DNA of 64,000 nt from Jaminaea rosea (taxonomy: Eukaryota; Basidiomycota; Exobasidiomycetes; Microstromatales), in contig NW_020289982.1 of assembly GCF_003144245.1 (NCBI RefSeq), forward strand, positions 186,001 through 250,000. Reading direction: 5' to 3'. Positions 1 to 64,000 of this stretch are shown piece after piece. The notes under the pieces are model-generated. The model did no database searches and had not been told where the DNA came from. It saw only the letters and a program-made list of their open reading frames with translations. The translations under genes and the position numbers were made by a program. Positions within the stretch are counted from its first letter, which is position 1, and every line of letters begins with the position of its first letter.

Positions 1-276
1 TCTGATTATTCTGGCAAGTACATGCACAGGATAGACAGAGACGTACATCGGCGGACCGAGAACAAGCTTGAACGGTTCCTCGTTGGCTCTACATCTGCAG
101 ACCCTTCTCGCAGCGCCAGTGACGTCTGAGGCTCCTCGCCACCTTCGCCCGCTGGACAGCAATGCAACACGAAAAGGAATCGCTCGCAACATCGTCTTGC
201 CAGCTTCGCTCGCGCTCCCCCTCGCAAGACGCGTGAGCGTAGGGAGACAAAAGAGAAGGGATGCGCACGCGCACGT

Positions 277-378
277 TGACAAGAATGGGATTCGAACCCA
301 TGCTCCGAAGAACTGCGAATCGTCGAGGATCCAAAGGATTCCTTAACACAGCGCCTTAGACCGCTCGGCCATCTTGCC
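277..378 (-). tRNA. tRNA-Leu(AAG) with intron
   Basis: Read on the minus strand, a 7-bp acceptor stem (GGCAAGA with TCTTGTC, one G-U), D arm (GCC/GGC), anticodon stem CTGTG/CGCAG, a long variable arm and a T arm ATGGG-TTCGAAT-CCCAT fold as a class II tRNA. The discriminator is A73. The anticodon loop TTAAGG gives anticodon AAG (Leu, CUU). A stretch of about 22 nt that belongs to neither stem nor loop lies directly 3' of G37, the canonical eukaryotic tRNA intron position. The long variable arm would also fit tRNA-Ser, but the anticodon says Leu. CCA is not encoded. Confidence 0.93.
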
Positions 379-516
379 GTTCTGGCAGTTTGGTCAAAGT
401 GATTGTTTATGAACGTTTCTTCATTCCTCATTGTACCCGCGTGTGGAGGAGAAACGCACGGACAGAGGCGCCGACTCCCGCTCGATGTGTTGCTTCGCAC
501 CGCCCTCTTGCTCGCA

Positions 517-1001
517 ATGGCATCGAGACCAGCATCATCGTCTGCGCCGCCTCCCTTCAACGGAGCGCAGGCGCAGGACTTCCTCGCATTGAGATGGGCC
601 GCTGCACAGCGTGGTGAGTCTTGTCGCGCTGGGTGGACGACATCGAGGGCAGGCTGGGCCACTGATTCGAGCATGTCGCCACACGCGCGCAGAGAACCCG
701 ACCATCTACCAGAGCGAGCAGGGCACAGCGTCGCCTGCTGGTTCGGCGGCTGCACAGAAAAAGGCGGGAGGAGCGTGGGGCATTGCGGGCAATAGGGGTG
801 GGTAAGCGTGTCGCGCAAGACCCGCGTCACCTCACCTCGCGCTGATCGTCTTGCTCCTTCCTGCTTCATCCGCCAGCAGGCGCCGCTGCCCAGCGAGGAG
901 GCCCTGGCACCGCTTCCACAGCCCCTCAAACGTCCAGCTTCGCTACCAATCTCATCAAGGCTGCGGGTCAGCGTCGTGGTACTGGTGCAGGCGCTGCGTA
1001 G
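517..1001 (+). CDS. Small Ala/Gly-rich protein of unknown function, 108 aa, three exons
   Basis: Not recognised. Three exons (517-613, 693-797, 877-1001) join in frame across GT-AG introns of 79 nt each and end in TAG, giving 108 residues. The phases (1 and 1) match exactly, which argues for a real gene in a stretch where no single open frame looks convincing. The protein starts MASRPASSSAPPP, has a motif QDFLALRWAAAQ, then NPTIYQSEQG, a small-residue stretch with GAWGIAGNR, and a basic C-terminus FATNLIKAAGQRR. No signal peptide or membrane segment is visible. It could be a short nuclear or ribosome-associated protein, but nothing in the sequence decides this. The donor of intron 2 (GTGGGT) is weak, and the nearby GTAAGC would break the frame. 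Confidence 0.6.
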
Positions 1002-1240
1002 GAAGGCTGCGTGGCCACCAATCAATATCAGCATCTCACTCTCCATCACGCGGCATGAGGGTAGAGCTAGTGTGATAGAGTCATGGTAGAGGTGACAACA
1101 TGGTGTGGATACAAGAGTGAGAAGAGAGACGAAATGGAGCGGTCGAGTCGATGAGAAGCTGGTGATTTGCCCCTGCTCGTTGCGATGATGTCGTTGCGCG
1201 CCTCCGCCGCCCACCTCGCTGCGGCTTCACGCACGCCGCC

Positions 1241-4200
1241 CTAGTCGAAGGCGAGCACCCCTTGCCCCCTCTCCGGATCATTCAACCTCTGCACATTCAC
1301 CTCAGGCCCAAAAGTCGTGCTCGACATATTCTGCGGCGTGATCAGCACGTACTGCACGTTATGGCTCGTCTTGCTCTCGTCGATGATCATCTTCATCGAG
1401 ATGCGTCGATTGACCGCATCCATGAAGACGTCGAACTCGTCGAGACAGCGAATCGGGCAGCCAATCGCGCCCCACAGGGAGAGCAGCAGGCAAATGGTGC
1501 TAAAGGACTTTTCGCCGCCAGAGAGGGATCGAGGGTCCTTGTTCTTGGAGGCTGTGCCGCTACGCCCGCCAGTCGCCATGGGGTCATCCATCTGGACCTT
1601 GATGCTCAAGCGCTGCGCATCGTGGTTGAAATTGAGAGAGCCAGTGTAGCCGCGATTGCTGAGATGGTGCGTGAACATGGCACGAGCTCGCACTGCGATT
1701 TGGGTGCGGAACTGCTGCCACATATCGAGGCGACGCTTGAGGGCGGACTTGAGGGCCCTGGTCGCAGCCTTCATCGCATCCATTTCGCGATTGGCGTCGT
1801 CGAGGGCCTTTTGGCGGCTGCGGTACTCCGCCACCACTTCTTCCAAGCTGCCGCCACCCTGTCGCCTGGCCTCCTCGAGTAAGTTTTCAACAGCTTGGAT
1901 CTCCTTTTCGTAGTACTCGTGCGAGTGGCTAGCCTCAACGCGTTCTCCCTCCGTGTACTGTAGTGCCTGCTCCTCGCCTTGCATCCAGTCGTTCTTCCTC
2001 TCCTCCTCTTCTTCCTCGATCTTGGCGAGCTCCTCTGTGATCTTGACCAGACTGGAAGCGCGGGCCTTGCTTTCCTGCTGACACTGTACGCGACGCTCCA
2101 CGGCCTTCTCGAGCTCCATGCGTTGCTGACCGTATGCGTTGGCCGCTTCTTCGATGAGGGCGCGCAGCTCAATGTAGCGGGCCTGTTTGGGGGCGATCTT
2201 GTTCTCGAGTTCCTGCGCGTCAGCGAGCAAAGGAGTGAAAGCAGTCAGTATCGTCGCCCTCCGCTACCAGCCCCGCACGCGCGCACGCGCGCACTCGCAC
2301 ACTCGCACACGCACCTCCTTACGAGCTTGAACCTCCGCAAACCCCTCGCGACACTTCTCCAACTCCTCACGTGACTCCTTTCGAGCATGCTCCAGCGCAG
2401 CAACGTTCGCAGGCTCATCAGCGCGTAAATCCTCATCAAGTCTCTCCAGATCCTCGCGCGCCTTCTGCTGCTTCCTGCTGACCTGCTGCAGTCGCTCTCG
2501 AGCCTTGCGCACGCCCTGCTGAGCCTCGTTGCGCTCTCGCTGAATCGCTTCAATCTCCTTGCCAATGTCACGCAGCTCCTGCTGAGTCTCATTGTAGGCG
2601 GCCTGAGCTTCTGCAAGCTTGGCCTTGACGTCCGTCGAGAGGCGTGGCGGTCCACGGTACGGGTTGAGCGTCTGAGTCGACGAGCCGACGGCGCCTCCCT
2701 TGATGGAGAACATGTCCGCCGAGTAGCAGAACTTGACGTTGGGGAGGTTGCGACGTACGAGATTGTCTCCGTCCACACGCTGCTCAACCAGTGCGCTCGA
2801 CTCAATGTGCACGCCATTGACGAGCTTGCGCAGCACAAAGTCGTCATCGACGTCCAAAACGCGCAAGATGGTCAGCACATCCGACGGGGGCTCGCCGCGG
2901 GTATAGTCGAACTTCTCGTCCGAGCCGGTGAGGATGGGTACTTGACCACAGCCGATGCGCCTCTTGAGGTCTTCGAGTAGCTTACGGTCGTGGTGATTGG
3001 TGACGCAAAATGCGTTGAGGGTATTGCCGATCACAGATTCCAGGACGGGTGTCCACTTGGCATCGCGTAGCTTGATGTGGTTGCCAATGGGGCCTACGGG
3101 CTTGCGGCGCCAGCGCCTGTGCGGATGAGTGGGGACAGTGTCAGCGCAAGCTCGCGTCTGTCGCTCGACCCCTCACCACTCACCCCTCGTTGTTGATAGC
3201 AGCAACGAGCTGGGGTACTCCCTGCCCAAACGCTTCGATGCTGTTTCTACTCGCAGCCACCAAACGCTGACACAGCAGCTCACGCTCTTGCAGCTGGTTG
3301 CGGAGTCGCTCCCTCTGCTCAGTGGCTTGCGACTCTTTTGCGGAGAGCTCCTTGGCCTTCGGGTCGCCGCTACGCAGTTCATCACGAATGCTGGCCTCCT
3401 CCTCTGCACACCGACGTCGCGTCTCCTCTGCCGCCTGTCGAGCCTCTTCGTGCTCGCGATGACGCTCCCTGTTGCCGTGCGCCAGCTTTTTGGTCTCCTC
3501 CTCGATACGCTTCGTCAAATCATTCACGCTCGCGCTCAACGACGCATACTGAGCCGAATACTCTGACTCTTCGCCTTGGATCTTCTTCAAGTCCGCTCGC
3601 ATCGTCTTGAGCTCTCCCTTGATCACCTCGCGCTCGTCATTGAGAGGCTGCGTCTTGGTGCCCTCGCCGGCGTTGCGTGCGTCAATCTCAGAGACCTTTT
3701 CGCTGAGCTCGGTCAATTTGCCCTCCAATCGCTGGATCTCCTCCTCGAGCTTCGCCTTCTTCAGCCGTGCCCTCTCACCCGCACCCAAGACCTTCTCATA
3801 AGCACGCTGCTTCTCTGTGACTTGCGCCCAGACCATCTGATTCTTGAGCGTCTGGAGACGGTTTCGCTGTGTCTGCTGCTTCTCAACGAGCCTGTACCTG
3901 CGAGCTGCCTCCTGCGTGGCGTCCTCCAAGTCGGGTAGGGCCTCCTCTTTGGTAGCAATGGTGCGCTTGATGCGATTGACGTTCACACTGATGAGGTCGT
4001 ACTCGTCGCTGAGCTGCTTGAGCTGGGTACCCCGCAGGAAGAAGTCGTACATCTCGGCCGAGTTGGACGAGCTGAGGAATTGCCTAGCCGCGTCTTGGGT
4101 GAGGACGTTCATAGGATTGTCGACTTGAATATTGGTGTGGTCGCAGTAGGCATTCAGCTCGTCGCGCTTCGATGAGACCATCTTGTTCTGGGCATTCTTC

Positions 4201-5123
4201 ATCTTCCAGTGCCCCCCGCCATCGGCATTGATGCGCCTCTCGATGATGATGCGGTCGCCGTAGACGTCGTGCTTGAATGCTTCGGGACCCTTGTTCTTCA
4301 TCCAGAGGACGACCTCGGCCGCATTGCATCCTTCCTTGACGAAGCTCTTGAGACTGCTACCGCGATTGGTGGATGCCGCCTTGCCTCCGAGGGCGATTGT
4401 AATCCCTGTGAGGACGGCGCTTTTGCCACTGCCATTGTGGCCAATGATGAAGTTGGTCTGGGGTCCAAAGGGAACGGTGAGGCGCTTGTGGCACATGAAG
4501 TTGACCTGAGCGGGCGAGGGGGGTGAGGTTAGCTAGGTGAGGATCGCAGACACTGCGCGTGGATGCTCACCAATTCGATGCGCTCAATGACTCCGGCTTC
4601 GGCGACGTGCTGGGCGAGGGTGGTGAGGGGGCCCCATCGTCAGCTCAGTCGCCGCCAAGCTCTCGCCGCCTCGTTCACTCACTGCCGCTTGCGATCGCAT
4701 TTGCTGAATCTGAGCCATCTGCTCTTGCTCTACCTGCTCCTCGTTCTCCAGCTCATCCTGCGAGTTCATCTCGTCATCCTCGTCGTCTTGGTCGTCCTGT
4801 TGAGCGCGAGAGGCGTTGTACTGGCTCTGAGAGAAGGCCTCCATCTTGGGGAGGAAGTGGGAGGTCTGAGCCTCGGCATCCTCCTCGTCGTCGTCATCGT
4901 CGTCGTCTATGCTTGCTGCGTCTATGGGAGCGAGACTCTGTCGTCGAGATCGTGAGGTACCTTGGCCATTGCTATTGTTGTTGTGAAGAGGCGTCGACTC
5001 TCTCAAGGGAGAGCGCGATGGTCGACTGCGCTTTGAGACGCGGCTGAGACTGTGGTCATCGGCGGCGTCGCTGCCCCCAGCATCTTCGTCATCGTCGTCG
5101 TAGCGTCGCTTGGAGCGCGACAT
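1241..5123 (-). CDS. SMC6: SMC6, Smc5/6 complex ATPase subunit
   Basis: Structural maintenance of chromosomes protein 6, nuclear partner of SMC5 in recombination repair and replication-fork stability. Five exons (5123-4683, 4609-4571, 4505-3184, 3116-2315, 2212-1241) join in frame to 1191 aa. An acidic, low-complexity N-terminus of about 145 residues precedes AGVIERIEL, encoded by a 39-nt exon, and VNFMCHKRL. Walker A is GHNGSGKS. Long coiled coils flank a hinge around the exon 3/4 junction (KPVGPIGNHIKL, then SVIGNTLNAFCVTNHHD). The C-terminal head has signature LSGGEKSFS and Walker B IRCLDEFDVFMD, followed by VLITPQNMS. The length fits the family. It diverges from RFC4 over a 258-bp spacer. 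The start ATG at 5123 is the first in the long 5' exon. Identification is secure; exon ends are inferred from splice consensus. Confidence 0.96.
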
Positions 5124-5381
5124 GGTGCGACGAGGTGGTGATGATGAAGTGAGATGATTAGAAGCTGGCGGCCATCGATGAAGGAGACGACGAGACTTGA
5201 TTGCAAGGGAGTCAAGGAACGAGGGGCGGAAGGGAAGTGTTGGGCGGACCCACGGCGAGGCCAGTCCGCCCTCGAAGCGCGTCGCGATCGTCGAAGCCAA
5301 AGAGGCGGGCGGGCGAGCGGACGGCAAGAGGCGAAGCGCAGCTGCTAAGCCTTCCTTCCACCCAGCCATCATCGACGAAAC
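5124..5381. promoter_or_regulatory. Shared divergent promoter of SMC6 and RFC4
   Basis: The 258 bases between the two start codons must carry both promoters. No TATA box is seen. A GC-rich GCGCGTCGCGA near 5277-5287 loosely resembles G1/S (MCB/E2F-type) elements, and a second GCGAAGCGC lies near 5332. Binding is not shown. The shared replication and repair roles of the two genes make co-regulation plausible. Confidence 0.45.
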
Positions 5382-6779
5382 ATGGCCTCGTCATCAACTA
5401 CTGCGCAGCCAACCTACGAGCTGCCATGGTGAGCAGAGAATCGCCGTCATGTAGGTCATCTGCCATCGCCTCTGACTCCCATGACTCCCTCACAGGGTCG
5501 AAAAGTACCGCCCGGTCAAGCTCGACGACGTCGTAGGCAACCGTCCAACAATTGAGCGCCTCAAGGTCATCCAAGAGGACGGCAATTGCCCGCATCTCCT
5601 CATCTCGGGCCTTCCTGGTATCGGTAAGACGACGAGCGTCCACTGCCTTGCCCACGGTCTCCTCGGCGATGCATACAAGGAGGGAGTTCTCGAGCTCAAC
5701 GCCAGTGATGAGAGGTGAGCGGAGCGACTAAAGCGGGGCCAAGCTGCACGAGCCTTTTGCTCACATACGCACCACCTCATCCCGCAGAGGAATCGATGTC
5801 GTCCGTAACAAGATCAAGAACTTTGCCCAAAAGTGAGCAGAGCCGTCCACCGACGACCGCCCCTCGCAGGCAACTGACCCACCACACATTGCTGCTCACG
5901 CTTTCTCCTCGCAGAAAGGTCTCCCTCCCTCCGGGCAAGCATAAGCTCATCATCCTCGACGAAGCGGACAGCATGACAACGGGCGCGCAACAAGCCTTGC
6001 GCCGCACAATGGAGATCTACAGCAACACGACGCGCTTCTGCCTGGCCTGCAACCAATCCAACAAAATCATCGACCCCATCCAATCCCGTTGCGCAATCCT
6101 GCGCTACTCCAAGCTGAGCGACGAAGAAGTCATGAAGCGTCTTCTCGAGATTTGCTCGATTGAGAAGGTCGAGTACACCGACAATGGACTAGAGGCGCTC
6201 GTCTTTACCGCGGAAGGCGATATGAGGCAGGCGATCAACAATCTACAGAGTACTTGGACGGGGCTGGGACTGGTCAATGCGGATAACGTCTTCAAGGTGT
6301 GCGATCAGCCTCATCCGATTGACATTCGAAAAATGTTGATGGCGTGCTACAAGGCGGATGTGGACGAGGCGATGGAGGTGCTGGACAAGGTTTGGAGCGC
6401 CGGGTACGCGGCGGTGGATATTATCGGGACGCTGTTCAAGGTCGTCAAGGTGATGGACGCGATTCCTGAGGCGGTCAAGCTCGACTTCATCAAGGTGCGT
6501 GCGCGCGTGTGCCGGATGGCGGGGGCGCTTTCTGGATTCATGCTGACCTGCACGCTCGGTTGTGCCACGCCAGGAGATTGGCTGGACCCACATGCGAATC
6601 CTCGAGGGAGTCTCTACGGTCATCCAGCTCGGCGCCTGCCTCGCTCGTCTCTGCAAGCTCGTGAGCAGATGCGGAGGCGTGACAAGGAGCGTGACACGTC
6701 CTGCTAATGCCTTCTCATTCTTCTCTGCCCTCGCGCCCAGCAAATGGACCCAGTCGCCTTTGAAGCAGTCAAGTTCTGA
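5382..6779 (+). CDS. RFC4: Replication factor C subunit (yeast Rfc4 / human RFC2)
   Basis: AAA+ clamp-loader small subunit that helps load PCNA at primer ends. Six exons (5382-5428, 5496-5714, 5788-5832, 5915-6494, 6574-6660, 6741-6779) give 338 aa, the usual size. Visible motifs are EKYRP (RFC box), Walker [22 protein letters not shown], Walker B ILDEADSM, the arginine-finger motif [12 protein letters not shown], and [16 protein letters not shown]. The C-terminal collar contains [13 protein letters not shown]. Strings such as [16 protein letters not shown] and THMRILEGV assign it to the Rfc4/RFC2 branch rather than Rfc2, Rfc3 or Rfc5. A 45-nt exon encodes only about 15 residues. All introns are GT-AG and in frame. 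Confidence 0.96.
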
Positions 6780-7120
6780 GCCGGTGGCAGAGCGGCGTAG
6801 CGGAGAGGGAGCGAGCAGGCGGCGGTCGCGGCGGCGGCAGCAGTGGCCCACCGCGCACTCATGTACTTGTACCAGCAATCATCGATCATCATCACCATCG
6901 CCATCGCACTCACGCCGTTGTCCGAGCAAAGGAGAGTGTATTTGACATGTCACGAGGCCGAAGGGAAACAAAGATGCGTCCCGCTAGTGAGAACAAACAG
7001 AAGAGGAAAGAAATGGGGGGAGACCACGACGGTGGACAAGAAGGGGGAAAGCAATTGATCGTAAAGTCCTTGGGTGTGTTGTCGTTGCGGCGTTGCATTT
7101 CGTTAGAGCCGGGCGTCACC
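6780..7120. other. Convergent 3' spacer
   Basis: This stretch lies between the RFC4 stop and the stop of the minus-strand NRPS-like gene and should hold both 3' UTRs. A GCGGCGG-rich patch occurs near 6822-6842. No gene or structured element was seen. Confidence 0.5.
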
Positions 7121-10100
7121 TCACGCCTTTCTCCTCACCCTCAACTGCCTCGCCGGCCAGCCGGCATACACCGCCCCTTGCTCAGCGATCTCACCTGACG
7201 CGACGAGCGTGTGCTCAAGGAGCATACTCCTTGGCTCCATGCTTGCCCCAGAGAGCAGACGCGAGCCGGTGCGCAATGCGCACCCTTCGCCCAGTCGCAG
7301 CTTGTTGAGGGAGAAGCGACCGCGCGAGTTGATGTGCGCCACAATGGAGCAGTCGTCGAATGAGACGCGATCACCAATGGTGACGAGGTCCGGCTCGGTG
7401 AGCTGCAGGCTGGGCTTTCCTCCCGCCCAGACCGCCACATCCTTGCCCACTGTGGCGCCGAGGGCTCGCAGATACCACACGGCGTAGGCGGTACCGGAGA
7501 CGAGGCCGATGAGGTGACCGCCGTGTCCTCGACCGAGAATACGCTGCAGGCTGAGGTGAAGCTGCCAGCGCTGGCAGTAGGAGCTCTTGTCCCAGTCGTA
7601 CCTTCCCTCGCGCCTGCGCCCGATGATCATCCACTTTGTCGCAATAACCCAGGCAAAGGCGAGAATACCCTGCACGCACAGGATGACGACGAAGCACACC
7701 GCAATGAAGGCGTAGATGAGACCAGGGCGGTACCAGTGGTCGCTGATGATGACCGTCTCGCTGAATTCCCAAACCTGGCGAACCTGGTTGAGCATCACGA
7801 CTGTGCCCACCGCAGCGGTGGCCCAGTAAGCGGCAGAGAAGATTGCCATGAGGATGTTGATGAGGACGAGCACAACGTAAGGGATGACAAAGTAGTCTGC
7901 CTTGCGCTTGTAGAATGCACGGCCAAAGGGCGTGATCGTCTCGTCTGCTCCGCTGACGTACTGCTGCTCCTTGTTGTCCACATTGGCACGACCAAAGGAG
8001 ACGGCAGCGCCATTCTTGGAGCCCATCCAGACGGTATGCTCTTCGTACTGACCATTGCGGACCGCGAGGGCTCCAGAACCCATGACGCACTGCTTGCCGA
8101 TGGAGACGCCGGGGAGGAGCACGACTCGGTCTGCAATCATGGCTCCGCGGCCTACGCGCACGCGGGACCAGCCAATGGAGTCCGATGTGAAGACCTCCGA
8201 GCGAGAGCCAAACACAACGTCGTCTCCAATCTCGAGGAGCTCCGGGTCCGGGCAGTAGATTCCTGATCCAGGCCAGTACACACGCTTGCCCACCTTGGCG
8301 CCCATGGCACGGTAGATTGCCGATGTCATCTCGTAGTGAGTACCAAGGATGGACATGGCGCGACGGATGTTGGGCTGCGAAAGGAGCTGGTTGTTAAGCC
8401 AGCGGCGGAAGAGCGCGAACTGCGTCGCGTTGCGCATCGAACCCTCGCGATTCAGCCCCATGCTCCTCTTGATGATAATGCCCAAGATGAGGTTGATGAG
8501 AGGCGGCATCGTCGTACGGACGACGCGGGCGACGTAGTGCCATCCGATACGACGCGGGTAGGCAAACCAGGCGATGACGCCCTTGACCGTGTCGTGGTGA
8601 TTGAAGGAGAAGGGCTGCGAGAGGAGCATGAAGAGAGAGGCAAACCAGGGCACGTAGGTGATGATGCGGACGAGGAGGATGATGGGCACGCCGATGAACC
8701 AGATGAGCGCCTTGTGCGGTTGCGGGCCGGCGGAGCGGTTGTAAGCAGCGTAAGCGTCCGAGGAGGGCTCTTCGTGCGAGGAAGACTGCGGGCCCCAGAC
8801 GGTACCATCGGCGAGGCGGGCGCCAGGCGAGATCTGCGTGAAGGTGTTGATAACACAGTCACGGCCAATGACGATCGGCTCAAGGCGGAAATATCCATCG
8901 CGCTCAACGCAGAAGCCGCGGATGAGCGACTTGTCCAGGCGAGCGCCGTCGTGGATGGTGATGAGATCGTACTCTGCCATGCGCGTGAACTTGTCAATGA
9001 CGACGTCTGAGCCGATGCTCATTCCCAGCAGGCGGTAGTACGTCTTTTGCAGGGAGGGCGTCAAGTTGAACAGACCCTTGCCCCCGACCTTGAGCGACTG
9101 ATTGACGATCCACCAACGCAAATGGTAGTTGCACCACATCGGATACTTGCCGGGGCGGTAGCGTCCGATGACGATCCACTTGAAGGCAATGGCTGTGATC
9201 GGGCAGATGATGCGCGACGTGACACGAGCGACAATGACCGAGGCCAAGAGCACGGCGACGCGCTCCCAGAATTGGTCATTGATGTAGTAGGCAGAGAAGG
9301 CGAGACCGTGCAGAATGACCGTCCACGTCCACGCAGCCTTGAGCGGGTAGAAGAAGAGGAAGGGGATCGTCTGAATGAACATGACCCACGGATGAAGCTG
9401 GCTACGGTGCTTGTAGCCGTGGCTGGCAAACGCCGGCTCGTCCTCGTCGTCGTAGCGATGAGCGCCGTGGAAGGCAGCCATGCCAGGGGTCTTTTCGTCC
9501 GTGTAGCCATCAGCGTCGTCGTAGCTGTCATCGCCTGTGCCGTTCTCCTCGTCGACCAAGGCTGCGATTCCTGCGACCGTCGAGTTGTTGAAGAGGGACG
9601 AGACTTCGAGGCTGGCGCCCGTCTCTTTGCGGATCAAGGCGACGAGACGGCCGAGCAGCAGACTGTTGCCGCCGAGGAGGAAAAAGTCTGACTCGGCAGT
9701 GATAGTGCCGCTTTCGGTGTCGAGGAGACCCGCGATGATGTCGCGCACAGCCAGCGCAGTGCGTGACATGGCTGAAGCGTTTTGCGCTCGCACCTCCTCC
9801 TCCATCGTCTCGAAGTCGATGCGGCCGTTGATCTTGGCCAATGGCTGACGGAAGACGTGAAGCGGGTTGGGCACGACGTAGCCGTGGAGTACCTGAGCGA
9901 GGGCGCGATCAATGTCTGATGCGTCGTACTCGGCCTCCTCTTCGACCTGGATGAAAGCCTCTGGAGCGCCATCACGTCGTTGCCTGACTGCAGCCTCGAT
10001 GATGCCTGGGATGCGGTAGCATGCTCGCTCGACGGCTCGCACATCGATGGTGACTTGGCTGCACGGGATCGGCTCGCTCAGAGGTACGCTCTTGTCTGGA

Positions 10101-11912
10101 GCGCGAGCCTCAAAGTGACGCTGAAGCGGCGGGATGTCATCCGAGAGGGGGCCGATGCTCAACCTGGTCCCAAGCTTGATACGCAGCGGCTTGCCTGCCT
10201 GATTCTTGGGCAGGTCGTCCATGTAGACGGCGGCAAAGGGCCACTTGGACGGATGAAGGTGGGCTCGCAGCAAATTCTGCAGCTCAGCGAGACCGATGCG
10301 TGGCTGATTGGGGACGGGGACAATGACCACGCCAATGGTCTCTTGGAGGACGGTATGCTCGATTGAGAAGGCGAGCGTCTGCTTGACGCGGTCCTTTGCT
10401 GCTTGCATGATGGCCTCTTCGACTTCAAACGGCGAGACGACTTCTCCTCCCTTGTTGATAATCTCCTTTGATCGACCGGTGATGAAGAGGTAGCCGTCTG
10501 CGTCCATGTGACCCATGTCGCCCGAGTCAAACCAGCCCTCCGTGGAGAAGGACGAAGTGTCGAGGGGCTCAAAGGGGTCGGTGGAGACTTCGTAGCCAGA
10601 AAAGGTCGGCAGGCCACGCACGGAGACGGCGCCCGTCTGGCCGACTGGCAACTGACGCTCACGATCAAAGGGATCGCGGATGGAGAGGTCGGGACCGCAT
10701 GCCACGCCAGAGCATCCTGGTCTGTCGAGTTGATAGTTGGTCGGGGGTGAAGCGATGGGCATGCACTCGGTCATGCCGTACGAGGGGAGGACTGCAATAT
10801 CGCCGAACGTCTCCTTGAGCTGGACGGCGAGCGAAGGAAGCAAACCACCGGCGGCGTTACAGATCATCTTGATGCGCGTGTCGCGAGAAGGCACGACACC
10901 TTCTGGCTGTGAGGCGAGAATGGCGTGGTGCATCGTTGGAGCTGCGTAGTACCAAGTGGCGCCGAGCTGCTTTGCTAGGGTCCACCACATGCTGGCATCG
11001 AAACCAGCGCAGACGATGGCGGAACCGCCGGAGAACATGGGCGACCAAAGATTGCGAACAATACCACCGACGTGGAAGAGCGGCATCATGTTCACTAGCG
11101 AGAGCGAGGGGGTTGAGAGGTGAGCCTGGCGTAGACGTGACTGCGCGCTCTCTGCACTCACTGTTGACGCTCTCTGGCCTCAGGTCCCAACTTTTTACGA
11201 CGCAAATGGTTCCGACGATGAGGTGGCGCAGGGAGTACGGGACGACCTTCTTCTTTCCCGACGTGCCCGAAGTGTGAAGGACAAGAGACTGGTGCTCGAG
11301 GCCATGGAGGCGAGATGGACGCCTGCCTTGTGTGTTGGCCAAGCCACGCTGGCCATGCAGCGACATGTCGAAGAGCCCCGCCGGTCCAGATGATCGATTT
11401 TCGACAAAGATGATCTCCATGCCTTCTTCGGATCGCAGCGCCTCGACGTCGAGACGCTCAGCTGCGTCGCGCGTGGTCACTACGGCTTTCGCTCGGAGTC
11501 GTACTGCGTCATCTCTGAGCTCACCCGCCGTGCACGAGGCATTGACTGGTGCGCAGGTGTGGTATGCAGCAACTGCGAGAAGAGCCACAGCGTTCTCTGG
11601 TCCCGTAGGGAGGGCCATCATGACGCGATCATTAGGGCCGAGGGGCTGGCCGGCGGTGGGTAGGACAAAGTTTGCAATAAAGTTCTTGATGGTGCGATGA
11701 TCGATGGGAGGACGATTGAGGTCGGGCGACCACAATGCTGGGTTCGTCGTATTACAGAGACAGTCGAGGAGCGAGGTGACGCGACCGTTGTCTGTGACAT
11801 TCTCTGCCATGTGATCTCCCAGCGACTTTGTGCGTGGGGGATCGGGCAACGAGTAGACGAAGCCGAGCGGGAAGTCCCGCGCCGATGATGACGAAGACAT
11901 GGCGGCGAGCAT
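7121..11912 (-). CDS. NRPS-like membrane enzyme: adenylation, carrier, TM and hexapeptide domains
   Basis: Two exons (11912-11162, 11094-7121) give 1574 aa. Residues about 1-570 form an adenylate-forming domain: A3 loop LVLHTSGTSGKKK, MMPLFHVGGIVRN, A5 LPSYGMTE, A7 GWFDSGDMGHMDADGYLF, and a C-terminal subdomain ending NQAGKPLRIKL. A phosphopantetheine carrier follows with FFLLGGNSLLL, the Ser being the attachment site. The rest holds several hydrophobic segments interleaved with left-handed beta-helix repeats of acyltransferase type (for example IGDDVVFGSRSEVF, VVLLPGVSIGKQCVMG). No condensation or thioesterase domain is seen. This A-T-membrane plan matches Pls/PosA-type proteins, including bacterial epsilon-poly-lysine synthetase. 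It likely activates an amino or carboxylic acid and transfers it at a membrane; the substrate is unknown. A second ATG at 11900 has a better context. It stands without obvious cluster partners. Confidence 0.85.
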
Positions 11913-13013
11913 GGCGAGCGAGGAGATGAGGAGGGAGAGTGGGTGTTATGCGTGTGCGTACGTCGTCCTTTTGCTGATGTTGCTATGTCGTTGGGAGCGG
12001 ATGGCTTGCTACAGGTAGAAGTTCGAATGAACGAGCGCTCTCCACGACTGTTCCTCTTCGAGAGGTGGGTGAGGAGGGGACGAGAGACGAGGCCCGCGAG
12101 GCCCGCGAGGCTGGTTGATGTGAGACGACTCAGTCAAGTCGGTGGCAGTTGCTGGTCTGAGAGGGCCGACCTGCGATCAACCTCGACGACGGCGTTTGCG
12201 CGTGTGGCGATGAGAAGGGGGAGAAGGGATAGGAGAGACGGGGGAAAGGGAACCCTTGGCGGTGGCACTGGTGGTATTGAGATGAGGAGGAAGCGATTGA
12301 ATCGAAAGAACAAGCAACTTAGCCACCGACCAACGGCAGCGGCGGGCGGCGTAGCGTGCGGCGTTTCTGGTCGCTGCCTGCCGCGCCGCCTTGGCCTTCT
12401 CTCTGTGCGTGGTCTGAGACGAGTCTGAGCCTGAGGCGAGGGAAAGGGGGCTCCGTCGACGCACTGCTTAGGCGCCCAGGGGTGGTGAGCGAGGCGGGAC
12501 GCAGGCGGGCAACAAGGCACACACACGCACGCACACACACAAGCAGACGGGCGGAGCGGCTGCTCAACTGTGTGTCATGCCGGGCGCGCCTTGGGACGCG
12601 GCGCGGCACTGCTCGCTCGACGCTCGTCTCGACTCCTTGCCGATGCTCCTCGCGGCCGGCTTCGACGTCCAAGCCACGCCGCCCCCGTTTTGGAAGACAG
12701 AACCTAGAGTGACGCAGCGAGAAGAACACGGCGACTTGGTGACTGCGGTCGAGCACGACGTGTGCAAAGGCTTGACACGTTGATGGCCGGCGTGAGCGCC
12801 GCCAAGCATTGAGCGACGCTCGTCTACCTTCCCGACGCCACCTCGAATCGTGGCGATGCTGTCGAGCCCCGTCCGGCGACAGCACTCGGCATGTCGCACG
12901 AAAATAGCGTTTCCACGTTACCAATTCGAGCAAGGCGAGCGCAACGCTACATGATGTGAAGAGGTATATCATTTCGTGCAGCACCTTTGCAGAACCTCGT
13001 CATCCTCACCCGC
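11913..13013. other. Intergenic region upstream of the NRPS-like gene
   Basis: This 1.1-kb spacer lies between the minus-strand NRPS-like gene start and the GAL83 stop. It holds a short CA-rich microsatellite near 12519-12542. Open frames on both strands are short and low in protein character. It is probably promoter plus the GAL83 3' UTR. Confidence 0.5.
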
Positions 13014-16000
13014 TCACGCCTGCACCGGCCTATAGAACACAGTCGTCACGTACTTTCTCTTGTACCTCGTCGTAGTACCCACAGCCAGCACGCCACCCTT
13101 GATCGCAGAAGCGGTCAAGTGATTGAGCACGACGTGGTTAGGTGCCGGTAGAATGGAGTTGTCGTCCACCAGTCCCCCAGGAGGGGCGAGGGCAGGATTG
13201 GCCGGGCTCGAATTGAGGATGACCTTCTCCAGCTGACGGGGCAGAGAGGGGGGCAGAGGGAGGTTGGAGGAGTCGGGTTGATCTGCACCACCACCCTCGT
13301 TCGCTTCGATCGCGTCCCGATATGCCTCCTCAGCCTGCTGCGCCCTCAGCACGCCCTCGGGCACCTCCTGCACCCACGTTTCCGCGGCTCTGAGCGCCTC
13401 ATCGTCGAGCCCAAAGACGTCCTCCAGGTTCCCGTTGCGCACCAGCTCTGCGCGCCTAGCTTCCTCCTGCAAGTCCAAAACGGCACGACGGCGTGACTCA
13501 TGGTGAAGCTGAGCGGCTGCGCTGTCGCTCGCGGCAGAGGCTTCCTTGTTGCTGAGTTGAGCTTGCTGCGAGGAGAGGGTGGTACCACTTCCCCCTGATC
13601 CACCACTACTCCCTCCCGGGCCCGAAGCAGCAGTGAGGGCGGCGGTGTCACGCCCATCGCTGCTTCCCCTCCCCGCGCTGCCGGGCCTGCGTTTCTGTGC
13701 CTCTCTGATCCTCTCAACATCGCGCTCCCTCCTCCTCTCCCTCTCTCGCGCAGCCTCGACATCTACCAGGTCTTCCCCAGGAGCAGACAGAGGACCAGAG
13801 TGTGCCGGCCCAACATTGGGGATCTCGAGGTAGTTGACTAGATTTCCATCACCATCCGTTGCAGTGGGCAGCTCTCTCGATACGCGCCACCTATCGTCGA
13901 CGATGAACTTCATGCGATGCGTTCCCGGGGGCAGGTGCAGGACAACGCTATGCTCCTCGCTACGATGTGCACCTGCGCTTCGGCGTGTAGGCTGGTGCGC
14001 GCCAGGGGTAGAGGAAGATGCCCCATGACCTGCAGCCGTCTTCTTCAGTAGAATCTTGGAGCGCCACTCATTTGCGAATGTGCCCGTCACGAACACCTCA
14101 CGCCCTCCACCGCGCCAGGTAAGGACGATCGGCATGAGGGAGACGGGCCCGCGAGCATTGCGGAAGTAGTAAGGGGTGAGATGAGGTGGGGCTTGTTGCG
14201 CTTGAGATTGGGCTTGCTGGCGGGACTTTGGTGTCGCTGAGCCGGCGGGGGCTGCCACCGCTGCAGTAGGGCCTGTAGCGGTCGTGTTGGACGAGGTCGA
14301 GTCGCTCGCTGTCATGCCGCCGCCACTGCCCGTGTTGCCCGTCGGAGTCTTCTGCCCACTGGAGAGGGGGATAGAGGGGGCAGCCGTCGCAGCCGGCACG
14401 TCGATGGACAGATCCGCCAGGCGCTTTGCCGTCGAATTGTCATCCATTGACTGCAAGCCGTGGCTGGATCCGCCAGCACTGCTTGATACCATGGGCATGC
14501 CTGCAGATGGTGGGGCCGAGGTCAGGCCAGGAGGGATGGGCATGACGGGCGTGGTGGCCCCGCTGGCCAGGCCAGTCGCGATGTGTACCCGCTGGCGTTG
14601 CGCTGCGGCTGCAAAGTCCTCCGTCGTGGGAAGCCAGGCCGGAGCGTCGCTGCCGGATGAGGGGGCGCGCGCAGGGGTCAAGGCCTTGGCTGCGTGCGAC
14701 TTTTGCGTCGGTGTTGGCGTGCGAGAGAGGGAGGCGCTGCCCTTTACCAATTCTTCCTCCCCTCCCTCCTCTCTTTCCTGCGATCCAGCCTCGTTGGTCT
14801 CGTCCGCAGCGTCTGCAGCGTCCTTGGCTATGGGCGCGGCGGTCGGCGTAGCAGGTTGCTCGGGCAGTGGCACGTCCTCGCTCACCGGCGAGCTGACACG
14901 ACTTGCACTACCCGGCGCAAGAACCACTTCCTCTGTATTCAAGACGGCGGATGGGGCCTTGGCTGTGCCTGCAGCGGCACTCCAGCCAGACGAATTGGGC
15001 GTGACGTGGCCGCTTCCTGGTGCGCTGCCCGTTGGAGAGCTGGGCGCGGACGGAGACGACGATGTAGGAGGCAGGGTGGGCTGTTGCTGTTTGGAAGGGA
15101 TGAGGGTTGGGATCTTGAGATAAGAGGGAAAGGCAGCTGTCATGGGCCCACTGCGTGCCTGACTCTCCGCTGTCGAGGGACCAGATACGGAGCCGCTGCG
15201 CGAGGAGTATCCTTCCGATGCCGTAGCAATCGAGCTGATTGCGCTCGAGTCTGCCGTCGTCGTCGTATCTCCGTCGAAGCTCGTGGGTGAAGTCGTGTCT
15301 GAGCGCATCGAGCCTGGGAGAATGGCTGTTGCGATGCCCTTGCCAAAGGCGCCGCGACTGCCGGATGCGTTACCGCCCGGCGCTCCTCCGGTCGGCGTGG
15401 ACTGCTCGTCGAGGGTTGCCAGTCCCAAGGCATCTTGTGTCACGTAGCTTGTAGTGCCCGACGCATGGCGAGAGTCGGTCGCAATGCTGGGTGAAGGGTT
15501 GGGGGAGATGATGCCTTGCGTAGAGAAGGCGGCGGTGGAGAGGAGAGTGGGCGACAAGCTCGGCGGCGGGCGCGACGTCGTGGCGCTGGGAGCATCATCA
15601 TCGACGTCGATGATGTCGAGATTTTTGCCCTTGGCGCTGGGACGTTTGACAGCGGGTGGCCTGTTCGCTGGCGTAGTTGAGGAAGAGCTTGCTGCGCTAC
15701 CAGAGGCGGCTCGCGCTGGCTTGCTCAATGTCGGGGAGCCAGTGGCCGTAGCAGATCGCTCTCTTGGAGCTTGAGACGAGACGCTGGGCGTGGAGAGGGA
15801 TCCAGACCTCGATCGAGCACGACCAGCGGCCGACGAGGAGGATTGGGGTAGTAGGCTAGAGTCTTGGCTAACCGCTCCACTGTCTCTCATGTACGACGAC
15901 GAGCGAGCAGTGGAAGCCCCTCTTCGTACAGAGCCATGTCTGCTCCAGCTAGGGGACGCTCGACCGGGTGTAGCAGGGTGACTGGCAGCTCCGCCGTGAG

Positions 16001-16085
16001 ATCGAGGGCGAGATAGCGGGTTGAGGGATGAGGAGCCGCCGCCCCCTTGCCCACCACCGCTCTCATTGGATGCTGTATTGCCCAT
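13014..16085 (-). CDS. GAL83: SNF1/AMPK beta subunit (Gal83/Sip2 type), extended
   Basis: Scaffold and targeting subunit of the glucose-sensing SNF1 kinase. Single exon of 1023 aa. The start MGNTASNE at 16085 gives the Gly2/Ser6 pattern of N-myristoylation; the open frame continues upstream but loses this. About 700 residues of Ser/Thr/Pro/Ala-rich, probably disordered sequence follow. The glycogen-binding (CBM48) module then contains VLTWRGGGREVFVTGTFANE and ends HRMKFIVDDRWRVS. A long linker leads to the C-terminal ASC domain: QLEKVILNSSP, NHVVLNHLTASAIKGGVLAV, RYKRKYVTTVFYRP. These two domains define the family. The protein is about twice the length of the yeast Gal83 protein, all from linkers rich in SP/TP sites that kinases could modify. 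The neighbouring carbohydrate-linked SDR may be coincidence. Confidence 0.93.
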   Translation of the reverse strand: MGNTASNESGGGQGGGGSSSLNPLSRPRSHGGAASHPATPGRASPSWSRHGSVRRGASTARSSSYMRDSGAVSQDSSLLPQSSSSAAGRARSRSGSLSTPSVSSQAPRERSATATGSPTLSKPARAASGSAASSSSTTPANRPPAVKRPSAKGKNLDIIDVDDDAPSATTSRPPPSLSPTLLSTAAFSTQGIISPNPSPSIATDSRHASGTTSYVTQDALGLATLDEQSTPTGGAPGGNASGSRGAFGKGIATAILPGSMRSDTTSPTSFDGDTTTTADSSAISSIATASEGYSSRSGSVSGPSTAESQARSGPMTAAFPSYLKIPTLIPSKQQQPTLPPTSSSPSAPSSPTGSAPGSGHVTPNSSGWSAAAGTAKAPSAVLNTEEVVLAPGSASRVSSPVSEDVPLPEQPATPTAAPIAKDAADAADETNEAGSQEREEGGEEELVKGSASLSRTPTPTQKSHAAKALTPARAPSSGSDAPAWLPTTEDFAAAAQRQRVHIATGLASGATTPVMPIPPGLTSAPPSAGMPMVSSSAGGSSHGLQSMDDNSTAKRLADLSIDVPAATAAPSIPLSSGQKTPTGNTGSGGGMTASDSTSSNTTATGPTAAVAAPAGSATPKSRQQAQSQAQQAPPHLTPYYFRNARGPVSLMPIVLTWRGGGREVFVTGTFANEWRSKILLKKTAAGHGASSSTPGAHQPTRRSAGAHRSEEHSVVLHLPPGTHRMKFIVDDRWRVSRELPTATDGDGNLVNYLEIPNVGPAHSGPLSAPGEDLVDVEAARERERRRERDVERIREAQKRRPGSAGRGSSDGRDTAALTAASGPGGSSGGSGGSGTTLSSQQAQLSNKEASAASDSAAAQLHHESRRRAVLDLQEEARRAELVRNGNLEDVFGLDDEALRAAETWVQEVPEGVLRAQQAEEAYRDAIEANEGGGADQPDSSNLPLPPSLPRQLEKVILNSSPANPALAPPGGLVDDNSILPAPNHVVLNHLTASAIKGGVLAVGTTTRYKRKYVTTVFYRPVQA

Positions 16086-16585
16086 CGGCAGCGGCAGCGG
16101 GGGTGTTGCGCTGTCCTGTCGAGTGGTGTGAGTGGTGAGGTCGGCTAATGCGTGCGTAGTAGTGGTGGTGGTGGCGGTAATGGATGTACGAGAAAGAAGC
16201 GAAAGAAGCTGGGACGACGATGGACGGACGGACGGACGGATGGAGGAGAGGGACGCAGCGACGCAGCGAGGCAGCGCCGGCAAGACGAGAGCGGATTGAT
16301 TGGACCCTCGCCTCCCGCCCGCCCGCGCTGCCTGGCTTGCGCTCAGTCGTGCGCCGCCGCTCTCAGCCCAAGGCGTGCGGGGCGCCGACGTCGATGTGAC
16401 TGCACGCAAGGAAGATACGCAAAGCGCTCACAGTCGGTCACGCATGACATCACGCTGCACGCAACGATACGGGGCAGCGATGGTGGGGTACACGTGCGAC
16501 AGGTGCGACGAGTGCGGCGACGGCCATGGCGGCGACCAAGTACAATTCTATCGATTCATTGGCGCGCTGCATGCTATTCGAGAGA
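16086..16585. other. GAL83 promoter and SDR 3' region with a GGAC repeat
   Basis: This 500-bp spacer upstream of GAL83 contains a tetranucleotide run (GGAC repeated about five times) at roughly 16221-16244 and a short GTGGTG run near 16158. No gene was recognised. Confidence 0.5.
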
Positions 16586-17534
<949 letters not shown>

Positions 17535-17923
17535 GGTGGGTGGGTGCGTGCCGGGTGAGTGACTGAGGATGAGAAGGCAGGTGAGAGAGGTGATTGACAA
17601 TGAGCGAGAGCTTGAAGTGAGATTCAATTGATAGGCAAGGAGAAGATAAAGGTGAGGTCCTGCCCACTTGTACCCCACCACCCGGCTGCTATCTAGGCTG
17701 GATCTTCGGAGAGACGCACGGCCACCCTCCACAATCGTCGGAGCCCGCGTCGGCATTGTGGCCTTTCAGATTGCCGGCCGCCTCTACGGTGACTCGTACC
17801 AAAGCCATCGGCACTCATATCACAACGGGCGAGATCTTCCGAATGGCAGTGTGACGTATTGCGCACGTCGTCGTGGTATCATTGTATTGACTCGAAGGTG
17901 GTCATCTCGGCGTCTTCTCAAGC
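17535..17923. other. SDR promoter and ESS2 3' region
   Basis: This 389-bp spacer between the SDR start and the ESS2 stop shows no recognised gene, repeat or RNA. A CT-rich stretch on the minus strand just upstream of the SDR start (17540-17620) fits a pyrimidine-rich fungal promoter. Confidence 0.45.
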
Positions 17924-19978
17924 CTATCTACGCCGCGGTGTGGATTCTTCCTCCCATCCCCTCTTCCCCAGCGAGCCTCCGTACGACATGCTCGACGTCC
18001 TCGGCGTTCCACTGCGAGCTAGCGGCGTAGTTACACCGCCACTGCCGCTGCCACCACTACCTCTCGGCGTCATCCCTCCCAGTCCCTTCGCCGTGCTGCG
18101 ATTGAGCAACGTCTTCGCTGCAGGGGAGAGCATCTCTGCTCTTTTGCTTGCTGGGCGCGAGGATGCCGACGAGCTTGAAGAAGCACCGTCCCTTCGCTCA
18201 CCTCTCGCCTTACGCCCACCACCATTCGCCAGTCGCGCCGCAATCTCATCTCTCCTCGGCGTAGGTGGAACGGCGAAGCCTGGCCCGACTGTACCGCTCG
18301 CATTGCCTGAGCCCCTGCTACGCGCAGAAAGGAGACGTCGCCTGCTCATACCCGGCGTGCTCGTCTGCTCGCCTTCATCTTCCACCGCAGAAGGTGCGGG
18401 ACTGCGATGCGGCGTGACGAAACCGTATCCGTTCACGGTAGGTCCCGCGTCCACCCTCTCGCCATCCTCATCGAATCGATCCCCGTACCTCGACCCGCCG
18501 CCCAAAGCGCTATCGATCCTGCTTGACCGTGGCGTCGAAGCTGACGTAGACGTGGAAGACGAGCGATGCTTGTTCGCCTTCATCCCCGGGTACTTGGACT
18601 GAGGAAAGAGCTCCTGCTCAGGGAGAGCGGTGTTATGGAAGTTGGTTTGACGTTGAAGAGACTGACGAGCGTGGAAGAGGCGATCTGCTGCAGACTGGGT
18701 GGGCACATGCCTTGCAGCCTCGGAGGTGGTAGGGAGCGAAGAGCTGGCCTTGTCCACCGTACTGACATCGGCGTCCGGCCCGTAGAAGAGGGCGTTGCGC
18801 AGCTTGTAACGGAAGGCTGCTGCGCTTGCTGCGGACGGGAGGATGGGCTTGGTGGCGAGCACGCCGTCTGGGTCCTCGTCCGGTCGCAAAAGGCTGGTCT
18901 GCGCTGAGGAGAGGGGTGCTGATTGGTAGAGATGGAGAGGGACGGCAATCTCTGAGCGTGGATCGAGGGAGTGCTTCAGTGGCTTGAGGTCCGAGGGAGG
19001 AGATAGAGAGCGCGGTCGCGCAACGAGAGCCTTGTTGCGAGCCTCTTCGTCTTCTTCGTCTGCAACATCAGGCAGCTCCTCGCTGGCCGACCGGATGAGC
19101 CTGATGCCCTGCCCTTGTGGCTGGGCTGACTCGAGCAGTTTCCTATCTTGCCCCTCCCAGCCTTTCAGCCGCTCGAGCTGGCTGACCCTCTCCCTCGTCC
19201 CCACATCCATCTGACCACTTCCAATGAGCTTCCTCCTCTTCCCCTCGGGCAACGCCAAGACGGAGCGTGCGTATCCCTCATCGGCCCTCTTCCTCGCCTC
19301 CTCAAGCACAAAGGTGCGCCTGGCATTAGCCTCTTGCTCCTTCCCAAAGGCGCGAGAGTATTTTTGCCGACGCTGGGCATTTGTGGCGTGAAGCAGGGAG
19401 AGGAAGGAAGCATTGTCCTCTGATGTGTAGGCGTGTTGGAAGGAGGAGAGTGTGTGGCCTGCCACGCTGACAGTCGATGAAGTTGCGTCGTCTGATGGGT
19501 CCTCGTAACGTGACTGCCTCATCGGCGAGCCCGGGGTCTGGCCACCTCTCACTGGCGTGGGATCCCAGCCACGATCGAGAGGACGAGCAGGCGTGTCTGC
19601 CGGCGTACCCATCCTGCTCATCAATGAGGGCGTCATCGAAGCCTGCCTTGCCCGGCTACTGTTGCGACCCCGTCTCCCTCGCCTGCCAAGCTCCTCCTGC
19701 GCATCCAACTCATCCAACACCCTCTCCGCTCTCCTGAGCCTCGTGTCTCCGCCTGCTTCCCCCTCGTCGAGCGCTTGAAGGGCCTCGAGATACTCGTTCT
19801 CTGCCTTGAGGCGGGGCAGTCCGGGAAAGAAGTCCCGCTGGATGAGGGAGGAGAGGGAGGACATGTAGGCTTCCTCCTCTAGCACTCGTTGACCCCGCAG
19901 CGACGTCGTCGATGGGGTGAGCGCGGTCGACGACCATCCTGATGACGACGACGAAGACGAGGCGCCATTGCTGGCCAT
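17924..19978 (-). CDS. ESS2: ESS2/DGCR14 family nuclear protein
   Basis: Single exon, 684 aa. ES2 (DGCR14, fission yeast Bis1) is a nuclear, spliceosome-associated protein. The diagnostic N-terminal segment is RVLEEEAYMSSLSSLIQRDF followed by FPGLPRLKAENEYLEAL. Further family-like blocks are SFQHAYTSEDNASFLSLLH with NAQRRQKYSRAF, the middle PILPSAASAAAFRYKLRNAL with FYGPDAD, and RQTNFHNTALPE. A C-terminal LSPAAKTLLNRST sits in low-complexity sequence. The rest is Ser/Arg/Glu-rich with GTP/TPxR repeats (SRMGTPADTP, DPTPVRGGQTPGSP) reminiscent of splicing-factor phosphosites. The start at 19978 (MASNGASSSS) is the first good ATG; the frame upstream is open but unlike the family. Confidence 0.88.
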   Translation of the reverse strand: MASNGASSSSSSSGWSSTALTPSTTSLRGQRVLEEEAYMSSLSSLIQRDFFPGLPRLKAENEYLEALQALDEGEAGGDTRLRRAERVLDELDAQEELGRRGRRGRNSSRARQASMTPSLMSRMGTPADTPARPLDRGWDPTPVRGGQTPGSPMRQSRYEDPSDDATSSTVSVAGHTLSSFQHAYTSEDNASFLSLLHATNAQRRQKYSRAFGKEQEANARRTFVLEEARKRADEGYARSVLALPEGKRRKLIGSGQMDVGTRERVSQLERLKGWEGQDRKLLESAQPQGQGIRLIRSASEELPDVADEEDEEARNKALVARPRSLSPPSDLKPLKHSLDPRSEIAVPLHLYQSAPLSSAQTSLLRPDEDPDGVLATKPILPSAASAAAFRYKLRNALFYGPDADVSTVDKASSSLPTTSEAARHVPTQSAADRLFHARQSLQRQTNFHNTALPEQELFPQSKYPGMKANKHRSSSTSTSASTPRSSRIDSALGGGSRYGDRFDEDGERVDAGPTVNGYGFVTPHRSPAPSAVEDEGEQTSTPGMSRRRLLSARSRGSGNASGTVGPGFAVPPTPRRDEIAARLANGGGRKARGERRDGASSSSSASSRPASKRAEMLSPAAKTLLNRSTAKGLGGMTPRGSGGSGSGGVTTPLARSGTPRTSSMSYGGSLGKRGWEEESTPRRR

Positions 19979-20217
19979 GTCTGTCGAGCCTCGGGCGAGA
20001 TGATGGATGTGGCAAGGATGCACGAGGGCTGAACGAGAGCGCGGACAGGCGAACAGGCGGACCCAACTTTCGCAGCCTCCACGACGGACGGACAGGCGGA
20101 CAAATGGCGGCGGCGACAATGTCTCGCACACAAAGAGGTGCGACGGCGATGAGGGCAGGTTCTTCACTTTTCATTGCAATCGTTGGTCTGCGCATCCTCT
20201 TGCTCGTCCGCGCCCCC

Positions 20218-22267
20218 TCACGGCGCCAACCTCTTCGGGTCACGCGGGAACATGCTGGTGCGGCGAATGTTGGTGATGCCCAGGAAGAACATGAGCACCC
20301 TCTCCAGTCCAATGCCTCCTCCTGCGTGAGGCGGGCAGCCCATCCTGAAGCCTTCGACGTAGTGCTGCATCGACTCTTCCGAGATGCCGACCTGCGGGCG
20401 GGCCAGGGGGCGAGCGAGGGGCCGGGAAGTCAGCGTGAGGTGTTCTTCGTTCTGGGCCCACGCCTGCGCTCACCTTGGCCATCTGCTTGACCAGCAGATC
20501 CGCATCGTGTACTCGCTGCGCCCCCGACATGATCTCCTGGCCCCTCATGAAGAAGTCGTAGCTGTTCGAGTAGTTCTCGTCCTTGGGGTCGGGCATGGTG
20601 TAGAAGGGCCTGACCGCCATGGGGAACTTGTCCAACATAAAGAAGTCACTCTGGTACTTTTCCCTCACGATCTTGCCCAGTACTCTCTCCTGCTCCGTGC
20701 TCAAGTCGTCATAGTCGCCCAACTCCTGTCCGGCCTCACGCAGCATCTTGACCGCCTCAGGAAACTCGAGGCGGACCAGCTTGTCCGGTACGAGAAAGTC
20801 GTCGGAGGGGAACTGCTTGCGCACCGTCGCAATCTCCTTGCTGTATCGCTTGGGGAGTTCGCGGAAGATGAAGAGGAAGAGGTCGCCCAACAGCTCGAGG
20901 ACCTCATGGTAGTGCTCGTCAAAGGCCATCTCCAGATCCAAGCCCATGAACTCGGTCATGTGGCGCGGCGTGTTGGAGTCCTCTGCACGGAAGACGGGCC
21001 CAATCTCGTACACCTTGCCAAAGTCGGCTGCAATGGCCATTTGCTTGTGCAGCTGCGGCGACTGAGCAAGGAAGGCGTTGCCCTTGAAGTACGAGACTTT
21101 GAACACGCTCGCGCCGCTCTCGGTCGCTGCACCCTGCAGTTTTGGGGTGTGAATCTCGACGAACTCGCGCTGCTCGAGGTACTCGCGGAACAGCTTGGAG
21201 ATGCCGTGCTGGACACGGAAGATTGCTTGGTTCGTCGTGGTGCGCAGGTCGAGGATGCGGTTGTCCAGGCGCAGGTCCATGGGAATGCCAGGCATAGGGC
21301 GGTCCGTTGATTGGGAGGCTTCGATCTCTGCCTCGGAGCGAGTGGCATCGTCGACGTAGAAGGGCTGGCGAGCGGTGGGGATCAGGATGTCAGCGGGCGT
21401 TGCAAAGAAACAATACGGCGCGCCCGCTCACCTGAGGGGCCGAGGGCGCCACTTTGGACACGAGGAAGATCTTCGAGACCTTGATCTCAGCGTCCTTGTT
21501 GGTGACGGTGGAAGACTCGATGGGCTTGGACACCTTGGAGATGGTCCCTTGCACCTGTACGATGCTCTCTGAGGGAAGCGTAGCAGCCCACTTGACCCTG
21601 CGAGGAGGGTGGGCGATCAGCGCTCATACCCTCGCCGTGTACTCCCGCCCTGCGCCCACTCACATCTGCTTCGACACTTTCTCAGGCGCCTGTGCCAGCA
21701 CCGCTTGAACGCAGAAGAAGGCGTGGCGCAACGTGAGGAAGACAAACTTGGCCGAGGGCGTGCGGCTCGTCTGGATTCGCGCAGAGAAGAAGATGTCCTT
21801 GCCGTCATTCTCGGCCTTTACATCTTCGAGCGAGGCGTAGGTGCGTCCATGACGCTCTTGAGATTGGTTGAGGGGAAGCTCGCCGTAATTTTGCGAGGCA
21901 AAGTCCTGGCCAGCGAGGGGAGGGGACGTGGTGAGCGAATGACGGCTGGCGTCTGGCGGCTGCGGCTTGACACCCACAACCTCGTCTGCCTGGCGCTGAG
22001 CCTCCTGCTGCTGTACTTTCGCAGCCTTCTCGGCCTTGAGCCTCTCCTTCTCGGCCTGCTTTGCGCGCTTCTTCTTTTGGTTGTCAGAGAGGGGTGTACC
22101 GTCGGGGCTGCGTGAGGGTCAGGAGCGAGGATGGGTCAGTCCAAGCTGCGCCGCACAATGTCTCTTGCGACCACGCACTTGAGCTCCTCCTGACCGTCTG
22201 CGGCGGGCGCGACGGGCGCCACGGGCTTCTGCTCCTGGGTTGGTTTCGTCTCTGTTGGCTCTGACAT
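20218..22267 (-). CDS. DPS1: Cytosolic aspartyl-tRNA synthetase
   Basis: Class IIb aminoacyl-tRNA synthetase charging tRNA-Asp. Six exons (22267-22179, 22107-21978, 21905-21664, 21597-21432, 21364-20474, 20391-20218) join in frame to 563 aa. A Lys-rich N-terminal helix ([20 protein letters not shown]), typical of eukaryotic AspRS and known to bind tRNA, precedes the OB-fold anticodon domain ([18 protein letters not shown]). The catalytic domain carries FVEIHTPKL, motif 2 [15 protein letters not shown] and motif 3 [16 protein letters not shown], ending [14 protein letters not shown]. The start MSEPTETKP at 22267 fits a cytosolic form; no mitochondrial presequence is seen. Exon 2 ends at GTT with donor GTGGGT. 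Identification is secure. Confidence 0.95.
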
Positions 22268-22882
22268 CTCGATGCGCTCGCTATCTCTGTGTTGAAGGTG
22301 CAGCTTCTGCGTCGAAGTTGTTCTCGCTCTCGACGTCCGCATCTCACTCAAAGCCCCGTCCGCGTGGAGGGAGGGAGTCGAGTCAGGTGAGTCGGCCCGC
22401 GCGCTGACTCCCCAGACCGGCGGCTCGCTCGACCCGTCCTCAGCAACGAGCGACCACCTCACTCTCGCCAATGCAAGCGCTCAAGTTCGTGTCGGCCTCG
22501 CGACCTTCAATACTACGACGTTCGACAGCACGAAGGAGCGTTTGACGTTCTTGGGACGAGAATACGGGCAAGAGGCCTTAGAACTGGTTCTATCAGAAGG
22601 CGCGACAGTGCTGCAGCTTGCTTCTGCTTCGCCTCATTCTCACTCAAAGGTGCTCCATGTCAAGCACCTGACTCGTCCGATTACTTTGCCCAAGACGAGC
22701 GAGGCGGGAGTCGCTCTCGCGCTTGAGTCTCAGACGTAAAGCTCATCACCAAGCTGTCTTTCGATCTATCAAGCTGATTTACTCGCTGGATGAAATCTAT
22801 GGAGAGGAAGAAGGAGTCGGGAGAAGCTCTGGCTTGTCTGGCTTCATGGCTCTCGCGGGGAGATTGAAGCTGCGAGAGGCGT
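22268..22882. other. DPS1 promoter region
   Basis: This 615-bp spacer upstream of DPS1 overlaps the 3' side of the small acidic gene. Open frames are short and lack protein character. No repeat or RNA was recognised. Confidence 0.45.
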
Positions 22883-23336
22883 TCAGGCCTTGGTGTCAGC
22901 TCGCTCAACTGCCGTGGGTGACTTGATACGGCGTGTCTGCTCCTGCTCCTGCTCCTCCTCCTCCTCCTCCTCCTGCTCCTCCTCCTCCTCCTCCTCCTCC
23001 TCCTCCTCCTCCTCCTTCATCTCCTTGTCCGTCTCCTCTATGGCGTTATGAGCGAGGAAATGTTCACGAAGTTCCTCCTCGACGAGGGCATCGATCTCAG
23101 AGTCGGAGGCGCTAAAGGTGCTGGAGGGCGTCGAGACGCGAGGCTCCGGGTAGGAACTGTAAGGCGGCTCGACAGCCTGCGAATGCAGAAGACGATGAGC
23201 TCACTGGACTTATATGAGGAGCTATCCTCTCCGCGGCTGCGAACCTCACCGGGCGGGAGTATTTCAGCACCTCTCGAAGGTCAGCCTCGAACCTTTCGTC
23301 GGTGCTGCCGTCGGACTCGCTGCTACTGTCACTCAT
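22883..23336 (-). CDS. Small acidic protein with Glu-rich tract, unknown function
   Basis: Not recognised. Two exons (23336-23250, 23176-22883) joined across a 73-nt GT-AG intron give 126 aa in one uninterrupted frame. The N-terminus is MSDSSSESDGSTDERFEADL followed by REVLKYSRP. Exon 2 has SDSEIDALVEEELREHFLAH, then a run of roughly 25 Glu with scattered Gln encoded by a GAG trinucleotide repeat (22937-23017), and a basic end TRRIKSPTAVERADTKA. The repeat length is a multiple of three and keeps the frame, which supports coding use. The acidic N-terminus with SDSE pairs resembles casein kinase 2 targets. It could be a nuclear or nucleolar protein; a role cannot be read from the sequence. Confidence 0.6.
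22937..23017. repeat. CTC/GAG trinucleotide microsatellite
   Basis: About 27 contiguous triplets (CTC with some CTG, plus-strand view), lying in frame inside the small acidic protein gene on the minus strand and encoding Glu/Gln. It is a likely length-variable site. Confidence 0.9.
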
Positions 23337-24250
23337 GACGTGTCAAGTGAGAGGAGTAAGAGGAGGTGGTGAAGCGTGAGTAAGATGAGGGCAAGGCGTG
23401 ACGGCTAGTCGCAGGGGCCATGACAACTGCCAGCGTCTCGGCTCGCATCGCGGATGGGCTCGGGGAGGGACGAACGTCGAGGGTTGGCTTGGCGGCGCAT
23501 GCCCTGGCGCGGGCATCGACGGGCCCACCAACTCCTTGAGCACAACACACGAGCAACAGGACGATCAGAGTAGAACAGGCAGACCCACGACGTTGAAAGG
23601 AGAGAGCGACACTATGCAATCTCATGCACGGCAGTGGAGGACCGCCTACTTCGAGGCCACTGCTCACGTAGGCGAGGCGAAGACACGGTGGCGACGAGCA
23701 GGCCCTGAAGGAGCAGGCGCTCACGCAGCGAGTAGCGCAAAAATGGAGCAGTGTGATGAGAGTGGGAGGGCCAGAACTGGTCGCTGAGCGTTTGCTTCGA
23801 CGTGGGCCACGACGAGACGTGTGCGGGCGCGTTCCTGAGCCGCCCCCACCGCACCGTACCCGCAAACCCGTCGACGGCGTGATGAGCCGACGAAGAGCAC
23901 AGCCCACGGCCACAGCCAGGAACCAAGGTCGAGTCACAAGTGATGAGCTGAGTGTTGGAGAGTCTACCTAGCAAAGGCGGCGAGCGAAAGCAGCGTGCGC
24001 TGGCATCCAATCATCTTGCCTCCCATCCACTCACTCGATCCTCCCCCTCCCTCGTCTACTCGCTCCCTCATCCCTTTCCCCCCATCTGCCCTCCTCTGAA
24101 ACTCGCACCTCATCCCTTACCACTCCATCACACCACCGCACCGTCCTCTACTCGGCTCATCGTCCTCGTCAGCACGTCATCACAACAAGCCAGCTTCGCT
24201 GCCACCGTCAACGCCACCGCCATCGTCACCGTCAGCGCTACCGTAGCGTC
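23337..24250. other. Spacer with a CT-rich promoter-like tract
   Basis: No recognised gene. The segment at about 24020-24140 is strongly pyrimidine-rich on the plus strand (runs of TCCCTC and CCCC), like the 5' region of a fungal gene reading rightwards into the array that follows. Confidence 0.4.
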
Positions 24251-24254
24251 GTCG

Positions 24255-24760
24255 ATGCAGTCAGACTCTGGACTGTGCCCGACTTCCACGGCAATATCCT
24301 CACCGCCCTCGTTGCGTGCAAGCATGTCGCGACAACGCCACGGGATCAAGAGGGAGGAAGCTGAAGGAGACATACTCGATCAAGAGGAGCAGGAGAAGGC
24401 GTCCAGGCGTGAGCTAGCTCAATCTCAACCTCAGCATCTGTCCTCAAGTCGGTGGCACTGCTACGGGAGCAACACCATCCTTCTATGCGACGTCGTCCGA
24501 CCATCTCAACTCACCTCGCTACTCGTCATGGCACATCTCACCGTCGCATCAAGGCCATCTCCGTCTCCTCACCTTGCGCCTCTCCGCACTCACGACGACC
24601 TCGAAGGCCGACGACGTAGCTTCCCTTGCCTGGCTGCTGCCGAAGCATCTCGGACCTCGTCGCCGCAGCATCAACAAGGTCATCAGGGAAAAGGACGCCA
24701 ACGTGTCGCGTTAGTGTCGAGCGTCGAAGAGGATGCGGAGAGGGTAAGCAGAGCAGGAGA
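24255..24760 (+). pseudogene. Array copy A: degenerate 5' part of the orphan family
   Basis: An ATG at 24255 opens a stretch encoding MSRQRHGIKREEAEGDILDQ, followed by a plausible donor near 24410. Further on, around 24601-24700, one frame reads TSKADDVASLAW then LPKHLGP and INKVIREKDANV before a stop. This matches the start of the next copy, which reads TSRTDSVA, LPAQLGP and LKKAIQDKDLNV at the same spacing. It is therefore a paralogous head that is interrupted or differently spliced. Whether it forms the first exons of the gene at 24959 or is a broken copy cannot be told without transcripts. Confidence 0.4.
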
Positions 24761-24958
24761 GAGCACTCGGCGGGCCAGCATGCGACGCCAGCTGACCAGC
24801 ACGTCACCTTGCTCTTCTTCCCTTGCCTCCTCACCATCACCAGATCTCTTGAGAATGGCTGGAAGGACAGACTACGTCGCGACCTTCAGGTGGCGTGCCA
24901 GGATGCGACATCAGCTGGCCATCTTGACCTCTGTCTTCCCTTACGATGTCTCCCAATA

Positions 24959-25510
24959 ATGACTTCTCGAACTGACTCCGTCGCGGCCGCGGCGGTAGCA
25001 GCCTTCAGATACCCTCTCCCTGCCCAACTTGGGCCATTTCCACACGGTCTCAAGAAAGCCATCCAAGATAAAGACCTCAATGTCCTCGTAGAGTTTGCCA
25101 AGTGGCAACTCCAAACCCATAGAGAGGCACTCCTCGCCGAAAGGCTGGTAAGGAGCGTCGAAAAGTTGCGTGGCCAGATATCGGTCAAGCAGGCAGCAGA
25201 CCTGCGAGCCAACTTCCATATTCTGCGGCTGGCTCGACAGAGCTCAGCCCTGCCCATCGAGGTCAATGTCCCTCGCGCCTCGCGCCCTCATACGAGTCAA
25301 AATCGGCCAGCGAAGTTCGTCTTCCTCGCACGGGAATCCATCAAGTGGAACAAGCACAAGAGGGTCCCCGACCATCGTCTTCGCGCGCGGAAGATCGCGA
25401 GGAAGACGTGGGCAAGCATCCCCGAGACGGAGCGCCCCGCAAAATTCGAGATTGCGACGTACGTCGTCGCAGGGAGCGCCATCAAGGGGATGGAGAGAGG
25501 AGGGTGTTGA
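24959..25510 (+). CDS. Array copy B: orphan family protein, 183 aa
   Basis: Not recognised. An open frame starts MTSRTDSVAAAAVAAF. Blocks in order: LPAQLGPFPHGLKKAIQDKD (about 20-39), EFAKWQLQTHREALLAERL, DLRANFHILRLARQSSALPI (about 81-100), KFVFLARESIKWNK, VPDHRLRARKIARKTWASIP, then FEIATYVVAGSAIKGMERGG and a stop. The last four blocks recur in copy C and partly in copy D. Compared with copy D, where the same end reads EREEVVELWLG, copy B has lost two bases in the last codons, so its tail is shortened. A GTAAGG at about 25149 could be a donor for a 45-nt intron, but the stretch is open and divisible by three, so it is kept as coding. The basic RxRARKIARK stretch suggests nucleic-acid contact, which is only a guess. 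Confidence 0.55.
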   Translation: MTSRTDSVAAAAVAAFRYPLPAQLGPFPHGLKKAIQDKDLNVLVEFAKWQLQTHREALLAERLVRSVEKLRGQISVKQAADLRANFHILRLARQSSALPIEVNVPRASRPHTSQNRPAKFVFLARESIKWNKHKRVPDHRLRARKIARKTWASIPETERPAKFEIATYVVAGSAIKGMERGGC

Positions 25511-25664
25511 GCTTTGGCTCGACTAGACTAGCCTGCGCTCATACCCCTTCTTTGCCCCTACCTGGTCTCTTGAGCTCGAGTCTGGATCTTCTTGAGCTAG
25601 AGCCTTTTGATCTATCACTTTGGATCGACGTGCTTGACATTACACCTCGCTCTTCTGCCCCTCG

Positions 25665-25718
25665 ATCAGCAAGGAGGAGCCCGCCCTCTTCGTCTTCCTA
25701 GCTTGCGAGAGGACCGAG
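25665..25718 (+). repeat. Duplicated fragment of the array family
   Basis: In one frame this stretch encodes EEPALFVFLACERTEW, a near copy of KPALFVFLARESTHW found 130 bases downstream in copy C and of RPAKFVFLARESIKW in copy B. It abuts directly the conserved DLRASFNIL block of copy C in another frame. It therefore looks like a recombination or slippage junction between array units. Confidence 0.55.
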
Positions 25719-25720
25719 TG

Positions 25721-26802
25721 GACGACCTGCGAGCCAGCTTCAACATCCTGTGCATCGCCCGTAGGGGCTCGGCAGCACCCATCAAGGTCAACGTGCCTCG
25801 TTCGGCCCCACCTAAGATCACGCCAGACAAGCCAGCTCTCTTCGTCTTCCTTGCTCGCGAGAGCACGCACTGGGACCTCAGTGTGCGCAAGCCCGACCAT
25901 CGCAGGCGGGCGAAGCGCATTGCAAAGAAGACGTGGGCGACAATCCCCCCCCCAACAGGGCCCGAAGAAGGACGAGGTGGTGGTGCGAGTGGTGGCCGGG
26001 AGCGCCATAAAGGGCTTCCAGGCCGGTGGCAGCGAGGAGGAGGATGAGCACAAGCTCTGGGAGGACGCGATGGGAGACATCCGTCGTGCCTTCCGTATCT
26101 TCGTGCTCGGTGAGTAGGCGGAGGCTTAGCACGAAGCAATTGTATGGCCCGAGCATCGCTGATACACTTTACCCTCGTCCGCGCAGGGGAGGATGGGGTG
26201 GCATGCGACAAGGCGAGCGTTGGTCAGTATGCGAGTCACGGTGCTATCGCGGGCGCAAGCTTCTGACATACCTCTCTCCTCATCATCGTCGCCGTCGTCA
26301 TCCTTGTCGTCATCCTCCATCTCTACCCACTCGTCTTCGTCTTCATCTGTTGCAGCGCACGTGCTCTGGCAAGGGCACGCCGACATCGTGTTCGTCTACG
26401 ACGACGAAAACAAGAAGACGCAGTGGGTACGCATGACACGCGACGAACTCGTTGCCCAGCTCGAGACGCAGGACGAAGAGGCCAAGGGGCCTTTCGTCAA
26501 GTCAATTGAGCGAGGAGAGGTAAGCACGCGGTTCGTTCTTGGCTCAGCTCTGTGACTGACACACATCAGCTTTGCCATACTAAATTCGCCGTCGCCTGCT
26601 CGCCCTCCAGGTATCTCTGGCCACGCACCCAGTCGGCCACCGCCAGGGCTTCCTGAACGAGGCGCATCCCTTGGCTATGAAGGCGGCCGGGCCAGAGCCC
26701 AGCTGGGAGAAGGTCAAGATGTTGTCGATCGAGAAGAACCAGCGTGCAACAAGTTCGTGGCGCGCGCTCCTCACGGTACGAGCCGAAGGCGGGGAAGGGT
26801 AG
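25721..26802 (+). CDS. Array copy C: longest orphan-family copy, five blocks, frame break at a C9 run
   Basis: Not recognised. The first block (from 25721; 5' end unknown) encodes DLRASFNILCIARRGSAAPI, KPALFVFLARESTHW and KPDHRRRAKRIAKKTWATIP. At a run of nine C (25945-25953) the frame moves by one base and continues with KKDEVVVRVVAGSAIKG and WEDAMGDIRRAFRIFVLG to 26109. Three further exons follow by GT-AG rules: 26187-26222 (36 nt, EDGVACDKASV), 26356-26519 (QGHADIVFVYDDENKKTQW, then RDELVAQLETQDEE) and 26611-26802 (SLATHPVGHRQGFLNEAHPL, ending TVRAEGGEG and TAG). Phases agree between these exons. The break could be a true pseudogenising slip, a sequencing error in the homopolymer, or programmed. 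No known domain was identified. Confidence 0.5.
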
Positions 26803-27091
26803 GGCAGCAGATTCATTCTTCGAGCTCAATGCAAGCGCAGCGACAAGTACATCGAGCACCAGGTTGCGCAACTCGCGGTCACTCCTCAAGTCAGCCCCAC
26901 ATGCCAGCCGAGACGCTGCGGTCGCAGCGAACCCGGGCCATCACGCTTGTCCCTTAACTCCAACTTCTCCGGCTCCGCCCTCTGACTCGCACACTCTTGG
27001 ACTCCATTCTTCTCCTCCGCCATCGCCGCCTTGTTCACCTGCTTCTTACAAGCTACATGTACGTCGCTTCGCCCCTCATCGGGCCAGCGTC

Positions 27092-28063
27092 ATGACCAGC
27101 CAAGACGACGAAAGTGATGCTGTCTATAAGCGGGAGCTCGCAAAGACGCTCAAACAACTGCGATCGGTGAGAGCCACGACCGAGGAGACGGAGGGCATCT
27201 TTGGGAAGGTGAAGTGAGCTGACCCTGCGCACCCTCCCCATCCACCTCTTCATTCGCAGGCCGTCGAATCCACCTATTGCCCGTACCGGGCAATTCGTCC
27301 TACATCGCCTTCTCTCTCGGACACGTCTGAGGACGTCGAGCTCGACTCCTTTGTCGAGGAACTGATCCACGACGAGCTGATTGCCAACGACGAGCTGATC
27401 AAGACTCGTCGAGAGGCGCAAGCAGCTTATCTCAAGAACTGGCGTGCGGAGAGGGACGCCGGCACAACGCCCTCGCAAATTCGAGATGATCACATACGTA
27501 GTCGCAGGCAGCGCATTCAAAGGCATGGAGAGAGAGGAGGTCGTTGAGCTCTGGCTCGGCTAGACTAGCGGCGATCACTTTGAACACTCGACGGTGACGA
27601 GGACAAGCACCGTCTTTGGGAGCACGCGCTTCCTGACCTGTGCCGCGCCTTTAGGGTTTTCATTCTTGGTGAGTCACCTAGGGTGCGACATAGCACGCAC
27701 GTCAGGCCCGCCGCTGACGCTACCACTCTCACGCACTTGCACGCACAGGGGAGGATGGTGTTGCATGCGGCAAGGCAAGCGTCGGTCAGTACTCGAGTCG
27801 TGCCACCACGGGTGCCAGCTACTGACTCTACCCGTATCTTGACCTTCACATGCCTCTCGCCTCTCTCTCACACACCCTCGTCATTGTCGTCGGCCTACTC
27901 TTCCATGGCTCGTCATCATCGTCACCCTGCTTTTCGATGGGTTGGCAGCCTACATCCCGTGCCAAGGGCATGCCGATGTCCTGTTCATCTGGGCCGACCA
28001 CCAGAAGAAGACGCAGTGGTCGCTGGTCCCTCGTGATCAGCTGGTCCACCAGCTAGAGACGGA
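27092..28063 (+). CDS. Array copy D: chimeric orphan-family copy
   Basis: Not recognised. The head differs from copies B and C: MTSQDDESDAVYKRELAKTL, then after an intron (acceptor before 27260) a segment SEDVELDSFVEELIHDELIA followed by EAQAAYLKNWRAERDA. A second frame then carries FEMITYVVAGSAFKGMEREE and VVELWLG with a stop at 27561. Downstream, DEDKHRLWEHALPDLCRAFR leads to donor 27669, a 36-nt exon 27749-27784 (EDGVACGKASV) and an exon from 27949 (QGHADVLFIWADHQKKTQW, RDQLVHQLET). The 36-nt exon, its phase and its GTCAGT donor are the same as in copy C, so both derive from one spliced ancestor. The frame changes suggest a fused, partly decayed gene or two overlapping short genes. Confidence 0.45.
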
Positions 28064-28065
28064 CG

Positions 28066-28305
28066 ATGGAGGAGGCTCTCATCACCACGTCCTCCTTGTT
28101 CTCCACCACTTCTCTCACCGGCTCTTCGACACCTTCCTCATTACTCGCCACCACCACCTCCCTCACCAGCTCTTTGACAGCGTCCTCCCTTCTCACCTCC
28201 GTGAGCATGACATTCAACGTCAAAGACGTCGAGGCCATCAAGAAAGGCCTCCGAAAGGTGCTCAAAAAATCGCACCCGGAGAGAATCATGACCGAGAAGT
28301 CGTAG
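28066..28305 (+). CDS. Short Ser/Thr-rich open frame in the array
   Basis: A 79-aa frame starts MEEALITTSSLFSTTSLTGS with repeated SSL/TTS units and ends MTFNVKDVEAIKKGLRKVLK-KSHPERIMTEKS. The C-terminal half looks like a real amphipathic helical protein segment. It may be the 3' end of copy D or a separate short exon of copy E. No ribosomal or splice evidence decides this. Confidence 0.3.
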   Translation: MEEALITTSSLFSTTSLTGSSTPSSLLATTTSLTSSLTASSLLTSVSMTFNVKDVEAIKKGLRKVLKKSHPERIMTEKS

Positions 28306-28394
28306 CATACACTCTGCTGTGGGCTGACCCTATTCCACACCCGTGCGCGCATCCGCAACCGCAGACTCGCTGCTCGCGCTTCTGTCCGTACCAG

Positions 28395-28955
28395 AAGCCC
28401 GGCGTCTCGCCGACCTCCCCCGCGCCAAAGATCGATAGAGAGCTGGTCAAGCAAGGCTTGGCCAAGAAGCTCTTTACCCAAGACGCCATCGTCAAGAAGC
28501 GCAAGGAGGACATGAAGCAATATCTCAAGGATTGGCGCGCCAGGAGGAACGCAAAGGAGACGGCCGAGGAGCGCAAGGCCCGCGCTGAATACCACAAGGA
28601 GAAGGGCACCCAGCATCGCGAGAAGCACAACAAGAACGACACGGACCAGGAGAGGAGGAAGAAGTTGAAGAAAAAGGCAGAGGCCGAACAGAAGAGGAGG
28701 GACAGGATCAAGGCAAACGAGACCGAGGCGCAGGCCAAGCAGCGCCGCGCAAAGCTCACCGCCGCCTCCAAGGCCTCAAGGGCCAAGAGGATGGAGAAGG
28801 AGACGGAGGAGGAGAAGGAGGATCGTCTCAAGCATCGGCGCCAGCCCGACAGCCTGAGGAGGGCGAGGGACGAGGAGGGGCTCGCGGCGACGAGCAAGGC
28901 GACGGGGCCGGGGAAGAAGGTCAGCAAGGTCAAGAAGATGAGGGAGGCCATGTAG
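28395..28955 (+). CDS. Array copy E: Lys/Glu-rich coiled-coil protein (5' end uncertain)
   Basis: Not recognised. From a likely acceptor CCAG before 28395 an open frame of 186 codons runs to TAG at 28953. It encodes APKIDRELVKQGLAKKLFTQ, KEDMKQYLKDWRARRNAKET, then a long, highly charged helix (EERKARAEYHKEKG, RRKKLKKKAEAEQKRRDRIK, ASRAKRMEKETEEEKEDRL) and a basic tail VSKVKKMREAM. The block around YLKDWRARRNA matches YLKNWRAERDA of copy D, with similar preceding residues, so the two share a module. The composition suggests a nuclear or nucleolar, nucleic-acid-associated coiled coil, though such composition alone is weak evidence. No in-frame ATG lies near the acceptor, so an upstream exon is required. 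Confidence 0.5.
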   Translation, partial: KPGVSPTSPAPKIDRELVKQGLAKKLFTQDAIVKKRKEDMKQYLKDWRARRNAKETAEERKARAEYHKEKGTQHREKHNKNDTDQERRKKLKKKAEAEQKRRDRIKANETEAQAKQRRAKLTAASKASRAKRMEKETEEEKEDRLKHRRQPDSLRRARDEEGLAATSKATGPGKKVSKVKKMREAM

Positions 28956-29499
28956 GCCGAGGAGGAGTAGGCGGGGTGGAATCAGATGCACCTATGGTAC
29001 GGCTAACATGTAATAAGCTGGCTACCATAGGAAACGATATCGCCACCTCTCACTCATGCCTTCATCACTCAGCTTCAAGACATTTGGAGTTGGCGACGTT
29101 GCACCCTGCATCCACTCTGCTCCCTGCAGATCCTTTTCAGCCTTTGCCTGACCTTGCATAGCAGAGGCTTCCATCCGCTTTTGCTCTCGCCTGCTGCTCT
29201 TGCTCTCTTACTGTCGCTGAGTGTAGCAGTGCCAGCTGCCTTCCATAACGCCGCCCCGGCATAGCTGGACGTATTGTGAGTGTCGCCAGCCTCACGCGTG
29301 AACGCGATGGGCGAGAAGGCGGACGGAGCGCGAGTCCGTGAGCAGCACTGCACGCTGCTCCGCCTTCCGTCGTCTGGTTAACGTTGCTCCATCCGCTCCA
29401 ATCACTCCCTTCACTTCTTTGACGGCCAGATACTGCATTGCTCCTCTTCCTATATAGCATTCTTAGCCCTGCCGTAGGCAAAGAGACAACAGCAACATC
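28956..29499. other. Spacer with TATA-like promoter
   Basis: This 544-bp spacer between the array and the BCL7-like gene holds no recognised gene. A TATATAG at 29451-29457 lies 43-49 bases before the next start codon and may be a core promoter element. Confidence 0.5.
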
Positions 29500-30812
29500 A
29501 TGACATCGCGCTTCGGCGGTCGTTTCGTCTCATCAAACGCGGCCAACCCGTCCAAGGAGCCTGTGCCGTGAGTCTCGCGCTCCACCCCCTCCCTCTGCGC
29601 CACGTCTTTGCTCACAATGCCCCTCCTCTCCCCACTCGCAATAGCATCTGGGAGCAGTCTTGGGTACTTCCCGCCCCCAATGCAAGGATCAAGGTCCTTA
29701 AATGGGTCAAACGTACGGACTTGCCCGGCCGCACCTTCCCCGAGGAGGAGGACGCGGGTGTCATCTATGAGAAGGAGCAGCAGAGGTTGAAGAGGCAGAG
29801 GTTGGAGGAGGCCGGGGGAGGAGAAGAGCAAGCGGCAAAGGTGGCGGAACCAGCAAAGGACGTAGCAGCTCCTGCGACGGTCGTCGAGGCGGGAGGATCA
29901 GCCGGTGGGCAGGATGTCACAATGACCGATGCCCCACCAGCACCAGCAGCGCCCTCCGCTTCACAAGAGGCAGTAGCAACATCAGCAGCCGCAGAAGGAG
30001 GTGACGCCCTCTCAGCAGGCGTCACAGCAGACGAGACTCAGGGTCAGCACCTCTTTGACGAGACGCAAGCGGCGCCCATTGGAGGCGGCGGTCTGCAGGA
30101 CGATGCAGACGAGACGATGGATGCCGGATCCAAGATCCTTCCCACGGCTACTGCGACGGCCGATGCAACACCTGCAGGCGCCATCACTCCTGCTGTAGCA
30201 GAGGGAGCGGGCAAGGCGGAAGATGACGACGAAGGCGAGGGCGGCGAAGAGGAGGAAGAAGACGAGGAAGAGGGTGAGGAGGAGAAAGCAAAGCAGGTTG
30301 TGGACAAGCGCGCGACCATCCGCATTGGTGGTCCTTTGCCTGCCGGTGTAGAGGAGGAGCCGATCGTAGAAGCGCCTGCCAAGCCTCAGGGCGAGGTCGA
30401 GGCTACCGCGGCCGCAGGAGAGGAGGGCAAGGACACCCAAGCAGACCAGGCTGTTGCGGCCGCAGAAGAGGTACCAATCGCTGCTCCGCCAGCAGAATCA
30501 ACATCGACGGAAGAGCAACCCGCCCCTCACGTCGAAGCCGAGCTCAACCCTTCAGCACCACCACCGCCATCAGACGCACCAGCGCTGGACGCTCCGCAGG
30601 ACGTGGAAGGCGACGCACTCGGTGGTGTCGAGACTACGACGCGGGCTGACCCGGAAGTCAAGCAGGCCGAGCAAGCCGCTCAAGGTGAGGGAGGCGAGGT
30701 GGCTGCCGTTGTGCACTCGATGCCGGGAGGTGGGGAGAGGGTCAAAGTCGTGGTGAGCGAGGAGGAGAAGAAGGCGGAAGAGGCGCAAGAGCAGGGAGAG
30801 CCGCAGGCGTGA
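29500..30812 (+). CDS. BCL7-like N-terminal motif protein with long acidic tail
   Basis: Two exons (29500-29567, 29645-30812) give 411 aa. The N-terminus MTSRFGGRFVSSNAANPSKE precedes the block IWEQSWVLPAPNARIKVLKW-VKR. This resembles the start of animal BCL7 proteins ([20 protein letters not shown]), which are SWI/SNF subunits; the spacing of W, W, R-I and KWV agrees. A basic KEQQRLKRQRLEEAG helix follows, then about 320 residues rich in Ala, Glu, Asp and Pro without fold signals, including a run EEEEEDEEEGEEEKAK. By analogy it may be a nuclear chromatin-remodelling accessory protein, but the similarity is one short motif. A TATA-like box lies 43-49 bases upstream. The exon junction (phase 2) lies just before the conserved block. 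Confidence 0.6.
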
Positions 30813-30879
30813 GACTCGCATGATGTGTACTCTTGCACTTCTACAATTACATTCAACCTCACCTCGTCATCACACGCGG

Positions 30880-32232
30880 CTACGCCCTCCAGTCAATCTT
30901 CGGCGCATCAGTCCTGAACCGTTGCGTGACAGTGCTTCGCTCCAGCTCAACCGTATGCCCCATCCTGAAGGCCAGCAACCCAGCATGAGCAATCATGATG
31001 CCGTTGTCGATGCAAAATCGCTCATCGGTCGCAAAGACTTTGCCTCCCCTCTCCCTGGCCATGTTGGCCATCATCTCCTGCAGTCGCGAATTGGCCCCCA
31101 CACCGCCCACGATGAGAACTTCTCGCGAGCCGATGTGAGCCATTGCTCTCTCGGTGATTTCGACTAGCATGGCGAAGACGTGTTCTTGGAGGGAGAAGCA
31201 GAGGTCTGCGGGCGTGATGACGTCTGGGAGGCGGGCGCCATTGGGGATGCTTGATCGTAGAGCCGACGCTTCGTCGTCGTCGCCGTCGTCGCTTTCTTCC
31301 TCGTCATCTCCTGGGCGTACGACATGCCTTCCATCCCCACTCCACGTCTCTCCATTCGCCATCTTTCCCCACTCTCCTACCTCTCCACCGCCGACCTCGC
31401 TCTTCGTGTCCGGCTTGAACCTCTTTCTGTCCTTGGTATACGCCTCGACGCAGCTCAGCACCCCGCCCAGGCTCACATCCATCCCTTTGGTAGCGTAAGG
31501 CAGTGGGACCAAATGTCTCCCCTTTCTCGCCTCGCGCTCGACGTTGTATCCCGGGCTGGGATCATTGCTCAAGCCTACAACGCGCGCGAAACGATCCAGC
31601 ATGTTGCCCACAGCTATATCCAGCGTCTCACCAAAAATACGGTAGCGTTGCGCAGAGTAGGCTATCACCTGAGTGTTACCGCCGGAGACGTAGAGAACTA
31701 CCGGATTAGAGGCGCCAGTGATGGTGCGACCCATCTCGATATGGCCCACGCAGTGATTTACGGGGACCAATGGCACGCCGTATTGCGCAGCGAGCGTTCT
31801 TGCTACGATGGCCACGCTGGCTAAGCATGCACCCATGCCCGGACCCTTGGTATAGCAGATAGCGTCGCAGCCGCCGACATCCTCGAGCCCTGCTCGTCGA
31901 ACAGCTTCGCTGACCACTCGGACAATCCATGCCCTGTGATGGCGAGCCGTATCTCCTGGCTGAAAGCCCGAGCCGGGTGGTGTGACGTAAGTGTGACGGA
32001 CATTGGAGAGGATGGAGACGCTGCCGTCGGGGGCATGGGCAATGACACCTGCGCCTAGCTTGTTGGCTGAGCCTTCCAGGCCGAGGGCATAGAGGGTGCG
32101 CGGGGGAGGCGGGAGAGGATCTTGCGCAGCGGTGACCGCCCTTTTGGCTACTCGACGTGGGCAACGATGTACTGCGCTGTTCTGAGATGCGCTGCTGCTC
32201 CCGCTGGGAAGCGCAGTGGCTGTTGGAGTCAT
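30880..32232 (-). CDS. KAE1: Kae1/OSGEP, KEOPS tRNA t6A synthase subunit
   Basis: Catalytic subunit of the KEOPS/EKC complex, which makes N6-threonylcarbamoyl-adenosine at position 37 of ANN-decoding tRNAs. Single exon, 450 aa. It has the ASKHA fold: [16 protein letters not shown] near residue 48, [11 protein letters not shown], the metal-binding histidines in [44 protein letters not shown], and at the C-terminus [16 protein letters not shown] and [14 protein letters not shown]. It is longer than yeast Kae1 for two reasons: a 46-residue N-terminal extension without clear targeting character, and a roughly 45-residue acidic insert ([20 protein letters not shown]) before [11 protein letters not shown]. 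It shares a 180-bp divergent spacer with RMT2. Confidence 0.96.
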
Positions 32233-32412
32233 TGTATGCTGTTGGTGGAGTGGTGTGAGGAAGTGGACAAGGCGAGGGTCGCAGTCCGCCGTCGATCCTT
32301 GCCCAGTCGCTTATATAAGCACCGCGTCTCAATCTCGACAGGCGGGAGGGCGGACTGGCGGCTCTTGAGATCTTCCCGTCACTCAATTCACCTCACAACG
32401 AGCAAGACCACA
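32233..32412. promoter_or_regulatory. Divergent KAE1/RMT2 promoter with TATA-like palindrome
   Basis: A 180-bp spacer between two start codons. TTATATAA at 32311-32318 is a perfect palindrome placed about 80 and 95 bases from the two ATGs. It could serve either direction. Confidence 0.5.
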
Positions 32413-33812
32413 ATGGCAGGAGACACCAAGATGACCGTAGCAACGGAGGAGGCGATCGTAGAGCTGCAGCTTAAAACGAACGAGGCGCTGCTCATAGCCG
32501 CATCAGCTGGAGATCTACCAACGATCAAGACGCTCCTCACCTCGGGCCTCGCCTCGTCCTCCTCGTCTCCATCTGCCTCCTCGGAACCCATCCTCGCCCA
32601 ACCGTGGTACGAATCACCGACCATGCTCAACTGGTCTGCCCTTCACTTCGCAGCAGAGAATGGTCACACAGCCGTAGTGAGGTATCTGCTGGCTAATGGG
32701 GCAATCTGGAACGCAGTCGATGTCAATGGGTTCACGGCGGGAGATGTGGCTTGGAGTGCCAATTGGACGCAGTGCTATGCGGCTCTGTTGGAGGAGGGGG
32801 TCAGACAGGGGCTATTGGGTGCCTTGTTGGAGAAGAAGGCTGGAGGAGAGGAGAGCGATGAGGAGGAAGACGACGACGGCGAAGAGGCTGGTACATCGAC
32901 CGCACAAGTCGACCCAGCCACCAACACCCTGACCCTCAGCGCACCTGCGGACGGAGGCGAGGTCGTCAATGACAACGAAGGCTTCCTCAAGTCGCCCCTG
33001 CGCTTCGTAAACGACCCGAATGACCCGCGCAGGGCGAGATGTATGGACCAGGATGATAATATGGTCATGGCTGGGTGGGAGACGGAGATTATGCGCAGAT
33101 CGGCGGAGAGGTTGTGTGAGGGACTGCCAAAGAGGCGGGTCGTCAAGGATGAGGATGGCGAGGAGAGGATCGAGGGATTCAAGGTGAGGGCGCGAAAGGC
33201 ATGAGACGGCCACTCGTGAGCGGCGACCTGACCATCCCTTTTCCTCCGCGGCAGGTCCTCAACGTCGGCTACGGGCTGGGTATCATCGACGACTTCCTCC
33301 AATCCCACTCCCCAGCCCTGCACGTAATCATTGAACCCCATCCGGACGTCGTCAAGTATCTGCGCACCTCTCACCCCGAGCTGGCCTCGGCTCCCGGCGT
33401 AGTCATCATCGAGAAGACGTGGGAAGCAGCCCTCGAAGACCCGCAATTGTGGGAGCTCGCCCCCGAGGGATTCGACGCAATCTATGCGGACCCATTTGCG
33501 CAGGACTACAAAGACCTTAAAGTCTTCTTTGACCGGTTGCCCGACCTGCTTCGAGGAGGAGATGGGACTGAGCCCCTTTCTCAGCGCGCGAGGTTCGGCT
33601 TCTTCCACGGACTGGCGGCCACGAATCGTTTCTTGTACGATGTCTATACGCGACTGGTTGAGCTGGACCTGAGGGATATTGGGCTAGAGACTGAGTGGGA
33701 GGCGGTCAAGGTGGATATGGACGATGCGGAGGAGGTCTGGGAGGGAGTGAGGAGAAAATACTGGACGTTGGACGAGTATAGGCTGCCTACTTGTCGGATG
33801 GGAGTAATCTGA
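32413..33812 (+). CDS. RMT2: Protein arginine N5-methyltransferase Rmt2
   Basis: Fungal type IV arginine methyltransferase; in yeast it methylates the internal (delta) nitrogen of Arg67 in ribosomal protein L12. Two exons (32413-33183, 33255-33812) join in frame to 442 aa. N-terminal ankyrin-type repeats (NEALLIAASAGDLPTIKTLL, WSALHFAAENGHTAVVRYLL) are followed by an acidic spacer and the conserved RFVNDPNDPRRARCMDQDDN-MVMAGWE. The methyltransferase domain has the AdoMet loop VLNVGYGLGIID, the acidic motif IIEPHPDVV, then DAIYADPFAQDYKDL and GFFHGLAATNRFLYDVY. The intron falls exactly before the AdoMet loop. Domain order and length match Rmt2. Confidence 0.95.
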
Positions 33813-34000
33813 TGCGGGAGAGGGAGGAGTCAATGGTATCACACGCCGACCTCCCAAGGGAGTCATTCTTTGACTGTCGCAGTCGTGACGGTGATCAAGT
33901 CCAAGAGTCTCGTGATTCGCATGGAGGAATGACAGGCATTTTTGAGATCGTCCGCCCCTAGAATCCTTCCTGCGAGCGTTAGAGGGAGCCAGAGTGTCAG

Positions 34001-34720
34001 CTACGATTTCATTCCTTGCATCAGCCGGCTGAGCTGAGCACCCACGTCGAGGGTCAATTGCCGCGCAATATCGGTATTCGCAACCTGGTTGGTGAACTCC
34101 TCGAAGGAGAGCTTGCCGTCGCTGCGGCCGCGGGACAAGAGGTGAACAGGGAATCAGCCTGACGATCCTTGAGACCTCTCTGCGCCCTTCGTCTCGCTCG
34201 CGCTCACCCATCGGTATCCGCCTCCATAATAGTCTTGTCCACAATCTGCTGCAGCTGTTGATCTTTCAAGTTGTTCCCGACCATCATCTTGAGCACCAAG
34301 AAGAGCTCGCCATTGCTAATCAACCCATCGCGATCCATATCGTACACCTTGAAGGCGAAGCGCAATTTCTCCTCCCTCGATCCTTGCGAGCTGAAGGCGG
34401 AGAGACCAGCGACGAACTCCTGGAAATCGACGGTTCCGCCTCCATCGTCGTCAAAGATTGCGATCATGCGGAGGGCGAGGGGATTGTTTGCTATTGCGGG
34501 AATCTGGAGGAACTCATCACGATCGATTGAACCTGAGCCGTCGCGGTCAAGCTTCATGAAGCGTCGCTTGAGGCGATTGATTTCTTGTTTGGAGACTGAT
34601 GCGAAGGAGGGGAGAGGAGGATCAGCCGACGCGATGGAGCGAGCGAGTGAGACGAGGGCAGTACTGACAATTGGAGTTTTCCTCAATCTCCTTCATCAGC
34701 TGGCTCCCTTGCTGACCCAT
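34001..34720 (-). CDS. CNB1: Calcineurin regulatory subunit B
   Basis: Ca2+-binding regulatory subunit of the protein phosphatase calcineurin. Three exons (34720-34669, 34595-34208, 34121-34001) give 186 aa. [19 protein letters not shown] fits N-myristoylation at Gly2. Four EF-hand loops are visible: [36 protein letters not shown] and [12 protein letters not shown]. The calcineurin-specific linker [20 protein letters not shown] is intact. The C-terminus [14 protein letters not shown] carries about 13 extra residues compared with most fungal CNB1 proteins, so the true last exon could differ slightly. It diverges from SSS1 over about 640 bp. Confidence 0.95.
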
Positions 34721-35362
34721 GGCTGTGCGTGTTGCTCTCGAGGGAGCGGGAGGTCGGGAGAAGAGGAGGGCAGAGGCCTATGCAGGCTTGATGAGAGCTT
34801 GTAATGAGCGTCGAGGCAGGCGAGAATGCGAGTAGAGGATCGAGCGATGGGCCTATGTGAGGTCGAGAATGATCCAAAGGAAGGCTTCGTGTGTGTGTGG
34901 AAGGATGCGGTGAACGCTATATGCTACACTTTGATGGTGCCCTGTTACCGCCGCTGCTGCTTCTGGCGCTGACGCTGCCGTTGAGGTGGCGTGTGAGGGG
35001 AGCTGCTTATGCTGTGCTGCCTTGTGTATGTTGAGAGGCGTCAAGTTGCTCGATTGCCTATTCGGAGGACGAGGCTGCTTGAGGAGAAGAGAGTAAGATA
35101 GCAGAGACGTCAAGATGAGTTCAAGGTGTTGGTTCTCGTCGTTCGTCGTCCCATCTCGCCCTGACCAACCAACTTGAAGCCTCGCCCCGCGCTCGCTCGA
35201 TCCGCCCTGAGGCGCTCAGTCCGCCATCGTGGCATTGCCTGGCCACGCGGGGCAATGGGCGCCCAGCCCGCTCAGACGCATCGAGGGCAATCAACGCGAT
35301 CTTCCTCCGCCCTCCTCTGTTACCATCTTCGAAGCCTTTCTCCCTCTTGAGCACTACGCAGC
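34721..35362. other. Divergent CNB1/SSS1 promoter region
   Basis: This 642-bp spacer between two outward-facing genes holds no recognised gene. A GCTGCTGCTTCTGGCGCTGACG-type GC-rich patch near 34953-34975 and a CGCCCAG/CGCTCAG cluster near 35210-35275 are the only visible features. Confidence 0.45.
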
Positions 35363-35874
35363 ATGGCAGACAAGATCAGGGACATTGCGGACATCCCGCA
35401 GTCATTCTTCAAGGAGGGCACGCAGTTCATGAACAGGTGCACTAAGCCGTCCAAGAAGGGTGAGTAATTGCCGGCAATCGTTGGAGAGGGAGCGTAGAAG
35501 TCAGGCTCTGGATGTCCCTCCCACAAGCTGGCCGACGACGTAGAGGTCATGGCGGAAGAAGCAGGGAAGCAAGGATGCTCGTCCTGGTCTCGCTCCATGC
35601 TCCAGCATCCTCTCTCAAGGTCCAAGAAGCTGACATGCATCCTTCCTCCCCTCTGCCCTACGCCCAGAGTACATCCAAATCTGCAGAATGGTAGGAATGG
35701 GCTTCGTCGTCATGGGTTTCATCGGCTACTTTGTCAAGCTGATCCATATTCCGATCAACAACATCGTGAGTAGCGGCAGCGGCTCGCAGCTGCGCATGAC
35801 GTGGAAGGAGACCGAGGGGAGGGTGATGCTGACCTTGCGCCCACCGTTCGGTGTAGCTGGTCGGTGGAGCATGA
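35363..35874 (+). CDS. SSS1: Sec61 translocon gamma subunit
   Basis: Tail-anchored small subunit of the ER protein-conducting channel. Three exons (35363-35459, 35668-35765, 35857-35874) give 70 aa, the usual size. The N-terminus is [20 protein letters not shown], then [18 protein letters not shown] and the single membrane helix [20 protein letters not shown], ending IPINNILVGGA. The last exon is only 18 nt (LVGGA and stop). Intron 1 (208 nt) is long for this window. All phases agree. SecE/Sss1 identity is clear from the RCxKPxxxEY motif and the C-terminal IPINN. Confidence 0.96.
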
Positions 35875-36474
35875 TGGAGGTGATCGGGAGGGCGAGGAGC
35901 GAGTGAGGGGCACGCTGTGCAATAGTCAGACAGACAAGAGCGGGGACACAGGTCGTACTCAGGCGATGGACGCCAAGCTATCTGGCCTCCCTCGTCTCCA
36001 ATCCTTCCCAACCAATTCACTTCATCACGTCAACACTTTCGAGGATTGTCGCAGGCTCATGGCGAAAAGACGTCTGCAGCAGATGAACGCCACTAGTCGG
36101 TGTCATTTCATCGCCGTTCTCCTCGATCTTGAGGAGGCCAGCTCGACGCTCGACAAAGGCTCACCGTACCTCGCTAGATGGCGCGCTGAATGCTGGGGTA
36201 GATGCTCGGGGGAGAAGGGTGACTATGGAAGAGTGGAAGGCTCTATCGATCTAATGCGGTCGTGCGGTATGGGCAGCTCTGGCGTATATGCTAAGGCTGG
36301 CCGTGTGCGGTGTGAGTGAGGTCACGGTGATGGTACAGTAGGTTTCGCGTGATTGGAGGATGAGGCGTCTTGAGGAGGTTGAAGAGATGCCGATGCTGAT
36401 TTGGCGGCTTCTTGACGTTGACGCTGGCATTCAGGCGCCGCTGACGATGGCCCGCGCCTTGCAGGCTAGCTAGC
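35875..36474. other. Convergent spacer after SSS1
   Basis: A 600-bp region between the SSS1 stop and the kinase stop. A plus-strand open frame runs through 35801-36319, but its codons look random. It is probably 3' UTRs; nothing else was seen. Confidence 0.45.
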
Positions 36475-38867
36475 TTACTGCTGATCACTCCCAGCTGCCC
36501 CACGGTAGTCCCCTAGCACGCGGCAGCGATACATCTCTTCCAGCTCCCTCCTCGACGACTCGATCCACTGAGATTTCAAAGCCTGCCTCATGGTGCGCCG
36601 ATATCGAGTATCAAGCTCGAACAAGTCATCGAGGAAAGCCTTTGCAGCCCTCACACTCCCGTGATGAGGACGCAGCGGCGGCAAGATTTCCCACCTCAAC
36701 CCCTTGAGGATGCAGCCAATGATCGCGACATAGTCTTGGCGGAGCTTGCCCTGCTGAATCTGCTCCTCTTCGACGCCTCGTTCCATTGCGAGGATGATGG
36801 GTTCGGGGTCCACATCGCAGCCCACGTGAGGGAGACCGGCGGATGAGGTCATGGGGTGGCTGGAGAAGATGGTTGTAAAGATTGTGCAACCGAGGGACCA
36901 GGAGTCGTGCTGCGGACAGGGCGCAAGGGGCAATCGAGGTTTAGCGACGCCGCTTAGCTACACCTTCTACGTCGAGTCCACTAACCAAGAATGGGCTGTA
37001 CCCCGGCTGCCGGCTACTGTGGTTGATCAGCATTTCCGGCGGGGCGTAGAGAGTAGTACCCATGTGCTTCTCCCTGCACCTGGGCTCGCGCAGCACTCGA
37101 TCAAACGCAGCCTCATCCATCCCCTTGGCCTTTTGCGTGACAAGGGGATCCTCCCAAGCCATACCAAAATCAGCGATCTGCACGTGCGGGAACCTCGTGG
37201 CCGCCGTAACGAGGATGACGTTCTCCGGCTTGATGTCATGGTGCGCGATCCCCTTGTCGTGCATGTAGACTATTCCCTTTATCATCTGGTAGGCAATCCA
37301 TTTGACTTGTGCCTCATCGAGCCCGCCGTTGGGGACATGTTGTTGAATGTAGCTGAACAAGTCTCCGCCCTTCGCCGCATCGACTATCACACGTACAATG
37401 ACTTCCTTGCGAGACCTGGAAATACGCCCCTCATCGACGTCGAGGAGACCGTTGAGGTTTGGATGGCGCATGAGCGAGAGGACGCGAATCTCTTCCTTTG
37501 CAATGCTGCCAGTCTGGGCGTCGGTGTTCTTGAAGCGCTTGCAGGCTACTTGGCGTTGATGCTTGCGGTCCCAGGCCAGGAGCACGATGGCATGTGTGCC
37601 TTCGCCGAGCATGCGAGATGAATATTGGTAGCGGTGTGCGGGTGTTTGCTGCGAAGACAGGACGTCTGATCAGAAAGGGCACCAGCGAGAAAGTACGGAC
37701 AGAGAGCGCTGACTCACACTCGAGCTGTCGTCTTGATCCCAGGCAAGGGATGTGTCGACCATGCTGCTGAATGTGAAGCCTGCACGCGCGAGAAGATCGT
37801 GTGGTCAGTCTATCTGAGCGCTCAAAGCAACCGCAAGCAACCGTAACGGCCACTAACGCTGCTGGCCAGCCTCTACAACGTCACCATGACTGAGGAGCAC
37901 AGTGTCTTGAGAGATCTGATGCCCGTTCCATTGTATGCCTTGCCCAGGAAGTGAGCGATCCTGCCGAACGGTACGATGCCAGAGCCCGGGGGGACGATAG
38001 TGATCAGAGATGGGAGGCCCTCATGGATGGTTGGGACCAGGCCGCCCTGGCCGTTCTACGAACTTCGCACGACACTGTTACCTCTCGACTGCTATTGCCC
38101 TCGCAATGATACGCGAAGAGTCTGAAGGACTGCAAAAGCGATTGCAGGGGAACAAGAGTTGATTAGCAGCTGGAAGAGACGCCTCTATGCTCTACATACT
38201 CACGATACCCTGGGCCGTGCTTGTCTCAATCATGTAGTCGCTGAGGGACAGCATATACGGATAATGTCAGCAGGCAAGCCTTCCGGAGCCACGCAGACTT
38301 CATATACCGACCTGCTCTCGTCGTAGCCGACGGTGAAGGGGCGATGAAGCTGAATGGCGATGGCTGAGCGAGGCATATGGGTGTTAGCGAGACGTTGCTC
38401 GAGCCTGTACGGCCCACTTCGATCCGCAGCTCACCCATCTTCTCCTGGGCACGAAAGCCGCCCTCGAATTCAAGCAGAGCGACCGTCGCCAGACTGTTGT
38501 GACTGCCGCATCGTTCCTCCTGCTCGTCTTCGCTCTCCTCCAGGCTAAGATTCTTGCTACGCAGCTGATTGATGCGCTCGATCTCCTCGAGAAGGCGAGG
38601 GTCGTTGCTGAAGTTGGGCAAAGGGATGAGCGGGCCGACATCGGAAATGACTGGGTCGCGAGAGGACAAGAGGGCTCCATAGCTTCTCTGAACCTGCTGC
38701 TGAGGGCTCACACTGCTTCGCGCAGCAGCCGGTGTGGTAGCTACACTTGCTGCTGGCCTGGGCGTGTGCGATTTTGTATGACGTCCACCACGTCGACTGG
38801 GCTGCGCCTGACTGGCGCGGGTCTTTGGCTTTGACAACCGCTTGATCGCGGGTCTGCCTGCGGCCAT
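36475..38867 (-). CDS. Ser/Thr protein kinase with divergent FHA-like N-terminus
   Basis: The kinase part is clear. Exons 37648-36986 and 36909-36475 join in frame and encode the Gly-loop GEGTHAIVLLAW, VACKRF (Lys), the catalytic loop HHDIKPENVIL, ADFGMAW, a long activation segment, TLYAPPEM and HDSWSLGCTIF. The N-terminal part comes from at least four small exons (38867-38435, 38363-38312, 38240-38204, 38129-38082) that agree in phase. They encode MAIAIQLHRPFTVGYDESRS and ISFRLFAYHCEGNSSRE. A further stretch WNGHQISQDTVLLSHGDVVE has the look of the last FHA strands. This plan (FHA then kinase) is that of Rad53/Cds1/Dun1 checkpoint kinases, but the FHA phospho-threonine-binding residues are not clear. 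The catalytic-loop HRD is HHD. Exons between 38081 and 37649 are not fully resolved. An upstream in-frame ATG lies at 38930. Confidence 0.75.
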
Positions 38868-39736
38868 AGCGTCAGCCGATGACGATGGCGATGGCGATGA
38901 CGATGTAAGTAAGTGATGGCGAGAGAGCATGAAGGGAGAAGGAGTGAAGTGTCAGGAACGGCCGCTGGCGCAAGAGGGGTGGTGCCGGCCGCAAGCGCCG
39001 TGGTTCCACCAAAGGCGGCCGAATCGCCGACTAGTTCGTGAAGCAGGCTTCCCCATTAGCTGGAAACTAGCATCAACCACCGCAGTATCAGTGGTCGGAC
39101 TATGAGATGGAGGGCAGAATCCTCTGCAAAGAAGCACGAGCCCAGCTCTGCAAGTTGTAGGGGACCACTGGTCGGCGACGCAGGGAGCGCGGACGTCTCG
39201 CTCGCCATGATTGCAACGGAAGTGTTAATCAGGCCTGCGTCCCCTTCCCCTCTAGCCCCGGCAAGTTGCGCCTTGTCGCGAGCGTGAGGCTCGCTGGGTG
39301 ACCTCACGATGCTGCTTGAATGCTCGCCTGAATGCCTGGTGCTGCGACGCGTTACCATGATACAGCCTTTTGCTCGGCCGGCTGGCGTGAGCGTCGAGCT
39401 CGTGTTGCTCTCCGTCCCTCGCCGCTCCTTGTGCCGACGCGAGGCGCGTCGTTCGCAGCGACGGACCAGGCCGCCAAGTCGGTCGATCGAACGGAGCGAT
39501 GAATGGAGCGGGAGCGAGGGCGACGAGGAATGGGCAGCAAAACACGCGACTACTCGTTTTGGCTCCGGAGTCTCATCACTATCATCATCATCACTACCAT
39601 CATCATCACGCTCTCTGCGACACGGGGGTTCCTCATCTTCATCATCGCGAGAGACGCGCTTCAGCTGGTGTAGATCGACCAGCTGAGGCACCTCTGTAAG
39701 CTAGCCTCGCTGTCGCCGCCGCGGCGCGTCAGCAAG
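38868..39736. other. Divergent promoter region, kinase / zinc-finger gene
   Basis: An 869-bp spacer between outward-facing genes. It holds a short CAT-rich stretch on the plus strand (TCATCACTATCATCATCATC type) near 39573-39613. No gene was recognised. Confidence 0.45.
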
Positions 39737-42664
39737 ATGGCAGCTCCAGCCCAACACCACTTCATCGGCGTCAACGACGGCCATCAATCAAGCGTCATGT
39801 TCCAGCACAGTGGCATGGCGCCGCCTCATCAGCAACAGCAGCAGCAGCCCCAGTCGTACCAGCACCAGCAGCACCACCCTCACTTCTTTGGAAGCGGGCC
39901 ATTGTCTCAGCAGCAGCAGCAGCACTTTGCAGCTCACGACGGCAGCGGAATGCAGATGTATCAGCAGCAGCAGCAGCAGCAGCAGCAGCATCCACATCAT
40001 CATGCGCTGGCTGCCCAGTATCAGCAGTACCACCAGCAAATGCCTCCCAACATGTCGTCGATGTCAACGCCATCAGGCGCAGTCTACGCTCCTGCTGTTG
40101 CCGGCCCTTCACAGCATCATCACGCCCCCCTTCAAGGCTGGTCAGGCGTCAACATCAATGATGGCGCAGGCTGGCATCACCACGCCAGTGCGAAACTTGA
40201 AGACGAGGGTGATATGACACTAGGCGACGGCGAGGGGTGCGGAGACGGCGAGGAGAATGAGGACGACAAGGGCAAGACCTCGTTCAGCTGTCCTCACTGC
40301 GACAAGACCTACAAGGGCAAACACGCCCGCTCTATTTGGCGTCGCCATCTTCAGGACAAGCACGGCATCCCTCTTTCAGTCCAGCCACGTCGTACACGAT
40401 GGGATGCCGATGCCAATCGACCAAAGAATGCAGAGGAGCGCCGCGAGAGGATGCTCGAGTCCAAGAGGCGTTGGGCGAGGAAGAAGCGCGCTTTGGACAA
40501 GATCGAGGCAAAGAAGGCGGAGGCGGAGGCTTCGGGAGCATCGCCTTCTATGATCGCTGCCATTGGCGCGTCGCCTTCCTCGAACGATGACGTAGACTCG
40601 CCAGCTCTTGGAGGAGGACGTGGGTCAGAGGCGCTACCTCTCCCCGAAGTGTCCCAGGAGCAGTCAAGCACGTCATCGCAACCCGCAGCTGGCGTTGCCC
40701 CTCATGGCGCCGTCAGTGGCTTGCAGCTTCATCCTCAGTCTCTCTTCGACGGCAATGGGACGCGCCCTCCCGCCGACGGCGCCTATCCTATGGCTGCCAC
40801 CAACGCCGCCGCCCCTCATCCCCAATTCATCTCTTCCGATGCCTCCAATACCACGGCAGCCAACGGTGTCTGGTCCGCGCGAGGGAACAATGTGCCGCCT
40901 TCATCTTCATCCGCTTCAACTCTCACAGGTGCCTTTGCATCGCCAATGCGCCAGATGCCCGCTCGTCGCGGGGTGGCCAGCCCTGCGACCGCGCTCACTG
41001 CTACTACTCCATCACGCCCTGGTGCAACATCCCGCAGCGGGCCAAGTACCAACCCCTTCTCCCTCGAGCAGCACAAGGTCTCGCCCAGTGCAACACAGGC
41101 AAAGGCCCTTCACCCGGCACACGTCCTCTCCGAGATGCAGCAACAGTCTGGCTCTCCCTCCCGCCTCGCAGCTACATCGTCCCCCTCGTCCAAGGCTGCA
41201 GATGGTTCGCGCGTCCTGCCGCCTCTGGTGGGCACGCCTATGCGCCCCTACATGATTAGAGACGGGGTAGCCGACTCTTCGATGTTCCTTTACGGGTCGA
41301 GCGATCGAGCTGCTGGTCGCAATTCTGTGACGCGCATGGCGGCCAAACGCGCCCGTCGCAACGGCTCTACCGCTGGCACTAACCTGTCAGACGACGAGAA
41401 CGATCCTCGCGGCGCTGGTGAGAGCAGGAACTCTTCACCCATCAGCCGATCTAATGCTGGCGGCAGCAGCAGTGTCTCACGCCGTCGTGGCCCTGCACGC
41501 CGCAAGTCCAGCATAGCGGACGAGGACAGCCTGATGAGCAAGTCCCGCGCAGGCATTGCCGACGATGACGACGAGGACGACGATGGGCTCATGGGCAGCT
41601 TCCCTGGATCAGCGGACGACAGTGGCATCTACATGCCTGACTTCACGCCCTTCCACAAGAGCATCGGCCGCGCGGCTGGTCTCGGCGGTGCGGCAATTGG
41701 GATGACACCGGGACCTATGGGAGGGGCCTTTGACTCGCTCGCTTTCCCTCGTACGGTGGGCAGACCAACTCCGAGCAAGCGACGCCGAGGAGCTGGGCAG
41801 GATGGCAACAGCAGCGGAAGCGAGGAGGCTGCTTCTTCTGCTGGCCCCCTGGGCGGACATCGTGGGGGCGATCAGTTCTCGAGCCCTCATCATCCTAATC
41901 TAGCACACTCTTTGGGTTTGGCGCCACAGTCCGCCTTGAGGAGCAGCGCTGGAGGGCGCGGCGGCAACACTGGAGGGTCAGGTGCAGCCCATGGAGGAGC
42001 GCGAGGTCGCAGCGGAACCAACGGTGCGAGTCTTCCCTTTTCCATCAGCTCGACGCCCCTGCCCGCTTCGACGACAAATGGCCTGCTGGGCATGACGCTG
42101 GGCTTCACGCCCTTTGGCACCAAGGGCAGTGCAAGCGTGGGAGGGCACGGCGTCCTCAGCACTATGAGCCCCGCGGGCGGGAGCTTGCTTTGGCCAGACA
42201 GTGTGCGTGCCTCTTCAAAGAGGCGCGTCAACGGGAGTGGTGCGGTGGAAGACACTCCATCTTTGAGCAGCAGTAGTAAAAGGCTGCGCTTCAGTGGAGC
42301 CAGTGGCAGTGATAGCAAGAAGGGAAACGCGACCAAAGAGAAGGGCAGCAAGGGAGCGCTGGATTGCAGCAGCGGTAGCAGCGATGACGAGCAGCGCCAT
42401 GCCAAGGCTCCCAAGATCGCGGACGAGGATGATGAAGATGATGACGAGCAAACAAACGTGCTCAGCAAGGAGAGTCTCGGGCCTGGTGCTCGCTACCACA
42501 CTGTCGATGAGACCCCCAGTCGACCACCGGCTCTGCGCGGCCTCAGCCGCAAGGGAGGCAAGGCCAAAGGACCAGGCATTGCTGAGGCCGAGGAGGACGA
42601 TGAGGACGACGACGAGGAGCGCTCGGTCCTCAAGCCTCTACGCTTCAATGCTGCTGCTATTTGA
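39737..42664 (+). CDS. Single C2H2-type finger protein with polyQ N-terminus
   Basis: Single exon, 975 aa. The N-terminal 130 residues are Gln/His-rich (runs of CAG codons). One zinc-finger-like unit at about residues 183-210 reads SCPHCDKTYKGKHARSIWRR-HLQDKHG, with two Cys and two His at C2H2-like spacing. A basic segment RPKNAEERRERMLESKRRWA-RKKRALDKIEAKK follows and may act as a nuclear signal or DNA contact. The rest is Ser/Gly/Ala/Pro-rich with acidic patches (DDDDEDDDG) and SP/TP sites such as SPSPR-free TPSRP and TPSKRRR. It looks like a nuclear regulator. The single finger with an adjacent basic helix is reminiscent of fungal cell-cycle or morphology regulators, but no orthologue can be named. 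Confidence 0.7.
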   Translation: MAAPAQHHFIGVNDGHQSSVMFQHSGMAPPHQQQQQQPQSYQHQQHHPHFFGSGPLSQQQQQHFAAHDGSGMQMYQQQQQQQQQHPHHHALAAQYQQYHQQMPPNMSSMSTPSGAVYAPAVAGPSQHHHAPLQGWSGVNINDGAGWHHHASAKLEDEGDMTLGDGEGCGDGEENEDDKGKTSFSCPHCDKTYKGKHARSIWRRHLQDKHGIPLSVQPRRTRWDADANRPKNAEERRERMLESKRRWARKKRALDKIEAKKAEAEASGASPSMIAAIGASPSSNDDVDSPALGGGRGSEALPLPEVSQEQSSTSSQPAAGVAPHGAVSGLQLHPQSLFDGNGTRPPADGAYPMAATNAAAPHPQFISSDASNTTAANGVWSARGNNVPPSSSSASTLTGAFASPMRQMPARRGVASPATALTATTPSRPGATSRSGPSTNPFSLEQHKVSPSATQAKALHPAHVLSEMQQQSGSPSRLAATSSPSSKAADGSRVLPPLVGTPMRPYMIRDGVADSSMFLYGSSDRAAGRNSVTRMAAKRARRNGSTAGTNLSDDENDPRGAGESRNSSPISRSNAGGSSSVSRRRGPARRKSSIADEDSLMSKSRAGIADDDDEDDDGLMGSFPGSADDSGIYMPDFTPFHKSIGRAAGLGGAAIGMTPGPMGGAFDSLAFPRTVGRPTPSKRRRGAGQDGNSSGSEEAASSAGPLGGHRGGDQFSSPHHPNLAHSLGLAPQSALRSSAGGRGGNTGGSGAAHGGARGRSGTNGASLPFSISSTPLPASTTNGLLGMTLGFTPFGTKGSASVGGHGVLSTMSPAGGSLLWPDSVRASSKRRVNGSGAVEDTPSLSSSSKRLRFSGASGSDSKKGNATKEKGSKGALDCSSGSSDDEQRHAKAPKIADEDDEDDDEQTNVLSKESLGPGARYHTVDETPSRPPALRGLSRKGGKAKGPGIAEAEEDDEDDDEERSVLKPLRFNAAAI
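39960..39992 (+). repeat. CAG repeat encoding polyglutamine
   Basis: Uninterrupted CAG codons in the zinc-finger gene, with shorter CAG runs at about 39832-39848 and 39910-39926. They encode polyQ and are likely length-variable. Confidence 0.9.
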
Positions 42665-42901
42665 ACATTTCCTGACGTGTCACCTCCCGCCAGCTCAACA
42701 CCTTCTGTCCATACTCCTCGCCTTGCCTCCTCTCGTCGCCAGACCCTAGAGGCGATACGGCCGCAATGCTTGTGCGAGCCCGTGCCACCCGCGTCTACTT
42801 GCTTCTCTCTGTATCCGAACAATTTTCGATCTTCAATCATACCGTGGCCTTACCACGCACATATCTCTCTCTGCGTTTGCACTCTTAGAAAGCCTTGACG
42901 C

Positions 42902-43791
42902 CTACAGCCTGGCCTTGCCCTCCCCATCCTCCGCCCACTCCTCAACCCTCACAGCCTGCAAGCCCTTCCCAATCGCCTCAGGCATGGGTCTGACAGGTCG
43001 TCGATTCTGTCGGTCCACGTAAACATGCGTTGCCCTTGTCAGTGTCCCCGCAAGGGCCTCGCCATCCAACTCGCCCGGCGCTGGGGCCTGCACCTTCCCT
43101 CCCTCCAGGGCAGGTAGCCCCTGTCCCTTGGTAGGATCCGGCATCTCAAACATTCCAAGCTCGTATGTGACGCTCGACTGACCCAGCTTGATGACCCGCA
43201 ACCCGACGCGCAATACGCAGGGGAATGTGGCGGGGGCGTAATAGATTGCAGAGGTTGAGATCATCAAGCCTAGCACGTCGGCGCGAGGGTCAGACGGGGG
43301 CGGGTCCGTGGGTTGGCGATACGGTTGGAGGGCGCAGTGCGATACGAGGTACGCGTTGATTGCTGCATCTGCTGCGAGATAATAGACGGCGTTGCTGCGA
43401 GTGCCGTCGGGCGAGGAGAGGAGTGAGCGGACCGAAGAGGGAAATGCAGTGTCGTGTGCAGTTCGAGGACTCACTTGATATGTCCGTACCTGGGCGAGTG
43501 CCATTCAAGACAGTCAGCATATAGTCACTCTCGTTCCTCCAATCGTACTGCTACGCGCACTCACTGATCATTATCAATCCATCGAGTCTGCACATCCAAC
43601 CAATACCTAAAGCCCGATGCCTTGCGTCTCCCCTCTGCTTTGGCCGGAGGCGGCGTTGGTGGGGGTGGTGACATGCGGGGAGAGAGGGTTGAGAAGGCGA
43701 TTGAGAGTCGAGGAGCACTTCTGACCGGGGCTGATGGTGCGGTTGGCCTTGCTGCTGATCGTAGAGTTGAGATGATTGGGTATCGTAGCAT
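42902..43791 (-). CDS. Hotdog-fold thioesterase, mitochondrial-type presequence
   Basis: Three exons (43791-43565, 43489-43475, 43394-42902) join in frame to 244 aa. The 4HBT-type signature spans all three: FRYWLDVQTRWIDNDQ, then YGHIN from the 15-nt middle exon, then NAVYYLAADAAINAYL. This matches the conserved D-x-D-x-(Y/M)-G-H-(V/I)-N-N motif of acyl-CoA thioesterases. The C-terminal part has AIYYAPATFPCVLRVGLRVI and KLGQSSVTYELGMF, typical hotdog strands, and ATHVYVDRQNRRPVRPMPE. The N-terminus (MLRYPIISTLRSAARPTAPS) is Arg/Ser-rich and without acids for about 39 residues, as in a matrix-targeting peptide. It probably hydrolyses acyl-CoA. It diverges from the SLS1-like gene, also mitochondrial, over 232 bp. 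Confidence 0.9.
43475..43489 (-). other. 15-nt microexon of the thioesterase gene
   Basis: Flanked by CAG on its 5' side and GTGAGT on its 3' side, it encodes exactly the YGHI-N part of the active-site motif. Without it the neighbouring exons do not give the conserved signature. Introns on each side are 75 and 80 nt. Confidence 0.85.
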
Positions 43792-44023
43792 GATGGAGGA
43801 AGACAAGAAAGCGTCCGCCGGTTCTCGTAGCCGGCAATCCGGCCCAAAGCCACGCGCTGCAGTGCGGAGATCGGGAGGCGGAGCGAGACGAGCGGGCTGA
43901 GAAGACGATTTTCTCCAAGGGCGGGAAGAGGAAGTTGAGCGTTGAGCGGCGAGCGGCGAGCGGGTCCATCTTCCTGACCGCCGTCATCATCATCATCAGC
44001 ATACACTCCAGCATTCCGTGACT

Positions 44024-46809
44024 ATGTCACGCATAGCGCGATGGGGTCAGGCGGCACTGCACACCCTGCCGCGCCAACAAATATCCTTGGCTGCTCCAGC
44101 GCAACCGTCTCGCCGCTGCTACTCCAACGACTACGACGGCCAAGATGATGGGTCCGGTCCGAGCACCTCCTGCTTCCAATCTCCAGAATCACAGCATCCT
44201 CGCTCAGACAGGCATCAGAATCGAGGACCCAGCACCTCAATTGCGCCACCACCAGACGGATACGACCTCCTCCTCAGCCAATTCGAAGCAGGGAGCGCCC
44301 TCGCCAAGCCCACCCATTCGAATGATGAGCTCAACCTCTCTCTTCTACGCAAGCTGCGCCCCTTGCCTGGAAAGCAGCGCAAGCACTTCAGAGGAGAGCG
44401 GCTGCGAGAGAAAGCACAAATGGAAGAGAAGTTATGGCAGAAGAGCATAGAGAGAGTCTCGAATGCTTTCGGTCTTCCGCAAGTGAGGAAACTGGCGAGG
44501 GAAGCCGGGCTGGAGGGGCAGATTGTCAGGGGGAAAAAGCAGGTCATTGTTGCTGCACTGGTGGAGAAGGTGTTTGGCTACAAGCCGCCACGTACGCTTG
44601 AGAGCACTGCCGCTGGCAGATCAGGCTCGTACGACCAAGCAATTGGGCAACTCTCCTCCGCTTCACATGAAGTGTCGCAAACGGACCTGTTTCTGCTCTT
44701 GGCTGACGGAGGGGCAAAGCTGAACCAGCTTGCGGGGACTTTCGGAACAAGGCTGACGCCGAGGGTCAGCACGGATGAGGAGGGACGTAATGTGTACTCG
44801 ATTGAAGCTAGAGGGGATGAGCAACAGGTGGGCGCGCCGATTGAGAAGGCGTTGCAGTCTGTTAGCGAGGTGAGCAGACGTGTGGCAGTGAGGATACTGA
44901 GGCTTGAGTCGCTGATCATCCCGGGCCATCCCACTCTTCGCAGCTCAAAATCTTACAACGCGTCACTCTGCAACTCCCACGAGCGGCCCTCGACCCCAAG
45001 ACAATACGCTACATTGCCTCTCGTACAGGCTGCTTCATCGAATACACCACCACACCCTCCGGCCCTAATGCCAACCCGCACGAGACCACTTTGGACCTCT
45101 GGGCCTTCCGCGCCTCCTCGCACACTTACGCGCGCATCTGCCTCGCTGCTTTCCAGGCTGACCTCTATCAAGGGGCTCGACCGCTTTTGAGCTTTGCGAA
45201 GAGGAGCCATTCGGATCCCGATTATGCGCCGAGCGACGAGTCGAGCCACCAAATGGAACGCTACTGCTTCCACCCGCACGCCCTTGCTTCGCCGCAAAGC
45301 TGGCTCACGCAGCTCACTGCCGGCGGTTCGTCGGCGCAGATGTTCAGGCTAGGGAGGTTGAGGGGAAGCCGAGGAGGATTGCTAGGGCGGGGCGACGATG
45401 ATGCAACGCAGGCTTCCACCCTCGTTGAGCTGGAGACGGGCAATGCGCTTGGAGCAGAACGCAACTGGGCTTGGCTGGAGGAGTATATGGCTGCGGACAA
45501 GCTTGACCTTGTGTCCTCCTCGACCGCGGGGGAGGCAGGCGGACTCACCACATCCTACTCCCTCACTGCGGGGACGCTGGCCTTTCCTGGCCCTCAGAGC
45601 CCACCAGAAGACGTAGGGTCAGTACTGAGTCACTTGGCCAGCTTGCTCTCCCCTCCTCTGCCTGGGTCATGGCCGCTCGACACTGCCTATCAATGGCTGC
45701 GAAATCGAGATCCTCAAGCCCCATTCGAGCGCAGGCCATTGTGGGTCCCTGGCCAGCTGCCAGGCGTGGCGTCGGATCTGGAGGGTTCGATGGGTGAAGG
45801 CGTCAAGAGACTCCTGTCGAGCGAGGTACAAGAGGGCGATAGCGATGAGGCTGCCGCTGCCTCGCAGCGAGAGGTGCTGCGCATGACGTACCGCGTTCAG
45901 ACGAAGGACGGGGAGGACATCGAGCCCATCTACAGACTCGTCGTTGACATCGAGGAAAGGGAAAGCGAGGCTGTCGCGGAGGAGGCGGCGAATACCGCAA
46001 CACTCGACGCGCACCTCGACGGAGCAGCTGCAGAGCCATCGGTCTCAAGCACGCCTGTGTTGCACCCCTACAACTATCGCGTAGTCTCGGCGCACGTTAC
46101 CACCGCACGCGAAGCAGACATTCTTGCTCCTGAGCATAAGTCAGACCTACGTCTCACAACGCGCAAGGATCGCCAACTCACTTTCTTTGAGCTCGAGAGC
46201 TTGGCAGCATCACTACAGCCCTACCTCGAGCAAATGCAGAGCAGCGTCGGGGAGAGCGTTGTGAAGCGACGCACGAAGAGGATGGAGGAAGAGCAGCGCC
46301 GAGGCGGCAGCGAAGCAGCAGAGCATTCATCATCCCCTTTAGCTCCTGCAGCGAGGAAGCAGGAAGCCTACAGCAGCACCGAAGAATTGCAGCAAGACCA
46401 TCCGCGTCTTCACGAGCCGTCCGTCCCTCTGCACGCGCATCATCAGCCTCAGCCACCTATGCTGCTTGAAATGAAGGGGATGGCACCACTGCGAGCTGTT
46501 GAGGCGGGTCAGAAGACAGCGGAACTGGCGTGCCACTTTGAAGGGATCGAGAGGGTTTATGAAGCTTCTTGGCCGTTGAAGATGGGCAGTGAGATGGAGG
46601 GGCAACCCGAGATCTCAGTCGCCGGAGCGCGCCCCCGTCTCCTCAGTACGACGGCCCTCTCAGACCTCACCGGTAGGCCGAGGACGACTACGAGTGTTGT
46701 ATGGTCGCACAGCAGCGAGAGTCAGCACCAACAGGGCAGCGAAGAGGGCTGGAGAGATCGGGTAGGCTACGTCGCGCGCACGTTGATGCAAGCAGGGGAG
46801 AGGCGATGA
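44024..46809 (+). CDS. Mitochondrial SLS1-like protein
   Basis: Two exons (44024-44869, 44944-46809) join in phase 0 to 903 aa. The N-terminus MSRIARWGQAALHTLPRQQI with RRCYS at about 30 looks like a cleavable mitochondrial presequence. A block LPQVRKLAREAGLEGQIVRG-KKQVIVAALVEKVFGY has SAP-like or Sls1-type helix character. DLFLLLADGGAKLNQLAGTF and the segment TIRYIASRTGCFIEYTTTPS resemble the repeats of yeast Sls1, an inner-membrane protein that couples mitochondrial transcription to translation. The C-terminal half contains charged and Ser-rich linkers plus RLVVDIEERESEAVAEE. The assignment is by overall pattern, not a decisive motif; a KH-like RNA-binding reading is also possible. Confidence 0.6.
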
Positions 46810-47003
46810 CGCGGACCGCCCTCGCAATGATCGCCATTTATTCGTGTGGGATATCATCATGTCTGGCATTGCAATTGGTCGTCATCGTAAAAAGTAGTAG
46901 TCCGTGTCCGTTTAGTGGATGTCATCAGGGGAAGCGTATCGTCGCGACTCGTAACAACAACATAGTAATCCCACCTCTACTCATCCACATCTCCAGCTGC
47001 CAT

Positions 47004-47739
47004 CTAAGCGCCGTAGTAGCCATTGTACTTTGTCGACACTCTGTTGTACGTATGCTCGATCCTCGCCTTGAACCTCCAGCTCAAGAAGTACGCGTAGATC
47101 TGGAAGCCAAGATCAATGAGCAACGCGAGGACGAAGGCGATGTAGAGCGAGTGGAAGCCTGCAGAGCAGATCCCGGAGGGCATGGCCGCATCCGTCCCGT
47201 AGCCATCTTCGGCTGACTGACCCCAGAGCTGGCCGCCGTTGTTGCACTCCCAGACGATCTTGTATTGTTGGCGGTTGAGTTGGAAGACTGCACGTGCGGG
47301 AAGGGGAACGCGTTGTCAGTGAGGTGAGCGTCATGAGCGTGGCTTTGTGGCGGACGTGAGACTCACTCATGAAGCCGGCACGAACGGCGCTGACGACGAT
47401 GATGAGAGGCCAGAGGAAAAAGGTCAATCGCGTAAAGAGGTACGACGAGTTGCTGAGACCAATGATGGTGATGACTGCGACGGACATGACTGCCATGCCT
47501 ATTCCACCGTAGATTTGCCATTCGGGCTGTACGAGCAAGGGGGCCGCGAGCAGTGGTGATCGTGGTCAGCGGCATGCCTCGCACCTCTCCGAAAACGTAC
47601 TCACGAAGTTGAAGAAGATGTACTGTCCATAGCGGAAGAGGAAGATGGAGCCGGCGAGGGAGTAGAGGGCAATGAAGACGTTCCAGGCTATCGCGCCGTG
47701 CTTGAGGGGGAAGACGAGCAAACAATTGTCGCACCACAT
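47004..47739 (-). CDS. Four-TM membrane protein of unknown function
   Basis: Three exons (47739-47605, 47526-47367, 47287-47004) join in frame to 192 aa. The N-terminus MWCDNCLLVFPLKHGAIAWN leads into TM1 (VFIALYSLAGSIFLFRYG), then YIFFNFPEWQIYGGIGMAVM with TM2, TM3 (RLTFFLWPLIIVVSAVRAGF), a loop with IVWECNNGGQLWGQS and two Cys, and TM4 (HSLYIAFVLALLIDLGFQIY), ending in a cytosolic-looking basic tail RFKARIEHTYNRVSTKYNGY. It resembles small fungal tetraspan proteins of the secretory pathway or plasma membrane. No family could be named. The start at 47739 is the only early ATG and precedes the conserved-looking CDNC. Confidence 0.8.
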
Positions 47740-48278
47740 GTGGGCGAGCTGGAGTGAGGGTGGCTAGGTGAGATCGATGTGCGGAGATGGTGCGAGGCGC
47801 TAGCGAGATGAGATGGGCGAGCGAAGATGGGCGTTCGTCGAGGTCGTGAGGTCGTAAAGGTCGTTAAGGGGCGGCGTGAAGGGACGACGAGGAGTGGACT
47901 GGAGGGTAGATGAAGGGATCAAGAAGGAGCACAGGCGCAAAGAGCAGGAGTCAAAGCGAACGGGCCGTTCCTCGTCACGGAGGGCATGATTTCGATCGAG
48001 GCAGGCTCAAGCGGGCAACGAGCCCCTGAGTGAGCTAGGCCCGTATTGAGCACCGTCGGAAAGACAACGCGGAAAGGGCCACGTGCCACAGCAGGAGGAA
48101 GCAGCGATCGCGTGGCAGGAACGGAGGCTGAGCTTGCTTTCCGCCTGGCTCGAGCTGAGTCGTCCCCGCTCGAGGCGCTTCGCCGCCTATAATATCTGCC
48201 ATCCTGACCTCAAACCCCGCCCCCCGTCTTCGTTCATCCTCCTCTCCTGTCCCTTCCTTCGCGAGCGCGCCCGCCATC
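47740..48278. other. Divergent promoter region, four-TM protein / TAF1
   Basis: A 539-bp spacer. A TATAATAT at about 48188-48195 lies some 85 bases before the TAF1 start. A GAGATG/GATGGGCG-type repetitive patch occurs near 47795-47830. No gene was seen. Confidence 0.45.
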
Positions 48279-51200
48279 ATGGAGGACGAGACGAGCGCCG
48301 TCTCGCAGCTGGGCTCGCTCGCCCTAGGCAATCTCCTTCAGGAGATCGGCGTCGAGTCGGAGGCGGGCATGGATCGACTGGGATTGGGGCCGCGTCCTTC
48401 TGCCGTCTCGAGAGATCAAATCTACAATGATCAGTTCGAGGACGATGACGATGAAGAGCTCAGGGGGATGGCAGGTGGTCAGCAGGCAGAGGAAGAAGAT
48501 GCAGCGGAGAAGGAGCGACTGGCCAGGGAGAGGCAACTGCAAGATCGCTACTTTGCCAAAGGGCTGGCTTCGATGCAGAGTAATCGTCCTGGGATACGAG
48601 GAGAGACGGATGACTTTGATGACTCAGAGGACGACGAGGACGAGAGACCTATGCCAGCGCGCGCTCAGGAGGAGCAGCCGTTGTCGCTACCGATGGCGTC
48701 ACCCACTCCTCGAATCAAGACGGAGCCAGAGGAAGGCCTCGACGCCTTTCAGAGCGGTGCAGGCGACGATGAACTCAACATACCGCAACCCGGGCCGTCA
48801 ACAGCACGCTCATCGCCATCCGTTCGCACACCTACACCGCCGCCTCCGATGCGAGACGTACGCGACTTTTGGCCAGACTTTGATCCAGAGGCCATCCTTG
48901 ATTTCACCGACTTCTTCGCTGCGCCGAGACGAAAGAAGAGGAGAGTGGCGCCGGGGAAGCAGCTCAAGATGCAGGCAGCCAAGGCGGCCCTACAAGCTAC
49001 GCCGTCGACGGTAGATCTGGCTCTGCGTCCGTCCGTGGACGCAGGCAGCCAGCCTTCTCACCTCGCGACCATCGCCGGCGACTTGCTCAAGGAGGAGAGG
49101 CGGCTTGCACGCCTTCGACTGGGCAAAGGACACGGCGATGACATCGACTTGCCCTCAACAAGTTTATCACTCCCAGAGCTCGACGATTGGGAGAATCGAA
49201 TCCTCACCGACGGCTCGACTCTACCTTCCTTTCAACCGGTTGGATCTATCTCTCGGCCGCTCAATCGCAACTTGGCCTCGGACGACTGGATCGAGGCCAT
49301 AATCTGGTCGCGCGATCAGGCTCGAGATCCTCGAAAGGTCGAGCTCAACAGCAGATTGGTCTTGGACCTCAACGATGAGGACATGATGATCGAGCGAGTC
49401 GATCCGGACGCAGAGAAGGCGAGGGCGGCCGCCATGCTAGCGTCGAATGCTCCCTTGCTCTCTCGCCGAGCAGCCGCTGCTGCCGCGTCACTAGACCCGC
49501 TCAACATGAGCAACGATGGCTACTACGAGCTGTCACGCGAGCAGAGGCAGCGCATTCAGAGGCAGACGCTTGGCGCACTTGTCGTCCAACACACCAAGAC
49601 GGCTCGCAAGCTGCAGCTGCCCTTCTACAAGACCCGCCTCACCAAGACCGAAGCGCGCTCCTTCCATCGGCCAGCGATGCAGTTTCCCATCAACATTCCG
49701 CTCACCTTTTCGCGCGTCGAAAAGGCAGGCGGCAAAAGGGATCGCAAACGCAGCGCAAAAGAGAATGCGGACGAGGTCTTCAAGTCCACGAGGGACCTTA
49801 CGCTCAAGGAGCAGGGTCCCTTTATCCTCTACGAATACTCGGAGGAGAATCCGCCCATCCCGAGCAAGATTGGAATGGGCAGCATCCTCGTCAACTACTA
49901 CCGCAAGAAGGATGCGAAAGACGAGCATATACCCAAGCACGACCTCGGCGAGCCATTCATCCTCGAGCCCAACGACCAGTCGCCCTTTCTCAATTTTGGG
50001 TCCGTCGAGCCCGGCCAGACCCAGCCCACCCTCTACAACAACCTCGTGCGCGCTCCGCTCTTCCGCCACCAGCCGGCCACGACCGACTTCTTGTTGGTCC
50101 GCGTCACGACGAAGAATGCGGTGCGCTACTACCTACGCGACATCAAGAACCTCTTTGTCGTCGGGCAGAATTACCCTCTGTCTGTGATTCCGGGACCGCA
50201 CGCCCGCTTGGTGACCAACGCGATCCGCAATCGTCTCATCATGGTCGCGCGCCGCCTCGTCGAGCAGAGCAAGGGCAATCGCATCAAGATCCATCGCATC
50301 ATGAAGTACTTTCCCGATCAGAGCGAACTACAAATGCGTCAGCGCCTTAAAGAGTTCATGGAGTACGCGCGCAAGGCTGGTGACCCGAATCAGGGTTTCT
50401 GGAGGTTAAGGACGACAGTGACCCTGCCTACAGACGCGGACATGGAGCGGCTCTTGCCCCCCGAGCACATTGCATTGGCCGAGGCTATGCAGGCAGGGCA
50501 GCGTCGGTTGTACGATGCAGGCTACACGCGCTCAGCGGAGGGAGCAGACGAAGACGAGGACAAGGAGCAAGGCCTCGACATTGAACAACAACTGGCTCCC
50601 TGGATCACGAGCAAGAACTTCCTCCAAGCTACGCAAGGCAAAGCCATGCTTCGCTTGCACGGCGAGGGAGACCCCACGGGCCGCGGAGAGGGTTTCAGCT
50701 TCGTCCGCGTGAGCATGAAGGACGTCTTCTTTAAAGCAGGCGAGGACATCGAAGCCCGCCTGGCCGCGCAAGCAGAAGAGGAGCGTCGCAGCGGCCACAA
50801 GTACAATGTAGCGCGCCAGCAGCAGATCTATCGCGAGGAGATCCAGCGAATTTGGGATGCTCAGCGCAGCGCGCTGTCCAACCCCGTGCCGCCCGAGTTG
50901 ACGCCGGAAGAGGCCAATCCGCTCCCCACGCCCGAGCCGGATGAGGAAGAAGAGGAGGCGCAACGGATGCAAGACGAGGAGGACGAAGATGTGAAGCCCG
51001 CGCTGTCATCGCTCAACGGCGTAGGAGGCGATCTCGACCGAGGGAAAGTGCTCCGCATCCGTCGCCAGGTCAACGGTCGCTGGCAGACAGAGATTGTGCG
51101 CGACCGCAAGATCATCCAGTCGTACATCTCCTCGCGCCTGCGCATCGCAGATGAAGACACAGTGACCGACGAACTCAAGCCGACGGGCGACGCTGCATTG

Positions 51201-51827
51201 GATGCTGCTCGTCGCAAGCGACTGGAGGCGGAGCTTCTGTCTCGCAAGAAGAATCAAGAGCGACGCTTGGCTCGTCACCATGCCAAGGCCGTCGCATCGG
51301 GCGAGGCGCTACCTGGAGCGTATCGCAAGTTGATGGCCGAAAAGCCCACAACGAGTCGTCGCTGCGGCCGCTGTGGGCAGGTGGGGCATATGAGCTCGAA
51401 TCGGTCTTGCCCACTCTGGGGGCAGGTACCGACTGCAGGAGCTCCGGGCACGGTCTCGTCTGCTTCCGGGTCGAAGCCATTGGGATTGGATACGGGCAGC
51501 GCTGGTGGGAGCTTGATGGGGTCCATGCCGGGTACCCCGGCGTCAGGAGGAGGAACAGTCCCTGCCTCACCCGCTACGCCTATGACTGCGGGCGGGGCCG
51601 CTGCTGGACCGGGAGGTAGCTTCTTTCCTCCCGGTGCTGCGGCGCCGCCGGGTATGTTTGCGACGCATTCGCGCACGCCCTCTTTCTCTGCTGCGGGAAG
51701 TGCGATGAGTCCGACGGTCGGTGGAGCTATGAGTCCGCCTCCGCCTGGTGCGCCTGCGAGCAGTAGTGGCGGGAAGGGAGGAGGGAAACTGAAGTTGAAG
51801 ATCAAGCCGAGGCCGAGTGGGTCGTAG
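48279..51827 (+). CDS. TAF1: TFIID subunit TAF1
   Basis: Largest TFIID subunit; scaffold binding TAF7 and TBP. Single exon, 1182 aa. An acidic N-terminus (IYNDQFEDDDDEELRGMAGG) may act as the TAND-like TBP contact. VRDFWPDFDPEAILDFTDFF and DDWIEAIIWSRD precede the central DUF3591 domain: PINIPLTFSRVEKAG, GPFILYEYSEENPPIPSKIG, MGSILVNYYRKKD, PFLNFGSVEPGQTQPTLYNN, RYYLRDIKNLFVVGQNYPLS, then the winged-helix part RIKIHRIMKYFPDQSELQMR. YDAGYTRSAEGADEDEDKEQ and NFLQATQGKAMLRLHGEGDP follow. A CCHC-type knuckle CGRCGQVGHMSSNRSCPLW lies near residue 1030, as in TAF1 orthologues. No bromodomain is present, as in yeast Taf1. It ends in a Gly/Pro-rich, basic tail. Confidence 0.95.
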   Translation: MEDETSAVSQLGSLALGNLLQEIGVESEAGMDRLGLGPRPSAVSRDQIYNDQFEDDDDEELRGMAGGQQAEEEDAAEKERLARERQLQDRYFAKGLASMQSNRPGIRGETDDFDDSEDDEDERPMPARAQEEQPLSLPMASPTPRIKTEPEEGLDAFQSGAGDDELNIPQPGPSTARSSPSVRTPTPPPPMRDVRDFWPDFDPEAILDFTDFFAAPRRKKRRVAPGKQLKMQAAKAALQATPSTVDLALRPSVDAGSQPSHLATIAGDLLKEERRLARLRLGKGHGDDIDLPSTSLSLPELDDWENRILTDGSTLPSFQPVGSISRPLNRNLASDDWIEAIIWSRDQARDPRKVELNSRLVLDLNDEDMMIERVDPDAEKARAAAMLASNAPLLSRRAAAAAASLDPLNMSNDGYYELSREQRQRIQRQTLGALVVQHTKTARKLQLPFYKTRLTKTEARSFHRPAMQFPINIPLTFSRVEKAGGKRDRKRSAKENADEVFKSTRDLTLKEQGPFILYEYSEENPPIPSKIGMGSILVNYYRKKDAKDEHIPKHDLGEPFILEPNDQSPFLNFGSVEPGQTQPTLYNNLVRAPLFRHQPATTDFLLVRVTTKNAVRYYLRDIKNLFVVGQNYPLSVIPGPHARLVTNAIRNRLIMVARRLVEQSKGNRIKIHRIMKYFPDQSELQMRQRLKEFMEYARKAGDPNQGFWRLRTTVTLPTDADMERLLPPEHIALAEAMQAGQRRLYDAGYTRSAEGADEDEDKEQGLDIEQQLAPWITSKNFLQATQGKAMLRLHGEGDPTGRGEGFSFVRVSMKDVFFKAGEDIEARLAAQAEEERRSGHKYNVARQQQIYREEIQRIWDAQRSALSNPVPPELTPEEANPLPTPEPDEEEEEAQRMQDEEDEDVKPALSSLNGVGGDLDRGKVLRIRRQVNGRWQTEIVRDRKIIQSYISSRLRIADEDTVTDELKPTGDAALDAARRKRLEAELLSRKKNQERRLARHHAKAVASGEALPGAYRKLMAEKPTTSRRCGRCGQVGHMSSNRSCPLWGQVPTAGAPGTVSSASGSKPLGLDTGSAGGSLMGSMPGTPASGGGTVPASPATPMTAGGAAAGPGGSFFPPGAAAPPGMFATHSRTPSFSAAGSAMSPTVGGAMSPPPPGAPASSSGGKGGGKLKLKIKPRPSGS

Positions 51828-53751
51828 ACGACAACAGGGGGAGGGAGAGAAGGGAGAGAGTACACGGGTGGAGATAGAGTGGACGAAGAGGAGTGTGCGC
51901 AGCGACGAGATCATCATGTATCATCACCATCACAATCACTATGCATCGCGAGAGACCCTTGAAGAGTGAGAGCAATCCTCGCTGCAGATCTCAGACGCGT
52001 CCGATCACTTCGCCGCATCGGCTACCATCCCCGTATTTGGAAACTCAACAAGCGCTCACGCAAACGCAGTCTCGAATTGTTGGTGGTTGAAAGTTGATTT
52101 GATTTCTTTGGGGGGGGATGCCGCACAGCCTGACTTCACTGCACTTCTTCCCTTCTCACCGCCATCGAGGTCTCCACCCTCAACGAGCATGGGCGTGTTT
52201 GATGAGATCTTGACAGCGCTTGACGGGTGAGAAGGTCCAACGCGGGATGAGGCGCGCTGACGAGGTGACGAGTGGGTAGGAGTGGGCGGGATTGGTAGGG
52301 CGAACGATGAATGGTTGTGGAAACAAGACGTTGACGAGTGATAGAGCCGTTGTGGGAGTTGAGTCGCTTGAAGAGAGAGGGGAGAGTGACCATGTAGGTG
52401 CGGGAGGCTGGGAAAGGGGACAAAAAGTAGAGCCAAGATGAGCATGACATCTTTATTTGAGATGATTAGGCCGCTCAGCGTCTTCCGGACTCACCCATTG
52501 TTGCCTCTGATCCACAGCTAGTCCTGCAGGTTACCGCCCTACTCATTCACGCGACGCGTCCCGCCGCAGCGCCGCAGCACGCTACGCTGCCATTCCATTA
52601 CTTGGACCTGGCCCTCATCTTCCTCCTCTTCCTACGGAGACGCCTCATCCTCTTTTTGCGCCATTTTGCTCTCCTGATGAAGTAGAAAGAGTGAGAAAGA
52701 AGTTGTTGTTGTTAGAAGAGGAGAGGGGAGGAGGTGGAGAAGGAAGGAGGAGACGTAATGGGGTACCCGGGTCAGTGTATATTCATGCAGTGCGCAGTAA
52801 GTCAGCCGGGCTGAGCTGCCCAGAGCTGCTCCGTCATGGCCTGTTCGTAACTATACGCACATTGTCGATGATGTATCGAGGTTGGTAAGAGCTGTTGGTA
52901 GGTAGGAAACAAGAGCCCTCTTCGCAGCCTCGCAGCTTTTGTGTCTACTCGAGCTAGCCCTCCCTGGTCAGGCGAGGTGCTGTGCTGCGCGCGCGATCTT
53001 CATCATGTCCAAGTGTCAATAAATTCCGATCCGACTTTGTACAACTTCCTCCACTTACAAAGTTGAGATCAAGGACCGAAGCTCACGCTCATTCTTGTGT
53101 CAGGTGCCAAGTGAGACTCGAGTCGACGCTGAGGCCGAACCACTACAATGACGACGTTGGAGTTGCAGGGGCAACGAAAGTTTCACACAAAGGGGCGAGA
53201 CAGCATATCAGAAGTGGCCCAAAGATCTACGTTTGGCGGCATTAGAGGCGTGGTAGAGGCCAGGTTCGAGCAGAAATAAGAGCAGAAGGGCGCCTTTCCC
53301 GCCGCAGCGGTCAGACGGCGCCAGTGCAAGGCGAGTGCGTGGCCTGTTCGATCCGCTCATCCACCCTCACCTGCTCATAGCATGGGGCAGTCTGAATTTG
53401 GTGTTACTTGTCTCATTGCGTAAAATTTGCCAGACTTCAAGACAAGCGCGCTAACCTTGAGAACATGGACGGGCCGAGATACGATTGCGGCCGAAGGCGA
53501 GAACGGGAGTGAGGGCCAATAAGGAATCCGAGCGCGACGAGAAGACGCATCTCGAGAGAAGGCATAGTCCGATTGATAGCGATGAACAAGGAAAGTGTGT
53601 GTGTGTGTGTGCGCGCGCGCGGGCGTGGCTTCGAGCGAGCGCCAGGCTAGGTGTACGGAAGCGATCACGGGAAAGAGAGAAGGATAGCTAGCTACAAAGG
53701 AGAAGTGGATTTGAGGGTGGCCGGGAGCCCTAGGCGGCCCACTCGGTCTCC
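51828..53751. other. Gene-poor spacer
   Basis: This 1.9-kb spacer lies between the TAF1 stop and the stop of the heparinase-like gene. Both flanking genes end here, so it is unusually long for a convergent spacer. No long convincing frame was found. It includes a GAGGAGGTGGAGAAGG purine-rich tract near 52720-52750 and the GT/GC microsatellite at 53595. A small or non-coding gene may be hidden here, but nothing specific was seen. Confidence 0.4.
53595..53621. repeat. (GT)n(GC)n microsatellite
   Basis: Eight GT units followed by about five GC units. This alternating purine-pyrimidine run is prone to Z-DNA and to length variation. Confidence 0.85.
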
Positions 53752-56713
53752 TTAGTTGTGGCTGGTCAATGACCAGTCAGACAGCGCCACCGACGGAGGA
53801 GCCGTCTTGTCCGCGTCGTTGAGGTTGTCCCACTGCGGCTGGAACCAAACGGCAATGGTGCCCGAAGGGCTGGGAGCCTTAATCGAGAGAACAGTGACGC
53901 CCTTGTTGAGCTGGTCACCCTCCTCGTTGGCCGCCGTGTTCGGGTCAGAGCCGTACTCGCGCTCGGCGGGCGGACCCTGCGTGCTGAAGGTGGCACCAGA
54001 GGGCTGCTGCAGGGTGAGAATGACCGTCTCCGTCTTGGGGAGAGACTGCACAAAAGGCTCGTCAGCGCCACCGTAGGCGTTGGGGTTCTCGACCTTGCTG
54101 ATCTTGAGCGTCGCCGTCCTCTTGTCGTCGGAGAGAGTGACAGTGGCATTGGTCTGCATGCGCCACTCAACCGAGGTGATGGAGCTCGACGACTTGATCT
54201 CGTCCTGAACGAGCATCTGGCGACGCCCGTTGAGGAAGCGGATACCACGCTGGACCGAGCCACTGCTGGCCTGGTTGTAGCACGAGGACATGTCCGTGGT
54301 GAAGTAGGCGACGTCAGACTTGCCGGGGACAAAGTCAATTGCGCCAGTCTGCTTCACGCCGGTCGTCTCCATCTTGTTGATTGGGTGGCACGAGGCCGCC
54401 TGGTTCTCGTTGTTGATGACGAGCGTGTTCTGACCCTGCGTGCCCTTGCGGTAGTACTGCCAGCGGACGGCATTGTCTGCCTCGGACTTGAAGTAGTCGG
54501 TCGAGAGGTAGTTGGCCGAGCCGTACTCGCCAGCCCAGCGGGTTCCAAGGGCGTCAAAGACAAAGTCTCCGGCGTCGAGGTCGCCGTGCGTCTGGTGGCC
54601 AGTAGCGTTGGACGACTTGACGCCGATGTAGGTGCCCGACGTGTCGGTCCACGAGCTGCGCATGCTAGCCCACGAGCCGAGCTCGTTGTCAAAGAACTTG
54701 TCGAGAGCGAGACCGTTCCAGAAGGCGCCCTTGGACGACGTGTCGTACCAGAACATGCTCAGCGGGTCGGCTGCGTCGGCGCGGTCACGCTGGAAGAGGC
54801 CGTAGATGGGCATCTTGTACTGCTTGGCCCAGAGGAACATGCCGTTGGCCGTCGTCGAGTACTTGTTGGGTCCGTTGTCTCCGTACGCGAAAAGACCAGC
54901 TTGGCCAGTCACGTACATGTGGAAGAGACCAGTCTGTCCCCAGCCCTGGTTGGCAGAGAGAAGTCCCTGGTCGTTGCCCGTCGAGGTGAGGAGAGAAGAC
55001 ATGGCGCGAGCCTGAGCATCAGTGCCAAAGTACCAGTAATTGGCCGTCTCGGACCAGGTTCCGTCTTCATAGGCGCCCTGCATGCAGTTGCTCTGCATGT
55101 TGGGCACAGCGTTCTGAACAATCTTGGCTGCGGTGCCAGTCGGGTCCTCGGTCCAGATGGCAAGGGCGCCCAGGAGGAGACCAGAGTTGCACACGCAGTT
55201 CCAGTTACCGTTGGTGTTCTTCCACCAGCCAGCGCTCGTCGAGTACTGGGTCATGCCCTGGTTGAGGCCGTTGGTAATAATCGACCACATGATCTTCTGA
55301 CGCTGGTCGGGTGTCCAGACGTCGTAGAGCCAGTCGTAGGCAATACCAAAAGCGGCGGTGAGCTCAGCCGTGTCGAGGAAGTGAGCAGGATTCCAGACTT
55401 GGTCGTCGGCGAGGCCAGCCTGGACAGCAGAAGGCTTCCAGACGTCGGTCGACGAGTTGCCCGCAGCAGCCTGGAGCTCAGTCCAGGCACGGTCGACCCA
55501 CTTGGTGTTCTTGGAGATGCGGTAGGCGTAAGCCCAAGCCTTGATGCGCTGCTGGACATCACGGGCGGGGTCGAGGATACCAGAGCCGTCGAAGCCGCCG
55601 TCGACGTCGTAGGCAGTAGGAGGCTGGTTGGCCCAGTTTGTCGCATTCTCAAAGATGGATGCGTTCCAGACGGTCAGGTAGGCGTCCTTTGCAATCTTCT
55701 GAGGCAAGCAGTCCCACTCGTACTGAGCAGCCATGAGACGAGGGTGGTCACGGAGAGCGCCAGAGGTGAGGGAGCCGCTAGGAGGGCTGTTGTCGGTGCA
55801 GGTGGCGACCTCCTGGCCGTTGCCCGTAGGGCTAGCGGTAGTAGCCGTCGAGAGGAAGGCGGGGTTGCCGTAGAGGTCGGTGCCCTGATAAGTGAGCTGG
55901 TCACCGCCACCGGCTGCCGCAGCGCTCGAAGCTGCAGATGCGACGGACGAGTCGATGTTGCTAGGCTTCTTTGAGCCTTCCTGGCCGGAGAACGTGCTGG
56001 CGCCCGTCTTCTGTCCGCCGTTGTTGCTGGCAGCACGAGAGCCAAAGATACCACCGAGGACAGCGCCTGCGATGATGAGGATGGCTAGGATACCAAGCGG
56101 AATTCCCCACTTGACCCACTTGGACTTGCCCTTCTTGGCGGGCGCATACGAGTACTTGGCAGCGGTAGCTTGGGCTGCGTTGGGGCGGCGATACGCGCGA
56201 GTTGGTTGAGAGCGCCATGACGAATCGTAGGGATCGTCGGACCAAGCGGCATTGACCGAGTCGTCGAGTGATTGAAACGAGCGGCGTTGGTGGGAGTTGG
56301 GGTGATGGGAGGTGAAATGGTGCAGACGAATGTCAGCAGACTGATCGTAATCCTTGTACATATTGACAAGCTCGCAGAGAAGAGTGGGAGGAAAGAGGCG
56401 TCGTCGCAGCCATCGAGGGTCGCCGACATCGCTGCCCTGCTCTGTGCCTGACGCCTTTGCCCTCGCCTCGTCTTGCGTTCTCATCTCGCCGCTCGCGCTC
56501 GCACTCACCCGGATTGTTGCCGGAGCCAGGCGCACCACCGTAGCTTCCATCTTTATAGTAGTGGTCGCTCTGCGGCGTCTGCGAGCCGTAGTGGTATCCG
56601 CTCTGCTGCGAACCGTACTGTTGGCCAGGGGAGTCATAGTGCCCAGAGTACTGATTGTCGTACTGCGAGGCGTTGGAGTGCATATAAGGGTCGTGTGGGC
56701 GTTGATAGGACAT
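53752..56713 (-). CDS. Membrane-anchored heparinase II/III-like polysaccharide lyase
   Basis: Two exons (56713-56509, then from about 56441 or 56447 to 53752) give about 964-966 aa. The N-terminal cytosolic part is Tyr/Gln/Gly-rich (SQYDNQYSGHYDSPGQQYGS). One TM segment KWGIPLGILAILIIAGAVLG makes it a type II membrane protein. A Ser/Ala-rich stalk precedes the catalytic half. An alpha-barrel shows HPRLMAAQYEWDCLP, AYAYRISKNTKWVDRAWTEL, AFGIAYDWLYDVWTPDQRQK, YEDGTWSETANYWYFGTDAQ, then a beta-sandwich with GHQTHGDLDAGDFVFDALGT and RWAGEYGSANYLSTDYF. The H-x-H-x-D-x-G and NYW patterns are those of the heparinase II/III superfamily, which cleaves uronic-acid polymers. The true substrate is unknown. 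It could be a cell-surface lyase for an extracellular glycan; the glycan-synthesis-type genes to its right fit that. Confidence 0.85.
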
Positions 56714-58117
56714 GGTGGGCAATGAGAAGAGGGGGCCGCAGAGAGATAGGGAAAGGGAAGAGAGGGTGGCAAAGCCGACTGTCGCGAGACTTTTGCTAAG
56801 CCTTCGACTCGACTCAAGAAGTAAAGTGCAGCGCCAGCTATACGCTGAATGCGCTCAAGGATGGAGAAAACGAAGCAACGAGGGGGAAAGAGGGTATGGT
56901 AACAAGGATAAGAAGCCTTTCGAGGATCAGTCGACTCGACGACTGCGATGCCCAGTCGGCGAATCAGGTGTTTCGTAGCGTTGCGTTGCGTTGCGCTGCC
57001 TTCGTCGTCGTCGCGGCGTCGTGGCTGCTCTCCTGTTTGTTTCAGCAGTTGAGTGGCGGCGGCGGCGGCGGAGGGCGGCACTTGCCTGCAGCAGCCCCTG
57101 GCCATCGGCGCGGCGCGGTCACTTTCGACGCCCGTCCACCACACGAGGGCAGGCAGGCAGGCAGAGAGGCCAAGAACGCCGCTGCCCCGGTGGTCGATCA
57201 AATCTTTTCCTCTGTCGGCACGCGAGCCAGAGAGAGCTTCGCCAGCCGTGCGAGGAGCCAGAGTAGGTTGGGTTGGTTCCGCGCTGTCGCCAAGCTCGCA
57301 GCGTACAGCGAGCGTACATTGATCGAGGAGCAGTCAATGGCAGCGAGGAGCGTTGAGGGGAGGGACCAGGTGGTCGTCGCGCGAGCCGCCGGCACGACGG
57401 CATAACGGCAGGCAGGCTGGCAGGCAGGCTCGACAAGCACGTCTCGTGGCAAAGCTCACTACCTGACATTCAGCGGCTCCGAGGAGAAAGACCTTCACGA
57501 TGTCGTCCTTCTTCGCCCTGATCGAGCGCTAGCGGGCTCAATTGAAGGCGACGAAGACGGGCGACGAGGCTAGCGTGCGCTCGCGGTGTCCGTGCGAAAC
57601 GTGGGGGCAATCCGAACACCAACTTTGGGCTCGCCGCGTACACGAGTCCCTTTGTTCTTGCCCGCGCGTTTCCCACGTCGACACGTCGTGACAACAGAGC
57701 TGTGAGCCCGCGATCATGGCAGGGTCGCCCAAGCTCGGCAGAGGCACAGAAGTCTCATCTCGATCAACATCGGCTCTGTGGAGCGATTCACCTCGCGAGC
57801 GAGCGTGCACTCAACCTCGCCCGTGACGGGAGGTCGGGGCAGAAGTCATTGCGCCGCTCGAAGCGGTGATTGCGAGGAAGTCGTGTCGCTTCTTCGTCCC
57901 GCGTGAAGCATCGTGGCTTGCGAGTCGTTGCTGGTCATCTCAGCACTGGAAGAGATCACTTTACCTCCCAGGCGAGATGGAGCCAATACGCTGGTTAGGG
58001 AGCGAGATGCATCGTCAGGGCGCGCGCTTACAAAAGGGAGAGGTCGAATGTATCTTGATGCCCGACCTTCCCCTGCCTCCTCTCCCGATCGCATTGCCCA
58101 ACGTTGCACTCACCATC
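56714..58117. other. Promoter region of the heparinase-like gene and the secreted-protein gene
   Basis: A 1.4-kb divergent spacer. Short GGCA/GGCAGGCA runs occur near 57147-57163 and 57409-57428, and a GGCGGC run near 57057-57071. The open frames here are not protein-like. No gene was recognised. Confidence 0.45.
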
Positions 58118-58557
58118 ATGCCCTTCCCCTGCCACCGCCTCTTCCACGTCGCCCTCGCTGGCCTCCTCTTGGCCATCTGCTGGTGCTCGCTCTCCATCGC
58201 AGCTCCAGCCTCGTCACCTACAACCATCGAGCCAGGAACAGCCAATGCTACGCTCACCGCTTCAGCAAAGAAGCGCGCAAACTCGGTTGGCCCTCCATAC
58301 AACTCCAAGGGGCAAGGCTGCTGCACGGGCGGATACCGCGACCCGAACAAGTGAGGGGCAGTCGAGCGACCCTATCAGGACCGCAGCGCTCGAGCTGACC
58401 ATCCGCCGCTTCCCTCCCGCTTGTGCGCATGCTTAGGTGCTGGAACGCCAACCGTGTGTATTCGACGTGCAACGGGGCACGGGCTGAAGGCCAGGAGGAG
58501 AACGAATTCGGGATCCCGCTTCCCTCGCACGGCCCCCATCGCTTAGCGCCTACCTAG
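58118..58557 (+). CDS. Small secreted cysteine-containing protein
   Basis: Two exons (58118-58350, 58437-58557) give 117 aa in one frame. The N-terminus MPFPCHRLFHVALAGLLLAI-CWCSLSIA has a basic start and a strongly hydrophobic core, as in a signal peptide, with likely cleavage around APA. The mature part has four Cys: GQGCCTGGYRDPNKCWNAN and VYSTCNG, then a charged tail. Size, signal peptide and few cysteines fit fungal small secreted proteins (effector-like or cell-wall proteins), but such features are common. A longer in-frame start at 58058 would put residues before the signal and is less likely. It lies between the heparinase-like and GT2 genes. Confidence 0.65.
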
Positions 58558-58827
58558 CGTGCCACGCACTTTTTGGCAAAGCTTCTTGTTGCTCGAGTTG
58601 AATCGTCGATGGTGTGTCGCGAATTGGGTGTATGAGCCTCGCGCTTGCCTTTATGCGGGAACGAAGGGACACGCCGATCCCCGCACGCTCACGCTCGCTA
58701 CTCAGTCGGCCCTCGCGGTCGCTATCATCGTATATATTCGTGAGGTGACATCCGTGACATCCAATCCTATGGTGACAGTAAAGAACAAGGTGACGAGAGA
58801 AGACCGAGACAAAGAGCAAGATGGAGC

Positions 58828-61400
58828 TCACGCCACGTTGCCACTCTGGCGGATAACACCTGCTGGTGGCGCCGCGTAGGGCAGTGTGGGAAGGGCAGCA
58901 ACGATGATCCTGCTCTTCCCAAAGGTAGCTTTCCCTTCCTTGAGATCGATCGGAGCTACACTTCCACCGCTGTCGCGTCCGCGCGTAACCGTCGTCGCCA
59001 TAGAGCTGCGCGAGTCCTCGCGCACAGAGAAGAGACCGGTGGACGGTCGAGTCGAGGGAGCGTCCTGCGAAGAGTCGGAGGATGATGCCAATGATTCGGT
59101 GTCGTCTGTGATGCCGGTGAATTGGCTGTCTGACCGCAGCAGCGCGGCTGCCGTCGCGATGTTCGAGACTTTTGGCTCCTCTTCGAGTGCATCATGGAAG
59201 TCGACGTCGTGGAAGTCCTCGGAGATGCGCCTGACGGCAAAGTTGGCCTTCTCCTCGACATGCTCTTCCTCGATATCGGAGACGTGCTCCTCCCTTGTGA
59301 CTTGAATCGCGACCTGGGGCGGCGGTGACGTCGCAGTAGCTCGGTTGAACGGAGAGGCGGGGCCAATTGCGGGCGGTGCCATCGCTGGAGCCGGTGTCTT
59401 GGCTTCGACCTCAGCCTCGCTGCCGTGAATGCACTCTTGATCAGCAGAGTCGGCAGCCAGAGCCCTGGTGCGGCCCCACGAGAAGTCGTCCGCGTGCTGA
59501 ACAGCGTAAGCGATGATGCAGCAGCCCATAAAGGGGCCGCAGAAGAAGAGGAGAAGCAGGCCAAGGGCATATTGTACCCTCTGCTTGGCGTTGTTGTTGG
59601 CCCAGCCCACACCAACGATGGTGTAGCACCAAGGGAGGAAGATCATCGACGAGAGAGAGAGCACGACCGTGTAATCGTACCCTCCTTGGCTGATGTGCAC
59701 AATGGCACGGATGAGCTGACCGAGGGTGGCAAAGATGAAAAAGGGGATAGCCCAAATGGCAATGTCGACAAATGCGCAGAATCGTTCCCAAATGTTTTGC
59801 TTCGAGCCAAAGAGGACGACGAGGTCGTTGGCCGAGGTAGAGAGTGTCCAGCGACGGCGTTGGGAGAGGAAGACTTTGAAGCTTTGAGGCGGGTCCGTGT
59901 AGGCGTGGGCTGACCAGCACATGCGCGTCTGGCTCTCGGGAAACTCATTAAACATGTTGACGACTGGTGTGCGGCAAGGTGGATCAAGTCAGCGTGGCGT
60001 CGATGGCTTCAAAGATGGACATCATGCGCGCTCACCATGGTTGCGGTCTTCGCCCGCAAAGGCGCGGATGGCCTTCGCGAGAGAGTCTTGCTGAGTAGGG
60101 TAGTAGCCAAAAGTGTCCACACAGATCTTGTCACCGCACGTCTCATCGACGACCTTGAGGATCTGGCAAGCTCCAGGGAGACAGGTGACCTTGTGCGTAA
60201 CCTCACTCTGGTGCGTGCGTCGCAGAGCTTGCGCACGCAGATATTCCGCATTCTGATAGAGGGACCAGAATCTCCAGGCTGTACCGTTGCGGAAGGCTAC
60301 ACGAATGACTCCAGATACGCCCACCGTCTTGGGGTTCTCGCGGACCTTGGCGATGAGGTGCGCCGTGGCTTCGTCGCTGAAGGTCGTGTCTGCATCTGTG
60401 CCTACAATGTAGTCAAAGTGCCTGATGTCGTTGCCAGCGATGTCTGAGCCAAAGCTCTTGAGGAACTCCTCAGAGAAGATGGTCTCTTCGGCAGGTCGAT
60501 TGTGGTTGAAGGCGTAGAGGAGACTTCGAAGTGCAATGAGTGTGTCACGCTTGCCGCGATTAATGTCCTTGTTGATGACCAGGTAAGGCAAGCCCTTGTA
60601 TTCTCCCCATTGACAATTGATAGAGACTGAAGTGCCGGTCCATGATCGGTAGGCCGACTCATAACGTCGTTGAGCCGTGACGGTCACGTCCTTGCTGGCC
60701 GCAAAGAGGCTTTCGAGCAGCATGTCCGCTGTGGTCAACGACTCGCCAGCGCCCTTGACATGACCGTCGCAGAAGACAATGAGGAGTTTGCGGTGCTGCT
60801 CAACCTTGGCTTGCGAGTAGAGGGACTCCACTGTAGCCTTGACTTCAGCCTCGCTCTCATTGTAGCACGGCACGACGTAGGCGAGCGTGCAGGGGTCCGT
60901 CTTGCGCTCCAATGCCGCGACCTTGGCTGCGTCAGCCTTCTCGTTGACCTCTTTCGATCGCACAAGGCGTGCGAGGGCGGAGGCTGAAGGGGTGAGGAGT
61001 CGCGTGTGGATCAGCCAGCCAGTCATTGAAAGCACCATGCAGGTGTTCATAAAACTGATGCAGGCGCAAAAGGGGATGAAGATGTACCAGATCTTGGGGA
61101 TAGCCCATGACAGACTGATGAGGACGATGTTGGACAAGACCATCATGGCCATGAGGGCGTATTTGGTGTGACGGCGTCGCTGCTTGCCGTCGGCGGTGAA
61201 GCCCGCCATCTTGAAGAGGAAGTGGGGCTCGCTGGCAGCGTCGCCCTTGGTGTCCAACTCGGTGGTCGAGGAGCGCAGCATGATCGCAACGGCTGGTGAG
61301 GAGCTGATAGAGGGCGGATGGAGGATGGCGATGATGGCGTCTTCCAAGCCCTCGACATATCGGGCGAGCGTGTATATATCCTCGTCGAGGATCCCAACCT
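58828..61400 (-). CDS. Chitin-synthase superfamily GT2 membrane glycosyltransferase
   Basis: Processive family-2 glycosyltransferase. Two large exons (61400-60036, 59963-58828) join in frame to at least 833 aa. The first exon starts after an acceptor with VGILDEDIYTLARYVEGLED, so a short 5' exon is still missing; the first in-frame ATG is at 61281. Motifs in order: TM pair (ALMAMMVLSNIVLISLSWAI), LAYVVPCYNESEAEVKATVE, YLVINKDINRGKRDTLIALR (substrate-loop Lys), DYIVGTDADTTF (DxD), CLPGACQILKV, GEDRNH spanning the intron, and SQRRRWTLSTSAND (QxxRW). Several TM helices follow, then an acidic, Ser-rich cytosolic tail. The catalytic set is that of chitin and hyaluronan synthases. It diverges from the dehydrogenase gene at 62646. 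Donor sugar (UDP-GlcNAc or other) is unknown. Confidence 0.85.
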
Positions 61401-62645
61401 CTGCAGAGAGGGCAAAGAGGTTGAGAGGAGAAGTCAGCCAGTTTGCAAGGCGTTCGACGGGATCGCGTGCGCCCCTTCGGCCGCGCTACGGTCGAGACAC
61501 TACGCCACCCCTTCGCAACTGAGCCAGACAAGAGCCCTTGGCAAGACTCTACGCCACTGAGAGGATGCTGCCCTTGCTCGCCCGAAGGGAAAGATCTCAT
61601 GCGTGCTTGTCTCTTCACCTCGTGCTGATCGCCAGGCCGTAATACGTCGCCTTCTGGCTATTCCCATCCCCTTGCTTGACTTTCCCGCTGGCGGCTGCCT
61701 CGCCCTCGCTGCGCATTTGCTGCTCCTGCACGTCGTGCTTTCCCGCCTCTGCGGCCACCCGATATAGAACAGCCACGGCTGTGATCGAGTCGACGCACCC
61801 GCAGTGGGCCCCGCTCACCTGCAGTCGTCGCCTGCATCTGAGAAAGGCAAACAAACAAATGTTGAGAAAGCTCTGTGCTCAAAGTGGTAATGCACTAAGT
61901 GTCGATGGCAAAAGTGGCTTGAAGCCGACGGAGCAGACGCAGCTGCGAGCGGCAGACGCCACTGCAAACGCGACCGGGAGGCCGGAAGCGCAGGCCGGCC
62001 GGACCTTCCCTTTTTCAGGCTCTCGCCTTCATTTCTGGGTGCGATGTCGCCACCGCCAACCAGTCCAACATCACACGCGCCAGCGCGTCTTTCGAATCGG
62101 TGGTGATGCATGGCAAAGACTCCTCGCGAATGCTTCGCAACACCTTTTCGTCCCGCTCATACATTCGAGTGCAGCGTCGCCTCACTTTTCCCGGCGGGGA
62201 GGGGGACCCCTCGTTCGAGGAGGCTTCGCGGGCCATGAATCAACGCCTCCTCATGGTGACATGGGGTCGAGACCAAGGTCATTCAGCGAGATGGACTGTA
62301 GTTACCACGCTCGTCACCTCACCCGGCTCGTCTGCCGCGGCTTAGTAGCCTTGGGGGCGGGGCCTTGAGAGGACAGGAGGCGGAACAAGCACACGTCCAG
62401 TAGCCAAGGCAGTTCCGAAGACGGGCTCAGGCTCAGGCTCAGGCTATGGTGGCGCAGGACGATCGCTACCTCAGTGGTGCGCGACTGAGAGAAAGCTTGC
62501 ATCGCTGCAGCATCTTCGAGCCTTCTTCAAGAGTACATATGAAACGACTGAAACATGCGATCTGAGATCTTTCCCCCATCACCATTCCTCTTCACCTAAA
62601 CGCGGCATCACCGACCTCGCCAGTCTCACTCTATCCTTTAGCACC
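61401..62645. promoter_or_regulatory. Shared spacer between GT2 and nucleotide-sugar dehydrogenase
   Basis: A 1.2-kb spacer between two outward-facing genes, also containing the unresolved first exon of the GT2 gene. A hexamer GGCTCA repeats four times near 62425-62449. CT-rich stretches occur just upstream of 62646. No other gene was recognised. Confidence 0.5.
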
Positions 62646-64000
62646 ATGTTCGCCACGCCTACTCGCCAGCCTGCGCGCGCCTTTCGCCGCCATACTCAGG
62701 CCTCTTTCTTCACGCCCGGTCCTCAAACACCACCCGACACAGAGGTCGAAGCGTCGCCTTTCCCCGGCAAGCTTGACCTCAGCTTCCCAGCCTTCACCGA
62801 TCCCTTCGCCTCCGTGCGCATGGGCATGCCAGTCATCGCCCCTCCCAGTCCAGCAACATCAGACGAGGAAGATGATGACGACATGGACATCAAGACGCCA
62901 TCGAGCATCAGCCGTCTGCCCAGTGCCACGGCTCGACCCTCGAGCCTTGTGGCCAAGCCGCAAGTCCAGAAGCCTTGCGAACCACGACCCACCGTCCTCG
63001 TCGTTGGTGTTGGCTACGTCGGCAGACATCTCGTCGAGCGCTTCAGCGATGCTTGCGATGTTGTCGGCTTGGACCTCAGCGCATCTCGCTGCGATCTGCT
63101 CTGCCGCGAGTTCAAGGCAGATGGCTTGAGCAACATCACGATGATCTCAGACATCGAGCAGGACGAGCGCTGCTCTACCTTTGACTTGGCCCTCATCTCA
63201 GTCCCGACGCTCCTGCTTGCGGACAACAAGACTGTCGACACAAAGCACATTCGCGCCGCCGTGGAAGTCGTCTCTCAGCGAGCAAGGCCTGGAAGCACTG
63301 TTGTCATCGAGTCGAGCGTCACCGTCGGCATGACCAGGGCTCTCCTTGGACCCGAGGGCGCCAATCTGCGTGCTCGAGGCATCTTTGTTGGCTTCAGCCC
63401 GGAGCGCGTAGACCCCGGCCGCACCCTGCCGCGTTTCGAGGACATTCCCAAGGTCGTCTCAGGCATCGACGACGCAAGCCTCGCCGCTATCACTCGTCTC
63501 TACTCGCGCTCCTTCAACAGTGTCGTACCCGTGCGCTCCCTCGAGACGGCCGAGTTCTGCAAGCTCTACGAGAATTGCCAGCGTCTCATGCTCATTACCT
63601 ACGTCAACGAAATGGCAGACGCTTGCGAGCAGCACGGCGTCAACATCCACGACGTGTGCGCCGCGAGCGCTACCAAGCCCTTCGGCTTCACGCCCTTCAA
63701 TCCCTCTCTCGGAGCGGGCGGTCACTGCATTCCTGTCAACTGCTGGTATCTTCTGCAAAACTGCGAGATCCCTGTGCTGCGAGCTGCTGCCGTGTCCAAC
63801 AGGCAGCGACCCGCACGCAAGGCAAAGGAGATTGCTCTCCTCGCCCACGAGCGCAACAGCCGCGCGGGAGACCACCCTCCCTCGGTCCTCATCTACGGCA
63901 TGGGCTTCAAGGCAGGAGAGGCGTCGCTCGCCTACGCACCAACTGTCACCCTCGCCAGGGAGCTCGAGGAGCAAGGTTGCAGGGTCTCGTACTTTGACGA
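62646..64000 (+). CDS. Nucleotide-sugar 6-dehydrogenase (UDP-Glc/UDP-HexNAc type), 3' end cut off
   Basis: NAD-dependent enzyme oxidising C6 of a UDP-sugar to a uronic acid. The open frame runs from ATG at 62646 past the window end (451 codons seen, no intron). A Pro/Ser-rich N-terminal extension of about 115 residues precedes the Rossmann motif VLVVGVGYVGRHL. Then come LISVPTLL, VVIESSVTVGMT, GFSPERVDPGR with DIPKVVSGID, the catalytic-type ETAEFCKLYENC, and the nucleophile region LGAGGHCIPVNCWYLL. YGMGFKAG opens the C-terminal domain. The PERVDPGR-IPKVVSG pattern recalls bacterial UDP-HexNAc dehydrogenases (WbpA/WecC) more than eukaryotic UGDH. The product could feed the adjacent GT2 enzyme. 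Its substrate is not provable from sequence. Confidence 0.88.
   Translation, partial: MFATPTRQPARAFRRHTQASFFTPGPQTPPDTEVEASPFPGKLDLSFPAFTDPFASVRMGMPVIAPPSPATSDEEDDDDMDIKTPSSISRLPSATARPSSLVAKPQVQKPCEPRPTVLVVGVGYVGRHLVERFSDACDVVGLDLSASRCDLLCREFKADGLSNITMISDIEQDERCSTFDLALISVPTLLLADNKTVDTKHIRAAVEVVSQRARPGSTVVIESSVTVGMTRALLGPEGANLRARGIFVGFSPERVDPGRTLPRFEDIPKVVSGIDDASLAAITRLYSRSFNSVVPVRSLETAEFCKLYENCQRLMLITYVNEMADACEQHGVNIHDVCAASATKPFGFTPFNPSLGAGGHCIPVNCWYLLQNCEIPVLRAAAVSNRQRPARKAKEIALLAHERNSRAGDHPPSVLIYGMGFKAGEASLAYAPTVTLARELEEQGCRVSYFD

Follow-up and report, generated by a model that had tools for sequence, protein, structure and literature searches.

A Microstromatales copy of the CHSL-UNGD gene pair in Jaminaea rosea, adjoined by a PL35-type lyase that is probably an unrelated neighbour

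In streptococci, the hasA/hasB genes place a membrane GT2 beside a UDP-sugar 6-dehydrogenase, hasB being a UDP-glucose dehydrogenase (UGD). A cluster formed by a chitin-synthase-like gene and a UDP-N-acetylglucosamine 6-dehydrogenase gene (CHSL-UNGD) has been reported in Sordariomycetes, in some Ustilaginomycotina and in two groups of phycodnaviruses (PMC4059230, PMC5122149). The role of UDP-GlcNAcA in fungi was called unclear in the first of these works, and the titles and abstract openings of the literature found name no product of the pair.

The window analysed here is a stretch of 64,000 nucleotides from contig C8 of Jaminaea rosea (Basidiomycota, Ustilaginomycotina, Microstromatales). The initial annotation had pointed to three neighbouring genes, for a heparinase II/III-like protein, a GT2 and a UDP-sugar 6-dehydrogenase, all of which proved to be real, as two match annotated proteins exactly and all three match family models. 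Their coordinates were right as well, and the proposed divergent pairing of the last two genes was borne out, their start codons lying 808 bp apart:

53752..56713, minus strand: PL35-type lyase (Hepar_II_III_C) of 875 aa, encoded by exons 56713-56509 and 56174-53752 and predicted to be a type II membrane protein; probably an unrelated neighbour
58828..61837, minus strand: CHSL-type (chitin-synthase-like) GT2, 839 aa, exons 61837-61819, 61400-60036 and 59963-58828
61838..62645, no strand: GT2-dehydrogenase intergenic region of 808 bp between the divergent start codons, a possible shared promoter
62646..64000, plus strand: UDP-sugar 6-dehydrogenase of UNGD type (HexNAc-like), truncated at the edge of the window; the complete gene spans C8:248646-250166

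The spliced exons of the lyase and of the GT2 are identical to the annotated J. rosea proteins P0241 (875 aa) and P0121 (839 aa). A 966-aa splice model of the lyase, which used a wrong acceptor, was ruled out by P0241, and a GT2 start at 61281, which is too short, by P0121. The first ATG of the dehydrogenase model lies at 62646 and its stop at C8:250166, 166 bases beyond the window. Homology searches were run with 596 aa of the GT2 (a shorter model), 782 aa of the lyase (from within exon 2) and the 451 aa of the window-cut dehydrogenase; the homologues listed are the best 120 of 341, 820 and 1225 matches, respectively, the window's own protein included, and the candidates scored were those with most shared words.

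Judged by their sequences, the GT2 and the dehydrogenase match the published CHSL-UNGD gene pair, and the pair type is not new. The GT2 is a PF03142-type enzyme outside the canonical chitin synthases, as expected for a CHSL. Canonical chitin synthases are recognised by an EDRxL motif (PMC5353729), present in all seven other chitin synthase genes detected in J. rosea, whereas the GT2 reads EDRNH, and EDRN(H/Y) occurs in 120/120 of the GT2 matches listed (EDRNH 113, EDRNY 7). In a tree, the clade of the GT2 family separated, with 100/100 support and on long branches, from two J. rosea genes that match Chitin_synth_2 in full. Chitin-synthase-like SWG and QxxEY stretches are nevertheless retained, the latter as QNAEY (Q and Y each in 120/120 matches listed, E in 118/120), together with a QRRRW version of the QxRRW motif, whose third position is occupied by R in 112 of 119 matches listed and by K in the other 7. 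It could be argued that the GT2 is an ordinary chitin maker, and that the role of the dehydrogenase lies in a different pathway or merely in adjusting the UDP-GlcNAc pool: among Pfam models, Chitin_synth_2 matches the GT2 best by a wide margin (147.7 bits, cut-off 27), its family profile favours chitin synthases (6.5e-5) over hyaluronan synthase (0.031) in the PDB, the top two Foldseek matches of its model in the PDB are chitin synthases, and deletion of Fgchs8 was reported to lower chitin (PMC5122149). Besides the distinct EDRN(H/Y) motif, what argues against this explanation, which we hold to be rather unlikely, is that the GT2 and the dehydrogenase share contigs and that a dehydrogenase-like tail can be fused to the GT2 (see below). 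Moreover, in Wangiella at low pH the pair was reported to be down-regulated together while six of seven chitin synthases went up (PMC4059230).

Structure comparisons of the GT2 model indicated a relationship with phycodnaviral GT2s. The best two viral matches in BFVD, both with a TM-score of 0.86 by target, were the 551-residue protein M1HWF1 (E 2.1e-33) and the EsV-1 protein ESV-1-84 (E 3.9e-29), the next one, a viral chitin synthase, being far weaker (4.9e-14). Sequence identity is 25% to M1HWF1 and 19% to ESV-1-84, values that do not discriminate between the ESV and CV classes. No match to a polysaccharide deacetylase (PF01522) occurs on contig C8, which favours the ESV type over the CV class. 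By sequence, scans of viral contigs confirmed no relative.

The neighbouring dehydrogenase belongs to the TIGR03026 nucleotide sugar dehydrogenases (224.6 bits, cut-off 189.8) and looks, from its sequence, HexNAc-type. The HexNAc models of NCBIfam reached 84-99 bits versus 39-50 for those of UGDs, with scores below the equivalog cut-offs (WecC-type 99.4 vs 459, TviB 85.5 vs 592), and the family profile ranked 4r16, a UDP-ManNAcA dehydrogenase as named by its depositors (4.3e-51), and Cap5O (4.6e-40) above the best UGD (6.3e-25). Where the genome's own UGD carries a GGSCFxKD stretch, this enzyme reads GGHCIPVN, as do 118/120 of the dehydrogenases listed, its own sequence included (one has GGHCIPIN, and the site is missing in the fragment P0005). 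A separate classical UDP-glucose dehydrogenase, with GGSCFQKD, is encoded on contig C1, and a search of the J. rosea genome for a UDP-GlcNAc 2-epimerase gave no match (0/1 genome; control positive in 11/14). Because of this HexNAc-type look, the separate UGD and the lack of a detectable epimerase, UDP-GlcNAcA would be the likeliest product of the dehydrogenase, and for the same reasons a GlcNAcA-containing chitin-type polymer, not hyaluronan, would be the likeliest glycan of the pair.

These data bear directly on the hasA/hasB-like reading of the initial annotation, of which one part stands, namely that a processive-type GT2 is paired with a probable maker of a UDP-uronic acid. The acid itself, however, is probably GlcNAcA and not GlcA, since the dehydrogenase looks HexNAc-type, and the pair type is known. 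A hyaluronan-like polymer made from UDP-GlcA and UDP-GlcNAc would fit the layout of the two genes and the fold of the GT2 model, for which a chlorovirus hyaluronan synthase ties with Chs1, and a chitin/hyaluronan synthase has been speculated on in PMC7053769. With a HexNAc-like dehydrogenase, a classical UGD located elsewhere and a GT2 keeping chitin-synthase-like SWG and QxxEY stretches, we find such a product very improbable.

Linkage of the two genes was also found outside J. rosea. Among the matches listed, the GT2 and the dehydrogenase are given longest contigs of equal length both in a metagenome (17,457 bases for P0123 and P0027) and in Fusarium agapanthi (76,397 bases for P0169 and P0108). 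As linkage was read from equal sizes of the longest contig, the only one given for multi-contig clusters, these cases are a lower bound. No other named species of Ustilaginomycotina is present among the GT2 matches listed (best 120 of 341), and therefore linkage in this group rests on PMC4059230. The idea that the system might not be described for this lineage is not supported, as the pair has already been published for Ustilaginomycotina, with Ustilago hordei among them (PMC4059230; PMC5122149).

Two observations are apparently absent from the literature consulted on the pair. J. rosea has a second UNGD paralogue, head-to-head with a different GT2, and the GT2s of one black-yeast lineage bear a degenerate dehydrogenase-like tail, detected in two related proteins (2.6e-30 and 5.6e-26) and matching TIGR03026 in one black-yeast GT2, P0130 (9.1e-7). 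The paralogue and the tail are both hints of joint action by GT2 and dehydrogenase, and the fusion hints at a complex of the two.

The third gene encodes a heparinase II/III-like protein that is membrane-anchored by prediction, in agreement with the initial annotation: one strong hydrophobic segment precedes a lyase domain with a match to Hepar_II_III_C (39.2 bits, cut-off 24). It matches the PL35 enzymes GAGase II and VII (8KHV, 8KHW; PMC12088678) with phmmer E-values of 9.8e-50 and 1.2e-40, and with a numbering offset of 22 the equivalents of the catalytic Asn192, Tyr246 and His401 are kept, each in 120/120 matches listed. Unlike the GAGases, it has a predicted type II membrane anchor, Gly in place of Asn191, and Asp, Asp, Glu and Gln at the Mn site of GAGase II (His403, Asp405, Asp421 and His457), with His403 to Asp in 120/120, Asp421 to Glu in 119/120 and His457 to Gln in 120/120 matches listed. 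The Mn site is perhaps a variable part of the family, and we therefore use the label PL35-type.

A single functional locus, in which the pair synthesises an acidic polymer trimmed by this lyase, would be in line with the position of the gene, the only Hepar_II_III_C match of the genome and the next sizeable one after the GT2, with its intact triad and with a chemistry probably compatible with 4-linked uronate. The family is nonetheless widespread across Basidiomycota, and Malassezia, Rhodotorula and Coprinopsis have the lyase with no named GT2 or dehydrogenase among the matches listed. In six of seven relatives, the longest contig of the lyase differs from that of the dehydrogenase; these include the congener J. 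pallidilutea, the only one with a C8-type dehydrogenase and thus the sole direct orthologue test (those of Parajaminaea and Microstroma are C7-type, whereas those of the remaining four species are co-orthologous to the two types). One lyase contig of 17,432 bases (P0253), near but unequal to 17,457, was scored as unlinked. Because of this broad distribution and separate location, the position of the lyase beside the pair is probably due to chance, its membership of the locus as initially proposed was not upheld, and we regard the three-gene scheme as distinctly unlikely.

Altogether, we consider it probable that J. rosea carries a CHSL-UNGD copy making an acidic GlcNAcA chitin-type chain, with the PL35-type lyase being independent. 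Both enzymes of the pair retain the catalytic motifs checked. The dehydrogenase would oxidise UDP-GlcNAc at C6 to UDP-GlcNAcA, and the membrane GT2 would join GlcNAcA units, with or without GlcNAc, into an acidic beta-1,4-linked chain and extrude it to the cell surface. The lyase would be a membrane enzyme found throughout the basidiomycete lineage that acts on 4-linked uronic acids of surface glycans, most likely placed here by chance. More tentatively, and with considerable doubt, fungi with the pair may share a beta-1,4-GlcNAcA wall or capsule polymer made by a GT2-dehydrogenase complex, and in Microstromatales the second copy of a duplicated dehydrogenase may have recruited a different GT2, giving two uronate polymers. 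J. rosea offers a compact test case, in which a single CHSL was found along with two UNGD paralogues and one classical UGD and no UDP-GlcNAc 2-epimerase was detected, and the fused tail gives a concrete motive for seeking the complex.

As in streptococcal hasA/hasB, a membrane GT2 adjoins a UDP-sugar 6-dehydrogenase in J. rosea, with the difference that this dehydrogenase looks HexNAc-type. The Trichoderma chs8/cda1/UNGD cluster (PMC7053769) likewise joins a chitin-synthase-like GT2 with UNGD but is described with a deacetylase, of which contig C8 has no match, a feature that J. rosea has in common with the CHSL-UNGD clade reported without a third gene (PMC4059230). The closest system is the CHSL-UNGD cluster itself (PMC4059230; ESV and CV classes in PMC5122149), with the same two families, adjacent and in Ustilaginomycotina, and with ESV-1-84 and the 551-residue protein as the nearest viral structures. 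What is new here is a Microstromatales copy of this known pair, in a new species and order, divergent across 808 bp, adjoined by a PL35-type lyase and accompanied by one more UNGD paralogue, located apart and next to a different GT2.

Jaminaea rosea (Basidiomycota, Ustilaginomycotina, Microstromatales; genome of 16.6 Mb in 21 contigs) carries on contig C8 (736,123 bases) the lyase-like, GT2 and dehydrogenase genes, which the initial annotation had proposed as one uronate-glycan locus. The window spans positions 186001 to 250000 of this contig. All three genes were recovered as gene models, and their coordinates confirmed the divergent orientation of GT2 and dehydrogenase, which are separated by 808 bp:

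56713-53752, minus strand: lyase-like gene, two exons, 875 aa (annotated protein P0241)
61837-58828, minus strand: GT2, three exons, 839 aa (annotated protein P0121)
62646 to beyond the window end (C8:250166), plus strand: dehydrogenase

Each minus-strand protein matches its J. rosea annotation with 100% identity across the query. Between lyase and GT2, a short plus-strand open frame (58118-58354, 78 aa) that begins like a signal peptide and contains a pair of Cys residues is a candidate only. A large gene with DUF3591 upstream of the lyase (48159-51827, plus strand) is of the TAF1 type.

The GT2 and the dehydrogenase are an already published gene pair, and of this identification, taken alone, we are highly confident. 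The consulted parts of PMC4059230 describe a chitin-synthase-like gene adjoining a UDP-N-acetylglucosamine 6-dehydrogenase (UNGD) in Sordariomycetes, two Aspergillus species, three Ustilaginomycotina including Ustilago hordei (two basidiomycetes in the figure legend), chlorella viruses and EsV-1, and propose horizontal transfer of the pair. In this regard, the GT2 model (mean pLDDT 69.5; ten-residue blocks of residues 71-620 at 74-97, except 54-61 at 141-170) had M1HWF1 (E 2.1e-33) and ESV-1-84 (E 3.9e-29) as its top two viral structure matches, the third reaching only 4.9e-14. Besides J. rosea, equal longest contigs place both genes together in at least two cases, a lower bound drawn from the 120 of 341 GT2 and 120 of 1225 dehydrogenase matches listed:

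Metagenome, 17,457-base contig: P0123 (GT2) and P0027 (dehydrogenase)
Fusarium agapanthi (both so named), 76,397-base contig: P0169 (GT2) and P0108 (dehydrogenase)

On the dehydrogenase side, a scan of four ORFs gave one kinase, one SUR7-family protein and two without any match. No PF01522 deacetylase was found on C8, the seven matches of the genome all lying on other contigs, whereas the Trichoderma cluster includes a deacetylase according to the consulted part of PMC7053769. Such deacetylase-free surroundings agree with the ESV type (ESV and CV being class names in the part of PMC5122149 used), which is here a candidate class.

The dehydrogenase clears the NDP-sugar dehydrogenase subfamily model; among named models it scores best with HexNAc enzymes, although far under their equivalog cut-offs. 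Its family profile retrieved from the PDB 4r16 (hypothetical UDP-ManNAcA dehydrogenase, 4.3e-51) and Cap5O (4.6e-40), followed by CalS8 (1.5e-31), 3gg2 (5.3e-26), 3g79 (5.9e-26) and the best UDP-glucose dehydrogenase (UGD, 6.3e-25); with the window sequence alone as query, CalS8 and 4r16 tie. Three J. rosea genes match PF00984: those on C8 and C7 carry GGHCIPVN, and the one on C1 (L025:3687-5607) is a classical eukaryotic UGD with GGSCFQKD, separate from both UNGD-type genes. UDP-ManNAc seems an unlikely substrate, since the J. rosea genome search found no UDP-GlcNAc 2-epimerase (PF02350), though it was positive in 11 of 14 control genomes; UDP-GalNAc may be an alternative. Gene order, intact motifs, family membership and contigs shared elsewhere are directly supported. 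The dehydrogenase would convert UDP-GlcNAc into UDP-GlcNAcA, and the GT2 would then polymerise and export an acidic chitin-type chain; this whole reading, from published pair to exported chain, we consider fairly probable.

Two hints of GT2-dehydrogenase coupling are apparently absent from the consulted literature on the pair. The first is a head-to-head arrangement on C7, 2,238 bp apart measured to the first Met of the frame:

L019:5067-6599, minus strand: another dehydrogenase of the UNGD type, with 55% identity to the query P0001
L024:1338-3798 (C7:620837 onward), plus strand: different GT2, PF13641, three exons, 772 aa

This GT2 is the best PF13641 match of the genome (51.1 bits), and no PDB relative was found by sequence. 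A tree built from 39 selected rows grouped the named Ustilaginomycotina dehydrogenases, together with metagenome rows, in one clade (100/100); the C8 and C7 copies fall into two sister groups of Microstromatales rows, reflecting a duplication. The second hint comes from 73 tails of at least 60 residues, taken from the 104 of 120 listed GT2 rows with the cutting motif. Two related chitin-synthase-like GT2s, P0130 (Exophiala xenobiotica) and P0173 (one source: Elasticomyces elasticus), have C-terminal tails of 347 residues each, of which about 200 match the dehydrogenase family profile (2.6e-30 and 5.6e-26); the P0183 tail is doubtful (0.015). TIGR03026 covers residues 697 to 840 of P0130 (9.1e-7), and Pfam gave only 0.012 on its tail. 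Both tails lack the catalytic Cys motif GGHC and so look like non-catalytic, degenerate pseudo-dehydrogenase domains, coming from a single lineage since both proteins form one clade. Merged gene predictions seem the less likely explanation, P0130 representing 31 member sequences. The main text of PMC4059230 contains none of the terms fusion, fused or C-terminal.

The lyase, in contrast to the initial proposal, is probably a bystander beside the pair, given the wide spread of its listed rows, which we assign to Ustilaginomycotina, Pucciniomycotina and Agaricomycotina, and the separate longest contigs of lyase and dehydrogenase in six of the seven species with listed rows of both (J. pallidilutea, Microstroma, Testicularia, Ustilago hordei, U. 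trichophora and Melanopsichium; Parajaminaea shares one of 3.85 Mb). Among the seven, J. pallidilutea alone gives a direct C8-type test. That the lyase belongs with the pair is thus improbable, even if it lies only ~2.1 kb from the GT2 and is the sole PF07940 match in the genome.

Basidiomycete CAZyme inventories already include PL35 (consulted parts of PMC9499651 and PMC8052766), and the lyase matched the PL35 structures 8khv (9.8e-50), 8khw (1.2e-40) and 9o3q (9.2e-36). A strong hydrophobic segment precedes the domain in 112 of the 120 listed lyase rows (97 internal, 15 near the start), fitting a predicted type II anchor for most of them. Residues were mapped by phmmer alignment, with our own offset of 22 to the numbering in the consulted part of PMC12088678. 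The equivalents of Asn192, Tyr246 and His401 are kept in 120/120 rows and three of the four Mn ligands are changed; judging from these residues, the enzyme is likely to be active in beta-elimination but to have a different metal site. Compared with bacterial GAGase II, whose Mn site is His, Asp, Asp, His, the basidiomycete PL35-type lyases have a nearly invariant Asp, Asp, Glu, Gln (His403 to Asp, 120 rows; Asp405 kept, 120; Asp421 to Glu, 119; His457 to Gln, 120) and Gly for Asn191 (120/120).
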